From NCBI RefSeq assembly GCF_041429775.1, contig NZ_CP163421.1, forward strand, positions 558,001 through 622,000: a stretch of DNA of 64,000 bases. The letters are read 5' to 3'. Each line of letters starts with the position of its first letter. Position 1 is the first letter of the stretch. Source of the stretch: Glycocaulis abyssi. GTDB taxonomy: Bacteria > Pseudomonadota > Alphaproteobacteria > Caulobacterales > Maricaulaceae. Positions 1 through 64,000 of this stretch are shown piece after piece. Position numbers and translations under genes: made by a program. Under the pieces are notes generated by a model, which worked only from the letters and a program-made list of their open reading frames with translations, searched no databases and was not told where the DNA came from.

Positions 1-2
1 GC

Positions 3-122
3 ATCGATGTCAATGATAAGTGCGTAATTCTTAAATTCGATTTAGAAGAAATACATGTACCTTACGGCAACAACCCAGAGTCTATTTCCATCACATTTGA
101 AAGCAATTATATTGTTTTGTAA
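3..122 (+). CDS. C-terminal end of an AT-rich gene (possible immunity protein)
   Basis: An open frame enters from the left edge and ends at TAA 120-122, giving the last 39 residues of a protein. The codons are AT-rich (many AAT, ATT, TTA), unlike the GC-rich genes around it, which points to acquired DNA. The tail is acidic and beta-rich and is followed about 200 bases later by an Rhs core fragment on the same strand. The same order (small gene, then Rhs core fragment) occurs in mirror image at 9613-8783, so by analogy this may be the end of an Rhs-type immunity gene. No family can be assigned from so short a piece. The 197 bases after it are AT-rich and show no gene. Confidence 0.45.
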   Translation: MDVNDKCVILKFDLEEIHVPYGNNPESISITFESNYIVL

Positions 123-319
123 ATAGATTTCAATCTTTCATTTAATGTGACGATTTATATATTTGCATGTTGCAATAGCTCAATTTAAGGTATCAGCGAC
201 AATTAAGAGGTTTTTGTGGCATAATATACCGCCTTGCATTCTATACCGAACATCGTCGGCCAGACGGGGCCTTTTATCCCGCGCCCGTCCTCGGCGCTGG
301 CGCGCTTGCAAGCGAGGCG

Positions 320-400
320 GGCTGCACCATAGCCAACTACATCTACGCCTTTACCGGTCACACCAACCAGGATGTGACGGTGACGGTCGATGGCCTGTAG
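320..400 (+). pseudogene. Rhs/YD-repeat core fragment (left copy)
   Basis: This frame reads IYAFTGHTNQDVTVTVDGL and then stops at TAG 398-400. The same peptide, with DNA about 90% identical by eye over 76 bases (322-397), occurs on the minus strand at 8886-8810 inside a longer YD-repeat fragment. The fragment has no start of its own and ends 15 bases short of the gspK stop codon, so it is a remnant. It reads toward the type II secretion operon from the left, whereas the other copy reads toward it from the right. Confidence 0.7.
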
Positions 401-415
401 CCGATCGCCAATCAC

Positions 416-1231
416 CTAATCTCCAAAACACGGCCTACTATCTGCAGATACTCTCTCCGCCCACTCGAACACCAGGGCCGGAGCTTCCGGTGCCGACGTA
501 AGCAGGATGGTGGATCGCGCGTCGTGCGGGGCATGCTGCTCGCTCGCGGTGAAGGTCCAGCGCGCGGCGTGTGATGGATAGTCCGGGACGGATGCCCGGG
601 CGCGCACGGCAGGATGGGCGGCGATAGCGGGGTCGGCAGAGCTGTTTGCGGACAGCAGGGTAAAATGCCCTGCGAGACATTCTGCCTCGTTGGCTGTGAG
701 CCCGGCCACAAGCGCGAGCTCGGCCATGCTTTCGAACGGACGATTGGCACGCGGCGGCAGGCCTGCGGCTTCGTAATCGGCCAATGTGGCAGCGTTGAGC
801 CGGGATGAACCTGCCGGTTCACGCCAGTCCGCTATCGTGTCGGCGAGCGCGGCAGCACGTGAGGGAGATGCCCCCAGCACTTCCAGGAATGCCGCCAGCG
901 ATATCGCGTCGATATGGTTGAGATCAGGCCATGCGGTCGTTGGCCGGGCTTCCACTGTGATGTCGCGGCCATTGATAGTGTAGGTGGCCGAAAACGGAAC
1001 CGGCTGGGTTGGAAGGCGTCCGAGTTCGTGCACGGCCCGGATCGTGGCACCTTCCAGCGTCATGCGCTCTTCAACCTCGCTCACCAGAAGCTCGGCCCTG
1101 ACCACCGCGCGCCAGGCCAGCGCCAGACTCATCGACCCGACGAGCGCGAGGGCAAGAGACAACCAGAGCGCGCTGATGAGCGCGAAGCCGGCCTCGGCCT
1201 CACTCCTCGATAAGAAGTACGTTGCGGGCAT
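416..1231 (-). CDS. gspK: Type II secretion minor pseudopilin GspK
   Basis: GspK caps the tip of the type II secretion pseudopilus in the inner membrane and periplasm. The 271-residue product has a short leader ending in EAG before FALISALWLSLALALVG, the class III prepilin cleavage site and hydrophobic helix. The residue at mature position 5 is serine rather than the usual glutamate, as is typical of GspK. A helical middle domain with an LADTIADWRE stretch matches the family's alpha domain. It is shorter than the usual 300-330 residues. It is the last gene of the operon and overlaps the end of gspD by 32 bases, so translation is probably coupled. Confidence rests on position plus the prepilin signature. 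Confidence 0.82.
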   Translation of the reverse strand: MPATYFLSRSEAEAGFALISALWLSLALALVGSMSLALAWRAVVRAELLVSEVEERMTLEGATIRAVHELGRLPTQPVPFSATYTINGRDITVEARPTTAWPDLNHIDAISLAAFLEVLGASPSRAAALADTIADWREPAGSSRLNAATLADYEAAGLPPRANRPFESMAELALVAGLTANEAECLAGHFTLLSANSSADPAIAAHPAVRARASVPDYPSHAARWTFTASEQHAPHDARSTILLTSAPEAPALVFEWAERVSADSRPCFGD

Positions 1232-3107
1232 TGAGTTCCCTCAGGCGTTGTGAGAGGCGCAGCGCCTCCTCGCGCGCATCACGGGCGTCCGAAACCAGTC
1301 TCGGGGTAAGGAACGCGATGAGCTCGGTGCGCCGCGAGATATCGGCCCCGGTTTCGAACAGGCGGCCAATGAGCGGCACCCGGCGCGCGCCGGGTACGCC
1401 GCTGCGCGTCTCGCTCCGGTTCTCGCGGATAAGACCACCCAGCGCAATCGTCTCGCCAGCCCGCGCGGCCACTACGGTCTGGAAGCGGCGCTGCTGGATG
1501 GTGGGCGAGTCTATCCCTGAGCTTCGCGTTTCGGCGACATCGCTCACCTCCTGATCGATCTCCAGGATGATCGAGTTACCGCTGATGCGAGGCGTGACCT
1601 GAAGCACGACCCCTGTATCACGGAACTGGACGCTATTGACGATAGGTGCATCGGGATTGGTGACGTTTACCGCTGACTGGGTGATGACCGGCACCTGATC
1701 ACCGACCTGCAAAGTGGCTGGGCGATTATTCAGCGTCACGATCTGGGGCGAGGAAAGGACGACAACGCTGCTGACGGAATCCAGCGCATTGAGGGCGGCC
1801 TGCACATAGCGGGAATCAAACCGGTAGGCGAAACCGGGAAAGCGCGACGAGACCTGCCCGGTTTCCAGCTCGGAAAAGGTGAAGCTGCCTCCATCGCGCG
1901 TGTCGAAGAACCACTGGACGCCAAAGCGCAGCTCGTCATTCAGAACGACTTCAGCAATCGTTACCTCAATCAGGATCTGCTCAGGCAGGATATCGAGCTG
2001 ACGCACCAGTTCGCTCACGGCTCGCCGGTCATCCTCATTGCCCCAGACGATGAGCGTATTGCTCTGCTCGTTTGCCCGCACCCGTACCGGTGCCTCGCCT
2101 TCCCCGCGCTCGTGAAGGGTGGCGGCAATGTCCTCGGCGAGGGCCACCGCGCTGGCATTGCGAACGGGGATGGTGTGAAAACCCCGCTGGCGCTGCGGTG
2201 GCTGATCGAGCCGGGCTATCCACTCCTCAATCTGCAACAGCTGGGCCTGGCTGCGCGTGACCGCCAGAACGGCCTGAAGCCGGTTGAGGGGTACGAGTTC
2301 AAGAGACTCACCGCTGCCCTGCACCGCGGCGATCGCGGTCAGCTCCTCAACGAGACTGTCCGGATCGGTATGACGCAGCCGGATCATCGAAAAGGATAAC
2401 GCCCGCATCCAATCCGTATCGAGGGCTCTTGCAGCCTCCCGGATGGCGGCAATGCGCTCTGGCGCTCCGGCAAGGGTTATGCGCCCGGCGCGGTCATCAG
2501 CCGACAGCTGGACACTGCTATCGATGAAGGGCTGAAGAGCCGTGACCATGCGGCTGGCGGGGACATGCTGGAGGGCGATCACTTCGACGCTGGGCGTGCT
2601 GGTGCGGGCGGGCGCATATCCGCCAGCTTCACGCAGCACGATGACATCACCGTCCAGAACCAGCTCGGCACCATGAGTGCTGACGGCGCGGTTCAGGATG
2701 GAGAGAGCGGTAGAGACCGGCACGGGACCGGGGGTGCGCGCTGTCAGGCGCATGGCAAGATCTGTCTCGGCGATGAAGGCAAGCCCCATCTGCCCAGCCA
2801 CGATGCTTTCCAGCACCTGACCGGCTGGCGCATCGGCGAAGGCGAACTCGATCAGCTGGCCGGAGGCATGTGCCGTGCGGACGCCAGTGCCTTGCGCCAC
2901 CGGGCGTCCAAGAGAGCGCAGAAGAGGTTCATCCCGCGGGGCTGCATCGGGCATTTCTGCCCGGCTCTCTTCGGCGCCTTCCTGGGGTGCTGCTTCCAAT
3001 GGGGAGCGCGCCAGCTGTACGGAAAAGGGTTCGCGGGCCGCGCACCCTGCCAGCAGGGCAAAGGCTGCGACGGCGCTGACTAGCACCAGATAATCGCGTC
3101 CATGCAT
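1200..3107 (-). CDS. gspD: Type II secretion outer-membrane secretin GspD, predicted lipoprotein
   Basis: The secretin forms the outer-membrane channel of the system. The 635-residue protein has an N0 domain (about residues 80-160), several KH-like N domains (about 165-390) and a secretin beta-barrel region (about 400-600) with the VPLIGRLF motif near its end. The N-terminus is a signal peptide ending in LLAG-C, a good lipobox, so the mature protein should be acylated at Cys22. Most GspD proteins have a plain Sec signal. The Hxc secretin HxcQ of Pseudomonas is a known self-piloting liposecretin, and no separate GspS pilotin gene is seen here. The start overlaps the gspC stop codon by one base (TGATG). 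Confidence 0.95.
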   Translation of the reverse strand: MHGRDYLVLVSAVAAFALLAGCAAREPFSVQLARSPLEAAPQEGAEESRAEMPDAAPRDEPLLRSLGRPVAQGTGVRTAHASGQLIEFAFADAPAGQVLESIVAGQMGLAFIAETDLAMRLTARTPGPVPVSTALSILNRAVSTHGAELVLDGDVIVLREAGGYAPARTSTPSVEVIALQHVPASRMVTALQPFIDSSVQLSADDRAGRITLAGAPERIAAIREAARALDTDWMRALSFSMIRLRHTDPDSLVEELTAIAAVQGSGESLELVPLNRLQAVLAVTRSQAQLLQIEEWIARLDQPPQRQRGFHTIPVRNASAVALAEDIAATLHERGEGEAPVRVRANEQSNTLIVWGNEDDRRAVSELVRQLDILPEQILIEVTIAEVVLNDELRFGVQWFFDTRDGGSFTFSELETGQVSSRFPGFAYRFDSRYVQAALNALDSVSSVVVLSSPQIVTLNNRPATLQVGDQVPVITQSAVNVTNPDAPIVNSVQFRDTGVVLQVTPRISGNSIILEIDQEVSDVAETRSSGIDSPTIQQRRFQTVVAARAGETIALGGLIRENRSETRSGVPGARRVPLIGRLFETGADISRRTELIAFLTPRLVSDARDAREEALRLSQRLRELNARNVLLIEE

Positions 3108-3547
3108 CAGTCTTCCCCCTCCATACCGGTTTCTGCCGGATAGACCCGCAAACGGATCATGCCCTGTGGCCCCTCAACCGTCACGCCTTCAGCATCTATG
3201 GCGCGCACGTTCCATGGACCGATACGCTCTTCCAAACCAGCGGTGACAAGCTCGCCCTCATACTCGAAGTGACTTAGCGCCCCGCGTCCCGCCGTAACGC
3301 CCACCAGACGGGGCACATCTGAAACGGAAGCGGAAGAGTGCGCGTCGGCCTGTGTGTCCACCAGTGCATTCATGCCGGCTTCTCCCGTCGCGGGAACAGG
3401 GCGGATGCGGCCGGGTGGTTCGCTGACATCTGGCAGGCTGATAGCGGAGCGTGTTCCGTTGCCGGGTTGGGCAGGCGGCATCACGCGTAGCGCCAGGCCC
3501 GCTACAACCGCAAACAGTGCCGAAGCAAAAAGGAGACGAACCATCAT
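3107..3547 (-). CDS. gspC: GspC-like inner-membrane component
   Basis: A 146-residue protein with one N-terminal membrane helix (about residues 4-22), a proline-rich periplasmic linker, and a small C-terminal beta domain that starts PRLVGVTAGRG. That domain resembles the homology region of GspC, which contacts the secretin N0 domain and links the inner-membrane platform to the channel. No PDZ domain is present, so this is a short form. Its place directly before gspD agrees with GspC. GspN-like is the alternative. Its start overlaps the end of the preceding gene (ATGA), and tandem ATG codons at 3547 and 3544 both could serve. Confidence 0.6.
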   Translation of the reverse strand: MMVRLLFASALFAVVAGLALRVMPPAQPGNGTRSAISLPDVSEPPGRIRPVPATGEAGMNALVDTQADAHSSASVSDVPRLVGVTAGRGALSHFEYEGELVTAGLEERIGPWNVRAIDAEGVTVEGPQGMIRLRVYPAETGMEGED

Positions 3548-4002
3548 GGTGCCGCCTCCAGATGAGCTTCAAGCTCAACCGCGCAGTCGAAATACCCGGC
3601 TTCCCGGCTCTCGCATTGCAGATCGTGGAGCCAGAGCGGGCCGGGCCGGGCGAGATCGGCCAGCATGCGCTCCATCCCTTCTGCGTGCGTGCGAACCGCA
3701 AGATGCAGGTCGTGGACCCTACAGGGACCATCCTCGCTGGCAGCCGACGCGTGAACGACCGAGGTTTCGCCTTCCCAGCGTTCTCCAAGGAGCGCGCTCA
3801 GGGATACATCATCGAAAACACCTCCAAGGCATCGCCCCTGTACCCGCTCTTCCACCGAGGCATGGAGCACGCGCGCCGCGATGAACGCTTCGGTACTGCC
3901 AGCAAGGCGCCAGGCCGGTACAGCTACAAGAAGGCATGCCACAAGGAGGCTGCCAATCAGCACCAGGCGGTAAAGCGGGAGGCCAGCCATCGCGGCGCTC
4001 AT
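3544..4002 (-). CDS. gspM: GspM-like inner-membrane platform protein
   Basis: A 152-residue bitopic protein with a short cytoplasmic N-terminus, one membrane helix (about residues 10-30) and a periplasmic domain of about 115 residues. This matches the topology and size of GspM, which partners GspL in the inner-membrane assembly platform. Sequence conservation in this family is low, so the call depends on size, topology and position between the GspL-like and GspC-like genes. A strong ribosome site (GAGGAG, 7-base spacing) precedes ATG 4002, and the start overlaps the upstream stop as ATGA. Confidence 0.6.
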   Translation of the reverse strand: MSAAMAGLPLYRLVLIGSLLVACLLVAVPAWRLAGSTEAFIAARVLHASVEERVQGRCLGGVFDDVSLSALLGERWEGETSVVHASAASEDGPCRVHDLHLAVRTHAEGMERMLADLARPGPLWLHDLQCESREAGYFDCAVELEAHLEAAP

Positions 4003-4769
4003 GGCTCCTCTCCTCGCAATCCGGTCTGTTCGCGCTCAGCTCCTGATCCCTGAGCCGCACCATTCTCGAACTCAGCCGGAACCAGAACACTGCCATCCGG
4101 CAAAGTGAGCCTCACCTCGCTTCCGGAGATCGTGATCGCCGATACGGGCTCCTCCTCCTGGCGTATGATGATGTCGTGGAGCGCGGCGGCATGGTGCGAG
4201 CGGGCGTCTTCGCGTGATGACCCGGCTGAAACGGCCAGTGCACGGGCTGATGCTGTGGTAGCCGCAGCCGAGTTCTCCAGAAACACGGCCGCGCCGGCCA
4301 GCGCCCACGAGAGCGACAAGAAGAGGACTAAAACAGCCAGAAGCCTCTGAGCCTCTCCGGGTGCCAGTGATCGCCGTGGCGCAGGCAGGGTCATGGTCAG
4401 CCCCGTTGCCTCATCAACGAGACGGCGTTCACGAAGAGCACGCCCATCGGGTGAGAGAAGATCAACCCGCCGCGCTATCGCGACGCGATAACGCCAGGGC
4501 GGCAGGGCAGCCAGCTCTACCGGACCTGCAACGCCTATCACCGCCTCGCTCTCGTGTAAGGGGCACCAGGCTGCGGGATCGGCGGCCACAAGACGCCTGG
4601 CAGCCCGGAGCCGTGGTACCGGCAACCAGGCGTCAATGATGACGTACTCGCCCTTAAAGGGTTTCAGGCCCGCCAATGTGCCGGCATCATCGATCACACC
4701 GGCCGCCAGCGATGACAGGGCCTCCCGAAACGCTTTGCTGCGGGTTGCAAGGCTCATAGCGGGCGGCAT
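3999..4769 (-). CDS. gspL: GspL-like inner-membrane platform protein
   Basis: A 256-residue protein with a cytoplasmic N-terminal region of about 140 residues, one membrane helix (about residues 143-163, LLAVLVLFLSLSWALAG) and a periplasmic C-terminal region. This is the layout of GspL, which recruits the GspE ATPase to the membrane. Full-length GspL has about 400 residues, so its actin-like cytoplasmic domain would be reduced or diverged here. The start overlaps the end of the preceding pseudopilin gene; a second in-frame ATG at 4757 is a possible start. The call is made by topology and position. Confidence 0.55.
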   Translation of the reverse strand: MPPAMSLATRSKAFREALSSLAAGVIDDAGTLAGLKPFKGEYVIIDAWLPVPRLRAARRLVAADPAAWCPLHESEAVIGVAGPVELAALPPWRYRVAIARRVDLLSPDGRALRERRLVDEATGLTMTLPAPRRSLAPGEAQRLLAVLVLFLSLSWALAGAAVFLENSAAATTASARALAVSAGSSREDARSHHAAALHDIIIRQEEEPVSAITISGSEVRLTLPDGSVLVPAEFENGAAQGSGAEREQTGLRGEEP

Positions 4770-5107
4770 TGACGGCTTACGAAGTCGAAATGGCAGTCAC
4801 GGCTGGCCAACGGCGGGTGGGCCGCACGCACTTCGCCTGAATTGCCATGAACAGAAATCCAGCCAGACGCACCTATCGTGCAGGACGGCCCGCCGGACGT
4901 CGCACACGCGCGTACAGCGTTTCGGGACAGATGGACCGACTGTCTGAGTTCATCGACACTGGCGGCCGACCGCGATGCCCGGTCCGCCACCGAAACGGCA
5001 TTGGCGATACTGAGCCCGGCCGCGAGAACCGCGGCCGTAAGGATGGACACGGCCACCAGGGTTTCCAGCAGGATATATCCCTCTTCACCATCTCTATTGC
5101 GCATCAT
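4754..5107 (-). CDS. Minor pseudopilin, GspJ/GspH-like
   Basis: A 117-residue protein with a class III prepilin leader: EEG, then YILLETLVAVSIL, with glutamate at mature position 5. GspO would cleave and methylate it before it enters the pseudopilus. Four cysteines in the C-terminal half could form disulphides in the periplasm. It is much shorter than a typical GspJ (about 200 residues), so the exact subclass (H, I or J) is uncertain. It follows the GspI-like gene with a 14-base overlap, which suggests translational coupling. Confidence 0.7.
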   Translation of the reverse strand: MMRNRDGEEGYILLETLVAVSILTAAVLAAGLSIANAVSVADRASRSAASVDELRQSVHLSRNAVRACATSGGPSCTIGASGWISVHGNSGEVRAAHPPLASRDCHFDFVSRQCRPL

Positions 5108-5492
5108 TTACCCAGTGCCATGTTTCCAGACGGAGTTCGCCGGGACGCGCGCCCTCGCGCCAGCGTACCGTGACGGCAATGCGCGCCAGCCCCAGATGAA
5201 GCGGAGCCTCTGCCTGGGACAGGCATTCGGTTTCCACCCGCCATGCCAGACCGTCCCGGACGCCCGTAGCGTCTTGCGGGCAGTTTCTGCTGGCAAGACG
5301 CAGCTCGGCGACGATATCGTTTGCCACAAGGGCAGCTGCTGCGCGCTGGCTGGCGCGTTCCACGTGCCCAAGGACCGCCGCTGCACCGGCCAGAAACAGG
5401 CTGACCGCAATGGCGATGATGGTGAGCGCGATCAGGGTCTCATACAGGATGAAGCCTGCCTCGCCACCATCATGTTTGCTCTGTTCGCGCAT
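5094..5492 (-). CDS. gspI: Minor pseudopilin, GspI-like
   Basis: A protein of about 132 residues with a prepilin leader (GGEAG, then FILYETLIALTII) that has glutamate at mature position 5. The C-terminal part contains a VTVRW strand like that of GspI. GspI nucleates the GspI-J-K tip complex of the pseudopilus, and this gene is followed by another minor pseudopilin and, at the operon end, GspK. ATG 5492 overlaps the gspF stop codon (TGATG), so I prefer it to the in-frame GTG one codon upstream. Confidence 0.75.
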   Translation of the reverse strand: MREQSKHDGGEAGFILYETLIALTIIAIAVSLFLAGAAAVLGHVERASQRAAAALVANDIVAELRLASRNCPQDATGVRDGLAWRVETECLSQAEAPLHLGLARIAVTVRWREGARPGELRLETWHWVNDAQ

Positions 5493-6670
5493 CACAGCCC
5501 GAAGTCCGCAATGGCACCAAGTCCCAGGAAGATGGCGGCGACCACCGTTCCTATGACAAGGCCGGCAAACAATAGAAAGCCCGTCGGAGCGAGAGAGCCG
5601 ACCAGTTCTGCGCGCTCCCTGGCGCGCCGGTCCAGCAGGGTGCCTGCCTCGCTCATGCAGTCAGCAAGGCGGCCGCTTTCCTCGGCCAGACGGGCAAGGC
5701 GCACTACGGCAGCGGGCATGAAGGCGATTGCCGCGAAGGCATCTGCCAGACTCTCCCCATCGCGCACGGCCGGTATGACTTCATCGATTGAGGCGCGAAA
5801 AGCCGGTGACGGGACAGCGCGCGCCGCACTGGCCAGCGCCGACGGCACGGCTATCCCCGATGACAGCATGACCGCAAACGTGCTGCAGAAGGCGCTGGCC
5901 ATGCTGTCGCGCACGATGCCAAGCCCGGCAGGCCCGAGAAGCGCCCGGTCAAGTCGGTCCAGTGCGGCCGACCTCAGACGCGGCAGTACGATCAGAACGA
6001 GCGGGATCGCCAGCAGAAGCGCTACGATCAGTCCGCCCCACTCATTCATCACCCGCCCGAACGCCAGCAGCCCGGCCGTGAGTGCTGGCAGGGAAGGCGC
6101 ATCGGCAAGCGCCATCTCGATGCGTGGCAAAACCAGCAGGAAGAACACACCAAGGCTGGCTGCAGTAAGCGCTAGCACGATGGCCGGATAGACCGCAGCC
6201 GAAACCAGCTTGCGGCGGAACTCCGCGCGCGAGGCATGGTAGCGGGCGGCAAGGTCGAGACAGATTGCGAGCTGGCCGGTAGCCTCCCCGGCCTCGGCCA
6301 TGGCCGCAAGCACCTGGGCGCGCTCCCCGAAGCTTTCCCGGATGGCTGTGCCGATCGCGCTTCCCGCTTCGAGCCGTGCCGCCGCTGCTTCCAGTGCGGC
6401 CCGTGACTGACGCGTCCGTCCCTGCGCCAGCGTCCGCATACCGAAGGCCAAGGGAATGCCGGCACGCGAGAGGCGTGCAAGGTCTGCGGCCAGATGGGAC
6501 AGCTCCTCGCCGCCAGGGCCAGTGCCACGCGTCTCGTGCAAGGGCTTTATGGAAAGGACACCCAGACCCCGCTCTGCCAGCATTTCCCGCGCCGCGTCGG
6601 GATCCTCGGCATCAAGCTCGCCCTTGCGCCGGCGCCCTGTGCTGTCGATGGCTTCATAGGCAAGACGCAT
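5492..6670 (-). CDS. gspF: Type II secretion inner-membrane platform protein GspF
   Basis: GspF is the polytopic inner-membrane protein on which the assembly ATPase acts. The 392-residue product begins MRLAYEAIDSTGRRRKGEL, typical of the family, and contains two GspF/PilC repeats (about residues 60-185 and 265-385). Each repeat ends in hydrophobic helices, giving three or four membrane spans. Its length is close to the usual 400. It starts three bases after gspE and overlaps the following pseudopilin gene, consistent with one transcript. Confidence 0.95.
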   Translation of the reverse strand: MRLAYEAIDSTGRRRKGELDAEDPDAAREMLAERGLGVLSIKPLHETRGTGPGGEELSHLAADLARLSRAGIPLAFGMRTLAQGRTRQSRAALEAAAARLEAGSAIGTAIRESFGERAQVLAAMAEAGEATGQLAICLDLAARYHASRAEFRRKLVSAAVYPAIVLALTAASLGVFFLLVLPRIEMALADAPSLPALTAGLLAFGRVMNEWGGLIVALLLAIPLVLIVLPRLRSAALDRLDRALLGPAGLGIVRDSMASAFCSTFAVMLSSGIAVPSALASAARAVPSPAFRASIDEVIPAVRDGESLADAFAAIAFMPAAVVRLARLAEESGRLADCMSEAGTLLDRRARERAELVGSLAPTGFLLFAGLVIGTVVAAIFLGLGAIADFGL

Positions 6671-6673
6671 GGC

Positions 6674-8251
6674 TCAGCTCACACTCGCGAGCGCTTCAGC
6701 CCGGTCGACAAGCCCTGCATCGGCTTTAGCCGCAGCATCGCCGGCCATGCGGCTATCGGGCTGGGCCTGGGCAGCCTTTGCCAGAGCCCCGGCATCCGCC
6801 CCGTCCATGATCGCCTGACGGACGCTCTCATCAACGCTCATCATCTCGATCAGCGCGATACGGCCCCGCCGGCCTGTTCCTCCACACATGCTGCAGCCCG
6901 TCCCGCCACAGGCAGAGCACAGACGCCGGGTCAGGCGCTGGGCAACGACACCGCGCAGCGTGCTGGCCGCCAGAAACGGCTCCACACCGAGATCAACGAG
7001 GCGCACAACGGCAGCGGGCGCGCTTTCGGCGTGGATGCTGGTCAGGACCAGATGCCCGGTAAGGGCGGCGCGCACCGCCAGCGCCGCGGTTTCCGCGTCG
7101 CGTATCTCGCCGACCATGATCACGTCCGGGTCATGGCGCAGGAAGGCGCGAAGCGCACTGGAAAAATCAACGCCTGCCGCCCGGTCAACCTGTGTCTGGG
7201 AGACGTCCTCGAACAGATACTCGACCGGGTCCTCCACGGTGAGGATGTTGCGCCCCGCGCCGCGCAGCGCATTGATCGCGGCATAGAGCGTGGTGGTCTT
7301 GCCGGCTCCGGTCGGTCCGGCCACCATGATCAGGCCCGAACGGGCGGCCAGCCAGCGGGCGATTGTGTCGGTCTGCCGGGCTGAAAAGCCCAGCCCGTCA
7401 AAGTTCAGCAAAGCCTCGCTGCGACCGAGCAGGCGTACAACCGCGCCTTCACCCCAGACATTGGGGATTGTCGACAGGCGCGCATCGACAACCGATCCAT
7501 CGACGGTAAAGCTCAGGCGACCGTCCTGTGGCGCACGCCGCTCGGCAAGGTCGAGACCCGCCAGAACCTTCAGCCTGGCGGCCACCGACCCGGCAAGATG
7601 CAATGGCGCGGTGCGCAGGAGGTGCAACTCCCCGTCCACCCGCATCAGGACTTCAAAGCCGTCCTCGCGCGGCCGGAAATGGATATCACTGGCGCCTGCG
7701 CGCCGGGCTGACGCAAGTGTGTCTTCCACCAGCCTTACTGCAGGAGCCCCGCGTGAAAGATCGGCAAGGGTCTCGCTATCCCTGTCCTGTCGCTGATCCT
7801 GCACGCTGGCCGGGCCCGGCTCATCCTGGCACTGCTTCCACTCATCAAGTGACAGCACCACGAACTTCGTGAGTCCCCCAACAGCAAACCGGCAGGCCCG
7901 CAGGGCATCATCGTCGGAAGGGTCCACCACGCCCATAACAGGTCCGCGTTCATCCGCGGCCTGAAGAACCGCCATCCGTCTGCGCCGTAGCCAGGCCGGA
8001 GACATGTCTGCCGGAACCTCACCTGCCATCACATCGCCGCCGGGGCGTTCAAGCGCGTACTCGTTTGCCAGCAGCTCGGCTAGCCGTCGCGTGTCAACAA
8101 GCCCAAGCCGGGCCGCCGCGATGACGGGGCGTTCAGCGCCGGTTCCACACACTTGCCTAACGCGTTGCAGTCCGTTGGCATCCAGCCCCGCAATCGCAAG
8201 TGCCCGGCGCGCCCGCCGGTCAATAACGAGTTCTGCCTCGATTGTGGACAT
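6674..8251 (-). CDS. gspE: Type II secretion assembly ATPase GspE
   Basis: The cytoplasmic hexameric ATPase drives pseudopilus assembly. The 525-residue protein has an N1/N2 region (about 1-170) and a RecA-like C-terminal domain with Walker A GPTGAGKTT, an Asp-box ending in the VEDPVEY segment, Walker B DPDVIMVGEIRD and a His-box with SIHAES. The tetracysteine zinc element is present but very compact: CSAC and CSMC are separated by only four residues, where family members usually have a loop of about 30. ATG 8251 overlaps the gspG stop codon. Confidence 0.96.
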   Translation of the reverse strand: MSTIEAELVIDRRARRALAIAGLDANGLQRVRQVCGTGAERPVIAAARLGLVDTRRLAELLANEYALERPGGDVMAGEVPADMSPAWLRRRRMAVLQAADERGPVMGVVDPSDDDALRACRFAVGGLTKFVVLSLDEWKQCQDEPGPASVQDQRQDRDSETLADLSRGAPAVRLVEDTLASARRAGASDIHFRPREDGFEVLMRVDGELHLLRTAPLHLAGSVAARLKVLAGLDLAERRAPQDGRLSFTVDGSVVDARLSTIPNVWGEGAVVRLLGRSEALLNFDGLGFSARQTDTIARWLAARSGLIMVAGPTGAGKTTTLYAAINALRGAGRNILTVEDPVEYLFEDVSQTQVDRAAGVDFSSALRAFLRHDPDVIMVGEIRDAETAALAVRAALTGHLVLTSIHAESAPAAVVRLVDLGVEPFLAASTLRGVVAQRLTRRLCSACGGTGCSMCGGTGRRGRIALIEMMSVDESVRQAIMDGADAGALAKAAQAQPDSRMAGDAAAKADAGLVDRAEALASVS

Positions 8252-8724
8252 CACCGTTCCAGCACGATTACGATATCGCGGTCCTCGCCTGTGCCTCCAG
8301 GTTCTCCATCGCGGCCATAGCTGACCAGCTCAAATCCTCCGCCTGATGCCGGGCGGTAGATGTAGGGCCGCCCCCAGGGGTCAGCCGGAAGCTCACCTCT
8401 GCGCACATAAGGCCCCGCCCACCGCGCCTCCAGCGCAGGTGCAGGCGCAACCAGCGCCGCTAGCCCTTCTTCGGTGGTTGGATAGCGCCCGATATCAAGC
8501 CGGAACAGGTCAAGCGAGGTGGCAAGGTTCTCCAGCTGTATCTCTGCCGTGCGAGATTGCGCTGCGCCTAAGCGCCCCATCAAGGCAGGCGTGGCCAGGC
8601 CCACAATCAGCGCAATGATCACGAGAACGATCAGCACTTCGGCGAGGGTATAGCCAGCGTCGGACGGCGTTCGGCAACGTTCCGCACCCTGTCTGCTTCC
8701 GCCCTTCTTCGCGCATCCCGCCAT
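8251..8724 (-). CDS. gspG: Type II secretion major pseudopilin GspG
   Basis: The major pseudopilin builds the shaft of the periplasmic pseudopilus. The product (157 residues from ATG 8724) has a long leader ending in DAG before YTLAEVLIVLVIIALIVG, with glutamate at mature position 5. The C-terminus carries the GspG signatures: a YPTTEEGL turn, DPWGRPYIYR and a GEDRDIVI calcium-loop-like segment. Tyrosine replaces the usual phenylalanine at mature position 1. GAGGG seven bases upstream supports ATG 8724 over GTG 8727. It is the first gene of the operon; only about 58 bases separate it from the upstream Rhs fragment, so the promoter must lie there or within the fragment. Confidence 0.95.
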   Translation of the reverse strand: MAGCAKKGGSRQGAERCRTPSDAGYTLAEVLIVLVIIALIVGLATPALMGRLGAAQSRTAEIQLENLATSLDLFRLDIGRYPTTEEGLAALVAPAPALEARWAGPYVRRGELPADPWGRPYIYRPASGGGFELVSYGRDGEPGGTGEDRDIVIVLER

Positions 8725-8782
8725 CACGCAGCCCTCATCCGCAATCTGCCCGATTACTCTACGGGAGGATGCAGCTCTGCGC

Positions 8783-9181
8783 CTATAGGAAAATGACGCG
8801 GAGACGGTTCAGTCCATCGACCGTCACCGTCACATCCTGGTTGGTGTGCCCGGTAAAGGCATAGATGTCATTGGCCATGGTGCGGCTGGCGATCTGGCCG
8901 GCCGCATTATAGGTGAAGGCAAGCGTCTGGTCGTTGGCGGTACCGGCCAGATCCTGGGTGAGCTCGGAGAGGCGCCCGGCTGCGTCATAGTCGAACCCGG
9001 TCACCACCCCGTTGCCGCGCGTGAGCGACGTCACCCGGCCAAGATTATCGTAGGCGTAGGCCGCCAGCACCCCGATGCCCGATGAGGCCCCGTTCTCACG
9101 TATGTGGGTGAGGGCACCGGCCGTGTCATAGCTGTAAGTGACATAAAGCCCGTCCGGCGGCCAGCTGGTGAAGGTGTGGAA
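8783..9181 (-). pseudogene. Rhs/YD-repeat core fragment (right copy)
   Basis: About 130 codons of YD-repeat sequence, with successive motifs YDTAGALTHI, YDNLGRVTSLTRGNG, YDAAGRLSELTQ and YNAAGQIASRT, then DIYAFTGHTNQDVTVTVDGLNR. It lacks both an N-terminus and a complete core. It begins in the same frame immediately after the stop codon of the small gene at 9182 and ends at TAG 8785-8783, where homology to Rhs repeats breaks off just upstream of gspG. Rhs proteins are large secreted polymorphic toxins with a conserved shell and variable C-terminal toxin. This looks like an orphan core segment of the kind found in displaced toxin-tip arrays. Confidence 0.8.
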
Positions 9182-9613
9182 CTACTCCTGCTGAACCCAG
9201 CGTATCGGTATCGAACCATCATTATAGCCCAGCGCCGGACGCCCGCGGTGCTGCCCGCAGATATACTTGGGCATCCTGACCGTATCCGCCTCCACATCAT
9301 GTATTCCTGCAAGAAATCGGGAGGGAATCATGTCGACAGTATTTGCGCCATGCGATCCACTGACCAGTATCATGTAAATTCTGGAAGTGTTTGGCCCCAC
9401 ATGATCTTCCAGCAATCTGTTGCATATGTGAATGCGCTCCACCTCTTCCGGCAGCACAATACGCGCACCCGGGGCTATTTGAGCAGCGACATCCATATCG
9501 CCAAGCCATGCATATAGATCATCGTGCCTGCTGCGCTGATCTGCGTCCTGGGCCCATGCCCCGGAGAAGATTATCGAGACAGGCAGCAATAACATCGCGC
9601 ATATCCGTATCAT
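9182..9613 (-). CDS. Small exported protein, candidate Rhs immunity protein
   Basis: A 143-residue protein starting MIRICAMLLLPVSIIFSGAWA, a clear Sec signal peptide cleaved before QDADQ. AAGGA seven bases upstream fixes the start at 9613. The mature part has two cysteines and no motif I recognise. Its ATG lies one base after the TGA of the truncated Rhs-tip remnant at 9615, which is the tight spacing expected of a toxin-immunity pair, and it is followed by an Rhs core fragment. A periplasmic immunity role is therefore plausible, by context only. Its lower GC content fits horizontally acquired tip modules. Confidence 0.55.
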   Translation of the reverse strand: MIRICAMLLLPVSIIFSGAWAQDADQRSRHDDLYAWLGDMDVAAQIAPGARIVLPEEVERIHICNRLLEDHVGPNTSRIYMILVSGSHGANTVDMIPSRFLAGIHDVEADTVRMPKYICGQHRGRPALGYNDGSIPIRWVQQE

Positions 9614-9614
9614 C

Positions 9615-9786
9615 TCAGCATCCTTCCCCATGTGTTGGGTGAGAAATGTTTCTGAACGTATGAGTGCGTCCACGGTAAAGCATTCTCGGAGTGCCGTCTT
9701 CGCCGATAACTAGCTGGGGGAACTGTCGCGCCGCAATCCTGTCCGTTTCGCTGAAGCTGAACGCCCCTCCGCGATTCCGGCCCTCG
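9615..9786 (-). pseudogene. Truncated Rhs-like toxin tip, cut by the IS element
   Basis: A frame of about 57 codons runs from the IS boundary to TGA 9617-9615 and ends FRNISHPTHGEGC. It has no native start; any upstream coding sequence has been lost at the IS junction at 9787, although the end of the IS supplies an in-frame ATG. Its end-to-start coupling with the exported protein gene at 9613 and the nearby YD-repeat fragment suggest it is the last part of an Rhs C-terminal toxin. The toxin activity cannot be told from this remnant. Confidence 0.5.
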
Positions 9787-9847
9787 TGACCCAGCCCCGT
9801 GAATTCCGGCCATTGAATGGTAGAGTCCATCGAAAAGAGGATGGACC

Positions 9848-10114
9848 ATGCGCAAGAGCCGTTATTCGGAGGAGCAGATCATCGGCATGCTCAGGGAGCA
9901 CGATGCTGGTGTGAGCACGAAGGAGGTCTGCCGCAAGTACGGCATCTCCGACGCGACGTTTTACAAATACAAGGCGAAGTTCGGCGGCATGACAGTATCC
10001 GATGCCCAGCGCCTAAAGTCGCTGGAGCTGGAGAACAACCGGCTGAAGCGGCTTCTGGCCGATGCGATGCTGGACAATGCGGCCCTGAAGGACCTCGCCT
10101 CAAAAAACTTCTGA
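9848..10114 (+). CDS. IS3-family transposase OrfA (copy 1)
   Basis: An 88-residue DNA-binding protein beginning [19 protein letters not shown], with a helix-turn-helix (about residues 5-45) followed by a leucine-zipper-like helix (about 55-80), the standard IS3 OrfA layout. OrfA alone binds the inverted repeats and usually restrains transposition. Near its end the heptamer A AAA AAC at 10102-10108 lies in the correct phase for a -1 ribosomal frameshift that would yield the OrfAB transposase. Confidence 0.95.
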
Positions 10115-11025
10115 CGCCCGACGTCAAGCGCCAGGCCGTGCACCACATGGTGACCAGGCACGGGCTGAGCGAGCGTCGGGCGTGTGCCCTTGCAGAACTT
10201 GATCGCTCCACGTTCCAGTATCAGAAGCGTTCTGGTGGTGATGACGCCTTGCGAGCTCGCTTGCGCGATCTGGCAGGCGAGCGCCGCCGGTTCGGCTATC
10301 GTCGGCTTGGCATCCTGCTGGAACGGGAGGGTCTTTATGCGAACCACAAGAAGGTCTACCGGCTCTACCGGGAAGAAGGGCTGGCGGTCCGTCGGCGGCG
10401 TGGCCGCAAGCGGTCGGTTGGAACCCGTCGCCCGATACTGTTGCCTGCGGCGGCGAACCATCGCTGGAGCCTCGACTTCGTCTCCGACGCTCTAATCGAC
10501 GGGCGGCGCTTCCGGACGCTATGCGTGGTCGACGACTTCACGCGAGAGGCCTTAGCCGTCGTGGTCGATACCTCGCTGTCAGGCGTGCGCGTGGCCCGTG
10601 AGCTTGATCGTCTGATCGAGCGGCGAGGAAAGCCGCGCATGATCGTCAGCGACAATGGCACCGAACTGACCAGTCACGCGATCCTGCGATGGCAGAAGGA
10701 CAGCGGTGTGGAGTGGCATTACATCGCACCCGGAAAGCCCACCCAGAACGCGTTCGTGGAAAGCTTCAATGGCCGGTTCAGGGACGAGTGCCTGAACGAA
10801 CACCTGTTCTCCTCGCTCGGCGAAGCGCGCGACCTGATCGAGGCATGGAGGATCGACTACAACACCGAGAGACCGCACACCGCACTCGGCGGGCTCGCAC
10901 CTTGTGTCTACGCCGAGCGAACACGTCACCCCCGGCCCGGTTCGCTTGAGCTACGCGCAAGCGCCGCTCACCGGGCCTTGACCAACCACATCAACCCAGA
11001 AAGAAAGGCGAACAGACTCTACTAA
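10102..11025 (+). CDS. IS3-family transposase OrfB, made as OrfAB by frameshift (copy 1)
   Basis: This is the catalytic half of the transposase, in the -1 frame relative to OrfA. After an HTH_21-like region it has an rve-type integrase core: the first catalytic aspartate in WSLDFVSD, the second in VSDNGTEL and the glutamate in [16 protein letters not shown], giving a complete DDE triad. The frame continues to TAA near 11025 without interruption, so the element should be active. The coordinates begin at the slippery site because OrfB has no obvious independent start. Confidence 0.93.
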
Positions 11026-11056
11026 CTCACGGCCCGGATCACGGGGCTGGGTCACA

Positions 11057-11353
11057 GGGGACGCCGCGCTGTTGCCGCAGAGCCGTTCGCTAGCACTGCA
11101 AAATCATTATGGCTTGCTGCTAAATGAAGTCTCTACACTGACGCTTCCGCATCATGGCTCGGATCACAATCATAATCCAAACCTGCTCGAGACGATTGGC
11201 GCGGACTTCTTCGTTGCGTCGGCGGACAGGTACTCAAACTGGCGGCATCCGGGGACGGGCGTCGTCCAAACGGTCGCTTCGATGGGGCGCTTTGTTGCCG
11301 TCGTCACGAGCGACGAGCAGTCGCGCGTGGAAGAAACAGTCGAGATCAGATGA
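11057..11353 (+). pseudogene. C-terminal remnant of an MBL-fold (ComEC-like) hydrolase
   Basis: A frame of about 98 codons runs out of the right end of the IS as TGDAALL, then continues through TLTLPHHGSDHNHN and a later HPGTGVV segment to TGA 11353. TGDA, LPHHGS and the C-terminal HP are the late motifs of metallo-beta-lactamase-fold enzymes of the ComEC/Rec2 C-domain type. The N-terminal HxHxDH half is missing. There is no native start, and the break is exactly at the IS end, so the gene is dead. Codon use is less GC-biased than in the core genes. Confidence 0.75.
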
Positions 11354-12275
11354 TATCAAGGGGGCTGGCTTAGTCCCATTCTTAGGCCGCTACTGCCACT
11401 GTTTGGTTTGCTGGTATGCGACGAAAATGGGAGGCCTTCTGTTCGCCGTAACTACCTATTTCAGGAGCGCTTACATGAAAAAGACCCGGACTAGCTGGCA
11501 AGTTAGACTCCGGGTCTCTCTCATCGCGTTCTAGAGAAACGGGGGTCGGGCGAAAGCTCAATCCCCACTCCCTCAGTCTATCCCATCCCCAGCCTTTTGT
11601 GAACCCGCTGTGCCTTGCCAACGCCTTCCCGGGAAGTGGCGGCGTAAGCCCACCGGCATCGACACGCACGGCCGTATGGCGCTGTGAGGCGCGCTGACCG
11701 CCCGGCGCTGGTTATTGAGCATCCGTTCTCTCCGTCAAGTCCGTTTTGGCCGAGATATTTTTCGCCCAGCTCGTGGGCCATTTGGGCTTCGTTTTTGGGC
11801 ATGGTGCGCGACGGTTTTCCTTCCGCTCCCCTTACGGTCTTTCACGACGTCGGGTGACCGCGCCCACGTGGCATGAGTGCCCATTTTCGGCCCGCCGCGA
11901 TCCGCGCCGAAAGAACGCTTGCGCATTCACATCCCTATGAGGGGTGTGGTCCTCTCCCGTCTTGCCGGAGAGGTTGGCCGCTATGGGCACCGATCCAGTC
12001 TTCGCGACTGGCTGAGTTGGCGACAACGGTTCTGACGATGTGGCCCCCTCCCTCTTTACGTCCGTTAGCCGATACGGGCGGCTCCGCCGCCCGCGCATCA
12101 GCGCATTGGTTTTTTATCACACAGTATGCACACCGTGCCGTCATGCTGTGCAAGACGAATTACCATCATTAAACCAATTACTTAGAGGCTGGGAGCCATC
12201 TGGACCAAGGCGGCAACGCCTTAATGTCCGAATTGGGCCATCATCAGAACATACGGAATTTCAAGGGGTTAGGGT
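11354..12275. other. Long stretch without a convincing gene
   Basis: About 920 bases between the hydrolase remnant and the repeat array show no frame with normal codon use plus a ribosome site. Short frames exist on both strands, for example 11802-11578 on the minus strand, but none has a recognisable product. The stretch holds several stem-loops: AGACCCGGA/TCCGGGTCT at 11482-11517, CTCTCC/GGAGAG near 11960-11980, and GGGCGGC/GCCGCCC at 12076-12092, the last followed by a T6 run. It may be decayed plasmid or element backbone. Confidence 0.5.
11482..11517. terminator. Stem-loop, possible terminator or attenuator
   Basis: A perfect 9-bp stem (AGACCCGGA paired with TCCGGGTCT) encloses an 18-base loop. 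It lies downstream of the hydrolase remnant. No clear T-run follows on the plus strand, but on the minus strand the stem is followed by TTTTT-like sequence, so it may act for minus-strand transcription. Confidence 0.45.
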
Positions 12276-12333
12276 GGTCGCGATGCAACCCTCCGAGGGT
12301 CACATCGTGACCACGCCCGGTTACATCATGACC
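12276..12333. promoter_or_regulatory. Array of three 15-bp GGT-N9-ACC palindromic sites
   Basis: GGTCACATCGTGACC (12298-12312) and GGTTACATCATGACC (12319-12333) are near-perfect palindromes whose centres are 21 bp apart, two helical turns. A weaker third site, GGTCGCGATGCAACC, lies at 12276-12290, 22 bp further upstream. The array ends about 120 bp before the ribbon-helix-helix gene at 12452. Helically phased short palindromes are the usual operators of RHH proteins, so autoregulation is the simplest reading; an iteron-like origin array is the alternative. Confidence 0.55.
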
Positions 12334-12451
12334 TTTCCGATCTTTCATGCATCACGGCACTATGAACGCTATTGTGTGGCGGCGGCATTTATCCTTATCT
12401 AATTGTCTCTCGCTACCTATCGTCCTTGCCCAATCAAGCGAGGACCATCTA

Positions 12452-12817
12452 ATGCAAAATATCACCGACCCTGATCGGGGTCCGTACCTGCGTATCCGGC
12501 TCGAAACAGAGCTGCTTCAGCAAATCGATTATACCGTTCAATCTGGCCAGGCTGGCAATCGCACCGAGCTGGTGCGTGCCGCTATTCGCGAGCATCTCAA
12601 CGGTGCATCCGAACGCCGCGAAATACTCAAAACGCTGCGCTGGCTGAGCTTCGCGCTTATCGCCGCCCAGGTCGAAAACTGGCCCGATTCTCACAAGAAA
12701 GATGTGGTCGATATAGCCGTGCGAATGGCCGGCGATAACATCCTCTCGCCGCTCGAAATATGTACCGCAATCGGTGCCCTCAATCCCGAAATATGGATCG
12801 AGGGGGAGGGCGAATAA
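12452..12817 (+). CDS. Ribbon-helix-helix (CopG/ParD-type) DNA-binding protein
   Basis: A 121-residue protein. Residues about 12-50 (YLRIRLETELLQQIDYTVQ, then a Gly-Asn-Arg-Thr-Glu-Leu-Val-Arg turn and an AIREHL helix) have the beta-strand, helix, N-cap turn, helix pattern of MetJ/Arc/CopG proteins, which bind DNA as dimers. The C-terminal 70 residues are of unknown function. GAGGA with 8-base spacing fixes ATG 12452. No toxin-like partner follows in the same frame; the next genes are small exported or membrane-anchored proteins. It is the likely regulator of the accessory element that ends at tRNA-Ser, with candidate operators at 12276-12333. Confidence 0.75.
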   Translation: MQNITDPDRGPYLRIRLETELLQQIDYTVQSGQAGNRTELVRAAIREHLNGASERREILKTLRWLSFALIAAQVENWPDSHKKDVVDIAVRMAGDNILSPLEICTAIGALNPEIWIEGEGE

Positions 12818-12903
12818 TAGCCCGTCACGATACCTCCCTTGGCAGCAATGCCGCCCACTCCTCGTGGCTATGCGGCGGTCAGGTCTTCATCCACACAGCG
12901 CGC

Positions 12904-13188
12904 ATGTCCCTCCAGATCACGCGCCTCATGGCCGTGCTCGGCGTCATCACCACGATGGGCACAGCCTTCTATTCCATCACCCAGAACGCCAACCCGATCG
13001 ACCAGCAAAACTGGATGTCAGTGAACATGGCGCGGGTGAGCACCGCGCTCGGCTCAACCCGCGAATATGCCATCGCCCGCGAAGACAGAACCCGTGTGCG
13101 CATGCCAGTCGAACGCATCATGGCCGATCGATCCCTATCCCGCCAGTCGGCCGACCGCTTTGCCGCCTTCGCCAGGGGCTATATCTAG
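12904..13188 (+). CDS. Small membrane-anchored protein with VRMPxERI motif
   Basis: A 94-residue protein with one N-terminal hydrophobic helix (about residues 6-25) and a polar C-terminal region. It contains VRMPVERIM at about residues 67-75; the neighbouring gene at 13467 has VRMPAERIG at the corresponding place, so the two are probably distant paralogues with different N-terminal export signals. I do not recognise the family. ATG 12904 is chosen because it begins the hydrophobic helix; there is no strong ribosome site. It sits within the integrase-linked element. Confidence 0.5.
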   Translation: MSLQITRLMAVLGVITTMGTAFYSITQNANPIDQQNWMSVNMARVSTALGSTREYAIAREDRTRVRMPVERIMADRSLSRQSADRFAAFARGYI

Positions 13189-13376
13189 AATGCTCTGGCC
13201 ATCGGTGTCGTCCCTCCCTCTCGCTGACGCTCGCCGCGCCTCTGGTCTGATGCTCCCTTCCGTAAGCCGACCGGGCCTTTCGGCAAGCGCGAAGAAGCCG
13301 CCAAGTTAACGGGGGAGAAACCATATTGACCCGCTAACCCGTTGACTTCACCTCACATTCCCTGCATTCTCCCTCC

Positions 13377-13412
13377 CGGCCGTATGGGCAAAAACTCGGC
13401 CGCCAGTTTTTT
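13377..13412 (+). terminator. Terminator-like hairpin with T-run
   Basis: CGGCCG at 13377-13382 pairs with CGGCCG at 13397-13402, and a T6 run follows at about 13407-13412. A second hairpin, CAGCCCC-ATA-GGGGCTG, lies immediately after at 13420-13436. Together they separate the genes at 12904 and 13467. Confidence 0.5.
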
Positions 13413-13466
13413 GTATGCGCAGCCCCATAGGGGCTGTGCTGCGCTATGACAGGCGGAAAAGAGCCC

Positions 13467-13703
13467 ATGAGCCCGTTATTCATACGTTTTGTAGGTGGTG
13501 TAAGCGCTTGTGTTATGGCGCTTTCTCACGGCGCGGCCATGGCAGATGGCCCGCAGTTCAACTTCCCCTCACAGCGCAATCAGGATGCGGCCCAGGCCAC
13601 CGTGCGCATGCCCGCCGAACGCATCGGTATCGGGCCTCAAAACTCTCCCGAACTCAGCGCGCGCCTCGCGGGACAAATGGTTGGGCCGGAGGGCGGGATA
13701 TGA
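13467..13703 (+). CDS. Small exported protein with VRMPxERI motif
   Basis: A 78-residue protein with a Sec-type signal peptide (MSPLFIRFVGGVSACVMALS, cleaved after AMA). The mature part of about 50 residues is polar and contains VRMPAERIGIG, shared with the small protein at 12904. No known family is recognised. An in-frame ATG at 13446 would lengthen the cytoplasmic side, but ATG 13467 has the better purine-rich leader. It overlaps the next gene as ATGA, which implies co-translation and a linked function. Confidence 0.5.
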   Translation: MSPLFIRFVGGVSACVMALSHGAAMADGPQFNFPSQRNQDAAQATVRMPAERIGIGPQNSPELSARLAGQMVGPEGGI

Positions 13704-13963
13704 ACCGCACTTGCGCCCCGCCAGGGGCCAAGCCTGCCCGTTCGGCGCCGCAACACTCCGGCCAGACCGGGAAGGGGCGAGGGGCTTTACCGGCGCAGGG
13801 TTTGAGCGAACTTGCCCGTGTGCGGCGCGCTCATATCGCGGCAGCAAAGCTGGTGCGCGAGGATCCGGTCTATCTGCCGATATTCCGCGCCTTTGAGCGG
13901 GATCTGGAGGAGCTGGAAGCGCTTGAGCGCGCCTACAAGGCGACACTGGAAACGACCTTGTGA
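13700..13963 (+). CDS. Small hypothetical protein, helical C-terminus
   Basis: An 87-residue protein. The first 35 residues are rich in Pro, Gly and Ala and look disordered; residues 40-85 form charged helices (an ELARVRRAHIAAAKLV stretch, then FERDLEELEALERAYK). No motif is recognised. Its ATG overlaps the stop of the exported protein gene (ATGA), and its 3' end overlaps the convergent integrase gene by 31 bases. A cytoplasmic partner of the two small envelope proteins is possible, by position only. Confidence 0.5.
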   Translation: MNRTCAPPGAKPARSAPQHSGQTGKGRGALPAQGLSELARVRRAHIAAAKLVREDPVYLPIFRAFERDLEELEALERAYKATLETTL

Positions 13964-15198
13964 AGATGCTTCAGATCAGCCCCCTTGCCATAGCGTTCGC
14001 GGTTATAGGCATGCCCGAAAAGATCACGGCGCACGCGCTCATCCACGTGCGCAGAGATCATGCGGTCCTCGAAGCTGTGACGCAGGCCGTAAAGACTGTG
14101 TGCGGGCGTTTCCAGAAGGCCATTCTCGCGCAGATATTTGTTCACGGTCGCGCTGATCTTGTCCTTGCCGCGATAAGCCGGAAATCCGTCAGGACAGGCC
14201 CGGAACGCCTCCAGCGAAATCCCGGCCAGCGGAATGACGCGTTTGCTGGTGGCGTTTTTCAGCTGACGCCCGGCCGGCTCGATCGAGATATGGGGAATAT
14301 CGGTATCGAGCCGGATATGCTCGGCTAAAAGCCCCGCCGCCTCGCTTGGCCGGTAGCCGGTATTGATCATGCCCAGCACCAGGCAGCGCGCTTGGGTGTT
14401 CAGCCCATCCAGCGCACCGGGAGCCATCAGCCGCGTCCTGATCCAGCCCACCGAGAAGGGCGGGCGCGTGCGTTTCTCGCCCTCTTTCAGGGCGACATCG
14501 GTAAAGGGCAGAACCAGACCCAGCCGCTTCATCCGGTTCACGGTTTTCAGCATATCGGCCAGATGCGTGAAATCCTTGTTGGCGCTGTTGGCGGTCAGCC
14601 CTTCGGCTTCAATCCGGTCGATCCACCATTGGCGGAATTCGAGCACATCATCGGGCGTGATCTCGCTGATCGCCTTGTCGCCCACCACCTGAAGAAAATT
14701 GCGGACCGCCTTTATGCGCGGGTTCTTCCAGCGGCGCAGCTGATCCTCACTCTTTCCAAGAGTGCGGTCCCTCGCGAGCGTCCAGAACAGTTCCAGCGCG
14801 CGGCTGACCGTGATGGCAGGCTGTTCAACGCCGCCAAGAAGGGCCGATGCTTCAACCCGGTCCGGTTCGCCATCGCGCAGGACAGCTTCCATGCGTTGCA
14901 GGCGTTCCTCACGGGGCAAGGCTGCCACCTTCTGCGCTGGCAGATAATGAAAGCCGCGCATGGCCGCGAGATCGCGGGCCGCTTCATAGCGGCGCTCGGC
15001 ATCATCGCTGTCTCCAGCAAGCCGCGCTTCCCAAGCAGCTTCCATCAGGCTCCAAGCGGCCGGAGCCTTGCGCTGCGCCTCGCTTTCAGAATCGGTGTGC
15101 AGGCTTATCCAGATCGTGGCGCGCTTTTCGACCCGCTGATAGCGTCTCGGTACCCGCCGGACGAGATAAAACGTGCTCCCACGCCGGGTGATATTCAT
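13933..15198 (-). CDS. int: Tyrosine recombinase (integrase) beside tRNA-Ser
   Basis: A phage-type integrase of about 421 residues. The N-terminus (ITRRGSTFYLVRRVPRRYQ) is the short arm-type domain often found in proteobacterial integrases. The middle is a SAM-like core-binding domain (about residues 120-240), and the C-terminal half is catalytic with arginine in NTGYRPSEAAG, arginine in LYGLRHSF, histidine in FGHAYN and the tyrosine nucleophile in RERYGKG. I prefer ATG 15198, where the family similarity starts; ATG 15237 adds 13 residues. The gene reads away from tRNA-Ser, whose 3' end lies 90-130 bp upstream, the usual arrangement of a tRNA-integrated island. No second attachment copy was found in the window. 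Confidence 0.92.
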   Translation of the reverse strand: MNITRRGSTFYLVRRVPRRYQRVEKRATIWISLHTDSESEAQRKAPAAWSLMEAAWEARLAGDSDDAERRYEAARDLAAMRGFHYLPAQKVAALPREERLQRMEAVLRDGEPDRVEASALLGGVEQPAITVSRALELFWTLARDRTLGKSEDQLRRWKNPRIKAVRNFLQVVGDKAISEITPDDVLEFRQWWIDRIEAEGLTANSANKDFTHLADMLKTVNRMKRLGLVLPFTDVALKEGEKRTRPPFSVGWIRTRLMAPGALDGLNTQARCLVLGMINTGYRPSEAAGLLAEHIRLDTDIPHISIEPAGRQLKNATSKRVIPLAGISLEAFRACPDGFPAYRGKDKISATVNKYLRENGLLETPAHSLYGLRHSFEDRMISAHVDERVRRDLFGHAYNRERYGKGADLKHLHKVVSSVAL

Positions 15199-15326
15199 CG
15201 CTCTGCCCCGCAAATTGTGCAGCAAAATGTATAGCACATCGAGGCGTCAGAGATCGAGCAGAAAAGTTAACTTCTGTAAATTACGATTATAATCAATTGC
15301 TTGAGGGTATGACGCGTTCGAAAATC

Positions 15327-15417
15327 TGGCGGAGAGGAAGGGATTCGAACCCTCGATACGCTTTTGGCGTATACTCCCTTAGCAGGGGAGCGCCTTCGAC
15401 CACTCGGCCACCTCTCC
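15327..15417 (-). tRNA. tRNA-Ser (anticodon GCU)
   Basis: A type II tRNA of 91 nt with GGAGAGG/CCTCTCC acceptor arms, an encoded CCA end (complement of TGG at 15327-15329), anticodon GCT in the arm TCCCCTGCTAAGGGA, an extended variable arm (TATACGCCAAAAGCGTAT) and a GGTTCGAATCC T-arm. It serves AGC/AGU codons. Its 3' end is a likely attachment site for the adjacent integrase. Confidence 0.97.
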
Positions 15418-15554
15418 ACTGGCCGGTTTAGCCGCTATGGCAAAGGGCGATCAAGCCAATATATCCGCGCACGCTGACAAAGTGGCCATCGGGTTCTGGC
15501 GCAGATGGTCACACGGGCCGGTTTCACGCCCCAAACCCTGATCGAGTATGGACC

Positions 15555-16238
15555 CTAGCGCCGGCAGGCGCTGGTGGTGAACACTCCGCCGATATAATCC
15601 TCGCAATGGCGTGCGCGCCGGTAGGGCGCGTAGTGGCGCGGCGGGTAGCCATGGCCATGGCCGTAATGGCGATGGCGGGGAACGACGATGGCCGGCGGGC
15701 AGTCGGGACAGATCTGGGCCATCTGGACGCGCACATCGGCCAGCCGGTAGGACAGGTTCTGGAAGCGGTCTTGCGCGATCTGCCAGTCGGCAGCGGAGCG
15801 CTGGCAGTGCACTTCGCTATAGCGGTTCTGATACATGCACGCCGCATATGCCTGGCAGGACGAGGTCGAGGCCCGGTAGGACGCGTCCAGATCAACCTCG
15901 AAGGTGCGCACCAGATCGATCGTCGGCGTGGACGGGCCGAATGGCGGGCGGACATTCACGTTTTCATCCCGGTTGGATGACTCGCTGGAATGGCTGTCCA
16001 TATAGGTCCTCGGCCAGGGCGCGAGTATCCAGTTGGACGTCCAGTGTGACGGGGTGACCACGGTGCGCACCTCATTGCGCAGGCGGTTATATTCCTGCGT
16101 CAGGCTGCCGATATTGCAGATGCGTTCGGCCGTCTCGAGCGCATGGACATCGCGGGCCGGGACCGATTGCTGCGGGGCAGCGCAGGCCGCCAGCAGCGAA
16201 AAGCCCGCAAGAGTGGCTGAAATCCGGACCAGGCTCAT
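15555..16238 (-). CDS. Predicted lipoprotein, His-rich C-terminus
   Basis: A 227-residue protein with a lipoprotein signal ending LLAA-C (cysteine at about residue 19), followed by a mostly helical region with scattered cysteines (SSCQAYAACMY, then QICPDCPP) and a histidine/tyrosine-rich segment HRHYGHGHGYPPRHYAPYRR near the end. The latter might bind metal ions or the cell wall. I do not recognise a family. AAGGA eight bases upstream supports ATG 16238 rather than ATG 16247. It lies between tRNA-Ser and a cell-wall-binding Sel1 protein on the same strand. Confidence 0.7.
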   Translation of the reverse strand: MSLVRISATLAGFSLLAACAAPQQSVPARDVHALETAERICNIGSLTQEYNRLRNEVRTVVTPSHWTSNWILAPWPRTYMDSHSSESSNRDENVNVRPPFGPSTPTIDLVRTFEVDLDASYRASTSSCQAYAACMYQNRYSEVHCQRSAADWQIAQDRFQNLSYRLADVRVQMAQICPDCPPAIVVPRHRHYGHGHGYPPRHYAPYRRARHCEDYIGGVFTTSACRR

Positions 16239-16299
16239 GGCATACATCCTTCAACTTGGGTTTGGCGCACAGGGGCTGGCAGCGCGTGCATAGTCATTG

Positions 16300-18066
16300 T
16301 CAGCGCCCCTGGAACCGCTCGGCGTCCAGACAGCCGGGCGGCAGAAGATCAATGTCGGGAAGGCGCACATGGCGGTCCTCCCACTCAAGATAGAACAGGC
16401 CCCCGCCCTCGATGGCCGCTGACCGGATGCGCTCGGCTATGGTTTCCCAGCGTGCGCGCGGCGAGGGCAGGCGGTTGTACTCAGGGCTGCTCCGCCAGCG
16501 CCGGGCGACCGGGTGACCGAGCCGGGCTGCCTCTGCCAGATAGGACTCGGCCCGTTCGAAATTCTCGATAATGCCGCACAGCCGGTAGCTGCCCAGCACC
16601 GCGCCGGTTCCGTAGATGATGGCGAGGTTGAAATAGGCGTCTTCATCATTGCGCCGGGCCGCCGTTTCCAGCCATTCCAGCGCCAGATCGGTATTCTGCT
16701 CCACGCCCAGCCCGGTGGCGTACATGATGCCGAGTGTGTTCTGCACGCTGGCTTCGCGCGCCGTCTGGGCCGCATGGCAGATCAATAGCGTGGTCTGGCG
16801 GGGGGTGAGGGCGCCGGTCTCGTCAAAGCCCAGCTCGCGCTGGAAACCGCGCACCGCCTCGCGTGTTTCGGGGCCGTAATAGCCGTCTACCGGCCCGGAA
16901 TGGTAGCCCAGCGAGGTCAGCGCACGCTGGCGCAGGGAGAGGCGTATCACTTCGCCAACCCCGTCCGGGCCGAAGCGTGATATCCGCCGCAGGCTGGAAC
17001 CGTCCGGGGAGCTCTGGCACTGCACGGTATGCGCCTGCAGCCGCCGCTGGGCCATCAGCGACGCCTGCGCGCCAAAATGGCGTCCCCAGTCCGATGCACG
17101 CCGCCAGTTTTGCATGGCAAGGTCCAGCGCGGTCTGGACAGGTTCGTAATCATTATGGCGCAGATAGGTATAGCCGTCGCGGAAACCGCCGGGGCAGAAC
17201 CCGTCATACTCGCTGTCCCATACGCACTGTATGTCGGTGCGGGCGAGCTCTGCATCGCCCAGCAGCAGCCAGTAGCGCGCGCCTTCGGCATATAGCCGGG
17301 CGGCATTCTCCCGCGACATGCATTCATAATAGTCGCGGCTGACATCGACATAGAGGGCCGCGCGTGGCCGGTGAGGGTCGCCATCCTCAAAACCGCACAT
17401 GTCCCAGCGCACATACCAGGGCCGGGGCGGATAGGTGCCACCCAGCGGGGTAACGGGTTCCCGGCAGCCGCCGGGGGAGGGGTTGTAAATGGCCTGCTGC
17501 ACCCTGGCGGTGTCCCGCGGAGGCAGGAACTGCATCAGATTGGTCAGCGACAGGGGGCGCCGCTCCACCTCCAGCAGCCGGTAAATGATTAGCTCGGCTT
17601 CCGGTGACAGGCCGCCCCTTCCGCCGAGTGAAATAAGCTGGTCCCTCACACACGCGCAGTTGATTGTGGCCCGTTCGCGCTGGCGCAGCGAACCCACCGA
17701 TCGGCCATAGGAGGGTAGCCGGCCCAGCACTTCCGGGCCTGGTGTGCGGTGGGATGCAAACCTGTTGTGCGATCCGGCATAGCGGGATGGAATCTGAATG
17801 GGATCGGCGCTGAACGCGCTGTGCTGAAGGTCGCCGAACTGCGTGAACTGACCCTCGCGCCGGCAGGCATCCTCTACCGCCGTACCGAGGAGAAAGCGGT
17901 CAATCTGGCACTGCTTGAAACTGCCGGGCCGGTCGCTGCACGGCCACATCACATAGCCCGCGATCACGACAATGACGAGCAGGACGACAACCGACAACAG
18001 CACGACCATGGGACTGACCGGGTCGTCCTGCCGCCGCGAATACCGGGAATCACCCTCCCTCGACAT
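16300..18066 (-). CDS. Membrane-anchored peptidoglycan-binding and Sel1-repeat protein
   Basis: A 588-residue protein with a short cytoplasmic N-terminus, one membrane helix (about residues 19-42) and a long periplasmic part. A PG_binding_1-type domain is visible at about 380-430 (ALTSLGYHSGPVDGYYGPET, then VRGFQRELGF). Two Sel1-like repeats follow at about 450-530 (NTLGIMYATGLGVEQNTDLA and AYFNLAIIYGTGAVLG). Sel1 repeats are alpha-solenoid binding surfaces, and the peptidoglycan domain would tether the protein to the wall. The region between 45 and 370 is unassigned and cysteine-containing. A scaffold role in envelope maintenance is an inference. Confidence 0.8.
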   Translation of the reverse strand: MSREGDSRYSRRQDDPVSPMVVLLSVVVLLVIVVIAGYVMWPCSDRPGSFKQCQIDRFLLGTAVEDACRREGQFTQFGDLQHSAFSADPIQIPSRYAGSHNRFASHRTPGPEVLGRLPSYGRSVGSLRQRERATINCACVRDQLISLGGRGGLSPEAELIIYRLLEVERRPLSLTNLMQFLPPRDTARVQQAIYNPSPGGCREPVTPLGGTYPPRPWYVRWDMCGFEDGDPHRPRAALYVDVSRDYYECMSRENAARLYAEGARYWLLLGDAELARTDIQCVWDSEYDGFCPGGFRDGYTYLRHNDYEPVQTALDLAMQNWRRASDWGRHFGAQASLMAQRRLQAHTVQCQSSPDGSSLRRISRFGPDGVGEVIRLSLRQRALTSLGYHSGPVDGYYGPETREAVRGFQRELGFDETGALTPRQTTLLICHAAQTAREASVQNTLGIMYATGLGVEQNTDLALEWLETAARRNDEDAYFNLAIIYGTGAVLGSYRLCGIIENFERAESYLAEAARLGHPVARRWRSSPEYNRLPSPRARWETIAERIRSAAIEGGGLFYLEWEDRHVRLPDIDLLPPGCLDAERFQGR

Positions 18067-18265
18067 TGTGCTCGTTACTCCCCTCGCGGCTACCGTAGCC
18101 GACCTTTCCCCTCAGCCCGCACACGGTAATCATCTGTTAACCATAGCGGTGCGGGCCTTCATCTGAAAGTGGAAACGCACCAGGTTTGCATCTGATCCAA
18201 AAAATTAACCATAAAGCCAGCCGCTAGCGCCGGTAGATGCGAGAGGCGAGCTGGTTTATCAGCAT

Positions 18266-19345
18266 ATGATGCAGGACGATTCAGCCCACACAGCCCGCCG
18301 CGCGCTCGAAACGCAGCTTCCCGACGTGCATCGGCGGGTGTCAGCCATTGATGTGCGCAAGGGTGTAGCCACCGTGGTGCTTGCGCCGCCGGAGGATGCG
18401 GGCGGCACCGATGAAGCTGGTGTCCGCACCGCGGTCGAGGCCGCACTGCTGGGCGTTGCGGGTATTGAGCGGGTCAGGGTCATCGTTGAGAGCGAGCGTC
18501 AGTCTGCGCCTGCCGCGAGACGCAGCGAGCCTGCGCCGTTCAAGCCGCCCGCACCGGTGATTATCGCCGTCGGTTCCGGCAAGGGCGGGGTCGGCAAATC
18601 CACGATCGCGGCCAATCTGGCCGGAGCCTGCGTGCGCCAGGGACTGCGCACCGGGCTGGTGGACGCCGATGTGTTCGGACCCAGCGCGCCGCGCCTGTTC
18701 GGCCTCACGGATGCACCGGGCCTGCGCAAGACCGATGCCGGTATCGAGCCGTTGCGCGCGCATGGCGTGAAGCTGGTCTCCACCGGTTTTCTGGTCGGTG
18801 AGCGTGAGCCGGTTGTCTGGCGCGGCCCGATGGTGACGGGCGCAATCCGTCAGTTCCTGACGGAGGTGAACTGGGACGGCGGCGATGGCCCGCTGGACGT
18901 TCTCATTATCGACATGCCGCCCGGCACCGGCGATGCCCAGCTCGCCATCGCGCAAGGCGTGCCAATCAGCGGCGCGGTGATTGTATCGACCCCGCAGACC
19001 GTGGCGCTGGACGATGCGCGCAAGGCGATGGCCCTGTTTGAACGCACCGAGATTCCGGTGCTCGGCATGATCGAGAATATGAGCTTCTTCCTGTGTCCGC
19101 ATTGCGGGGAGGGAAGCGAGATTTTCGGGCGCGGCGGTGCGCGCGCCGAAGCCGGGCAGATGGGCATTCCGTTTCTGGGCGAGATACCGCTTCACCCGTC
19201 CTTGCGGGTTGCCAGCGATGAAGGCCGGTTGGTGGCGCTGGAAGACGGGCCGCTGGCCGGAGCGTTCGAGCGCGCCGCCAGCGCCATGCTGGAGACGGCC
19301 CGGACGGCGAACCGCCCGGCACCGGAGATCGTGTTCGAGGATTAG
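18266..19345 (+). CDS. mrp: Mrp/NBP35-family P-loop Fe-S carrier protein
   Basis: A 359-residue cytosolic ATPase that assembles or carries [4Fe-4S] clusters (ApbC/Mrp/NBP35). It has an N-terminal MIP18-like domain (about residues 1-75), a deviant Walker A GSGKGGVGKST at about 102-112, the DVFGPSAPRLFG signature and MPPGTGDAQL. The cluster-binding motif CPHCGE lies near residue 277. Length and order are standard. The two first codons are both ATG. Its stop lies only 3 bases from the convergent hydrolase gene, with no terminator between. Confidence 0.95.
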   Translation: MMQDDSAHTARRALETQLPDVHRRVSAIDVRKGVATVVLAPPEDAGGTDEAGVRTAVEAALLGVAGIERVRVIVESERQSAPAARRSEPAPFKPPAPVIIAVGSGKGGVGKSTIAANLAGACVRQGLRTGLVDADVFGPSAPRLFGLTDAPGLRKTDAGIEPLRAHGVKLVSTGFLVGEREPVVWRGPMVTGAIRQFLTEVNWDGGDGPLDVLIIDMPPGTGDAQLAIAQGVPISGAVIVSTPQTVALDDARKAMALFERTEIPVLGMIENMSFFLCPHCGEGSEIFGRGGARAEAGQMGIPFLGEIPLHPSLRVASDEGRLVALEDGPLAGAFERAASAMLETARTANRPAPEIVFED

Positions 19346-19348
19346 CTC

Positions 19349-20281
19349 CTACCAGTCCAGCACCTGCAGGAACACTTGTACATCGGCAGCCGTCTCGGCC
19401 GGGTATTCCTCCATCAGCATGTGGCCTGCACCATCATAGGTGATGAGGCGGGCACCCGGCATCGCATCGACAAAGCGCGGGCCGTGGCTGGCCGGGACGA
19501 CGGTGTCAGCTGTTCCCCACAATATGAGGGCTGGGGCGTCTATCGTGGCGAGCAAGGGCTCTGGATCCGGCAGGGTGAATTGCTGCAGCCGGGCAATGAG
19601 GGCTTCACCGACGCCGGGCTGGCGCATCATCTGGCCGATCTGGGCGATACGGTCCTCGGTCAGGCGTGACGGATCGCCGTATAATGTCTGCGTGGCCATG
19701 CGCACGCCGGCATCCGGCGCGAGGCGCAGGTACAGCTGCACAGGTAGCGGCACCTCCACCGGCTCATCGCCGACATTATTGATAGAATAGCCGCCAGGGC
19801 TTACCAGAACGAGGCCAGCCACGCGATCGGGGTTGGCGGCGGCATAGCGCCATGACACCAGCCCGCCCAGCGAATTGCCGCCGATGGCAAACCGGTCCAG
19901 CTCCAGCGTGTCCAGAAGTTCCGCCACTTGCGCAGCCGTATCCTCGTTGGAATAGGCGCCATCAGGATGCGGGCCGGTGACGCCGTGGCCCGGCAGGTCA
20001 AAACGGATGATCCGGTAGTCACCGGACAGCGCCTCGGCCCAGCCGTCAAAGCTCTCCAGAGAGTGCGAAAAGCCGTGGATCAGGACGATGGCAGGCGCGC
20101 CTGCAGGGCCGTCCTCGCGCACCCGCCAGTTCAGCCCTGCGGCCTCTACGGTGCGTTCGCCAGCGGCAGGCTCGGGCGGCGGGGCCGGCTCAGGGGTTCG
20201 CGTCAGCCAGACAAAGGCGGCAATGGCCACCACCGCCAGCAGGATCAGAATGCCAAGAAGTGTCAGCAGAAATCCGCGCAT
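19349..20281 (-). CDS. Membrane-anchored alpha/beta hydrolase
   Basis: A 310-residue protein with an N-terminal membrane helix (about residues 3-26), a proline-rich linker and an alpha/beta-hydrolase domain. Visible catalytic features are the oxyanion-side HGFSHS, the nucleophile elbow GNSLGG, the acid in WGTADTVVP and the histidine in GAGHMLMEE. The fold cleaves esters, amides, epoxides or C-C bonds, and the substrate cannot be told from sequence. It probably faces the periplasm. It lies next to a second hydrolase and a TonB receptor cluster on the same strand as the TetR gene. Confidence 0.9.
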   Translation of the reverse strand: MRGFLLTLLGILILLAVVAIAAFVWLTRTPEPAPPPEPAAGERTVEAAGLNWRVREDGPAGAPAIVLIHGFSHSLESFDGWAEALSGDYRIIRFDLPGHGVTGPHPDGAYSNEDTAAQVAELLDTLELDRFAIGGNSLGGLVSWRYAAANPDRVAGLVLVSPGGYSINNVGDEPVEVPLPVQLYLRLAPDAGVRMATQTLYGDPSRLTEDRIAQIGQMMRQPGVGEALIARLQQFTLPDPEPLLATIDAPALILWGTADTVVPASHGPRFVDAMPGARLITYDGAGHMLMEEYPAETAADVQVFLQVLDW

Positions 20282-20307
20282 CGCCCTTACTCCCCTGTTT
20301 TCGTCTA

Positions 20308-21177
20308 TCAGCTCAGCCGTGCCAGCAGGCCATCAATGGCGGCGCGTGCAGGCGGCTCGGTCAGCAGGGGCGCATGGCCCACGCGCGGTATCTCCACCCC
20401 GGTGAAGTCCGGATGGCGCGCCTTCATCTTTTCAAAGCCCTCACGTGAGAGCAGGTCGGAGATCGCGCCGCGCACCACGACCAGCGGCACAGGGGTCAGC
20501 GCATCATAAAGCGGCCACATGTCTGGCGGCAGGGCGCGGTCGGGCTGGCGGAAGGGCTCGGCAATCGCCGGATCATAGTCCAGCTCCACCCGCCCGCTTT
20601 CCAGTTCCCGGCACGTGCGCCGGGCAAAGGCCAGCCAGAAGTCTTCGCCCGTCTCGTCGGGGAAGGCATCGCCATTGACCGCGCGGATGGCGTCGGCGGC
20701 CTCGTGCCAGTTCTCAAATGCGCTGGTGGTGCGGCCGACATAGCCCGCGATGCGATCAAGCCCCGCCGGGTCCAGCTCCGGCCCGATATCGTTGATAAGG
20801 GCGCCAGCCAGCAATTCGGGGCGCTTTGCAGCGAGGATCATGGTCATGATCCCGCCCATCGAAGTGCCAAGCGAGATCACCTTGTCGATCCCTTCGCTCT
20901 TCAGAAGGCCCAGCACGTCATTGACATAGACTTCCGGGTTATAGCTGTCCGGCGGGGTGCCCCGATCAGACAGGCCCCGCCCGCGCACATCCACCGCGAT
21001 CACGGTGTGACCCATCGCGGCAATGCGCGGGGAAACCTCCTCGAAATCGCGGCTATTGCGCGTCAGCCCGTGCAGGCAGAGCACGGGAAGCTTGCCGCTC
21101 TGGCCACCTTCATAACGCCGGTAGGCGGTGCGGATGCCGTCAGGCGCCGTGAAATAATGCTGTGAGAACACGCTCAT
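20308..21177 (-). CDS. Alpha/beta hydrolase, coupled to TetR gene
   Basis: A 289-residue cytoplasmic alpha/beta hydrolase with LCLHGLTRNSRDFEEVSP before the nucleophile, the VDVRGRGLSDR turn, nucleophile elbow GTSMGG and catalytic histidine in RVGHAPLL. No signal peptide is seen. ATG 21177 overlaps the TetR stop codon as ATGA, so the two genes are translationally coupled and the regulator probably controls the enzyme. Opposite them stand a TonB-dependent receptor and an MFS permease, suggesting uptake of a compound that this enzyme then hydrolyses. The substrate is not evident. Confidence 0.9.
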   Translation of the reverse strand: MSVFSQHYFTAPDGIRTAYRRYEGGQSGKLPVLCLHGLTRNSRDFEEVSPRIAAMGHTVIAVDVRGRGLSDRGTPPDSYNPEVYVNDVLGLLKSEGIDKVISLGTSMGGIMTMILAAKRPELLAGALINDIGPELDPAGLDRIAGYVGRTTSAFENWHEAADAIRAVNGDAFPDETGEDFWLAFARRTCRELESGRVELDYDPAIAEPFRQPDRALPPDMWPLYDALTPVPLVVVRGAISDLLSREGFEKMKARHPDFTGVEIPRVGHAPLLTEPPARAAIDGLLARLS

Positions 21178-21932
21178 GCCTTGGTCGCTCCGCCATTCTT
21201 TTGCGCCCGTGAGCGCTCCTGAAGATATAATATGCCGGCCGCGATGAAGCCGGGCATGCGCTCGTGCACGCTGGCAATATCCGAGGATTTGCATAAGCCC
21301 TTCGACAACACGTCAATCCGGCCGGTCTGGGCGAAGGTCAGGACCAGCACGCCTGACAGGAAATGATAGCTCCAGAACAGGTCTTCCTCCGTGCAGTCCG
21401 GGATTTTCGGGCGCAGCGCTTCGAGAAAGCGGATCACGATGGGATCGAAATACTTGTTCATCACCGCCGCGCCCCATTCGGGCGTGTTGGTGATCTGGCC
21501 GATCAGCGCGAAATAGCTTTTCCATCCCGGCCCGCCATTGGCGGTACGGTCCAGCAGCGGATGGGTGAAGGCATTGATGATCTCCTCCACCGTCGGGCCA
21601 TCGGGGCCTGCATTGGCCTCCAGCTCTTCGAGCTCTTTCAGGCGGATGGCGTTCAGCTCGGTGGCGCGGCGCAGCAGCACCTCGTCGAAAAGCTCGCGCT
21701 TGCCGCCAAAATAATAGGTGACGAGTGCCGGGTCGGCGCCTGCCTTGCGGGCAATCTCGCGCACCGTGACGGCGTGAAAACCGGTCTCGGCGAACAGCGA
21801 TTCGGCGGCGTCCAGCAGCGCGGCGCGGGTCTTCTCGCCTCGGCGGTTTTGCGGGCGGGTTTTTGTACGTGTGGCCATGGCACGACTTTTAGCCGGTTCA
21901 CCGCGCGCGTCGATGGCAATCTGTTGCCGCAT
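21174..21932 (-). CDS. TetR-family transcriptional regulator
   Basis: A protein of about 252 residues. A TetR_N helix-turn-helix lies at about 35-80 of this form (TRAALLDAAESLFAETGFHA, then VREIARKAGADPALVTYYFGGKRELFDE), followed by a ligand-binding domain resembling the CecR-type C-terminal domain. ATG 21932 has GAGGAG with 7-base spacing; ATG 21878, nearer the conserved domain, has a poor site. It is divergent from the TonB-dependent receptor gene. A perfect 12-bp palindrome sits between the -35 and -10 boxes of that gene's likely promoter, so repression relieved by the imported ligand is a reasonable model. Confidence 0.9.
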   Translation of the reverse strand: MRQQIAIDARGEPAKSRAMATRTKTRPQNRRGEKTRAALLDAAESLFAETGFHAVTVREIARKAGADPALVTYYFGGKRELFDEVLLRRATELNAIRLKELEELEANAGPDGPTVEEIINAFTHPLLDRTANGGPGWKSYFALIGQITNTPEWGAAVMNKYFDPIVIRFLEALRPKIPDCTEEDLFWSYHFLSGVLVLTFAQTGRIDVLSKGLCKSSDIASVHERMPGFIAAGILYLQERSRAQKNGGATKA

Positions 21933-21976
21933 GGCATCACTCCTCAGCTCGTGACTCGCTTCGAGTGTGATACCAA

Positions 21977-22005
21977 TTGACATTTCATTCAACGTTGAAA
22001 GTAAT
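21977..22005 (+). promoter_or_regulatory. Likely receptor promoter with embedded TetR operator
   Basis: TTGACA at 21977-21982 and AGTAAT at 22000-22005 are separated by 17 bp. The spacer contains the perfect palindrome TTCAACGTTGAA (21988-21999). Such an operator would block RNA polymerase directly. It lies between the divergent TetR gene and the receptor start at 22064. Confidence 0.5.
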
Positions 22006-22063
22006 TCGACGCGAGACGCTTGGCATGGATCAGGCGCCAGATGATTCGATTGGGAGGATCACC

Positions 22064-24337
<2,274 letters not shown>

Positions 24338-24357
24338 GCCGGGGGACGGCTGAGAAG

Positions 24358-24399
24358 ACGCCGCCGGATGCTTTGCAGCTCCGGCGGCGTTTTTCTTTT
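24358..24399 (+). terminator. Rho-independent terminator after the receptor gene
   Basis: An 11-bp perfect stem (ACGCCGCCGGA with TCCGGCGGCGT, 24358-24390) with an 11-base loop is followed by TTTTCTTTT. It should end receptor transcription before the MFS gene, which would then need its own promoter or readthrough. Confidence 0.9.
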
Positions 24400-24483
24400 G
24401 CACCCTGAGGCCAGCGGGTCACAATGCCATCAAGAGATGCTGACGCGATCAGCACGGAACCATTACCTGCCGGGGGATATTCC

Positions 24484-25812
24484 ATGAGTGAGACGCTGCC
24501 GGGCGCGCCGGGTGTAGCCGCTGCGACCACCGTGCCCAAGCCGCCATCCAACCTGTATCGCGGGTATGTGATGGTGATGCTGTTCCTGGTCTATGCGTTC
24601 AACTTTCTCGACCGGCAGATCATCTCCATTCTCGCCATCCCGATCCGCGAGGAGCTGGGGCTGGACGACCGCCAGCTCGGCCTTCTGGGCGGCATTGCCT
24701 TTGCGCTGCTCTACTCGGTGCTGGGCGTGCCGATAGCCTGGCTGGCCGACCGCACCAACCGGGTATGGATCATCACCATCGCGCTGGGTGTCTGGAGCGG
24801 CTTTACCGCGCTGTGCGGCATGGCCCAGAATTTCTGGCAACTCTTTGCCGCGCGTGTAGGCGTCGGCGTGGGTGAGGCAGGCGGGGTGGCCCCGTCCTAC
24901 TCCCTCATCGCCGACTATTTCCCGCCGCAGGCACGCGCCCGCGCGCTCGCCTTCTATTCGCTCGGCATTCCGCTTGGCAGCGCATTTGGCGTCATCGCAG
25001 GCGCGCAGATCGCCAGCGGCAATATCGGCGAGGGGCTGGACTGGCGCTGGGCCTTCATCATTGTCGGTCTTGCCGGCATCCTGCTCGCCCCGATCTTCCG
25101 CCTGACAGTGCGCGAGCCCGCGCGCGGCCAGCTGGATACGGTCAAGCTGGACGTCAAGGCAGCCAAGCCGAGCTTCTTTGCGGTCATCCGCGTGCTTCTG
25201 AAGAAGCCCGCCTTCTGGTTCCTCACCTTCGGCGCGGCCTGCTCGTCCATGATGGGCTATGGCGTTTTCTTCTGGGTGCCGAGCTTCCTGGCGCGCTCCT
25301 ATGGGCTTGATCTCGTCACCACGGGCTGGATGTTCGGCGGCTTGCTGATTATCGGCGGTGCGGCAGGGATTATTCTTGGCGGCTTCATCTCCGACTGGGT
25401 CGGCAAGAAGTCCAAAGCCTGGTACGCGCTGGTGCCGGGCATCGCCTTCCTCTTCACCATGCCGTTCTACGCGGTGGGTGTGCTGGCGCCGAACGCGACG
25501 ATTGCCTTCTTCGTCTTCATCATCCCGAACGCGCTGGCACTGGCCTGGCTGGGGCCGGTCCTGTCGGCCTTCCAGAATCTCGTGCCCGCATCGATGCGCA
25601 CGGTGGCGTCATCGATCTTCCTGCTGATCAATAATCTCTTGGGGATCGGGGTGGGCATCTATGTGCTTGGCGAGCTGTCCACCCTGCTGGCGCCTGCCTT
25701 TGGCGATGAATCGCTGCGCTACTCGATCCTGATCGGCTCGTGCCTCTATCTGGTCGCGGCCGGCTTCATGTTCCTGGCGGCACGCTGGCTGCCGCGCAAC
25801 TGGGAAGGTTAG
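24484..25812 (+). CDS. MFS transporter, Spinster-like family
   Basis: A 442-residue inner-membrane transporter with about 12 predicted helices. The first helix segment reads FNFLDRQIISILAIPIREE, followed by the loop-2 motif GVPIAWLADRTNR and GVGVGEAGGVAPSYSLIADYF, features of the Spinster-type major facilitators common beside TonB receptors in Caulobacterales and Sphingomonadales. ATG 24484 follows a GGGGGA ribosome site; an upstream ATG 24424 has none. With the receptor it probably forms an import route for the same hydrophobic or organic-acid compound. Confidence 0.93.
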   Translation: MSETLPGAPGVAAATTVPKPPSNLYRGYVMVMLFLVYAFNFLDRQIISILAIPIREELGLDDRQLGLLGGIAFALLYSVLGVPIAWLADRTNRVWIITIALGVWSGFTALCGMAQNFWQLFAARVGVGVGEAGGVAPSYSLIADYFPPQARARALAFYSLGIPLGSAFGVIAGAQIASGNIGEGLDWRWAFIIVGLAGILLAPIFRLTVREPARGQLDTVKLDVKAAKPSFFAVIRVLLKKPAFWFLTFGAACSSMMGYGVFFWVPSFLARSYGLDLVTTGWMFGGLLIIGGAAGIILGGFISDWVGKKSKAWYALVPGIAFLFTMPFYAVGVLAPNATIAFFVFIIPNALALAWLGPVLSAFQNLVPASMRTVASSIFLLINNLLGIGVGIYVLGELSTLLAPAFGDESLRYSILIGSCLYLVAAGFMFLAARWLPRNWEG

Positions 25813-25834
25813 GGCCTTATCGCCAGTCAGGCAT

Positions 25835-25871
25835 GAAAAAGCCCCGGTGCGTCATGCTCCGGGGCTTTTTT
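25835..25871. terminator. Bidirectional terminator
   Basis: AAAAAGCCCCGG pairs with CCGGGGCTTTTTT around a short loop. A-run and T-run on the two sides allow it to terminate both the MFS gene (plus) and the DJ-1-like gene (minus), which converge here. Confidence 0.9.
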
Positions 25872-25890
25872 CTGTTTCAGGCGCGGTGCG

Positions 25891-26445
25891 TTACGCGGCT
25901 TCAGATGTCTGCGTCTGCAGCGACTCCGCGAACACCTTGGCGACATCGTCGCGGGCGGTTTCGCCGCTGGCGGCAAACACCTCGCCATTCAGGGCAAGGG
26001 CCGCGTCGGCATCGCCGATTTCCTTGCCGGATACTTCGGCCAGCATGGCAAGAGCCTCGCCGGCAGCGAAGATGGGCCGGCCGCTGGCAAACATGTCTTG
26101 GACAAGCCGCAGCGCCGTATTGGAATCGTTCAATGCGTCGACTGCGCGCCGGCCGCCGGGAAGCACCAGCCCCGCGCCCTCATCAGCCGCTACATCGTCA
26201 AAACTGGTATCTACGACGAAGTTCATTTCCTCGCCGGTTTCCGTGCGGCCAGATACCAGTGCGCGGGCGCTGGAGGCGACCTTCAGCTTGTAGCCGGAGC
26301 GCTCGGCGGCGCTGGCCGCGGCGTTCAGGTCAGGCACGGAGAAGCCCGGAGCGGCAAGTGCCAGAATGGTGCCGGCCTCGCCCACACGGGCAATATCGAT
26401 ACGCGGTTCGCGATTGTGACGGTTGGGACGTTTTGATGGGGTCAT
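25891..26445 (-). CDS. DJ-1/PfpI-like protein without the catalytic cysteine
   Basis: A 184-residue protein with the glutamine-amidotransferase-like fold of the DJ-1/PfpI superfamily: DIARVGEAGTILALAAPGF, then TSFDDVAADEGAGLVLPGG and RPIFAAGEALAML. Active relatives have a cysteine in the last segment (AxCHG type); here it reads AAGEA, so the nucleophile is absent and the protein is probably not a hydrolase or glyoxalase. AGGAGG with 4-base spacing fixes ATG 26445. It may be a structural or regulatory relative; function unknown. Confidence 0.7.
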   Translation of the reverse strand: MTPSKRPNRHNREPRIDIARVGEAGTILALAAPGFSVPDLNAAASAAERSGYKLKVASSARALVSGRTETGEEMNFVVDTSFDDVAADEGAGLVLPGGRRAVDALNDSNTALRLVQDMFASGRPIFAAGEALAMLAEVSGKEIGDADAALALNGEVFAASGETARDDVAKVFAESLQTQTSEAA

Positions 26446-26605
26446 GAATCCTCCTGGCCTCGCGCGCCCTCGCGCAAGGCTGCTTGTGAACAGAGATATG
26501 TGCGTAACGCTTAAGCTAGGGAGTCGATCCGGCAGATACAACGCCGCACCGCATCAAATCCTGTGACAAAATAGTGATGCAGGCGCGTATGACCGCATAA
26601 GAAAG

Positions 26606-26630
26606 CGCTCCTGCCCGGGGAACAGGAGCG
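26606..26630 (-). terminator. Terminator of the membrane-protein gene
   Basis: CGCTCCTG and CAGGAGCG form an 8-bp stem with a 9-base loop. Read on the minus strand it is followed by CTTTCTTA, a modest T-rich tail. It lies about 110 bp past the stop of the gene at 26738. Confidence 0.6.
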
Positions 26631-26737
26631 ATCACAGTATAAGAGGTTGGTCAGTCAGAAACTGCGCCTGCCATCAACATACGGTCTGGCACGCAATCAA
26701 CAAAATAAATAATACCACTAGCGGCAATCGTTGTTGT

Positions 26738-27190
26738 CTATTGAGATGCCGCGGCCGGGCGCAGGGCCTTGTCGTTCGCTGCCGCGCTGAGCAACGCAGT
26801 GCCTGCGACGGCAGCGATGGAAATCCGCAAGGCAATCTCGCCGGAGATGGCGGTGAACATTGTCACAGCCCCGCCTACAACCAGGCAGACCACCAGCACA
26901 GGCAAGGCTGTCCGCCCGGTGCGGATGAAAACCTGCCGCGCGATGGCATCGCCCAGAATGTCCAGCTTCCAGCGCTGGCGGGCGAAAATCACGATCCATA
27001 TCCACAAAATCGCGCTGACCAGCCAGACCCCGAACCCGATGCCCGAGGCGAGATAGCCAACGCCAAGACCCGCCCCGCCAATGAGGGTGAGAGCCTCTCC
27101 GCCCTGCCAGGCGATAATGGCAATGCCGTTCAGCCGCGTCATCAGGCGGATGATCTGGATACTGTCTTCCGGACTGCGCTGCCCTGCCAT
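26738..27190 (-). CDS. Four-helix inner-membrane protein of unknown function
   Basis: A 150-residue protein with four predicted membrane helices (about residues 22-42, 45-67, 95-115 and 118-138), paired with a positively charged loop RQRWKLD between the second and third. GGAGG with 7-base spacing supports ATG 27190. No conserved motif is recognised. It stands 42 bp downstream of the 2-oxoglutarate oxygenase gene and may share its transcript. Confidence 0.65.
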   Translation of the reverse strand: MAGQRSPEDSIQIIRLMTRLNGIAIIAWQGGEALTLIGGAGLGVGYLASGIGFGVWLVSAILWIWIVIFARQRWKLDILGDAIARQVFIRTGRTALPVLVVCLVVGGAVTMFTAISGEIALRISIAAVAGTALLSAAANDKALRPAAASQ

Positions 27191-27232
27191 GCGCTGACCT
27201 CCCCCGTTGGCGGCCAGCGCGCAAGGAAACTC

Positions 27233-28180
27233 TTAAGCGAGGCGAATCTCGCGCAGCCGCTCCATAAGATACTCATGGGCGGTGATGGGCTGCAAATAGC
27301 GGTCGGGATTATCCGCGCTGACGCATTGCGGCAGGGTCTTGATCTCCACGTCCGGCGCGAAGTGCAGGAAGAAGGGCGTGGAGTAGCGTGAGAAGGCCAT
27401 GCGCTCCGCGCTGGGGTTCACCACGCGGTGCGTGGTTGAGGGCAGGACATGGTTGGTCAGGCGTTGCAGCATGTCGCCCACATTGACCACCAGAGCGCCC
27501 GGCGGCGGGTTGATGGCCAGCCATTCGCCGGAGCGCGTCTTCACCTGCAGGCCCGCTTCCTCAGCGCCCAGCAGCAGGGTGATGACATTGATGTCCTCAT
27601 GCGCGCCTGCGCGCACGCCGTCCGGCTCGCCTCTGACGGGCGGGTAGTGCAGGAGGCGCAGAATGGAATTGCCCTCGGCGACGCGTGCCTCGAACCAGTT
27701 TTCCGGCAAGTCCAGATGGCGCGCGATGGCTTTCAGCAGGATGCGGCCCATCGCGTCCAGCGCATCAAACAGATCGCGCGTTGTCTCGTCGAAGCTGGCG
27801 GGGTCACTGACCGGCACATTGGCAGGCATCACATCTGAATAGCGGTGACCCTCGGGCAGGTCGCGCCCCCGATGCCAGAATTCCTTCAGGTCTACAGCCG
27901 CGGCGCCCTTGGCCGCTTCCACGCCGAACGGCGTATAGCCGCGCTGCCCGCCGCCGCCGGGCTGGTGGTATTGCCGCTTGGTGTCGTCTGGCAGCGCGAA
28001 GAAGGCTTTTGTGTCGGCAATGGCGCGGTCGATCACGTCCTGATCGATCGTGTGATCGCTGACCACCGCAAAGCCGAACTCGCGGAAACTGCCGCACAGC
28101 GCATCGGCAAAGCCTTGCGGGTCGCGTGCAGCCTGCGCGAAAGAAACGGGCTTTATCAGGTCTTGCAGGATGGCGCTCAT
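27233..28180 (-). CDS. 2-oxoglutarate/Fe(II)-dependent oxygenase, isopenicillin-N-synthase type
   Basis: A 315-residue enzyme of the DIOX_N / 2OG-FeII_Oxy superfamily. The N-terminal domain ends near FWHRGRDLPEGH; the double-stranded beta-helix core contains the iron ligands in AHEDINVITLL (H and D) and STTHRVVNP (second H). The 2-oxoglutarate-binding arginine and serine are in ERMAFSRYSTPFF. Such enzymes hydroxylate, desaturate or cyclise small molecules using O2. The start at MSAILQDLIK is preferred over an ATG 12 codons upstream because the homology begins there; neither has a good ribosome site. Substrate unknown. Confidence 0.88.
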   Translation of the reverse strand: MSAILQDLIKPVSFAQAARDPQGFADALCGSFREFGFAVVSDHTIDQDVIDRAIADTKAFFALPDDTKRQYHQPGGGGQRGYTPFGVEAAKGAAAVDLKEFWHRGRDLPEGHRYSDVMPANVPVSDPASFDETTRDLFDALDAMGRILLKAIARHLDLPENWFEARVAEGNSILRLLHYPPVRGEPDGVRAGAHEDINVITLLLGAEEAGLQVKTRSGEWLAINPPPGALVVNVGDMLQRLTNHVLPSTTHRVVNPSAERMAFSRYSTPFFLHFAPDVEIKTLPQCVSADNPDRYLQPITAHEYLMERLREIRLA

Positions 28181-28333
28181 GGTCGGTCTACCAGCTTGGG
28201 AAAAGGGGCAGGGCATTTAGCGCGTCTTATGGCAGAGATGAAGGGCGCTTACCCTTGACGATGCAGCGATGACGGACAACTTGCCAGTCATAATCACGCG
28301 GCCCAATGTCGCGCGCCAAGCAAAAGGTGTCCC

Positions 28334-29056
28334 ATGTCCCAATCCCCCATCGATGTATTTTACTGGCCGACGCCTAATGGCTGGAAGGTCACCATTGCGC
28401 TGGAGGAGATGGGCCTGCCTTACGTGATCCGGCCGGTGAATATCGGCGCGGGCGAGCAGTTCAGGCCGGAATTCCTTGCCATCAGCCCCAATAACCGCAT
28501 GCCCGCCATTACTGATCCGGACGGCCCGGACGGCAAGCCGATCTCGATTTTTGAAAGCGGTGCGATCCTGCAATATCTCGCCCGCAAGACGGGCAAGTTC
28601 TACGGCGCCAATCCGCGCGAGCAGGCAGAGGTGGAGCAATGGCTCTACTGGCAGATGGGCGGGCTGGGGCCGATGGCAGGTCAGGCGCACCATTTCCGCT
28701 CCTACGCGAAAAAGATCGAACCGGACGAGACCAAGCTCGAATACGGCGCGAACCGCTACACCAATGAGGTGAACCGGCTTTATGGCGTGCTCGACCGGCG
28801 GCTTGCCGACCGCGAATACCTCGCCGGGCCATACTCCATCGCCGACATGGCGGCCTGGCCGTGGATACTGCCTGAGGGGCAGGGCCAGAATCTCGATGAC
28901 TTCCCGAACCTGAAAGCCTGGGTGGAGCGGCTGAAAGAGCGCCCGGCTTTGCGCCGGGGCCGCGATGCAGGCAAGGAGCTGCGTTCCAACCTCGCCGAAG
29001 ACTCCGAGGAAGCCAAAAAGGCCCGCGCGATATTGTTTGGGCAGAAGGCGCTTTAG
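28334..29056 (+). CDS. Glutathione S-transferase, YfcG/Ure2p-like
   Basis: A 240-residue cytosolic thioltransferase-fold enzyme. The thioredoxin-like N-domain reads IDVFYWPTPNGWKVTIALEE, with asparagine (PNGWK) in place of a catalytic cysteine or serine, as in the YfcG/YghU class. The cis-proline MPAI and the GSH-binding FESGAILQYLA follow. The helical C-domain contains YSIADMAAWPWI. These enzymes act as GSH- or GSSG-dependent disulphide reductases. It is divergent from the oxygenase gene and followed by a repeat-rich intergenic stretch. Confidence 0.93.
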   Translation: MSQSPIDVFYWPTPNGWKVTIALEEMGLPYVIRPVNIGAGEQFRPEFLAISPNNRMPAITDPDGPDGKPISIFESGAILQYLARKTGKFYGANPREQAEVEQWLYWQMGGLGPMAGQAHHFRSYAKKIEPDETKLEYGANRYTNEVNRLYGVLDRRLADREYLAGPYSIADMAAWPWILPEGQGQNLDDFPNLKAWVERLKERPALRRGRDAGKELRSNLAEDSEEAKKARAILFGQKAL

Positions 29057-29059
29057 GAC

Positions 29060-29285
29060 CTCAGTTCTTCCATGTTGTCATGGCCCGGCTTGTCCGGGCC
29101 ACCCATGCCTCTGGCCTTTGAACAACGGATTACTTGCAGGCCGCGTAGCGGCCTGAAAAGCGCGAACGCGCGCCCGCGACTAACTGTGCCCGCGTAGGCG
29201 GGTATTCGCGGAACATCGCAACGCGGACGCGTTGCGCAACCAACAGAGGCATGGGTCCCCCGCATGAAGCGGGGGATGACACCTT
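29060..29285. repeat. Mosaic palindromic intergenic repeat, copy A
   Basis: This stretch strings together short palindromes: CCCGGCttGTCCGGG, AGGCCGcgtaGCGGCCT, CCCGCGtaggCGGG, and CCCCCGCatgaaGCGGGGG near 29256-29275. Its core at 29171-29240 recurs almost unchanged at 62349-62418 and in inverted orientation at 42557-42620 and 60110-60157. The copies differ by loss or gain of individual hairpins. No gene is seen here. Confidence 0.8.
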
Positions 29286-29348
29286 TCTGCAATACGTTGA
29301 AGCCTCCCGCCCGCCATGCTTGGATAGGGCGTGCGTAAGGGGGAAAGC

Positions 29349-30644
29349 GTGGCACGACGGGGATCGAGATACAGCCTTGAGAGGGTTCAGGCGCGCGCGC
29401 GGCGCGTGCGTCACCCGCGTGAAGCCGGATTGCCGCGGCGCCTGATATGGTGGGGCTGGCAGGCACTGGCGGCTCTCGCGCGCCCTGCCGTCTTTGCTGT
29501 TCTCGTGGCCTTGGCCGGCTTCTCGGCGTTTGACGGCATGCGCCATCTGAACCCTGTAGCCGATATGCCTGACCGCGCCGGACGCGTGAACGACGCCTTT
29601 GCCTCACTGGCGCCGGACGCGGCCACAGCGGCCTCGATCTGGAGCAATGAGCTGGAAACCGCCATGCAGCCACGCGCAGGGCTGCCGCCCGACAACGCGC
29701 TTGCCGCAAGCCTGCTGGCCGCATTCGAGCCGATGGCTGGCCGGGAACGCTTCTCCAGTATGGTGTGGGCGGAATTGCATGCTCGATCATCCCCGGAGGC
29801 AGAGGCCATCCTCAGAGCATTGCCAGTCTGGGTCCGGACGCGGGAGCTGGAATCGGCGTGGAATCGCCAGATGGAGCATGCGCGAGGACATTCAGGACGC
29901 GCTGCAGCGGCAGGGCTCGCCCCCGCTGCGGTCCGCACGCGGTTAGAACGCGCCGGGCGGCTCTACGACGCAGTTCAGCCGTTTCAGGCCGCCTTCTTCG
30001 CTGGCCATGAGGACGGCGCGCTCAATCTCGCCCTGCTGCCCGGCCTGTCAGCCGGGGCAGGCGAGCTTTGGCTTCAGTCCGACCAGATGGCCGCTCTTGC
30101 TCATTGCCCCGCTGGAGAGCCACTGGAATGCGCGCTGGCGCGCATGGGCCGTGATGCCGGGGCGGGACAGGGCGCGCGCCTGCTGCGCGCCGCCCTGCTG
30201 GCCGGGCAAGTGGATGACGCCTTCCGGTCAGAACTTCAATCGGCCAATGAACAGACACTTCACGCCATTGCCAGTGAGCTGGGCGCGGTGGCGCGCTACA
30301 CCTCCAACATTGATGCCATCCGGCTGACCGCCCTGCTGGAAACGCCGCAGGACGCCGCGCGCCTGCGCCGCCTGTCGCTGGAGGCGGGGCCGCGCACGCT
30401 GGCGCTGGCGCATTTTCACGGGCGCGGCGCGCTGGCGCTGGATCGCGGTGAGGGTCAGGCCAGCCCCGTCACCGCCGAAGCCTGGGAGCGATTTGTGCTG
30501 GCGGGCGTGTTTGCCGCGCTGGCTCTTGGCATTGTGCTGGCGGCGCTGACATCGGCTTTCAGCGTGCGCGTAACCGGCCGGGCCGGGCTGGGACAGCGCA
30601 TCGATATCGCGATGCGTGAGTTACTTCTTGGTAGGAAAGTCTAA
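29349..30644 (+). CDS. Bitopic or hairpin membrane protein of unknown function
   Basis: A protein of about 431 residues, with a basic N-terminal 35 residues, a membrane helix at about 47-65, a long Ala-rich helical domain (about 70-385) and a second membrane helix at about 392-415 with a short basic tail. The middle domain should therefore lie outside the cytoplasm. No family is recognised. GTG 29349 has a GGGGG ribosome site at suitable spacing; an in-frame GTG at 29331 does not. No partner gene adjoins it. Confidence 0.65.
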   Translation: MARRGSRYSLERVQARARRVRHPREAGLPRRLIWWGWQALAALARPAVFAVLVALAGFSAFDGMRHLNPVADMPDRAGRVNDAFASLAPDAATAASIWSNELETAMQPRAGLPPDNALAASLLAAFEPMAGRERFSSMVWAELHARSSPEAEAILRALPVWVRTRELESAWNRQMEHARGHSGRAAAAGLAPAAVRTRLERAGRLYDAVQPFQAAFFAGHEDGALNLALLPGLSAGAGELWLQSDQMAALAHCPAGEPLECALARMGRDAGAGQGARLLRAALLAGQVDDAFRSELQSANEQTLHAIASELGAVARYTSNIDAIRLTALLETPQDAARLRRLSLEAGPRTLALAHFHGRGALALDRGEGQASPVTAEAWERFVLAGVFAALALGIVLAALTSAFSVRVTGRAGLGQRIDIAMRELLLGRKV

Positions 30645-30818
30645 CAAAAATAAATGCTTAAAATGCATTATTCTTAGTTTGCCTTAACCCTGTGGATACC
30701 ATTCCCCGCGAATATGCCCTCACACCAACGCAAAACCTTGCGTGGGTGGTGGGGTGTCAATCACGGGTTCGAGACGAGGGCAAAGCCCCGCAGAACCCAA
30801 ATGGAATGGGGAAGACAA

Positions 30819-31091
30819 ATGGCTTTCACCGATGTGGAAACCCGTCAGGTTCACGACGCGATCAATACCGATCCGACCGGCGAGGATTTGTGCAAGCTCG
30901 GCCTGCTCTACTCAACGGGCCAGGGCGGCGTTGTCGACTATGTCGAGGCGCACAAATGGTTCAACCTGGCAGCCCTGATGGGCTCTGAGCCGGCAAAGCA
31001 CTACCGCAGGGAAGTGTCCAGCGAGATGGGTACCGAAGACATCGCGGCGGCACAGCGCGCGGCGCGCGAGTGGCTCTCCACCCGTCACTAG
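30819..31091 (+). CDS. Small Sel1-repeat protein
   Basis: A 90-residue protein with one recognisable Sel1-like unit: LCKLGLLYSTGQGGVVDYVEAHKWFNLAA is the signature, with its conserved LG..Y..G, D..A and W...AA positions (residues about 24-52). A second helical half follows. No signal peptide is present, so it is probably cytosolic and binds another protein. ATG 30819 is preferred (GGGGAAG leader); ATG 30801 is in frame. Sel1 modules also occur in the large envelope protein at 16300. Confidence 0.75.
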   Translation: MAFTDVETRQVHDAINTDPTGEDLCKLGLLYSTGQGGVVDYVEAHKWFNLAALMGSEPAKHYRREVSSEMGTEDIAAAQRAAREWLSTRH

Positions 31092-31104
31092 GCTGGTCTG
31101 CCGG

Positions 31105-31845
31105 TCAGTTGCGCGTTGCCTCGAACAGCAGGTAGTTGAAGCCTGCATCGAGCGGCAGGATGCCGCGCACGAACTGGTCGACGAACAGATTGACCTCGGC
31201 AATGGTCGAGCGCGGCACGAACACGACATCGTGCCGGGCCAGCGGGATCATGTCGGTCGGCTGTCCGCGCAGTGCGGAGCGTACATCAACCGTGCGCATC
31301 ATCGCGCCGCCATCGGGCGCACGCCGCAGGACGACGACCGAGTTGCGCCGCGCGGTGGTCTGGAAGCCGCCAGCAAACATGATGGCTTCGAGCACGCCTG
31401 TCCGGCCGTCCGGCAGCGGGTAGGGGCCCGGCGCGTTCACCTCGCCGCCGACCAGAATGCGCTGTGAGCCAAAGCTGAGGGGGCGCACCTCCACGATGGG
31501 GTCGCGAAGCACCCGTGAATACCCGTCTGCGATGGCCCGTGCAGCTTCCGGCGCTGTCTTTTGCGACACCATCACCCCGCCCACAAGCGGCAGGCTTGCG
31601 CGGCCGTCCGGGCCGATTTCCACCTCGCGCGACAATTCCGGCGCGGTGTGGACCGTCACTTCAATCGCATCGCCGGGATAGAGCCGGTAAACCGGATCGC
31701 CGCTGGTCCATGCCTGGAAGCGCGATGGCTCGAATCCGTTGGCAGTCGGACGCGCGCGCCCGCCGCAGGCGGAAAGACCAATTGCTGCACTGCCAGCCAG
31801 CAGAGCAGCGAGCGCGTTGCGCCGTGTCCAGTCAAATTCGCCCAT
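31105..31845 (-). CDS. Polysaccharide export outer-membrane lipoprotein, Wza-like
   Basis: A 246-residue member of the polysaccharide export (Poly_export/SLBB) family. It has a signal peptide with lipobox LSA-C, the export domain beginning YRLYPGDAIEVTVHTAPELS (about residues 55-130), and one SLBB beta-grasp domain (about 135-220, with ILVGGEVNAPGPYPL). It would form the outer-membrane pore for the polymer made by the neighbouring genes. It is divergent from the Wzc-like gene, with about 90 bp of shared promoter region. ATG 31845 is chosen for its GAAGG leader. Confidence 0.92.
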   Translation of the reverse strand: MGEFDWTRRNALAALLAGSAAIGLSACGGRARPTANGFEPSRFQAWTSGDPVYRLYPGDAIEVTVHTAPELSREVEIGPDGRASLPLVGGVMVSQKTAPEAARAIADGYSRVLRDPIVEVRPLSFGSQRILVGGEVNAPGPYPLPDGRTGVLEAIMFAGGFQTTARRNSVVVLRRAPDGGAMMRTVDVRSALRGQPTDMIPLARHDVVFVPRSTIAEVNLFVDQFVRGILPLDAGFNYLLFEATRN

Positions 31846-31934
31846 GGGTCGCCACCTTCGAGTCACTGACATATTTGATGAAGTGTAGCCTTCAGCGAGC
31901 CGGGCTAAGAAAAAATTAAGCGCACCCCCGCCAG

Positions 31935-33524
31935 ATGTCGCTTATGGAATCAACGCGCGGTCCCGCTTCAGGAAACGCCGCCCCGGCAGGCATGGGCCGC
32001 CGGGAGCTGGATCTGTTTGACCTGCTGGCACTGGCATGGTCGCAGAAGCTGCTGATCGTCATCGTTTTCGTGCTTCTTTTCGTGCCGATGGCGGCCGCAG
32101 CCTGGTTTGTCCTGAAGCCTGAATATGTCGCGCAGTCGCGGCTTCTGGTCCTGCTGGATCAGGAAGATCAGGCACCGGGCGCGGCAGGCTCCGGCGGCGC
32201 GTTCACGCTCGATCAGGTGTTGCAGTCGGAAGCGGAAATCCTCAACTCGGAAACTGTTCGCCGCCTCGCCATCGAGCGTCAGGGCAGCTCGCCCCAGCCT
32301 GCAGTGCTGCGCGAGATGCGCACAAGCTTCCAGGTCGAGCGCGCGCCCCATGCCAGCGTGCTGCATGCCAGCTATGCCGGGGAGACACCGCAATCGGCAG
32401 CCAATGTGCTGAACGCCATCGTGGATGCCTACCTTGCCTATCGCCGCGAAGTGCTGGTCGAAGACGGCGCCGACGCGCTGGGCCAGCGCCTGGCCGCCGC
32501 CGAAATTGCCGCGGCCGTGGCCGAGACCAATCTGCGTACTTTCCTGACCGAAAACGCCATTGTCGATTTTCAGGCAGAGCGTCTGGCGCTGGTCACGCGC
32601 ATGACCGAGCTGGAAAACTCCCTTCTGGCAGCCGAGGCTGCGACGCAGTCTGCGCGTGGAGGGGCTGCGGCCCTGTCTCAGCGCTTGCGGGACATGCCGC
32701 AATCCATTGAGCTTTATGTGGAAAATGATGTGACGGGCCAGCTTCTCGCGCTGGAGGTCCGCCGCCGCGAGCTGACATCGCGCTATCAGGATGACGCGCC
32801 GCCGGTTCAGGCACTTGACCGCGAAATCCGCGCCCTGCGCGAGCTGGTGCAGTCTGGCGGGGCGGATGGTGCGGGGCAGCGGCGCACAGGCGCCAATCCG
32901 GTCTATCAGGAGCTCGACACCGCGCGCCTTCAACGCGAGTCCGAAGCCGCCGCGCAGGCGCGTCTTGCCGCCACGCTTCGCTCGCAGCTGGAGGCCGCCC
33001 GCGCTCAGGCCGACCGGCTGGCCGGGCTTTCCAGCCAGTATGACCGGCTGAGCCGGGAGGCCAGTTCGCGCGGCGAGGCTGCAGGGCGTCTGGCCTTGCA
33101 GTTTGCCGCGGCTTCTTCGCGCCGGGGCGGTGCATCCGGCATTGCGGATTCGGTGCGTATCGTCGAGCGGGCAACGCCGCCAGCGCAGGCGCGCTCCTTG
33201 CGCAATGCGGCCATAGCGGCGGCCGGGATACTGGCGCTGGGCGCTGCCGTGCTGGTTGGCCTGCTCAAAGGCTATTTCGAGGCCACACGTGACCCGCGCA
33301 CCCTGCGCCGCCCGGCACAGTCAGAGCCGCACGATGAGCTGTCTGTTTCAGACATCGAGCCCGCGCCTGTACCCCACCGGCAAGCGGCCAGAACCGCACC
33401 ACCACCTGCCTGCCGCCAGCACTCAGCGCCGGTGTCTGCGCAACCTGCTGCAAGGCCCCTTGCCGTGCTGGCCCGCGTGCGGGATTTTGGTCCGGGTAGT
33501 ATTCAAGGGGCAGGGCGGGCATGA
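31935..33524 (+). CDS. Polysaccharide co-polymerase, GumC/Wzc-like without kinase domain
   Basis: A 529-residue inner-membrane protein with an N-terminal Wzz domain starting DLFDLLALAWSQKLLIVIV, whose first helix is about residues 37-60. A long periplasmic coiled coil follows (about 150-420), then a second membrane helix at about 425-445 (AAIAAAGILALGAAVLVGLL). The cytoplasmic tail of about 85 residues is proline-rich and contains no kinase. The missing ATPase is replaced by the separate gene that overlaps its stop as ATGA, the split arrangement typical of Gram-positive systems and of some alphaproteobacteria. It sets chain length and bridges to the export pore. Confidence 0.9.
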   Translation: MSLMESTRGPASGNAAPAGMGRRELDLFDLLALAWSQKLLIVIVFVLLFVPMAAAAWFVLKPEYVAQSRLLVLLDQEDQAPGAAGSGGAFTLDQVLQSEAEILNSETVRRLAIERQGSSPQPAVLREMRTSFQVERAPHASVLHASYAGETPQSAANVLNAIVDAYLAYRREVLVEDGADALGQRLAAAEIAAAVAETNLRTFLTENAIVDFQAERLALVTRMTELENSLLAAEAATQSARGGAAALSQRLRDMPQSIELYVENDVTGQLLALEVRRRELTSRYQDDAPPVQALDREIRALRELVQSGGADGAGQRRTGANPVYQELDTARLQRESEAAAQARLAATLRSQLEAARAQADRLAGLSSQYDRLSREASSRGEAAGRLALQFAAASSRRGGASGIADSVRIVERATPPAQARSLRNAAIAAAGILALGAAVLVGLLKGYFEATRDPRTLRRPAQSEPHDELSVSDIEPAPVPHRQAARTAPPPACRQHSAPVSAQPAARPLAVLARVRDFGPGSIQGAGRA

Positions 33525-34210
33525 CCGGCCCCGGACCTGCGCTACCTTCGGAACCATTAGCGGAGACAGACGGCGTGAATCCGTTCGCCACAGAGCTTGC
33601 CGATCTGGCACGCAGGCTGGCCCCTCCCGGGGCGCCGGGCAAAGCCGTGATGATGCTCGGCATCACTGCCAAGGCCGGTACGTCCAGCGTCGCCGCCGGG
33701 CTGGCGCGCGCGGCTGCGGTGGAAACCGGCGGGCCGGTCTGGCTGGTGGATCTCGATTTTGCCAATAACCCGCAGGCCAGCCGGGCGCGGCTCAATGGCT
33801 CGGCCTATTCCACCGAAATCGGCGCCGAACCGTTCTGGGCAGCAGAACCGGCCGGAACGGGGCGTCTCGTGCTGCGCAAGCTGGAAGCGGCCTATGTGCT
33901 GGTTACGCGTTTCCAGCACAAGCCCGGTGAGATGGAGCGACTCGTCTACAAGCGCGCGCCGGGCTACTGGCAGCAATTGCGCGCCATGGCTCCGCTTAGC
34001 GTAGTTGATGTGCCGCATGGCTCACCGGCCATAGCCGCTGTCGCGCCTGATCTTGATGGCGTCATCCTTGTGGCCAATGCGCGCCGCGACAAGCGGGCCG
34101 ATGCCGAACGCCTCGCGGCCCATATCGAAAAGCTGGGCGCAAAAGTGCTGGGCGTGATCGTGAACCGCGCCCATGACTGGCAGGGTGAGGCGAGGGGAGC
34201 CGCGCAATGA
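33521..34210 (+). CDS. BY-kinase/CpsD-like ATPase with degenerate P-loop
   Basis: A 229-residue protein with the MinD/ParA-like fold seen in CpsD and the Wzc kinase domain: MMLGITAKAGTSSVAAGLA corresponds to Walker A, WLVDLDFANN to Walker A', and LSVVDVPHGSPA to Walker B. The Walker A lysine-serine pair (GKS/T) reads GTSS here, so ATP binding is likely weakened or lost, and no tyrosine cluster is present at the C-terminus. It overlaps the Wzc-like gene on one side and the Wzy-like gene on the other, each as ATGA. It may act as a structural partner of the co-polymerase. Confidence 0.75.
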   Translation: MTGPGPALPSEPLAETDGVNPFATELADLARRLAPPGAPGKAVMMLGITAKAGTSSVAAGLARAAAVETGGPVWLVDLDFANNPQASRARLNGSAYSTEIGAEPFWAAEPAGTGRLVLRKLEAAYVLVTRFQHKPGEMERLVYKRAPGYWQQLRAMAPLSVVDVPHGSPAIAAVAPDLDGVILVANARRDKRADAERLAAHIEKLGAKVLGVIVNRAHDWQGEARGAAQ

Positions 34211-35463
34211 ACGCGCTCCACCGGGCGGATATCTGGCGCTCGGCCTTTCCCCGCCTGACCTTCCTGCCCTTGCTGGAAGCGGCGCTGGCGGTTCTGGCCA
34301 TATTGTTGTTTTCGCAGGCCCTGCTGGGGCCATTGCTGGTTGATCCGCTAAAGCCGGATGCGGCAGAGGCGCTGCGTCTGGTCTGGCTGCCGGTTTACGG
34401 TGTGACCCTCATCCTGATCGCCATGCGCCCTCTGGCCTTTCTGGAGACGGCGCTCAGGGCCTGGCCGCTCGTGCTGCTGGCGGTATTGGCCGGACTGTCC
34501 ACCTTCTGGTCGATCGATCCGGACATCACCTCGCGCCGCGCGCTGGCGCTGGCCATGACGACCCTGTTCGGCCTGTGGCTGGCATCGCGTTTCGACTGGA
34601 AGTCTCTCCTGACCATTCTGGCGGTCAGCTTTGCCATTTTGTTGATTGGCAGCGCGATAGCCGGGGCGTTGGTGCCAAGCTTTGGCGTGATGCAGGAAGT
34701 CCATCCCGGCGCGTGGCGCGGCCTGTGGTGGGAGAAGAATACGCTGGGCGCGATGATGGGCTGGGCCGTGCTGGCCTTTGTGGGCGCAGCGGCGTTCGAT
34801 GCAAAGCGCCGCATGCTTTGGCTGGCCCTCGTGATCCCCGCGCTGGCTCTGGTCCTGCTCTCCACCTCGCGCACGGCGCTGCTGGCGAGCTTCATCGCGA
34901 TTGCCGGGCCGGGCATGATCGCGATGGCGCGCCGGGATGCGGCCTCATCCGCGATTGCCATAATGGCAGGTGTTGTGGGGGTATCACTGGGCATTCTGGT
35001 GCTGGTGATCGGCCCCGGTGTCCTGCTCGAAGCGCTGGGCCGCGATGCGACCTTCACCGGCCGGACAGACATCTGGGAGGCGCTGTTCCGCCAGATACGT
35101 GAGCGCCCGCTGCTGGGTTTTGGCTATGGCGTTTTCTGGCAGGTGGAGCTGGGGCCGGCGCACTGGGTGCGGCTGGAAACAAGCTGGCCTGTGCCGACGG
35201 CGCATAATGGCTGGATAGAGACCGCGCTCGCCACCGGACTTGTCGGGGTGGGCATTGCCCTGATTGCTTACGCTGGCGCGCTGGGCAGCGCGGTCATGCG
35301 CCTGTTCCGGGGCAATGAGACCTATTGGGCGCTGCCCTTCCTCGTCATGTGGGGGCTGATCAGTTTTTCCGAGAGCAATCTCGCCGAGCAGAATTCGCTC
35401 ATGTGGGTGATGTTCACCGCAACGGCGGCGAAACTGGCTCAGCCGCGCGAGGCCGCGCCGTAA
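34207..35463 (+). CDS. O-antigen ligase/polymerase-like membrane protein (Wzy/WaaL family)
   Basis: A 418-residue protein with 10-12 predicted membrane helices and a Wzy_C-type region: a large periplasmic loop around TFTGRTDIWEALFRQIRERPLLGFGYG and a later HNGWIETALATG. These residues are conserved in the family. It would polymerise the repeat units flipped by the Wzx-like protein. It is the last gene of the three-gene plus-strand unit, and its 3' end overlaps the convergent glycosyltransferase gene by 25 bases. Confidence 0.9.
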   Translation: MNALHRADIWRSAFPRLTFLPLLEAALAVLAILLFSQALLGPLLVDPLKPDAAEALRLVWLPVYGVTLILIAMRPLAFLETALRAWPLVLLAVLAGLSTFWSIDPDITSRRALALAMTTLFGLWLASRFDWKSLLTILAVSFAILLIGSAIAGALVPSFGVMQEVHPGAWRGLWWEKNTLGAMMGWAVLAFVGAAAFDAKRRMLWLALVIPALALVLLSTSRTALLASFIAIAGPGMIAMARRDAASSAIAIMAGVVGVSLGILVLVIGPGVLLEALGRDATFTGRTDIWEALFRQIRERPLLGFGYGVFWQVELGPAHWVRLETSWPVPTAHNGWIETALATGLVGVGIALIAYAGALGSAVMRLFRGNETYWALPFLVMWGLISFSESNLAEQNSLMWVMFTATAAKLAQPREAAP

Positions 35464-36368
35464 AAGCGCGGCGCAAGGCCTTCCATCCAGAACAGCTTGC
35501 CAAAGCCCTGCACGGCCTTGTCGAGGCAGGCTGCGCCGGCCCCAGGCCCGGCGGCCAGGCGCGCAGGCAGGGCTGCTAGACCAAACACCATTGCCTGTCC
35601 CAGACCGACCGCCATCCAGCCCAGCAGGGCGGGATAATCGACTTTCGAGCCATGAATGCAGTTCTGGCTGGCACCCTGACCATAGGCGAAGCTGCGCGCC
35701 AGCATGTGCGGCCAGCGCGCGCGCTTGTCCTCCACATGCTCGATCACTTCGGCGCCCGCTGACCAGGCAAAACGCACGCCCGCATCCTGCAATGCAACGA
35801 ACAGAAGATCGTCCTCGCCGCCCATCTCATTGGTGCGCACATCAAAGGGCGGATCGGGCAGAGTCGCCGCGGCCCGGTCGATCAGGGAATTGCCGCAGCC
35901 CCAGTCGCGGGTGCGCAAGGCGTCGTGGTCTGGGCCGGTGCGCGCATAGAGGCGTTCCAGAAAGGCCCGCGCGGTTGGCGCTGCATCCACTGCCAGCGGC
36001 GTGACCGGCCCGAACACGATGGGGCAATCCATGGCACTGCGTGTAGCCAGCAGGCTTTCCAGCCATTGCGGTGTAGCTGCCTCATCATCATCCAGCTGGG
36101 CGATTATGCGTCCCGTGGCCGTGGCGAACCCGGTATTGCGGGCATTCGCGACGCCGGGGCGCGGCTCGTGAACATAGCGGATCGCAACCGGCGAACCTTC
36201 TGTGAGCTGGCTGGCCATATCGCGCGCGCTTCCTGCCGGATCATTGTCCACAATCATGATTTCATCGGGCAGGCGGGTCTGCGCCAGAACGCTCGCCACC
36301 GCCCGGGCCAGCCCTTCGGCCCTGCGGAAAGTGGGGATCAGCACGCTGACGGAGGCGTCTTCGCTCAT
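35439..36368 (-). CDS. Family 2 glycosyltransferase
   Basis: A 309-residue GT-A enzyme. It begins SVSVLIPTFRRAEGLARAV, has VDNDPAG for nucleotide binding and the metal-binding aspartates in AQLDDDEAATPQW, then GCGNSLIDRAA and EMGGEDDLLF near the acceptor site. A hydrophobic C-terminal segment (about 245-285) could associate with the membrane. It would add one sugar to the lipid-linked repeat unit. It overlaps the deacetylase gene as ATGA and is the last gene of the four-gene minus-strand unit. Confidence 0.92.
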   Translation of the reverse strand: MSEDASVSVLIPTFRRAEGLARAVASVLAQTRLPDEIMIVDNDPAGSARDMASQLTEGSPVAIRYVHEPRPGVANARNTGFATATGRIIAQLDDDEAATPQWLESLLATRSAMDCPIVFGPVTPLAVDAAPTARAFLERLYARTGPDHDALRTRDWGCGNSLIDRAAATLPDPPFDVRTNEMGGEDDLLFVALQDAGVRFAWSAGAEVIEHVEDKRARWPHMLARSFAYGQGASQNCIHGSKVDYPALLGWMAVGLGQAMVFGLAALPARLAAGPGAGAACLDKAVQGFGKLFWMEGLAPRFYGAASRG

Positions 36369-37147
36369 GCCGTGATCCTGGCAGGCGTGCCTGACAGCAT
36401 TGAGAGGGTCTCGCCAACCGTCAGCACGGGCAGGTCCTGCGCGTCCACTTCCGCGCAGATGGTCGCCAGAAAGTCCGGCGTGCAACCCCATTCGGACGGG
36501 TTTTCGCGCACATCATGGCCATAGAAGATCAGCCAGCCCGGTTCGCGCCTTACCTCGTGAATGGCCCGCAACGCCTTGTCCAGACCGGCCTTCCCGCCAT
36601 CCAGCGCCACCGCCTTTAGCAGGTTCATGTCATCGCCCTTGCGGTTGATGCCGTGGCGCACCCCGCGCAGCGCGCCATAGCGTGGCTGCAGGGCGCGCTT
36701 GATGGCCGGGCTCGCCTCTCCATAGGGAAAGGCAAAGCTGGTGCGCGGGCGCAGAATGCCCAGATCCATCAGCTCGGCGCAATTGCGCTCGCAATCGTCT
36801 GCGAAAATGTCCGCCTCGCAATGACTGGCATCGAGATGGGCGTAGGTGTGGCAGGCAATCTCGTGGCCGCGTGCGTGCAGCGCCTCGATGTCGGCCCGCT
36901 GCATCATCTCGCCCAGATGCGTGGTCGTGCCGAGAAAACCCATGGCGGTGTAGAAAGTGCCTCGCCAGCCGCGCTTTTCCAGCATGGGCGCGCCGTTGAG
37001 CGCGGCAGAGCGCGGGAAATCATCAAAGGTGAAGGAGACGATGGGCTCGTTGATGGCCACGCCGATCGGCCGCCTTACGCCTGCGCGTGCTGCCAGACGG
37101 CGCACCTTGCCAAACAGACCGCCTGCGGGCTGGTAGATATCGCTCAT
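36365..37147 (-). CDS. Polysaccharide deacetylase (NodB-like)
   Basis: A 260-residue carbohydrate esterase family 4-type protein. Motif 1 reads VSFTFDDFP (metal/base aspartates), motif 2 HEIACHTYAHLDAS supplies the two metal histidines, and motif 3 resembles FAFPYGEAS. A later HDVRENPSEWG is in the usual position of the final histidine motif. No signal peptide is seen with ATG 37147, so it may act on a cytoplasmic lipid-linked intermediate. It sits between two glycosyltransferases with ATGA overlaps on both sides, so removal of N-acetyl groups during repeat-unit synthesis is likely. Confidence 0.9.
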   Translation of the reverse strand: MSDIYQPAGGLFGKVRRLAARAGVRRPIGVAINEPIVSFTFDDFPRSAALNGAPMLEKRGWRGTFYTAMGFLGTTTHLGEMMQRADIEALHARGHEIACHTYAHLDASHCEADIFADDCERNCAELMDLGILRPRTSFAFPYGEASPAIKRALQPRYGALRGVRHGINRKGDDMNLLKAVALDGGKAGLDKALRAIHEVRREPGWLIFYGHDVRENPSEWGCTPDFLATICAEVDAQDLPVLTVGETLSMLSGTPARITA

Positions 37148-38037
37148 GGCGTCACCTCCTTCAGGGCTGCTGCCGCGCACGCTGCCTTGTAGGCTTTCAG
37201 CGCCAGTACGCGCGCGCGGGTCGGCAGGGTGCTGGCCCGCGACAGGGCCGGTGCCAGCGCCTGCACAGGACCAGACAGCCGCCACTGCGCCAGCAGGCGT
37301 GCGAGACGCGCGCCGGGCAGGCTTGCCTGATCGGGATGGCGGGCGAGGAAGCGGGCATAATTGACGCCGCCCTCGGCAAACTTGGCCAGCAGCCGGTCAA
37401 CGCTCTGCAATCCGCCATGGCCCGCCGGATTGTCGATATGGGCCAGCCTGCCGGACCTGGCGGCCCGCACCGCCCAGTCCACATCCTCCCAGCCCCAGCC
37501 GCGATAGGTTTCGTCAAACGGCGTGCTGGCCATCAGGCTTGCCCGCACTGCCATGTTGGAGCCTGCGAAGGCCGATGCCCCGCGTTTGGCGCGCGCTGCG
37601 GCGTCGTCGACATCGCCGGCGCGGGCGAGGGCAGCATGAACGGCGAACTGGCCTGCCTTGGTCTCCGGCACGAGATAGCCGCCATAGGCCGCATCAAACT
37701 CCGCGCTTTCGAGCAATGCCTGCCAGCAGGAGAGAAAGCCGTCCGGCAGCTCCATATCGGCGTCCAGAAAGAGCAGCCATTCGCCCTTTGCCGCCCCGGC
37801 CAGCGCATTGCGCGCGCCGGAGCGCTGCAGGTTCGTCTCTGAGCGGAGCGCGCGCGCCTTGCCTGCCAGAACGCCGGGATGCGCGGAGAGGCGCTCGAAT
37901 ACATCTGCTGCGGGCGAGCCATCATCAAACAGGATGATTTCCATGTCCGGTCCGGCCTGCGCCAGCAGGGCGTCCAGCAGGGCAGACGGGTCATCCCCGT
38001 GAAAGGGGATGAGGACAGAGAGGAAGGGCGCGCTCAT
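37144..38037 (-). CDS. Family 2 glycosyltransferase
   Basis: A 297-residue GT2 enzyme beginning FLSVLIPFHGDDPSALLDAL, with EIILFDDGSP (nucleotide-binding), LFLDADMELPDGFL (DxD metal site) and a WGWEDVDWAVRA acceptor/catalytic segment like those of chondroitin-polymerase-type enzymes. The C-terminal 60 residues are basic and helical. It overlaps genes on both sides as ATGA, in one tight unit with the flippase and deacetylase. Donor sugar unknown. Confidence 0.92.
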   Translation of the reverse strand: MSAPFLSVLIPFHGDDPSALLDALLAQAGPDMEIILFDDGSPAADVFERLSAHPGVLAGKARALRSETNLQRSGARNALAGAAKGEWLLFLDADMELPDGFLSCWQALLESAEFDAAYGGYLVPETKAGQFAVHAALARAGDVDDAAARAKRGASAFAGSNMAVRASLMASTPFDETYRGWGWEDVDWAVRAARSGRLAHIDNPAGHGGLQSVDRLLAKFAEGGVNYARFLARHPDQASLPGARLARLLAQWRLSGPVQALAPALSRASTLPTRARVLALKAYKAACAAAALKEVTP

Positions 38038-39488
38038 GCGCCCCTCCATTGGAGGCGGCGCATGGCGGGCATCACGAACACGCTGCGGCACCCGGCAACG
38101 TCCAGCGTTAGGGCCACAATCGCGTAGACCAGCACGCCTACAGGCACGTGCAGTGCCAGATGCGCGAAGGCGGCTTCCGGTACCGGCAGGGCCATCAGCG
38201 CTGCGGCCATGATGACGCTGGCCGTAGCGGCCTTCACCCAGTCATCAATGGGCAGGGAGAGCCGGAATATACCCCGGCCCATAACCACGCACGCGGCCAG
38301 CGCAATGGCGTAGGAGAGAACCGTGGCCAGCGCCGCACCGATCAGGCCCAATATCGGGATCAGGGCGAGGTTCAGCGCCAGGTTCAGCGCCGCACTGCCT
38401 GCCATCAGGCCAGCCATGACTTTCGGCTTGCGCCCGATCACGAAGCTCTCATGGAAAACATAGGTCATGAAGCCGTTCAGCATCGCGCCCAGCGCAATCA
38501 GCGGCATGATGGGCGCGGCGGCCCCGGCCAGGCTTTCGGCGATGAGAAGCCGGGCGAAGGGCTCTGACAGAAGCGCGATGCCGGTCGCAGCGGGAATCGC
38601 GATCAGACCCATCAGGCCGGCGGCCTGGCGCAGCACAGCGCGCGCGGCCTCGGCCCCTTCATGCTCGAACGCCTTGATGGCCAGCGGCCCGGCCGTCATG
38701 CCCAGCCAGATGAAGATGATGTTCAGAGAGCGGTCGGTAATGCCGTACCCGGCGGCATAGGCACCCGTCGCAGCCTCGCCCATCAGCGCCGCAATGACGA
38801 AACGGTCTCCGGTGGAGAGCAGGTGTTCAAACACCAGCGACACCGCCACAGGCGCACCATAGGCAAAGAAGCGCACCGCCCGGCGCGGTCCCGCCCGGTC
38901 GCGCTTGGCCTTGGAGAGAAGCACCGGAATGTCGATCAGTATGGCCACCACGCACGCCAGCGCCATGCCTGCGAACGGGCCTGCAGGCCCCATCCCGCCT
39001 GCCAGAATGAACACCACGCCAAGGCCGAAACCGGTGCTGAGGATGAAGCTTTCCAGCAGCGCAAAGCGCACAGCCTCGCCTTCGGCGCGGCGTGTTTCGA
39101 GTGCGATCATCATGGCTGATCGCAGCACCTGTGAGACCAGCGCGAACGCGCACACCGTCTTCATTTCGGTGCTGACGGGCGCAAACGCGATAGCCCCGCC
39201 GAAGATGACAAGGCTTGCCAGCGCCAGCGCGCCATAGATCGAGAAAGCGGTCGCGAGATGTCCGCCGAGGCGGCCTCTGGCGGTCGCGCGCGCATGGTGG
39301 CGCGCCACGGCGGCGTCCAGCCAGGTGAAGACAAGCGTCTGGATGAGCAGTGCGCCCGCCAGAACGAGCGTGTAGCGGCCATACTCCTCCGGTGACAGGA
39401 CGCGGGTGAACACCACCACGCTGCCAAATCCGACAAGGATTTGCGCGGCATAGACCGGCAGATAGGTCAGCAGATGGCGGTTCAGCAT
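38034..39488 (-). CDS. Polysaccharide flippase, Wzx-like (MOP family)
   Basis: A 484-residue membrane protein with about 14 predicted helices. The N-terminus (LLTYLPVYAAQILVGFGSVV, then FTRVLSPEEYGRYTLVLA) is the typical Polysacc_synt start with the conserved LSPEEYG loop. It translocates lipid-linked repeat units across the inner membrane. It is the first gene of the minus-strand unit, and ATG 39488 is chosen where the family sequence begins; the ribosome site is weak. About 175 bp separate it from the divergent FemAB-like gene. Confidence 0.92.
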   Translation of the reverse strand: MLNRHLLTYLPVYAAQILVGFGSVVVFTRVLSPEEYGRYTLVLAGALLIQTLVFTWLDAAVARHHARATARGRLGGHLATAFSIYGALALASLVIFGGAIAFAPVSTEMKTVCAFALVSQVLRSAMMIALETRRAEGEAVRFALLESFILSTGFGLGVVFILAGGMGPAGPFAGMALACVVAILIDIPVLLSKAKRDRAGPRRAVRFFAYGAPVAVSLVFEHLLSTGDRFVIAALMGEAATGAYAAGYGITDRSLNIIFIWLGMTAGPLAIKAFEHEGAEAARAVLRQAAGLMGLIAIPAATGIALLSEPFARLLIAESLAGAAAPIMPLIALGAMLNGFMTYVFHESFVIGRKPKVMAGLMAGSAALNLALNLALIPILGLIGAALATVLSYAIALAACVVMGRGIFRLSLPIDDWVKAATASVIMAAALMALPVPEAAFAHLALHVPVGVLVYAIVALTLDVAGCRSVFVMPAMRRLQWRGA

Positions 39489-39665
39489 TATCAGGCGTTC
39501 CGGTGCGCTACATCGTGTGTTTGCTAGCAAGCCCGATGCCGGAGCCGCAGCGGAACGCAGCATGCATAACAAGCCTTAAGAAGCGCCTTAACCGGCTGGA
39601 GCGTATAAAACCGTTCCGGAATGGGTCAGGTGCAGCATGAGCGCGCCTATCTGAGGGGACGGCGA

Positions 39666-40748
39666 ATGATGCAAGTCGAGACATGCCGCGCCCAGTCGCT
39701 TGGCCAGACAGAGCGCGATCTCTGGCGCAGCTTTCAGGCGGCAGACGCGAGCCTTGCCAGCCCGTATTTCTCACTCGGATTTCTCGATGCCATGGCCGCC
39801 GTGCGGCGCGATACCCGCGTGCTCGTGATCCGTGAGGGCAGCGAGATCAAGGGCTTTCTTCCCTTTCACAAGGGCGCGCTGGGCCATGCCCGGCCGCTGG
39901 GCGGACCGCTGAGCGACCATCATGGCTTTATCGCCGCGCCGGGCGCCCGTTTCGACCTTGAGGCTGTCCTGAAAGCTGCCGGTCTGAAAGTGTTCGATTT
40001 CTTCGGCGCGATCGGCACTCAAGCCGCGTTCCGCGACCATGCGCAGCTGGTTGACGGTTCCTGGGTCATTGATCTGTCTGCGGGTTATGACGCGTGGGTC
40101 GAAACACGCAGCGCGGTGGAGCCAAAGGCTTTCCGCAATCTGCGTGCGCGCCGCCGCAAGCTGGAAGAGGAAACAGCCAGCTTCAAATTCCGCATTCAGG
40201 ACGAGCGCCCCGAAGTCCTTGAAAAAGCGATGGAATGGAAATCACGCCAGTACCGGCGCACCAGCCATTTCGACGTGTTCTCGGTCGACTGGACCCGCAA
40301 GCTGATCGATACGCTCGTCAAGGGCGGGCTGGACAATGCGTCCGGGCTGGTATCGAGCCTTGAGGTCAACGGCGAGCTTGCCGCCGCTCATGTGGGCATG
40401 CGTTCCGGCACCGTCCTGCACTACTGGTTCCCGGTCTATGACCCGGAATTTTCAAAGCTGGGGCCGGGGCTGAACCTGCTTACCGAAATCGCCCGGACGC
40501 TGTCGGGTGAGGGCCTGAGAGAAATCCATCTTGGGCCTGGCGAGTACGACTTCAAACGCGAGCTGGCCAGCTGGCAGTTTCCGCTGGCGTCGGGCTATGT
40601 CGCCGCGCCATCACTTCTGGGTGCCGCGCGGCAGCTGGCCGGCCAAATCGAGGACGCGGCCGAGCGCCTGCCGCTGGGGCCGATCTCCACGCTTCCCGGC
40701 CGGGCTTTCCGGCGCATTGACCGGCTCACCGCGTTCAGGGTGGCATGA
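39666..40748 (+). CDS. FemAB/CelD-like acyltransferase of the GNAT superfamily
   Basis: A 360-residue protein resembling the Acetyltransf_6 (BcsL/CelD) group. The N-terminal half has FQAADASLASPYFSLGFLD and LGGPLSDHHGF; the C-terminal half has the GNAT-like core LAAAHVGMRSGTVLHYWFPV and LNLLTEIARTL. Such proteins often sit in exopolysaccharide loci and may acylate sugars or transfer amino acids. GAGGGG upstream favours ATG 39666. The stop overlaps the next gene as ATGA, so the two are coupled. Confidence 0.82.
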   Translation: MMQVETCRAQSLGQTERDLWRSFQAADASLASPYFSLGFLDAMAAVRRDTRVLVIREGSEIKGFLPFHKGALGHARPLGGPLSDHHGFIAAPGARFDLEAVLKAAGLKVFDFFGAIGTQAAFRDHAQLVDGSWVIDLSAGYDAWVETRSAVEPKAFRNLRARRRKLEEETASFKFRIQDERPEVLEKAMEWKSRQYRRTSHFDVFSVDWTRKLIDTLVKGGLDNASGLVSSLEVNGELAAAHVGMRSGTVLHYWFPVYDPEFSKLGPGLNLLTEIARTLSGEGLREIHLGPGEYDFKRELASWQFPLASGYVAAPSLLGAARQLAGQIEDAAERLPLGPISTLPGRAFRRIDRLTAFRVA

Positions 40749-41845
40749 CGACGCGGCGCAATCTGCTGGCATCTGGCGGGGCGGCGTTCAGCGCCGCGTT
40801 CGCGCCCGCGGGCCTGCGCCTTGCCTCCTACGATCCATCACCGTCTGGCCGCCTGGCCTTGTGGGACAATACAACCGGGCCGCATTTGCGCGGTGCCGTC
40901 TTTTCCCAGCGGCGCGTCTATCCTGAGCTCGATGGCACAACATTTCTGGGGCCGGGACTGCTGGGCGCGCCCGTGTCACAGGCAGCGCTGGATTCGCTGG
41001 CCGAGGCAGGCGCCAATCTGGCCGTCTGGTCTGGCGCGGGCGTGTTCGCCGAAACGGGCCGCTTTGGCGTTGACCCGGCGATTGAGGACCATATCGGGCG
41101 CTGGCTGGAGATGTGCCAGCGCGCCGGTCTCTACACGGTTATCGGCTTTCGTACCGGGCCGGGGCGCAGCGCTTTTGCCTTTCACCCCGATGATGACTGG
41201 TATCCGCGCCGCCTGCTGAACAATTCGCTCTGGCGTGATGAGGAGGCACAGGCCGCCTGGGTGGCCATGTGCCTGCATGCCGCGCGCAGCTTTGGCTCGC
41301 ACCCGGCGCTGGCGGGCATTCTGGCGATGGTCGAACCCAATGGCAGCGATCTGGGCCATCCGTCTGTCTGGCCCGCCATGGCCGCCGCGATTGACCGTGG
41401 CTGGCCGCAGTCTTCGGGCGTGCCGCTCATCCTCAGCCCGGACCGCTGGGCGAGGGCAGAGGCGCTAGGTGCGATGCAGAGCGCATCTGCGCATACAATC
41501 ATCAATGTGCATGACTATGCGCCGTGGGAATACACCCATCAGGGCGCGCGCGCCGGCGTCCGCCTCAATGATGATGGCCGCCATCTGGCAGAGGCGATGG
41601 CTGGCTATCCGCGCTGGGCCTGTCTGGAGTTTGGTGCGGCGCTGCACGCGCCTGATCTGGGCCGCTATTTCCAGACCCGCATCGCCGCGCTGGAAAGCGC
41701 TGGCGCGAACTGGGCGGCGTGGCGCTGGCCCAGCGGCTGGGACGCCTACGAGACGCGCGAAACCGGCATGAATGTCACGCTGTCCCGCGAGGCCATGAAC
41801 GCGCTGCGCGCTGCCTTCAGCCGCAACCGGGGACGCCCGGACTGA
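40745..41845 (+). CDS. Exported glycoside-hydrolase-like protein (GH5-like TIM barrel)
   Basis: A 366-residue protein with a twin-arginine-like signal (TTRRNLLASGGAAFSAAF). The rest resembles the cellulase (GH5) superfamily: LRGAVFSQRRVYPEL, then LAEAGANLAVWSG, LYTVIGFRTGPGRS, and candidate catalytic glutamates in LAMVEPNGSD and ACLEFGAAL, followed by AAWRWPSGWDAY. The first glutamate is in the expected NEP-like position but reads EPN. It probably trims or releases the polysaccharide made by this locus in the periplasm. It is coupled to the acyltransferase gene. Confidence 0.75.
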   Translation: MTTRRNLLASGGAAFSAAFAPAGLRLASYDPSPSGRLALWDNTTGPHLRGAVFSQRRVYPELDGTTFLGPGLLGAPVSQAALDSLAEAGANLAVWSGAGVFAETGRFGVDPAIEDHIGRWLEMCQRAGLYTVIGFRTGPGRSAFAFHPDDDWYPRRLLNNSLWRDEEAQAAWVAMCLHAARSFGSHPALAGILAMVEPNGSDLGHPSVWPAMAAAIDRGWPQSSGVPLILSPDRWARAEALGAMQSASAHTIINVHDYAPWEYTHQGARAGVRLNDDGRHLAEAMAGYPRWACLEFGAALHAPDLGRYFQTRIAALESAGANWAAWRWPSGWDAYETRETGMNVTLSREAMNALRAAFSRNRGRPD

Positions 41846-41880
41846 AGGCAGCGCGCCTGCGCCGTGCGAAGAGGAGGGAC

Positions 41881-42375
41881 TTACTCTTCTGCCGGATCGC
41901 CCATTTGATAGACCGGCTCATCACTTTCCGGCTGTGCAGCAGCCTGCTCTGCAATAGCTGCCGCCTCGGCTTCGGCGCGCAGCACGCTGTCGCACTGCCC
42001 CCCTTCATAGAGGCCCGACAGCCAGTACCAGCGCTTCTCGGCGATCTCGCGCTGGGCGGCGAGTTCGGCTTCACGCTGTTGCGCCCGCTGACGCATGAAC
42101 CCGCCGACCGCGCCGATGCCGGGAATGGCCCGACCCGCTCCTGACATCAGCGCGGCCTGCTGCGCGAGGCCGGTTGCAGCCTCCGTCGCATAGGTGGAGT
42201 CGAAAACACCGCCTTCCGGCGCACCGCCCAGCACTTCGGCGGCAGCATTGGCTTCCACGATCACTTCGCGGCAGGAAAGCGCGGTATCACCGGCGCGGAT
42301 CACCTGGCCCTGCTGGGCAAGGGCGGGCGTGGAAAGGGCGGCCATGGCCAGCCCGGCAAAGAGGATGCGTTTCAT
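41881..42375 (-). CDS. Small exported protein of unknown function
   Basis: A 164-residue protein with a Sec signal peptide (MKRILFAGLAMAALSTPALA, cleaved before QQGQV). The mature part is Ala/Glu-rich with two cysteines, a helical RQRAQQREAELAAQREIAEK segment and an acidic tail. No family is recognised. AGGAGAC upstream supports ATG 42375. It ends 35 bases from the convergent hydrolase-like gene. Confidence 0.7.
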   Translation of the reverse strand: MKRILFAGLAMAALSTPALAQQGQVIRAGDTALSCREVIVEANAAAEVLGGAPEGGVFDSTYATEAATGLAQQAALMSGAGRAIPGIGAVGGFMRQRAQQREAELAAQREIAEKRWYWLSGLYEGGQCDSVLRAEAEAAAIAEQAAAQPESDEPVYQMGDPAEE

Positions 42376-42439
42376 CTCAGGTCTCCTTCTCACTCCCCAA
42401 AGGAGCTAACGGAAGGGACCGTCTCTCAAAGCGTGCCGT

Positions 42440-43017
42440 GTTGCATCTGACGAAGCTGGTAAGATTTGCAAGATGTTGGAATTATTTATATCTTCTAGCT
42501 CCTCCCCATTGTCATTCTCTGGCGGCGTAGCCGTCCGGGGAACCCATGCCTCTTTAGTTCCGCAACGCATCCGCGTTGCGATATTCCGCGAAAAGTCGCG
42601 GGCGCGCAGTCGCGCTTTTCGGCGCTGCGCGCCGGGAAACCGGTATCACTCAACGCTCCCTTTTTTCTGCGTTTCCCCGACGAAAGTCGGGGTCCAGAAG
42701 GAGAACTTGGCTGGGCACCGGCTTTTGCCGGTGAAACGCGCGTGAGTAGGCATCAATCCCCGGCGGCCTGCTCATCTCCTTCGTCGTTCCCGCGCAGGCG
42801 GGAACCCAGCTTTGATATCTGGGTCCCCCGTCGAGGCGGGGGACCCCGGTGGACAGGTCAATGGCCATCCCAAAAGCTGTCATCACCCGCGCATGCGGGT
42901 GATCCATGCCTGAGAGCTTGGAGCTAGCGGGTTCGTTGCAGGCATGGGTCCCCCGGACCTCGCTGCCGCTCGGCCGGAGGATGACAGTGTTTGGAGTTTG
43001 GGGAAGCGGAACACCCC
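42440..43017. repeat. Repeat-rich intergenic region with copy B of the mosaic repeat
   Basis: About 640 bases without a gene. Copy B of the mosaic repeat lies inverted at 42557-42620 and lacks the CCCGCG-bearing hairpin present in copies A, C and D. Further palindromes follow: TTCCCGCgcagGCGGGAA near 42787-42804, CCCAGctttgatatCTGGG, GGTCCCCCgtcgaggcGGGGGACC near 42830-42853, and CACCCGCatGCGGGTG near 42886-42901. These would form a series of strong hairpins in RNA. Confidence 0.75.
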
Positions 43018-44565
43018 CTAAGGCCGATAACGTGGCTTTTTATCCCCCCGTTCGCGTAAAGGCGCAGAGAGCCTCGCAAACTCGGTCAGCAGGGGCCGGG
43101 TTTCGGCTGGGTCGATAATCTCCTCCACCCAGAAGCGTTCCGCCGTCTTGAAGGGTGAGGAGAAGGCGCGCATCTGGCGGGAGAGTTCCGCCTTCATCGC
43201 GGCGGGGTCTTCGGCTGTTTCCAGCGCTGCCTTGAACGCTGCCTCCACCCCGCCTTCAAGCGGCAGGGAGCCCCAGTCGCCCGACGGCCAGGCATAGCGA
43301 TAACGGAAGCCGGTATGGTTCATCATGGCGGCGCCCGCGACGCCAAAGGCTTTGCGCACGATGATGGCACACATGGGCACGCTCGCCTGATAAAGCGCGG
43401 CGAGCGCCCGCGCGCCATGGCGGATGGTCCCGGCGCGTTCAGCGCGCGTGCCGATAACGAAGCCGGGTATGTCCACGAAATGGACAATCGGCAGGCGGAA
43501 GGTTTCGGCCAGATCGATGAAGCGGATCAGTTTCTGGGCGGATTCGGCGGTCCACCCGCCGCCATAGACTTTGGGGTTCGACGCGATAACGGCGACCGGC
43601 CAGCCATCCAGCCGCGCAAAGGCGGTGATGACGGACTGGCCGAAATTGCGGCCCATCTCGAAAACCGATCCCTTGTCCATCGTCGAGGCGAGGATGGCGT
43701 GCATGTCATAAGCGTAGCGCTTGTCGCGCGGGACGATTGCCGACAGCGCTGGATCGGTGCGGGCGGGATCATCTGATGGCGTGGTGCGCGCGGGCAGTTC
43801 GTGGACGGAGTTTGGCAGATAGGAGAGGAACCAGCGCGCGGCCTCCATCGCTTCGGCCTCGCTGGCAAAGGCGTCATCGACCGCGCCAGCGGCGAGCTGG
43901 ATGTCCGCACCGCCCAGTTCCTCCTTGGTGACGTCCTCGCCAATGCCCGCCACCACTGGCGGCCCGGCGACGAACATCTGCGCCTGGCCGTGCACCATCA
44001 CCGAATAATGGCTGGAGACGGCGCGCGCGGCACCAAGCCCCGCCACCGGTCCCAGCAGCAGCGAGACCACAGGGACGGTCTCCAGATTCTCCACCACCAG
44101 ATCCCAGGCCGGATTGAAGGGCACGTAAGTGGCGCCCATGTCGAGAATGGATTTGACCGAGCCGCCGCCGCCCGTGCCTTCGATCAGGCGCACGATAGGC
44201 AGGCGTAAATCCCGCGCCATCGCCTCGGCCTGAATCTGCTTTTCAACGATGGCCGCGTCGGCCGCCCCGCCGCGCACGGTGAAATCGTCTGCCACCAGCA
44301 CCACGTCGCGGCCACGCACTTTAGCGCGGCCAAAGACGCAGTTGGCAGGCATCAGGCCGGTAAGGTTTCCATCCTCATCATAGCTCGCTGTGCCTGCGAT
44401 GGAGCCGATCTCGCGAAAGCTGCCCTCATCGGATAGAAGGGAGATGCGCTCGCGCACATTCAGCCGCCCTGCCGCGCGCTGGCGCTCCAGTTTTTCCGGC
44501 CCGCCCATCGCGCGTGTCAGCGCCTGACGCTTGCGCAACTCGTCAATTTCGTCTTTCCAGCTCAT
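43018..44565 (-). CDS. Acyl-CoA carboxylase beta (carboxyltransferase) subunit
   Basis: A 515-residue member of the propionyl-/methylcrotonyl-CoA carboxylase beta family. The N-half has [15 protein letters not shown] and [12 protein letters not shown]; the C-half has [19 protein letters not shown] (acyl-CoA or biotin pocket) and [10 protein letters not shown]. It transfers carboxyl from carboxybiotin to an acyl-CoA. Length is typical. No biotin carboxylase/BCCP alpha subunit is adjacent, so it must pair with a partner encoded elsewhere. GAAGG eight bases before ATG 44565 decides the start over ATG 44574. Substrate specificity cannot be settled by eye. Confidence 0.92.
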
Positions 44566-44604
44566 CCGTTCCACCTTCCCGCCGCATCAGGACATCCGAC
44601 TCAC

Positions 44605-45735
44605 ATGGCCAGTTTTCCCTTTGAGATCGCCGCCGTCGATGGCCAGGCGCGCACCGGCACCCTGAAAACGTCGCGCGGGGATATCCGCACGCCCGCCTTC
44701 ATGCCGGTGGGGACGGCAGCGACAGTAAAGGCGCTCTATCCCGATCAGGTAAGGCAGGCAGGCGCGGACATACTTCTGGGCAATACCTACCACCTGATGC
44801 TGCGCCCCGGTGCAGAGCGGGTAAAGCGCCTTGGCGGCCTGCATCATTTCATGCGCTGGAACGGGCCGATCCTGACTGACTCTGGCGGGTTTCAGGTCTG
44901 GTCGCTGGCGGGCCTGCGCAAGATGAGCGAGGAGGGCGTCGCCTTCAAAAGCCATATCGATGGCTCAAAGCACATGCTGACCCCTGAGCGCTCTATCGAG
45001 ATTCAGGCAGACCTCCTCGGCGCCGATATCTCCATGCAGCTGGATGAATGCACGCCCTTCCCTTGCGAGCGCGATGCGGCGGCGAAATCCATGGAGCTGT
45101 CCATCCGCTGGGGGCGGCGCTCCAGGCAAGCGTTCGGGGAGCGCGCTACCCAGAACCTCTTTGGCATCGTGCAGGGCTCGGTCTATCCGGATTTACGCCA
45201 GCAATCGGCGGAAGCCCTGATGGAGACCGGCTTTGACGGCTATGCTGTCGGCGGGCTCGCGGTGGGCGAAGGCTTTGAAATGATGTGCAGCGTGCTGGAC
45301 GTGACAATGCCGCACCTGCCACAGGATCGCCCGCGCTATCTGATGGGGGTGGGCCGTCCGATTGACCTCGTTGAGGCCGTGGCGCGCGGGATCGACATGT
45401 TTGACTGCGTGATGCCGACCCGCTCAGGCCGCCATGGTCAGGCCTGGTCGGACTATGGCCCGTTCAATCTGAAGAATGCGCAATATGCGGAGGATGAAAG
45501 CCCGCTCAATGAGGCGGTCGACTGCCCGGCGAGCCGCGACTACTCGAAAGCCTATCTGCATCACCTGGTGCGGGCGGGAGAATATCTCGGCTCCATGATC
45601 CTCTCCTGGCACAATGTCGCCTATTACGAGGATCTGATGGCGCGCATGCGCGCGGCTATCTCTGAAGGCCGGTTCGAGGCGTTCCGCGCCGAATTCCTTT
45701 CCCGCTGGGAAGAGGGCACGGGCAAGCGCCAATAA
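44605..45735 (+). CDS. tgt: tRNA-guanine transglycosylase
   Basis: A 376-residue enzyme that exchanges guanine-34 for preQ1 in GUN tRNAs, a step of queuosine synthesis. Visible motifs are [11 protein letters not shown], the active-site [11 protein letters not shown] (general aspartate), [23 protein letters not shown] and the nucleophile region [13 protein letters not shown]. The zinc site is degenerate: where Escherichia coli has CxCxxC, this protein has V-D-C-P-A-S, keeping only the middle cysteine, while the histidine in SWHN remains. Similar loss may be common in alphaproteobacteria. A strong terminator follows the stop. Confidence 0.96.
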
Positions 45736-45737
45736 AA

Positions 45738-45764
45738 AGCGGCCTCCGCTAAAGGGAGGCCGCT
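45738..45764. terminator. Terminator after tgt
   Basis: AGCGGCCTCC and GGAGGCCGCT form a perfect 10-bp stem with a 7-base loop, preceded by AATAAAA. The A-run before the stem serves as a T-run on the minus strand, so it can also end the convergent gene at 45790. Confidence 0.85.
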
Positions 45765-45789
45765 GGAAGCTGGATTGCAGGCGCTATTG

Positions 45790-46344
45790 CTAGCGGTTGA
45801 TATTCAGCTGTGAGTTCAGCTCGGCCTGCGTGGCCGCCAGAACGATGGCATTGGCGCTGGCATCAAAGGCCGCGTCGCTGGCCAGCACCGCATGCGTGCG
45901 CGTGCTGCCCTCAGGGCGGATCACCACATGATACTGCCCCGAGGACCGGCGCGTGCGGTACACATGGCCGGCATAATAGCCATCACGGGTATAGACCCGC
46001 ACCGGAGCGTAGTGGACGCGGGCGCTGGCCCTTGCGCGCGGGGCGTTCGGCGTGCTGGCGCGCACATAGGCGCGCGACTCGGTTTCCAGCTGGGTGCGCA
46101 GCGCCGCATTGGCTGCCGTGCGGTCATGGCGCGGCAAGGCGCGGTCCAGCTGGCCGGTCAGGCGGGTATCGATGCCAAGCCCGGTGCGCTGGTCGATCAT
46201 CGCTTCGCTGCCGAGCACGCCCAGCCGGGCGTCCGTGGTCTGGTTGACCGTACCGGTGACCTGACCGGTGACATCGGGCAATTGGGCGTGGGCAGCGCCC
46301 GCGAAGGACGCGATGACAACTGTCGTCACAAGAATGCGTTTCAT
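45790..46344 (-). CDS. Small exported protein of unknown function
   Basis: A 184-residue protein with a Sec signal peptide (MKRILVTTVVIASFAGAAHA, then QLPDV). The mature part begins with Thr/Gln-rich repeats (VTGQVTGTVNQTTDARLG), then a DRALPRHDR helix and a basic, Tyr-rich segment (HYAPVRVYTRDGYYAGHVYR). No family is recognised. GGGAG eight bases before ATG 46344 decides the start. It resembles other short alphaproteobacterial envelope proteins that carry a QVxGTV-type repeat. Confidence 0.7.
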   Translation of the reverse strand: MKRILVTTVVIASFAGAAHAQLPDVTGQVTGTVNQTTDARLGVLGSEAMIDQRTGLGIDTRLTGQLDRALPRHDRTAANAALRTQLETESRAYVRASTPNAPRARASARVHYAPVRVYTRDGYYAGHVYRTRRSSGQYHVVIRPEGSTRTHAVLASDAAFDASANAIVLAATQAELNSQLNINR

Positions 46345-46441
46345 CTTCATCTCTCCCTTCTGATCCGCCACGGGATTTCCGGGCGTATCAACATGAGAGA
46401 AACGGTTAACTCTGTCTGCAGGTTCCCCGCAGGGAGGGTGG

Positions 46442-46834
46442 TTAGCGCTCGGTCAGCCACTCAAGCGCCGCCTCGCGATCATCGAAATGGCGGAAGATGA
46501 GGGCGGGCGGATCTTCGTAGAAGAAGCTCTCCCACGCATCGAGCACGTCTCGCAGCGCGGGCCGCGCGCGCAGATAGGCCGTCTTGCGCACTTCGTTTGG
46601 CCGGTAAGGCAGGTGACGGCGCCGGACCATGGACAGCTCGATCATCGCTTCGACAGGAAAATCGATCGACCGCGTGGCGGAAAAGTCCAGCAGGGCGTTG
46701 AAGCCTTCGGGCATGACGCCTTCGTCCGCGATCGATATCAGTTTGCGGATAGCGCTGGTACCGGCGTGCTCAGGGTAGGTGATGATTATCAGCCTGCGCT
46801 CGTGAGAGAGCTCGAAGGCAATATCGTCAGCCAT
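46442..46834 (-). CDS. Hypothetical SpoIIAA/STAS-like small protein
   Basis: A 130-residue cytosolic protein. It alternates strands and helices (RRLIIITYPEHAG, then FNALLDFSATRSIDF, TAYLRARPALRDVLDAW and RHFDDREAALEWL), compatible with the STAS-like fold of small SpoIIAA-type proteins, which typically end with a phrase like FxxxxEALxWL. No binding partner is evident. The two flanking genes on the same strand encode exported proteins. Confidence 0.6.
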   Translation of the reverse strand: MADDIAFELSHERRLIIITYPEHAGTSAIRKLISIADEGVMPEGFNALLDFSATRSIDFPVEAMIELSMVRRRHLPYRPNEVRKTAYLRARPALRDVLDAWESFFYEDPPALIFRHFDDREAALEWLTER

Positions 46835-46973
46835 CAGTCTAGCCTGCTTTCAGTCGGATTTGTCTGGATCGCCGGGCGGCAAGGGCGGGGCGCTGCCGCG
46901 TTAACCATGCTGATAACGTGGGAGACCCTGTGGTGCAATGCGCCCCGCGCACCCCGATTGCAGAGCGGCAGCG

Positions 46974-47591
46974 CTACTGCGCTGCTGACGCATCATCAGC
47001 AAGGCCATAGCGGATGAAGGTCTGCTCCAGAATGCGCCGGTTGCAGCCATAGCCGTCAAACAGGCCGCGCAAATAGGCACGTCTTGACCACGCCATCTCG
47101 CGCTGGGCGCGCGCCTGTGCCTCGATACGCGCCGAATTCTGCACGAAGCGGGCAACGGGCCGGACCGGGTTCAGTCCCACAATGGCCGAATAATAGGCGT
47201 CTACGGCGGCGTCCTGCGCCGCGTCCGGCGCGCGTGCCAGCAGGTCCTGGCCCGAATCCCACATGGAGCGCTCGCGCGCTTCCTCCTCCGTTTCATCGGG
47301 CGCTGGGGGCTGCTCGCGGTCAGGGCCGAGCACGGCTGTCAGGCGGGCGATATCGGTGGCCACAGTGGAGCACACCCGGCGTGCGCCAGAGCCGCCATAG
47401 GGCGTGGGGACGGTGCGCTCGCCTTCCTCCACCATCACGGCTCCGGGACGCTCGCGCGGCGCGCCCAGCGCATCATAAGCCGCCGGCATGGTGCGCCCTG
47501 CCGCCTCATCGAACGTCTCGCGTGAGGTGTTGCAGGCACCCAGCCCGGAAAGGCACGCCCCGCACATGGCCGCAACAAGCGCAAATCTCAT
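46974..47591 (-). CDS. Predicted lipoprotein
   Basis: A 205-residue protein with a lipoprotein signal ending LSGLGA-C (cysteine at about residue 20). The mature part has a conserved-looking VCSTVATDIARLTAVLGPDRE helix, an acidic linker and a C-terminal RRAYLRGLFDGYGCNRRILE segment with a cysteine. I do not recognise the family. ATG 47591 is chosen because the signal peptide begins there. It ends about 140 bp from tRNA-Lys on the other strand. Confidence 0.7.
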   Translation of the reverse strand: MRFALVAAMCGACLSGLGACNTSRETFDEAAGRTMPAAYDALGAPRERPGAVMVEEGERTVPTPYGGSGARRVCSTVATDIARLTAVLGPDREQPPAPDETEEEARERSMWDSGQDLLARAPDAAQDAAVDAYYSAIVGLNPVRPVARFVQNSARIEAQARAQREMAWSRRAYLRGLFDGYGCNRRILEQTFIRYGLADDASAAQ

Positions 47592-47733
47592 CGTCCCGGT
47601 CCTCCCTCGCGCAAACGTTGGCTTCCCATCATGGCAAAGCCATGGCAAACAGCCTGCCTGACGCGCGTGCATCACGCACCTGACTGCCTTGACCGGCGGT
47701 GCGGGCCTCTATATCTACGCGCACTCTTGATGA

Positions 47734-47809
47734 GAGCCGGTAGCTCAGCTGGTAGAGCAACTGACTTTTAATCAGTAGGTCCCGGGTTCGAGCCCCGGCC
47801 GGCTCACCA
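47734..47809 (+). tRNA. tRNA-Lys (anticodon UUU)
   Basis: A 76-nt tRNA with GAGCCGG/CCGGCTC acceptor arms and encoded CCA, D-arm GCTCAGCTGGTAGAGC, anticodon arm CTGACTTTTAATCAG (anticodon TTT) and T-arm CCGGGTTCGAGCCCCGG. Its last 28 bases are repeated at 50595-50623, marking it as the integration site of the islet that follows. Confidence 0.97.
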
Positions 47810-47811
47810 AG
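47782..47811 (+). repeat. Left attachment-site copy (tRNA-Lys 3' end)
   Basis: The T-arm, acceptor 3' arm, CCA and one following base (30 nt) are repeated at 50595-50623 in the same orientation with a single missing C. Between them lie 2.8 kb of less GC-rich DNA with one large gene. This is the pattern left by tyrosine-recombinase integration into a tRNA gene. Confidence 0.85.
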
Positions 47812-48096
47812 AATTTCAATCACATTAAAAAGACAAATCGGCGCTGCCTGCTGCGTAGGCGCGGCTGATTGGATATGGGAGCAGGCGGGCCGAAAGGGAC
47901 GTGTATTTGGCGGATGCAGGCAAAGGCAGAAGCCCTGAGTACAGACACGTTTCGGTAGACCAAACCGGCACGCTGCAGCGTCGGAGGCCCCGCTGAGCGG
48001 GCGAATAAACAGCATGTAGAACGGGCGCATTGTCCACCCCTACTTTCCGAAAATGTTAGCTGGCGGCGAGAGAGCATTTCTGCTGTGGTGTGAATC

Positions 48097-50532
48097 ATGC
48101 CCGGTCAGAAATCCCTCAGAGTTACTGGTAGCGTCTCACTGCGCCCGACCCGCATAGGCTTTCTCGTCAGGCCCAGTGATGCTGCTGCTCTAAGCCGCAT
48201 CATGCGCTGGGCGTCGTGTCTCTGGGGTGGGCGTGCAAATCCAATAATCCCTGTAGGCCCCTATCCGCCGTGCTGGCGCGCCGAACATAAAGCGTTGAGA
48301 CGGACTGCTCGCGAAGTAGCGAGGGACTACATGACCTTTTTCGAGCCCGATGTGCTTGTTGAGGCTGCGCCCGGACTCGCGGAATCGATCGGCTATGAAG
48401 AGTTTGGTGCCGACCGACATCAAAGCCAGCTAATTCACCTAGACGAATTTTTCACGAAGGAGGTTGAGCACCGCCCTGAATTGAGCTTCGGCCTTTCTGT
48501 GACAGACGCCTATCGAGATATCTACGAATCCCAGCGACGTTTCGTATTACGCGATCAGAGCCCGTCTTTAATTTTTAATGAGACATCACACAGCTCAATT
48601 GTTGAGGCTATGTTTGGTGCGTTCCCGAAAGAGGAAGGCGCCCAGGGCTTTCAATGCATTTACGAAGAGGTTTTCGAGCCGGTTGCCGTTGATGTTGGCC
48701 CTCAACACTGGTTCGAAGTCTTTGAACGCGGAGCGACAGTTCCCTTCTCTCCCACCAATCACAAAATCGAGTTGGCACCTCGAGGTTATGGTGACCTAAG
48801 CTTTTTCATCTTCGATCATACAAAGCCGGTGGACCTGATCGACTATTGGAACAAACGTCTGTTCGCTTCGCCGGTCTATCCTGTGCCGCTTTGCTGGCTC
48901 GATGAGCTTGCCGAGGCCTTGGTGGAAATGATCAGGCGAAATCATCGCCCAATTCCAAACAACCCGTCCGGTATGAAGTTCCATAGCGAGCTCTATTTTG
49001 GCCGAAGCATCAAGAAAGATGGGATTGCAGCACTTGTGAACAAGCATTTTTCGGCCTGCCCGAATGGATCATTCTACATTGGCGAGGTTCGGCATCCGAA
49101 GGTTCCTACGGAACCATTTGGCCCAACGTGCGAGCGCCATGGCTTCACAGCGGGAAGCGCAACAATCGATGCGGCGGTTACGGACGGGGGCGAAGTCAGG
49201 TTCGATACTCTCGATCCGCCATTTGCTTCCCGGTACGGAGGCGGTCGTCATCGCTGGGTTAACGTTATAAATCTCAACTGCCACGGTTCCGATGCGCTGG
49301 CGTTGACCCTGCCAACCAATCTTGAAGACCGCTCTAAGCCGCGGCTCACTCTCGGTTCGCTGGGACGAACGATGGTGACACGGGAAGGCTGGGTGCTCGG
49401 TCTAGAACACAAGGACTTACCGGCTTGGATGGTGTTACAAGACGGAACGCAGGCGATAAGCGAATGGCTGGCGCGTCGAGGGCTTCGGGCCGAGCTGTCC
49501 AGTGCCGGACGGATTGCACGCCAGATGATAGGAAGACTTGGTGGACTGTGGGCTACGCATCTAATTGCGGATGAAAATACGCTCCAATTGTTAAACAAGA
49601 TGGCTATGAAAGAGGTGTCAAAAGGCACGGGCGATGACGTCGTGAAACATCAGTTTGAGGGCCGGACAGCATCATTTGAGGATTGGCAAAAGTTGATTGC
49701 CCAGAGGGGTAAAGACCGACTGCCGAGCGTATCCTTGGAGGAGTTTACAAAGCGGCGTGTTATCAAGTTGGGTCTTAGCACGAAGTGTCCCCATTGCGAC
49801 CATGGCAACTGGTATGGTCTTGATGACGTCAATTATGAAGTTCATTGTGAGCGATGCCTGAAGCAATTTGATTTTCCGCAAGGGGAAACTTCTAGGAATT
49901 GGCGATACCGAGTAATCGGTCCCTTCAGTGTGCCAAATTATGCAGAAGGCTCTTATTGCGTCGCGCTAACCCTAAATATGTTCAAACAAAAACTCTTTCC
50001 GTCTTCAGACATGGAAATGACTTATTCCGCCGCCTTAAAACTATTTAGTGAAAATAGAAATTTTCCTCGTGAGATTGATTTCGCGTTTTGGATTGGCGAC
50101 GAGGCGCTGTTTAGGCAGCGAGAGGAGCCTCGGTTTGTTTTCGGTGAATCGAAGAGCTTTGCCCAGATTACCTTAGACGATGTGGAGGGGCTAAAGCTGG
50201 TTGCTAGTAAGCTACCCGGATCGGTAGTGGTCGTCTCGATGCTGAAGGATACGCTTTCGGAAAAGGAAAAATGCTTGCTCATCGAACTTACTCGGTGGGG
50301 GTGGGAAAGCGTCAAAGGTAAAATGCGTGCCCAGGTCGTGATTGTTACCGGACGTGAATTGTTTGCTGATTTTTCTGTCGGGTTGGCTTGGAAGAAGGCC
50401 GGGGCGCCTTTCGATCAATTCGACGATTTCCACACCTTTAGGAATTTGGACGAATTTGCTCGCGCAACACAGAAAGTCTATCTCGGACTGGACTATTATG
50501 CGGAACAAAAAGCTCATAAAGCTGCTGGTTAG
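48097..50532 (+). CDS. Large islet-borne protein: novel N-domain, zinc ribbon and PD-(D/E)XK-like nuclease
   Basis: An 811-residue soluble protein that I cannot place in a named family. Near the N-terminus is RIGFLVRPSDAAALSRIMRW, then SCLWGGRANPIIPV (to about residue 53), followed by FFEPDVLVE. Residues 564-587 hold a zinc ribbon, CPHC, 16 residues, CERC. After it comes a likely PD-(D/E)XK nuclease: EIDFAFW (E659, D661), then FVFGESKSF (E684, K686) and a helix DDVEGLKLVASKL. The codon use is less GC-rich than that of its neighbours. It is the only plausible gene of a 2.8-kb islet in tRNA-Lys, with no integrase. The fold set suggests DNA cleavage, and a restriction or anti-phage role is inferred from domain type and location. 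ATG 48097 lacks a clear ribosome site. Confidence 0.7.
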   Translation: MPGQKSLRVTGSVSLRPTRIGFLVRPSDAAALSRIMRWASCLWGGRANPIIPVGPYPPCWRAEHKALRRTAREVARDYMTFFEPDVLVEAAPGLAESIGYEEFGADRHQSQLIHLDEFFTKEVEHRPELSFGLSVTDAYRDIYESQRRFVLRDQSPSLIFNETSHSSIVEAMFGAFPKEEGAQGFQCIYEEVFEPVAVDVGPQHWFEVFERGATVPFSPTNHKIELAPRGYGDLSFFIFDHTKPVDLIDYWNKRLFASPVYPVPLCWLDELAEALVEMIRRNHRPIPNNPSGMKFHSELYFGRSIKKDGIAALVNKHFSACPNGSFYIGEVRHPKVPTEPFGPTCERHGFTAGSATIDAAVTDGGEVRFDTLDPPFASRYGGGRHRWVNVINLNCHGSDALALTLPTNLEDRSKPRLTLGSLGRTMVTREGWVLGLEHKDLPAWMVLQDGTQAISEWLARRGLRAELSSAGRIARQMIGRLGGLWATHLIADENTLQLLNKMAMKEVSKGTGDDVVKHQFEGRTASFEDWQKLIAQRGKDRLPSVSLEEFTKRRVIKLGLSTKCPHCDHGNWYGLDDVNYEVHCERCLKQFDFPQGETSRNWRYRVIGPFSVPNYAEGSYCVALTLNMFKQKLFPSSDMEMTYSAALKLFSENRNFPREIDFAFWIGDEALFRQREEPRFVFGESKSFAQITLDDVEGLKLVASKLPGSVVVVSMLKDTLSEKEKCLLIELTRWGWESVKGKMRAQVVIVTGRELFADFSVGLAWKKAGAPFDQFDDFHTFRNLDEFARATQKVYLGLDYYAEQKAHKAAG

Positions 50533-50594
50533 ATGTCGAGGGCGTCTTAGTCTCGTTGTCGTCCGGGCGCTGACGGTCGTCGCGCGCGGACACA

Positions 50595-50623
50595 CCGGGT
50601 TCGAGCCCCGGCGGCTCACCAAG
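50595..50623 (+). repeat. Right attachment-site copy
   Basis: A 29-base repeat of the tRNA-Lys 3' end (CCGGGTTCGAGCCCCGG, then CGGCTCACCAAG), lacking one C of the acceptor arm. It marks the right end of the islet; clpS follows within 160 bases. Confidence 0.85.
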
Positions 50624-50779
50624 CCCCCTTCAAAAATGCGTTGCGAGCCGCCCTCCGCCACAGCGCACTGTTAACAAGCCGCGCGAAGGGGCTTCTCACT
50701 GGCCCCCGCATGCCTATTTAATCTTGCAGACGAGCGAAGCTCTGCCGGAAGAGGCGTACCAGGTGAGGCGAAACGGCGA

Positions 50780-51145
50780 ATGGGCATGACGGACCCGCGC
50801 AAACCATCGGGACCAAAGGGGCCGTCGGCGCCGGGACCGGGCGACACGGAGCGCCAGACGGGCATTACCGTGAAAACGCGCCCGCGTACCGAGCGCCCGT
50901 CCATGTACAAGGTCTTGCTGCTCAATGACGACTTTACGCCGATGGAATTCGTCATTCAGGTTCTGATGGTGATTTTTCACAAGGACCAGGAAGACGCGAC
51001 TCGCATCATGCTGCATGTTCACCAGAATGGGGTGGGGGTTTGCGGCGTTTTTACCTACGAGGTAGCTGAGACCAAGGTGGCGCAAGTTATGGACGCGGCA
51101 CGCCGGGCACAGCATCCTCTCCAGTGCACCATGGAAAAGGACTAG
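50780..51145 (+). CDS. clpS: ClpS, adaptor of ClpAP
   Basis: A 121-residue N-end-rule adaptor. After a proline-rich N-terminus it has the conserved core [20 protein letters not shown], with the NDD that contacts the substrate alpha-amino group, and [20 protein letters not shown], the hydrophobic-pocket strand. It binds the ClpA N-domain and delivers proteins with N-terminal Leu, Phe, Tyr or Trp. clpA begins 5 bases after its stop, the usual pair. Start at ATG 50780; ATG 50786 is nearly equivalent. Confidence 0.97.
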
Positions 51146-51149
51146 TCCC

Positions 51150-53477
51150 GTGCCATCATTTTCGCCTGCCCTTGAGCAAAGCCTGCATATCGCGCTGACG
51201 GCGGCCAATGAGCGCCGGCACGAATTCGCGACGCTGGAGCATCTGCTGCTGGCCCTCTGCGATGACGAGGATGCCGCAGCGGTGATGCGCGCCTGCGATG
51301 TCGATGTGGAGGAGCTGCGCACCACGCTCGGCGATTATGTCGATAACGAGCTGGCGAGCCTGGTCATCGATAATGATGATGACGCCAAGCCCACGGCCGG
51401 TTTCCAGCGCGTCATCCAGCGCGCCGTGATCCATGTCCAGAATTCGGGCCGTGAGGAAGTGACCGGCGCGAACGTGCTGGTCGCGCTCTTTGCCGAGCGC
51501 GAGAGCCACGCGGCCTACTTCCTGGCCGAGCGGGACATGACCCGCTATGACGCGGTCAATTTCATCTCCCACGGTATTGCCAAGAAGGCGGGCGCGGACG
51601 AGAGCCGCCGCCCCACGGGCGCTGACGAGGCCGATGAGGACGCGGCCGAGGACAAGGATGATGCGCTGGCCGCCTATTGCGTTGATCTCAACGCCAAGGC
51701 GAAAGCGGGCAGCGTTGATCCGCTGATCGGGCGCGCCGCAGAGGTGGAGCGCTGCGTGCAGATTCTCTGCCGCCGCCGCAAGAACAACCCGCTTCTGGTC
51801 GGCGATCCGGGCGTGGGCAAGACGGCCATCGCGGAAGGGCTGGCCCGCCTGATCGTGGAAGGCAATGTGCCCGAAGTGCTCGAAGAGGCGACGATCTATT
51901 CGCTCGATATGGGCGCGCTGCTGGCTGGCACGCGCTACCGGGGCGATTTCGAGGAACGCGTCAAGCAGGTGGTCAAGGCGCTCGAGGCGCGGCCCAACGC
52001 CGTGCTGTTCATCGACGAGATTCACACCGTCATCGGCGCGGGCGCGACCTCTGGCGGGGCGATGGATGCGTCGAATCTTCTCAAACCGGCCCTGCAGTCC
52101 GGATCGCTGCGCTGCATGGGGTCAACGACCTACAAGGAATATCGCCAGCATTTCGAGAAGGACCGGGCGCTCGCCCGCCGCTTCCAGAAGATTGATGTGG
52201 TGGAACCCAGCGTCGCCGACGCCATCAAGATCCTGCAGGGGCTCAAACCCTATTTCGAGGATTTCCACGATGTGCGCTTCACCAATGAGGCGCTGAAAAG
52301 CGCGGTGGAGCTGTCTGATCGCTATATCGGCGACCGCAAGCTGCCGGACAAGGCCATCGATGTGATCGACGAGGCCGGTGCCTCCATGCGCCTCGTGGCG
52401 CCGTCCAAGCGCAAAAAGACGATTGGCGTAAAGGAAGTGGAGACGGTCGTCGCCAAGATCGCGCGCATTCCGGCCAAATCGGTGTCCAAATCTGACGAGC
52501 GGGTGCTGAAAGATCTCGATGTCTCGCTCAAACGCGTCGTGTTCGGCCAGGACGAGGCTATCTCGAAACTCTCCAGCGCCATCAAGCTCGCCCGTGCGGG
52601 CCTGCGCGAGCCGAGAAAGCCGATTGGCTGCTACCTCTTCTCCGGCCCCACCGGTGTCGGCAAGACCGAAGTTGCCCGCCAGCTGGCCTCGGTACTGGGC
52701 GTGGAGCTCCTGCGCTTTGACATGAGCGAGTATATGGAGCGCCACACGGTGAGCCGCCTGCTTGGCGCGCCTCCAGGCTATGTCGGCTACGATCAGGGCG
52801 GCCAGCTCTCCGATGCGGTCGACCAGCATCCGCACTCGGTCCTCCTGATGGACGAGATCGAGAAGGCGCACCCGGATATCTTCAATATTCTCCTGCAGGT
52901 CATGGATAATGGCGAGCTGACCGATGCCAACGGCAAGAAGATCGATTTCCGCAATGTGGTCCTCATAATGACCACCAATGCGGGTGCGTCTGATGCCGCC
53001 AAGGAGGCCATCGGCTTTGGCCGGGGCAAGCGGGAGGGCGAGGACACGGCGGCGATTGAAAAGCTGTTCACGCCGGAATTCCGCAACCGGCTGGACGCCG
53101 TGATCGGCTTTGCCGGCCTGAAACAGGATGTCGTCGCCCGCGTGGTGGAGAAGTTCGTGCTGGAGCTGGAAGCCCAGCTGACAGACCGGGGCGTCACCTT
53201 CGAGCTGACCGAGCCTGCGAAGGCGTGGCTGGCGGCGCGTGGCTATGACGAGAAGTTCGGCGCGCGTCCGCTGGGCCGCGTGATCCAGGAGCACATCAAG
53301 AAGCCTCTGGCCGACGAAATCCTGTTTGGCCAGCTGCGCAAGGGCGGTGTGGTGAAGGTCGATGTTGATGCCGCCGACGAGGACCGGCTCGATTTCGAGA
53401 TCATCCCCGGCGACCGCATCAAGCCGCAGGGCAAGGGCAAGTCCGGCGCGAAACGCAAGCCGGAACCGGTGCGGTAG
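51150..53477 (+). CDS. clpA: ClpA, ATP-dependent unfoldase of ClpAP
   Basis: A 775-residue class I Clp ATPase. It has an N-terminal double repeat (1-145), first AAA+ module with GDPGVGKT and the VLFIDEIHT Walker B, second AAA+ module with GPTGVGKTE and [12 protein letters not shown], and a C-terminal D2-small domain with [11 protein letters not shown]. The ClpP-docking loop is expected in the [12 protein letters not shown] region. A basic tail ([14 protein letters not shown]) ends the protein. ATG or GTG near 51150 follows clpS by 5 bases. Confidence 0.98.
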
Positions 53478-53536
53478 GTCCATACCCTGAACTCCCGGCC
53501 GACCGCAGGGAGAGCCGGGGCCAGAGGCTGTCTTTG

Positions 53537-53640
53537 CCCTCGTCCTTCGAGCGCCACCGCGTCCGCAAGGATGAGGGCAAAAAACATCTGGCTCCCTCAT
53601 GCTGAGGAGCAGGCGAAGCCTGTGTCTCGAAGCACGAGGG
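53537..53640. repeat. Two tandem palindromic elements between clpA and kbl
   Basis: CCCTCGTCCTT pairs with AAGGATGAGGG (53537-53578), and CCCTCATGCT pairs with AGCACGAGGG (53594-53640), each with one mismatch or none. Both arms contain variants of CTCATxCTGAGGAGC and TCTCGAAGCACGAGG, sequence seen widely as short intergenic repeats in related bacteria. They could form REP-like hairpins in the clpA 3' region. No gene is present. Confidence 0.7.
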
Positions 53641-53723
53641 AGTTCAGTGCGCCTCTTCACATTGCCCTTCACGGGCGCTTGGCCTATCCCGGTTGCGAAC
53701 ATGCAGAACCGGAGACACCCGCC

Positions 53724-54926
<1,203 letters not shown>

Positions 54927-55003
54927 TGCGGCACGGAAAGCCTTGGCGGCAATCCGGTGTCGTGCCAGTCTGCCTCTCAACTTTTGGTGGGGGGACAAGC
55001 ACC

Positions 55004-56266
55004 ATGAATGATGACCGTATCGATCCGGCGGGGGCCGGAGAGCGCGCGCATGCTGGCGATGATGCGTCGACTGCAGATGCCAGCGCAGACCGCGCGAGAA
55101 AGCTGGACGGTCAAGGCCCGCAAGGGCCGCAGGACGAGCTCCTGCCTTTCATCAACAATTTCCACGACATTTTCACCTCGCTGGGCGTCATCATCCTGTT
55201 TGTCGGTCTCGCCGTGGGCGCAGGCCAGGCCATTGCGGCATACGCTGGCGTTCTTGGCGAGACGGGCGCGTTTTTGAGCATGATGGGGTCCGGGCTCGTG
55301 CTGGCGGTTATAGCGCTTGCCCTGTCGGCGCTGCTGGTGGGCGCGCAGCGGCGTATCCTGCCCGGCATCGTGCTCTGTCTTATCGTTGTCTACAACATCG
55401 CCGTCCTGCTGGTGATCGGCTTCGAACTGATCGTCGGGCTGGTTACCGGCAGCTCGACCGTGGACGCGATCCAGGCTGCTGGCGCGGCTGACGCAGGCGG
55501 CGAGGACGATGGCATTCAGCAATTCACGATTGAGACTATTGTCGGCTATCTGACAAGTCTTCCAGCCTATGTCCGCTTGTACCCGCTGGTGTTCGCACTC
55601 AGCTTTCTTGCGCCGGCTCTGCTCTATTACCGGCTGTTCCGCCTGCCGTTCGCGGGCGGCCTCGCCGGTGTCGGGGTGGGACTTTCCGTCATTGCGGCGC
55701 TCGTTGCGCTCTTTCCGGAGCTTGCGCTGGTGTATCTGCCAGCGCTGGGGCTGGCATTCGGCGCGTTCCTGTTCCTTGCGGGCCTGGTCTTTGACATGCG
55801 CGATCCGGGGCGGACTACGCGGCTTTCGGGCACCGGATTCTGGCTGAACCTGTTCGCTGCGCCCGCGCTTCTGACCTACTCGGTGATGATCGCCAATTCG
55901 GGCTGGACGCTGACCGAATACTTCGATCAGGCAACCGCGCAGGCCATCGGCGAGGAGTTCGACGTGACCCGCTCGGCCGTCGTGACGCTGATAGTGATGG
56001 GCGCATTCGCGCTGGTATCGCTGCTCATCAACCGGCGTGCGCTGATTGTGGCAGGGCTGATCACCACCGGCACCGCTATCGGTCTGCTGGTGAACGAATC
56101 GGGTCTGGGCGTGCCGGTCGTGATCACGTTCACGTTGGTCAGCCTCGGCGTGATTGTGGTGGTACTGGGGGCTGCCTGGGTGCCGGTGAGGCGCCTGCTG
56201 CTCCTGCCCTTCCCGAAGACGGGCTTCATGGCGCGCCTGTTCCCGCCCGTCACGATACTGGAATGA
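55004..56266 (+). CDS. Polytopic membrane protein of unknown function
   Basis: A 420-residue protein with a hydrophilic, acidic N-terminus of about 50 residues and 10 or more predicted membrane helices starting FTSLGVIILFVGLAVGAG. It has a DUF4401/DUF2157-like look (long runs of helices, few charged residues), but I cannot assign a family. It sits between kbl and tdh on the same strand, which might imply a link to threonine or glycine transport, by position only. GGGGGGA upstream supports ATG 55004; ATG 54923 would overlap the kbl stop. Confidence 0.65.
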   Translation: MNDDRIDPAGAGERAHAGDDASTADASADRARKLDGQGPQGPQDELLPFINNFHDIFTSLGVIILFVGLAVGAGQAIAAYAGVLGETGAFLSMMGSGLVLAVIALALSALLVGAQRRILPGIVLCLIVVYNIAVLLVIGFELIVGLVTGSSTVDAIQAAGAADAGGEDDGIQQFTIETIVGYLTSLPAYVRLYPLVFALSFLAPALLYYRLFRLPFAGGLAGVGVGLSVIAALVALFPELALVYLPALGLAFGAFLFLAGLVFDMRDPGRTTRLSGTGFWLNLFAAPALLTYSVMIANSGWTLTEYFDQATAQAIGEEFDVTRSAVVTLIVMGAFALVSLLINRRALIVAGLITTGTAIGLLVNESGLGVPVVITFTLVSLGVIVVVLGAAWVPVRRLLLLPFPKTGFMARLFPPVTILE

Positions 56267-56345
56267 GTGCACCCATCCCCTTCGCCGTGCCTCCACAATG
56301 CGCTAGATAGCGGGCAGATAAAATCACCTGCCCGGAGGAACACCA

Positions 56346-57383
56346 ATGAAAGCGCTTGTGAAGGCTGAGCCGCGTGAAGGTCTCTGGATGCAGGATGTGG
56401 ACAAGCCCGAAATCGGCCCGGACGATGTGCTGATCCGCGTCCACATGACGGCGATCTGCGGCACCGACATCCATATCTACAATTATGATGACTGGGCGCA
56501 GAAGAACGTGCCCGTGCCCATGGTGGTCGGCCACGAGTTTGGCGGCGTCATCGAGGCGGTGGGCAGCGATGTGACGCGGGTAAAGCCCGGCATGCGCGTG
56601 TCTGGCGAGGGCCATGTGGTCGGCGAGAAGAGCCGTGCGGTACGCGCCGGGCGCTTCCATCTCGATCCTGAAACGCGCGGCATTGGTGTGAACATGCCGG
56701 GTGCTTTTGCCGAATACTTGTCGATCCCCGCCTTCAACGTGGTGCCGCTGCCCGATAATGTGCCGATGGAGATCGCCGCCTTCCTCGATCCGCTGGGCAA
56801 TGCCGTGCACACCGCGACGGCCTTTGATCTCGTGGGCGAGGATGTGCTGATCACCGGCGCTGGACCTATCGGCATCATGGCGGCGGCCGTCGCGCGCCAT
56901 TGCGGCGCGCGCCACATCGTACTGACCGACATCAATCCCGACCGGTTGGAGCTGGCCAGCCGCGTGGCGCCGAGCGTGCGCCCGGTCAACACGATGAAAG
57001 AAGAGCTGCGCGATGTGATGGCGGAGCTGAAAATGACCGAAGGCTTTGATGTCGGCCTGGAAATGAGCGGGGCGGAGCCCGCCTTCAAGCAGATGGTCGA
57101 CCACATGGTGATGGGCGGTAATATCGCCATGCTGGGCCTGCCGGCAAAGCCGTTCAGCCTCGATATGGGCTCGCTCATCATGCGCGCCATCACCTTCAAG
57201 GGCATTTACGGACGCGAGATGTTCGAGACCTGGCACAAAATGCTGGCCATGCTGCAATCGGGCCTCGATGTCTCCAGGCTGATCACGCACCGCCTGCCGG
57301 CAAAGGAATTCCAGACCGGCTTTGACGCGATGCGGTCGGGCAAATCAGGCAAGGTCATCCTCGACTGGCGGGATGCGGCATAG
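56346..57383 (+). CDS. tdh: L-threonine 3-dehydrogenase
   Basis: A 345-residue medium-chain zinc dehydrogenase that oxidises threonine to 2-amino-3-ketobutyrate with NAD+. The catalytic zinc site is in [16 protein letters not shown] and VVGHEFGG; the Rossmann motif is [24 protein letters not shown]. The structural-zinc lobe, which in Escherichia coli Tdh has four cysteines, here reads [19 protein letters not shown] with no cysteine, so this subtype lacks the second zinc. GGAGGA before ATG 56346 is strong. It provides substrate for Kbl encoded upstream. Confidence 0.95.
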
Positions 57384-58057
57384 TGGGTGACCACCCCACA
57401 GTCCCGCTGGACTTCACCGGACTGCCGGAAAGCGAGATGCGCGCGCGGGCGCTCAGCTTTTATGAGGCGATGAAGACGCGGCGCACGGTGCGGGATTTTT
57501 CAGACCGGGACGTGCCGCGCGAGCTCATTGAACAGGCCATCCTGACCGCTGGCACCGCGCCGAGCGGGGCCAATCACCAGCCCTGGTTCTTTTCCGTTAT
57601 CGGGCGCGGGCCGTTGCGTAAGCCTTTGCGCGAAGCGGCAGAAGCCGAAGAGCGCGCCTTCTACGAAGGCAAGGCGGGCGCAGAATGGCTGGACGCGCTG
57701 GCCCCGCTTGGCACTGATGCCGACAAGCCGTTTCTGGAAACCGCGCCCTGGCTGATAGCGGTGTTCGCGCAGCGCCGGGGCGGGCCAAAGCCGGGCGAAA
57801 CCCGCAAGAATTACTATGTCTCCGAGAGCGTTGGCATTGCCTGCGGCTTCCTGCTGGCGAGCCTGCACCAGGCCGGTCTTGCGACACTCACCCACACGCC
57901 CAACCCGATGGGGTTCTTAAGCGAGCTGTGCGGACGCCCGGAGAACGAAAAGCCGGTCATGCTGATCGTCACCGGTTATCCGGCGGACGGTGCACGCGTG
58001 CCGCTCTACGCGCTCGACAAGAAGCCGCTGGATCAGATTTGCGGGTTTATCGGGTAG
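57383..58057 (+). CDS. Nitroreductase-family flavoprotein (iodotyrosine-deiodinase-like)
   Basis: A 224-residue FMN enzyme. [20 protein letters not shown] and [19 protein letters not shown] are the FMN-binding signatures; a lid region with [18 protein letters not shown] resembles the iodotyrosine-deiodinase branch. GTG 57383 overlaps the tdh stop (TAGTG), so it is probably read from the same message. Its substrate is unknown. Its stop touches the stop of the convergent methyltransferase gene. Confidence 0.88.
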
Positions 58058-58254
58058 CTAACGCCGCACCAGCGGGACGGCGAGTTCTTCCTTGGCGTTG
58101 AGGCCCGGATGCGGGAAGGCCGTTGGCTCGCCATCCGGCCATTGCCAGCGCGTATCCGGGAAAAGGGCGCGCATGGCGGGAATACCGCAGCCATAGGGCG
58201 GGCCGCCCATCTCCTCCTTCTGCATTGACCCAGCCCCGTGATCCGGGCCGTGAG

Positions 58255-59178
58255 TTAGTAGAGTCTGTTCGCCTTTCTTTCTGGGTTGATGTGGTTGGTC
58301 AAGGCCCGGTGAGCGGCGCTTGCGCGTAGCTCAAGCGAACCGGGCCGGGGGTGACGTGTTCGCTCGGCGTAGACACAAGGTGCGAGCCCGCCGAGTGCGG
58401 TGTGCGGTCTCTCGGTGTTGTAGTCGATCCTCCATGCCTCGATCAGGTCGCGCGCTTCGCCGAGCGAGGAGAACAGGTGTTCGTTCAGGCACTCGTCCCT
58501 GAACCGGCCATTGAAGCTTTCCACGAACGCGTTCTGGGTGGGCTTTCCGGGTGCGATGTAATGCCACTCCACACCGCTGTCCTTCTGCCATCGCAGGATC
58601 GCGTGACTGGTCAGTTCGGTGCCATTGTCGCTGACGATCATGCGCGGCTTTCCTCGCCGCTCGATCAGACGATCAAGCTCACGGGCCACGCGCACGCCTG
58701 ACAGCGAGGTATCGACCACGACGGCTAAGGCCTCTCGCGTGAAGTTGTCGACCACGCATAGCGTCCGGAAGCGCCGCCCGTCGATTAGAGCGTCGGAGAC
58801 GAAGTCGAGGCTCCAGCGATGGTTCGCCGCCGCAGGCAACAGTATCGGGCGACGGGTTCCAACCGACCGCTTGCGGCCACGCCGCCGACGGACCGCCAGC
58901 CCTTCTTCCCGGTAGAGCCGGTAGACCTTCTTGTGGTTCGCATAAAGACCCTCCCGTTCCAGCAGGATGCCAAGCCGACGATAGCCGAACCGGCGGCGCT
59001 CGCCTGCCAGATCGCGCAAGCGAGCTCGCAAGGCGTCATCACCACCAGAACGCTTCTGATACTGGAACGTGGAGCGATCAAGTTCTGCAAGGGCACACGC
59101 CCGACGCTCGCTCAGCCCGTGCCTGGTCACCATGTGGTGCACGGCCTGGCGCTTGACGTCGGGCGTCAGAAGTTTTTT
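58255..59178 (-). CDS. IS3-family transposase OrfB, made as OrfAB by frameshift (copy 2)
   Basis: The DDE integrase core matches copy 1 except for Asp to Asn in [10 protein letters not shown], just after the first catalytic region. The catalytic residues themselves (in [12 protein letters not shown] and FVESFNG) are kept. The adjacent perfect target duplication shows that the element moved here as a complete unit; whether the substitution reduces activity is unknown. Confidence 0.93.
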
Positions 59179-59432
59179 GAGGCGAGGTCCTTCAGGGCCG
59201 CATTGTCCAGCATCGCATCGGCCAGAAGCCGCTTCAGCCGGTTGTTCTCCAGCTCCAGCGACTTTAGGCGCTGGGCATCGGATACTGTCATGCCGCCGAA
59301 CTTCGCCTTGTATTTGTAAAACGTCGCGTCGGAGATGCCGTACTTGCGGCAGACCTCCTTCGTGCTCACACCAGCATCGTGCTCCCTGAGCATGCCGATG
59401 ATCTGCTCCTCCGAATAACGGCTCTTGCGCAT
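59166..59432 (-). CDS. IS3-family transposase OrfA (copy 2)
   Basis: Identical in sequence to OrfA of copy 1 (88 residues, helix-turn-helix plus zipper). The A AAA AAC frameshift heptamer lies at 59178-59172 in the right phase to produce OrfAB. Confidence 0.95.
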
Positions 59433-59992
59433 GGTCCATCCTCTTTTCGATGGACTCTACCATTCAATGGCCGGAATTCACGGGGCTGGGTCAGCATGAA
59501 GAGCGCGAGCAGCACCCCGCCGGGGCGCAGCTGGGCGTGCGCGCCTGTTTCATAAGCTTCGCGCAGCTTGGGCGGAATGGCGCAGAGGAAGGTCTGCTCC
59601 CAATAGAGATCGAACGGCGTGTCAGGGCGGTAGGCGAGGGCATCACCGGCTTCCAGATGCGCTGTCAGGCTCCCTTCGGCGAAGCGGGCGACCTGCCAGT
59701 CGATTGCCGTGGGTGAGAGGTCTATGGCCGTGACGTGCAGGCCCGCTCTTGCCAGCGCCAGCGGCTCCTCACCGCGCCCGCAGCCCGGCACATAGATGGA
59801 TTTGCCGCCCTCAAGCAGACCCAGCGCCTGCCAGTGGGCGAAGGCCGGGTGCAGCCCCTTGCGCTCCCACGGCGCATCATCAGCGCGGAAACGCGCATCC
59901 CAGTCCATCGGAGCAGCGGGAGCGCCGCCAGCATCAGGCATTGTCATATCCGGTTTCCCGTCGCGATCTCTTTCGCTAGAGATAGCGCCATT

Positions 59993-60077
59993 GCGGGTGT
60001 GGCGGAACTGGTAGACGCGCTGGATTTAGGTTCCAGTGGAGCAATCCGTGGAGGTTCGAGTCCTCTCACCCGCACCA
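59993..60077 (+). tRNA. tRNA-Leu (anticodon UAG)
   Basis: A type II tRNA of 85 nt with GCGGGTG/CACCCGC acceptor arms and encoded CCA, D-arm with GGCGGAACTGGTAGACGC, anticodon arm CTGGATTTAGGTTCCAG (anticodon TAG), a variable arm and T-arm GAGGTTCGAGTCCTC. It reads CUN leucine codons. Confidence 0.96.
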
Positions 60078-60104
60078 TTTTTCCTGTCCTCCTTCACTCC
60101 GTTC

Positions 60105-60475
60105 AGTCGGTTCCGCGAACCCCCGCCTGCGCGGGGGCAGGCAGTCGCGGTCGGCCGGTCGGCCTTGCGGCCCCTGACGGGGCCGGACTGTCACCCCGGC
60201 GCGCAGCGCCGCAAGCCCGAACGGGCGTCCGAGCTAATGCGAGGCGCGACGCACGGATGTGCGGAGCACCACCAAGAATCCTGCGCGTTCGCGCTTTTCA
60301 GGCCGCTTTGCGGCCTGTCAGATATCCTGCTTGCCTCTCCACCGGGGTCCCCCGCCCCGACGGGGGACCCATGGAATGTCCGAGAGCTGGACAGATGGAT
60401 CCCGGGTCAAGCCCGGGAACCCGGTAGACAGGCTCGGTGGTAAATGCCTTGGGTCCCCGCCTCCGAGTGGGGCCC
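60105..60475. repeat. Repeat-rich intergenic region with copy C of the mosaic repeat
   Basis: About 600 bases between tRNA-Leu and tig without a gene. Copy C lies at 60110-60157 in inverted orientation, followed by CCGCAAGCCCGAACGGGCGT at about 60206 (its inverse is near 62300) and AGGCCGctttGCGGCCT near 60300. Then come GTCCCCCgccccgacGGGGGAC (about 60348-60370) and CCCGGGtcaaGCCCGGG near 60402-60418. With copy D downstream, these form inverted repeats around the trigger factor gene. Confidence 0.75.
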
Positions 60476-60676
60476 AATCGTTTTCATCCAACGCCACCCC
60501 TCCACCCGCCCATGTGGAAATTCGCATGCAGGGACCGTTGCGCGCTCTTGCGGCGCGTGACATAACCCGCGCTCGTTTCGGTATGGGGCTTTTGCGCGCT
60601 GTTGCGCGCATTGTCCGCGCCGTACTATCCCCGGCATGGCCCCTATCGGCCCCGTCAAGACAAGGCCAGAATACGC

Positions 60677-62227
60677 ATGAACGTCCTGGAAAAATCCGCC
60701 GAAGGTCTCTCGCGCACGTTTGAAGTGGTCGTGCCTGCGTCCGACCTGCAATCGCGCCTCTCTGCCAAGATCGAGGAAATCCGCCCGCAAGTCCGCCTGA
60801 AGGGCTTCCGCCCCGGCAAGGTGCCTGCTGCCCACATCCGCAAGATGTTCGGCGCCTCGATCATGAGCGACATTCTTCAGGAAATCGTGCCGGAGGCCAC
60901 CCAGTCCACCCTCGACGAGCGCAAGCTGCGCCCGGCCAGCCAGCCGAATGTCGAAGTGAAATCCGATGCCGAGGACGTTCTGAAGAACGGCAAGGACTTC
61001 ACCTTCGAGATCAATGTCGAGGTGATGCCGGAGTTCGAGACGGCAGATCCGAAAAAGCTCAAGCTGGAGCGCCCGGTCGCCAAGGTCGAGGACGCGCAGG
61101 TCAACGAGGCGCTGGAGCGTCTGGCCCAGGACAGCCGTTCTTATGAAGACAAGCCCAAAACCGCCAAGGCGGCCAAGGGCGATGTTGTCGTCGTCGATTT
61201 TGTCGGCAAGATTGATGGCGAAGTCTTCCCCGGCGGTTCGGCAACCGATTCGCGCGTTGCCCTGGGCGATGGCGCATTCATTCCGGGCTTTGAAGACCAG
61301 CTCGTCGGCGTGAAGGCCGGTGATGATGTGGAAATCAAGGTCACCTTCCCGGCCGATTACGGCGCAGAACATCTCGCCGGCAAGGACGCCGTATTCGAGA
61401 CCAAGGTGAAGTCGGTCCAGGCGCCGCAGGACAGCAAGATCGATGACAGCCTGGCCGAGCGCCTTGGCCTGTCCGATCTTGAGGCCCTGAAAGATGCGCT
61501 GACCAAGCGCTTCGAGCAGGAACACAGTGAAGCCTCGCGCATGAAAATGAAGCGTCAGCTTCTTGACCAGCTGGACGAAGCCCACGGCGATATCGATCTG
61601 CCGGGCCGCATGGTCGAAGCCGAGTTCGAGAATATCTGGCGCGAAGTTCTGGCTGCCAAGGAAGCTGGCGAGCTGGAAGACGAGGACAAGGACAAGTCCG
61701 ACGACGAGCTTAAGGCTGACTATCACGCCATTGCCGAGCGCCGCGTGCGTTTGGGCCTGGTGCTGGCCGAGATCGGCCGCAACGCCAATGTGGACGTGAC
61801 GCAGGAAGAGCTGGCCCGCGCGGTCAACCAGGAAGCGATGAAATATCCCGGCCAGGAACGTCAGGTCGTGGAGTATTTCCAGAACAATCCAGGTGCCGTT
61901 CAGGCTCTGCGCGCGCCGATCTATGAAGAAAAGGTCGTCGACTACATTATCGAGCTGGCAGACGTGAAAGAGGTCAGCGTCGACCGCGACACGCTCTTTG
62001 CCGAAGAGGATGAGGCGCCCGCGAAGAAACCTGCCAAAAAGGCCCCGGCCAAGAAAGCGGCTGCCAAGAAGGCGGACGCCAAGCCGGCGGCGGAGAAGAA
62101 AACCCCCGCCAAGAAGGCTCCGGCGAAAAAGGAAGCCAAAGCCGCGGAGGCGCCCAAGGCCGCCGCAGCGAAGAAGGCGCCTGCCAAAAAAGCGCCGGCC
62201 AAGAAGGCCGCTGCCAAGAAGGGCTAG
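60677..62227 (+). CDS. tig: Trigger factor with a long lysine/alanine-rich C-terminal tail
   Basis: The ribosome-associated chaperone and prolyl isomerase. The N-domain (1-115) has the ribosome-binding LKGFRPGKVPAAHI; the FKBP domain (about 150-250) runs from KGDVVVVDFVGKIDG to PADYGAEHLAG; the C-domain arms extend to about 445. Residues about 450-516 form a tail of repeated AKKAPAKKA-like units, very basic and resembling histone H1 or the tails of some DNA-binding proteins. Escherichia coli trigger factor has 432 residues and no such tail. ATG 60677 starts the conserved N-domain. clpP and clpX follow, the classic order. Confidence 0.97.
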   Translation: MNVLEKSAEGLSRTFEVVVPASDLQSRLSAKIEEIRPQVRLKGFRPGKVPAAHIRKMFGASIMSDILQEIVPEATQSTLDERKLRPASQPNVEVKSDAEDVLKNGKDFTFEINVEVMPEFETADPKKLKLERPVAKVEDAQVNEALERLAQDSRSYEDKPKTAKAAKGDVVVVDFVGKIDGEVFPGGSATDSRVALGDGAFIPGFEDQLVGVKAGDDVEIKVTFPADYGAEHLAGKDAVFETKVKSVQAPQDSKIDDSLAERLGLSDLEALKDALTKRFEQEHSEASRMKMKRQLLDQLDEAHGDIDLPGRMVEAEFENIWREVLAAKEAGELEDEDKDKSDDELKADYHAIAERRVRLGLVLAEIGRNANVDVTQEELARAVNQEAMKYPGQERQVVEYFQNNPGAVQALRAPIYEEKVVDYIIELADVKEVSVDRDTLFAEEDEAPAKKPAKKAPAKKAAAKKADAKPAAEKKTPAKKAPAKKEAKAAEAPKAAAAKKAPAKKAPAKKAAAKKG

Positions 62228-62259
62228 TGCGCAACTGCGCGCTGCTTTTCTTTTGTGCT

Positions 62260-62425
62260 CCGGGGGCTCCGCCCCGTCGCTCCTCGCATAGGCTCGGACG
62301 CCCGTTCGGGCTTGCGGCGGCCAGAGGCCGCCGAAAAGGGCGACCGCCCGCCCGCGACTGCCTGTGCCCGCGCAGGCGGGTATTCGCGGAACATCGCAGC
62401 CCGGATGGGCTGCGGAACTGAAAGA
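62260..62425. repeat. Mosaic palindromic repeat, copy D
   Basis: The core at 62349-62418 matches copy A (29171-29240) over about 70 bases with few changes. Upstream, GCTCGGACGCCCGTTCGGGC at about 62290 is the inverse of sequence near 60210. No gene is present between tig and clpP. Confidence 0.8.
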
Positions 62426-62452
62426 CCGCTTAACTGCCTTTGACAGCCTGAT

Positions 62453-62484
62453 GAACACCGGGTCCGCTTGCGGGTCCGGTGTTC
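62453..62484 (+). terminator. Hairpin between tig and clpP
   Basis: GAACACCGG pairs with CCGGTGTTC (9 bp) around a GC-rich loop that can itself pair (GTCCGC/GCGGGT). No T-run follows, so it may be a weak terminator or a stabilising element for the tig message end. Confidence 0.5.
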
Positions 62485-62584
62485 GCTTGCCAAATTGAGC
62501 AAAGCCTACCAGCTTGCACTTCAAGGCGTTGCCCGTCCGGGTGTCCGCGCCAGTACCAATGCACTTTTCCGAACGGAGCCGGTG

Positions 62585-63205
62585 ATGAGAGATCCCCAGG
62601 ACGTGATGATGAACCTCGTTCCCATGGTCGTGGAACAGACCAGCCGGGGCGAGCGTGCGTTCGATATCTACTCGCGCCTCCTCAAGGAGCGCATCATCTT
62701 CGTGACCGGCCCGATCGAGGACCATATGGCCAGCCTTATGGTGGCCCAGCTGCTGTTTCTTGAGTCGGAAAACCCGAAAAAAGAGATCGCCATGTATATC
62801 AACTCGCCCGGCGGCGTGGTGACGGCCGGTCTCGCGATCTACGACACGATGCAATACATCTCCTCGCCGGTGGCGACGGCCTGTATCGGCATGGCGGCGT
62901 CCATGGGATCGCTGCTGCTGGCCGGCGGTGAAAAGGGCATGCGCTTTGCCACGCCCAATGCGCGGATAATGATGCACCAGCCCTATGGCGGCTTTCGCGG
63001 CACCACAGCCGATATCGAACGTCATGGCGAGGATCTGGTGAAGATGAAGCGGCGCATGTACGACATTTATGTGCGCCATACCGGCCAGGATCTGGCGACG
63101 GTGGAGAAAACGCTGGACCGCGATTCCTATATGAGCGCGAACGAAGCAGCCGATTTCGGCATCATCGACACGGTCTATGAGCGCCGGGCTGAATCCAAAG
63201 CCTGA
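62585..63205 (+). CDS. clpP: ClpP, proteolytic subunit of ClpAP/ClpXP
   Basis: A 206-residue serine protease forming the double-heptamer chamber. The catalytic serine is in [11 protein letters not shown], the histidine in [11 protein letters not shown], and the aspartate in the [13 protein letters not shown] segment. Length from ATG 62585 fits Escherichia coli ClpP (207). GGAG with 6-base spacing supports this start; the frame is open to 62468, but upstream codons fall in the hairpin region. It is followed by clpX and will pair with ClpA encoded at 51150. Confidence 0.97.
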
Positions 63206-63443
63206 CAAAATTTCGCCGCCGTTCACCTGTTGTTTTGAAACCGCAGTTTACGCTGCGGGCAGCACCTCGCGCTTGATTGACATGCGCGCTGGTGATCGAA
63301 TGGCGTTGAAGGGAAACCTTTCGTCAAGCTCCGGCCCTGATCTTGCAGGGTAGTTTGCCGGACTGATTCCGGTGGCAGACCGGCGCAGATGACGGATCAG
63401 GTCCCTAAGTTAAGACAAACGGGCGCTGCCGATTGGAGCGAGC

Positions 63444-64000
63444 ATGACCAAGGCGACCACAGGCGACGGGAAGAGCACCCTTTATTGCTCCTTCTGCGGC
63501 AAGAGCCAGCATGAGGTGCGCAAGCTCATCGCCGGGCCAACCGTGTTCATCTGCGATGAATGCGTTGAGCTGTGCATGGATATCATCCGCGAGGAGAACA
63601 AGACCTCGCTGGTGAAGTCCCGCGAGGGCGTGCCCAGCCCGCAGGAAATCTACCAGGTGCTGCAGGATTATGTGATCGGTCAGGCGCACGCCAAGCGCGT
63701 GCTGTCGGTGGCCGTCCATAATCACTACAAGCGCCTGAACCACGCGGCCCAGAACGCCGATGTGGAGCTGTCCAAATCCAACATATTGCTGATCGGCCCT
63801 ACGGGTTGCGGCAAGACGCTGCTGGCCCAGACGCTGGCGCGCATCCTGGATGTGCCGTTCACAATGGCCGACGCCACCACACTCACCGAAGCCGGTTATG
63901 TCGGTGAGGACGTGGAAAATATCGTCCTGAAACTGCTGCAGGCGGCGGACTATAATGTCGAGCGCGCCCAGCGCGGCATCGTCTATATCGACGAAATCGA
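63444..64000 (+). CDS. clpX: ClpX, unfoldase of ClpXP (N-terminal part, cut by window end)
   Basis: The first 185 codons are present. The N-terminal zinc-binding domain has CSFC and CDEC (about residues 15-40); the AAA+ module begins at about 65 with [11 protein letters not shown], Walker [13 protein letters not shown] and the start of Walker B in GIVYIDEI at the edge. GGAG five bases before ATG 63444 fits. The 238-base gap after clpP contains CCGCAG/CTGCGG at 63241-63258 and a TTGACA at 63277-63282 without a good -10 box. Confidence 0.97.

Follow-up and report, generated by a model that had tools for sequence, protein, structure and literature searches.

An islet of 2.8 kb at a tRNA-Lys gene in the window (the whole 64,000-nucleotide stretch of Glycocaulis abyssi DNA analysed here) carries cargo only, a single-gene nuclease with a probable role against phages or mobile elements; we put the probability of this reading as a whole at about two in three. 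The insertion itself (47812-50623) and its interpretation as a mobile islet are firm, and the insertion is of the tRNA-targeted type, for which a tyrosine integrase is the presumed enzyme. The cargo gene belongs to a rare, unannotated single-gene family in which predicted nuclease residues are found together with repeated defence and phage neighbours. The features of the region are collected in Table 1.

Table 1. Features of the tRNA-Lys islet and its flanks, in window coordinates.
Feature	Coordinates	Strand	Basis
tRNA-Lys(ttt), intact, integration target	47734..47809	+	ARAGORN; Rfam RF00005, 75.2 bits at 47734-47806
Left direct repeat (att-like core): final 28 nt of the tRNA followed by AG	47782..47811	+	Local alignment, shuffles
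Non-coding leader separating the tRNA from the cargo gene	47812..48096	+	Fold, promoter and copy searches
Sole cargo gene, encoding an 811-aa protein of an unannotated family	48097..50532	+	ORF list; database and relative searches
Predicted N-terminal two-lobed alpha/beta (Rossmann-like) domain, residues ~1-335	48097..49101	+	AlphaFold2; alignment A3
Predicted zinc ribbon, residues ~556-592 (C564, C567, C584, C587)	49762..49872	+	Alignment A3
Predicted PD-(D/E)XK-type nuclease domain, residues ~600-800 (E659, D661, E684, K686)	49894..50496	+	Alignment A3; AlphaFold2 model
Short right end of islet, without a large ORF	50533..50594	+	Sequence
Right direct repeat, the displaced 3' end of tRNA-Lys lacking one base	50595..50623	+	Alignment; congener flank comparison
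Chromosomal gene beyond the islet, presumably clpS (name given from its sequence); anchor for empty-site comparison	50780..51145	+	ORF list; family search

Insertion at tRNA-Lys

The first-pass annotation had noted that the end of the tRNA-Lys gene recurs downstream with one base missing, and took this as the footprint of a tRNA-targeted element. The repeat is borne out: local alignment of the 30 nt left copy with the 29 nt right copy, which lacks one C, gives a score of 26 that was reached by none of 500 shuffles of 50533-50780 (shuffle maximum 12). The intact tRNA and the displaced 3' fragment have the same orientation, and the right copy runs on into the flank that comes after tRNA-Lys in three congeners. 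ARAGORN and Rfam find a tRNA only at the left end (the Rfam tRNA family matches 47734-47806 and ARAGORN calls no second tRNA at 50595-50623), and the right copy is therefore a tRNA 3' fragment and not a decayed full tRNA-Lys.

Comparison of the tRNA-Lys/clpS junction in close relatives, as the annotation had proposed, reveals an empty site in three of five congeners (G008, G009 and G011), where a single intact tRNA-Lys is followed by the right flank of the window and clpS; in G011 the first bases past the tRNA have diverged and the alignment picks up again before clpS. The remaining two (G010 and G012) have clpS with other neighbours and are uninformative about an empty site, since tRNA-Lys lies ~93 and ~24 kb away from it, respectively, on the same contig. 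Because of the empty sites in three congeners, we interpret 47812-50623 as an insertion that left the tRNA intact.

The annotation had allowed that relatives might have the same gene at this locus without the repeat, or that the repeat might be a decayed second tRNA-Lys. Neither is the case: of 136 family genomes searched for clpS, 129 have it, whereas the cargo gene is present in only one of 137 (its own) and absent from all 136 others searched, and the three informative congeners have one tRNA-Lys at the junction and then the right flank. A single-sequence query also failed to find the cargo gene in 384 other genomes of the class. That the repeat arose by chance or from a decayed tRNA-Lys, with the cargo gene an old resident, is hardly credible, since nothing speaks for it beyond the missing base and an Rfam tmRNA row below threshold that overlies the right repeat (50572-50621; 9.2 bits, E 0.87), whereas the repeat statistics, the tRNA calls and the absence of the gene from relatives all speak against it, and the three empty sites refute it already.

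Composition and content of the islet

The DNA between the repeats had also been described as less GC-rich, with one large gene and no integrase, and both statements hold. GC content in 500-base windows is 0.47-0.58 inside the islet versus 0.60-0.69 outside, and the cargo gene (GC 0.518, GC3 0.537) differs correspondingly from five neighbouring genes (GC 0.593-0.648, GC3 0.738-0.826). The cargo gene is the single large ORF, and a tblastn search of 47700-50700, in which 13 integrases or putative integrases served as queries, yielded no convincing integrase remnant (best E 0.064), so that candidate is rejected. The view of the region as a tRNA-targeted element is thus supported by the repeat, the three congener empty sites and the foreign composition.

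The leader upstream of the cargo gene has an unremarkable predicted RNA fold (z 0.23), and we rejected a structured leader RNA on this value together with the Rfam results, which consist of the tRNA and three sub-threshold rows. No sigma-70-like promoter match is present upstream of the cargo gene.

Origin and mobility

The repeat and the empty sites show that a small element entered tRNA-Lys at its 3' end, presumably through a tyrosine integrase. The element brought a new 3' end with it, the tRNA stayed intact, and the old 3' end came to lie 2.8 kb downstream. What remains is a cargo-only islet of one gene, and because it has no integrase inside, any movement would depend on one acting in trans. 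The sequence is compatible both with a shrunken element and with a satellite moved in trans.

The first of these alternatives, with a little less than an even chance in our estimation, is that deletions stripped a larger tRNA-Lys island, originally a prophage or an integrative element, of its integrase and of every gene but one; it would now be immobile, its cargo having the same function as in our preferred reading. Deletion is common in old islands, and larger prophage-like islands occupy tRNA-Lys in at least two other family members, G003 (~51 kb; L096-L098, G003:C8) and G107 (~30 kb; L099-L100, G107:C8), in which all genes, also those for integrases, were assigned by eye. Against this, the two repeats of the islet have stayed almost identical and enclose a compact unit of a single gene, and no convincing trace of an integrase was found within it. 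The repeats of the G003 and G107 islands are longer and start in the anticodon arm, whereas that of the islet starts in the T arm, so the islet likely used a different integrase sub-site.

The second alternative, possible and somewhat short of probable, is a cargo-only element, compact by design and moved in trans by the integrase of another element in a cis-mobilisable or satellite-like manner. It would account for the precise ends and the single intact gene, and its possible helpers include seven of the eight PF00589 places in the same genome, those that score above cut-off. There is also a precedent in 15 integrase-less ssrA islands of Dehalococcoides, which have been described as possible cis-mobilizable elements (PMC3146451). 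Weighing against it, no integrase was matched to the att core of the islet, and searches of 135 other family genomes and of the plasmid collection brought up no meaningful second copy of the left flank, the sole other family-genome match being 28 bp within a coding frame in G103; a left flank shared with other elements is accordingly rejected.

The cargo protein

The 811-aa cargo protein (P0001) has no Pfam match, no PADLOC family at E values up to 1 and no PDB match by sequence, and its one row in NCBIfam is meaningless (12 bits where the cut-off is 187; E 0.097). A profile search of PDB sequences gave three rows, the best of them (E 0.049) unrelated, and none of six family members scanned has a PADLOC match at E up to 0.01.

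P0001 is nonetheless very probably a PD-(D/E)XK-type nuclease, as judged from a structural model and conserved residues. The core of this superfamily has the order alpha-beta-beta-beta-alpha-beta, strand 2 bearing the D and strand 3 the ExK. The AlphaFold2 model of the full protein (mean pLDDT 80, pTM 0.82) has this order over residues 616-715 (helix 616-632, strands 640-651, 658-667 and 679-686, helix 693-705, strand 709-715), and both core and residues agree with this definition. E659, D661, E684 and K686 are kept in 21 of 21 rows of alignment A3, as are the four cysteines of the putative zinc ribbon (CxxC...CxxC). A3 omits L043 (a near copy of L042), the short L046, L048 and L057, the plasmid members P0002 and P0003 (both of which keep the residues) and distant members found later. 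One of the latter, in G701 (L113:2530-8817), was inspected by eye and keeps the zinc ribbon and ExD, with EAT replacing ExK; immediately before this gene lies one whose 1226-aa product matches AAA weakly.

The N-terminal domain modelled alone has a mean pLDDT of 81.9 and a pTM of 0.84, and it contains the A3 motifs RPxR, WGGxxN and WNxR. The invariance of the WGG and WN motifs is partly built in, because relatives on genome contigs and viral contigs were found through them; the nuclease and zinc residues played no part in the selection.

Neither the full model nor the N-domain has a significant match in structure comparisons; TM-scores are low even in the best rows, and rmsd values there are 12-19. 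With the full model the top Foldseek row is Card1 (E 9.9e-3, TM-score 0.17 by query), and the top 20 rows include Card1, SfsA, the cOA-activated nuclease 6sce and MspJI, which we take to be PD-(D/E)XK superfamily members, although none is significant. Thus Pfam, the profile search against PDB (E 0.049) and Foldseek (E 9.9e-3) provide no significant match to a known member of the superfamily. The BFVD search is headed, again without significance, by a protein of Bacillus phage JL that is itself uncharacterised (E 2.6e-3), and the glutamate racemases that head the rows for the N-domain (E 9e-3) are not significant either.

Relatives and their genomic neighbourhoods

The family is rare and patchy, with members in Pseudomonadota, Poribacteria, Planctomycetota and Verrucomicrobiota. 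There are relatives on a Photobacterium plasmid (L002; 31% identity over 99%) and a Bradyrhizobium plasmid (L003), with partial plasmid matches in Streptomyces and Sphingomonas when other family members are used as query; a 758-aa second protein of L003, considered as a tandem relative, proved not to be one. A first scan of genome contigs with the single P0001 sequence found no relative; genome contigs hold 23 relative loci, some partial, and four viral contigs carry relatives, with none among 50,697 phage records searched by tblastn with a single sequence. A profile search matched six of 398 genomes of the phylum, its own included (five of 397 others), with a full-length match in G679, one cut by a contig end in G636, one split over two contigs in G597, and weak ones in G701 and G593. 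The G679 protein, from another family of the same class, is the closest relative found (50% identical), and its gene has a Phage_integrase gene on each side (L112:6476-12083). The family tree (24 rows) does not follow the hosts: Bradyrhizobium appears in three separate places, Rhizobium sullae lies next to Roseibium, and Verrucomicrobiota fall within a proteobacterial group. We did not find the family in the open-licence literature, where its motif words gave unrelated peptides only.

Several of the relatives lie among recognizable defence genes. Direct scans identify GajA, GajB (Gabija) and Dsr2 near the family gene in L035, and in two Poribacteria loci (L041 and L044:5092-16743) it is surrounded by type I methylase and restriction genes, the specificity gene in L041 (L041:4621-18308) starting after a gap of 4 bases. 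Other neighbours match AbiJ (L003), PDC-S02 (L047), HEC-03 (L049) and PDC-S06 (L051), Hma-like genes are present in L053, and L056 has a generic UvrD-type match only. The individual proteins for these scans were selected by eye, and three of ten plus three of a further ten neighbours, for example those of L002 and L057, have no defence match.

Seventy-nine neighbours of the relatives (22 loci) matched 461 PADLOC models, versus six matched by 50 window ORFs, a rough contrast that does not prove enrichment because the models are redundant, the 79 are a hand-made subset of 176 listed ORFs (omitting L052 and L055) and the control is the window of a single genome. Two antisense ORFs in this control were replaced by hand with the coordinates of clpA and kbl.

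The three viral contigs scanned (L034, L119 and L120; L121 was left out) have the family gene near endolysin, baseplate, tail, terminase or portal genes. In L119 (L119:1754-4249) an 831-aa protein that appears SIR2-like by eye, and has no PADLOC match, is encoded beside the relative. Integrase genes adjoin the family gene in L047 and L112.

No neighbour family is common to more than three loci, and those found in three are all from Poribacteria; we therefore rejected a conserved partner gene. Adjacency to tRNAs was likewise rejected as a family trait, since they are present in three of 24 relatives' loci, about what chance would give by a rough estimate. In one locus of Bradyrhizobium agreste (L055:6186-8854) the family gene lies 252 bp past the 3' end of a tRNA-Ser and coincides with a dip in GC; no displaced tRNA fragment or repeat was found downstream.

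Function of the cargo

An anti-phage role, which the annotation had suggested, is probable for P0001 on indirect evidence: the protein has a nuclease-type domain, and some of its relatives lie in defence loci or are carried by viral contigs. We envisage a single-protein nuclease in which, on the model and the conserved residues, the N-domain is joined through a middle region and the zinc ribbon to the PD-(D/E)XK domain. The N-domain may sense infection or an invader-derived cue and switch on the nuclease, which would then cut invading DNA or kill the infected cell. Because no methyltransferase or NTPase travels with the gene here, self must be told from non-self either through this switching or because the protein recognizes modified DNA. 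A bolder proposal, which we consider rather unlikely, is that the WGG/WNxR two-lobed Rossmann-like N-domain represents a new class of sensor, coupling an unrecognised infection cue to a PD-(D/E)XK nuclease within one protein. The family would then be an undescribed immune system of a single gene, carried by phages, plasmids, restriction loci and tRNA islets that have no integrase.

The members on the two plasmids (L002, L003) and on viral contigs (L034, L119, L120), and those next to integrases (L047, L112), would suit a protein that serves the mobile element in plasmid or phage maintenance, DNA processing or inter-element competition, and not host defence. We judge this improbable: the gene is alone here and within type I restriction loci in Poribacteria, it has no widely shared neighbour, and inter-element competition overlaps with defence in any case.

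Relationship to known systems

Card1 and Can1 are CARF-coupled PD-(D/E)XK nucleases of type III CRISPR systems and, like P0001 as modelled, combine a Rossmann-like region with a PD-(D/E)XK nuclease in one chain. P0001 differs in its length, its added zinc ribbon and the lack of any Pfam match, and no Cas model is among the PADLOC models matched by the 50 window ORFs. As to a CARF domain in its N-terminal part, Pfam gave no match and the top Foldseek rows, the glutamate racemases, are not significant. Shedu-type defence is provided by a single-protein nuclease, also a stand-alone PD-(D/E)XK protein, from which P0001 is distinguished by having no PADLOC or Pfam match.

Among mobile elements, the tRNA-targeted genomic islands of Islander likewise have an intact tRNA at one end, a displaced 3' fragment at the other and foreign composition. 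Their definition requires an integrase gene, and their sizes peak at 13.6 and 39.9 kb (PMC4383910); the islet has no integrase and is therefore not an island in the Islander sense, and by lying below those peaks and outside that requirement it illustrates the small size to which cargo integrated at a tRNA can be reduced. With cis-mobilizable elements (PMC3146451) it has in common att-like ends (here putative in function) and the lack of integrase or transfer genes; it differs in having a single gene, and its mobility and a neighbouring helper island are hypothetical.

PICMI are minimal phage satellites with an integrase, AlpA and primase (PMC10803314), small chromosomal elements that, like the islet, may carry defence genes. 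The islet has none of the three and, as a single large ORF with no integrase, regulator or replication genes, does not qualify as a phage satellite of the PICMI or P4-like kind. P2- and P4-like hotspots of antiviral systems have been reported (PMC9122126).

A recombinase gene at tRNA-Ser

Elsewhere in the window, a tyrosine recombinase gene (PF00589; 13936-15246, minus strand) adjoins a tRNA-Ser(gct) at 15327-15417. A 97% identical copy is located at G000:C1:2530385 in the same genome, and this may therefore be another tRNA-linked element, present in two copies.
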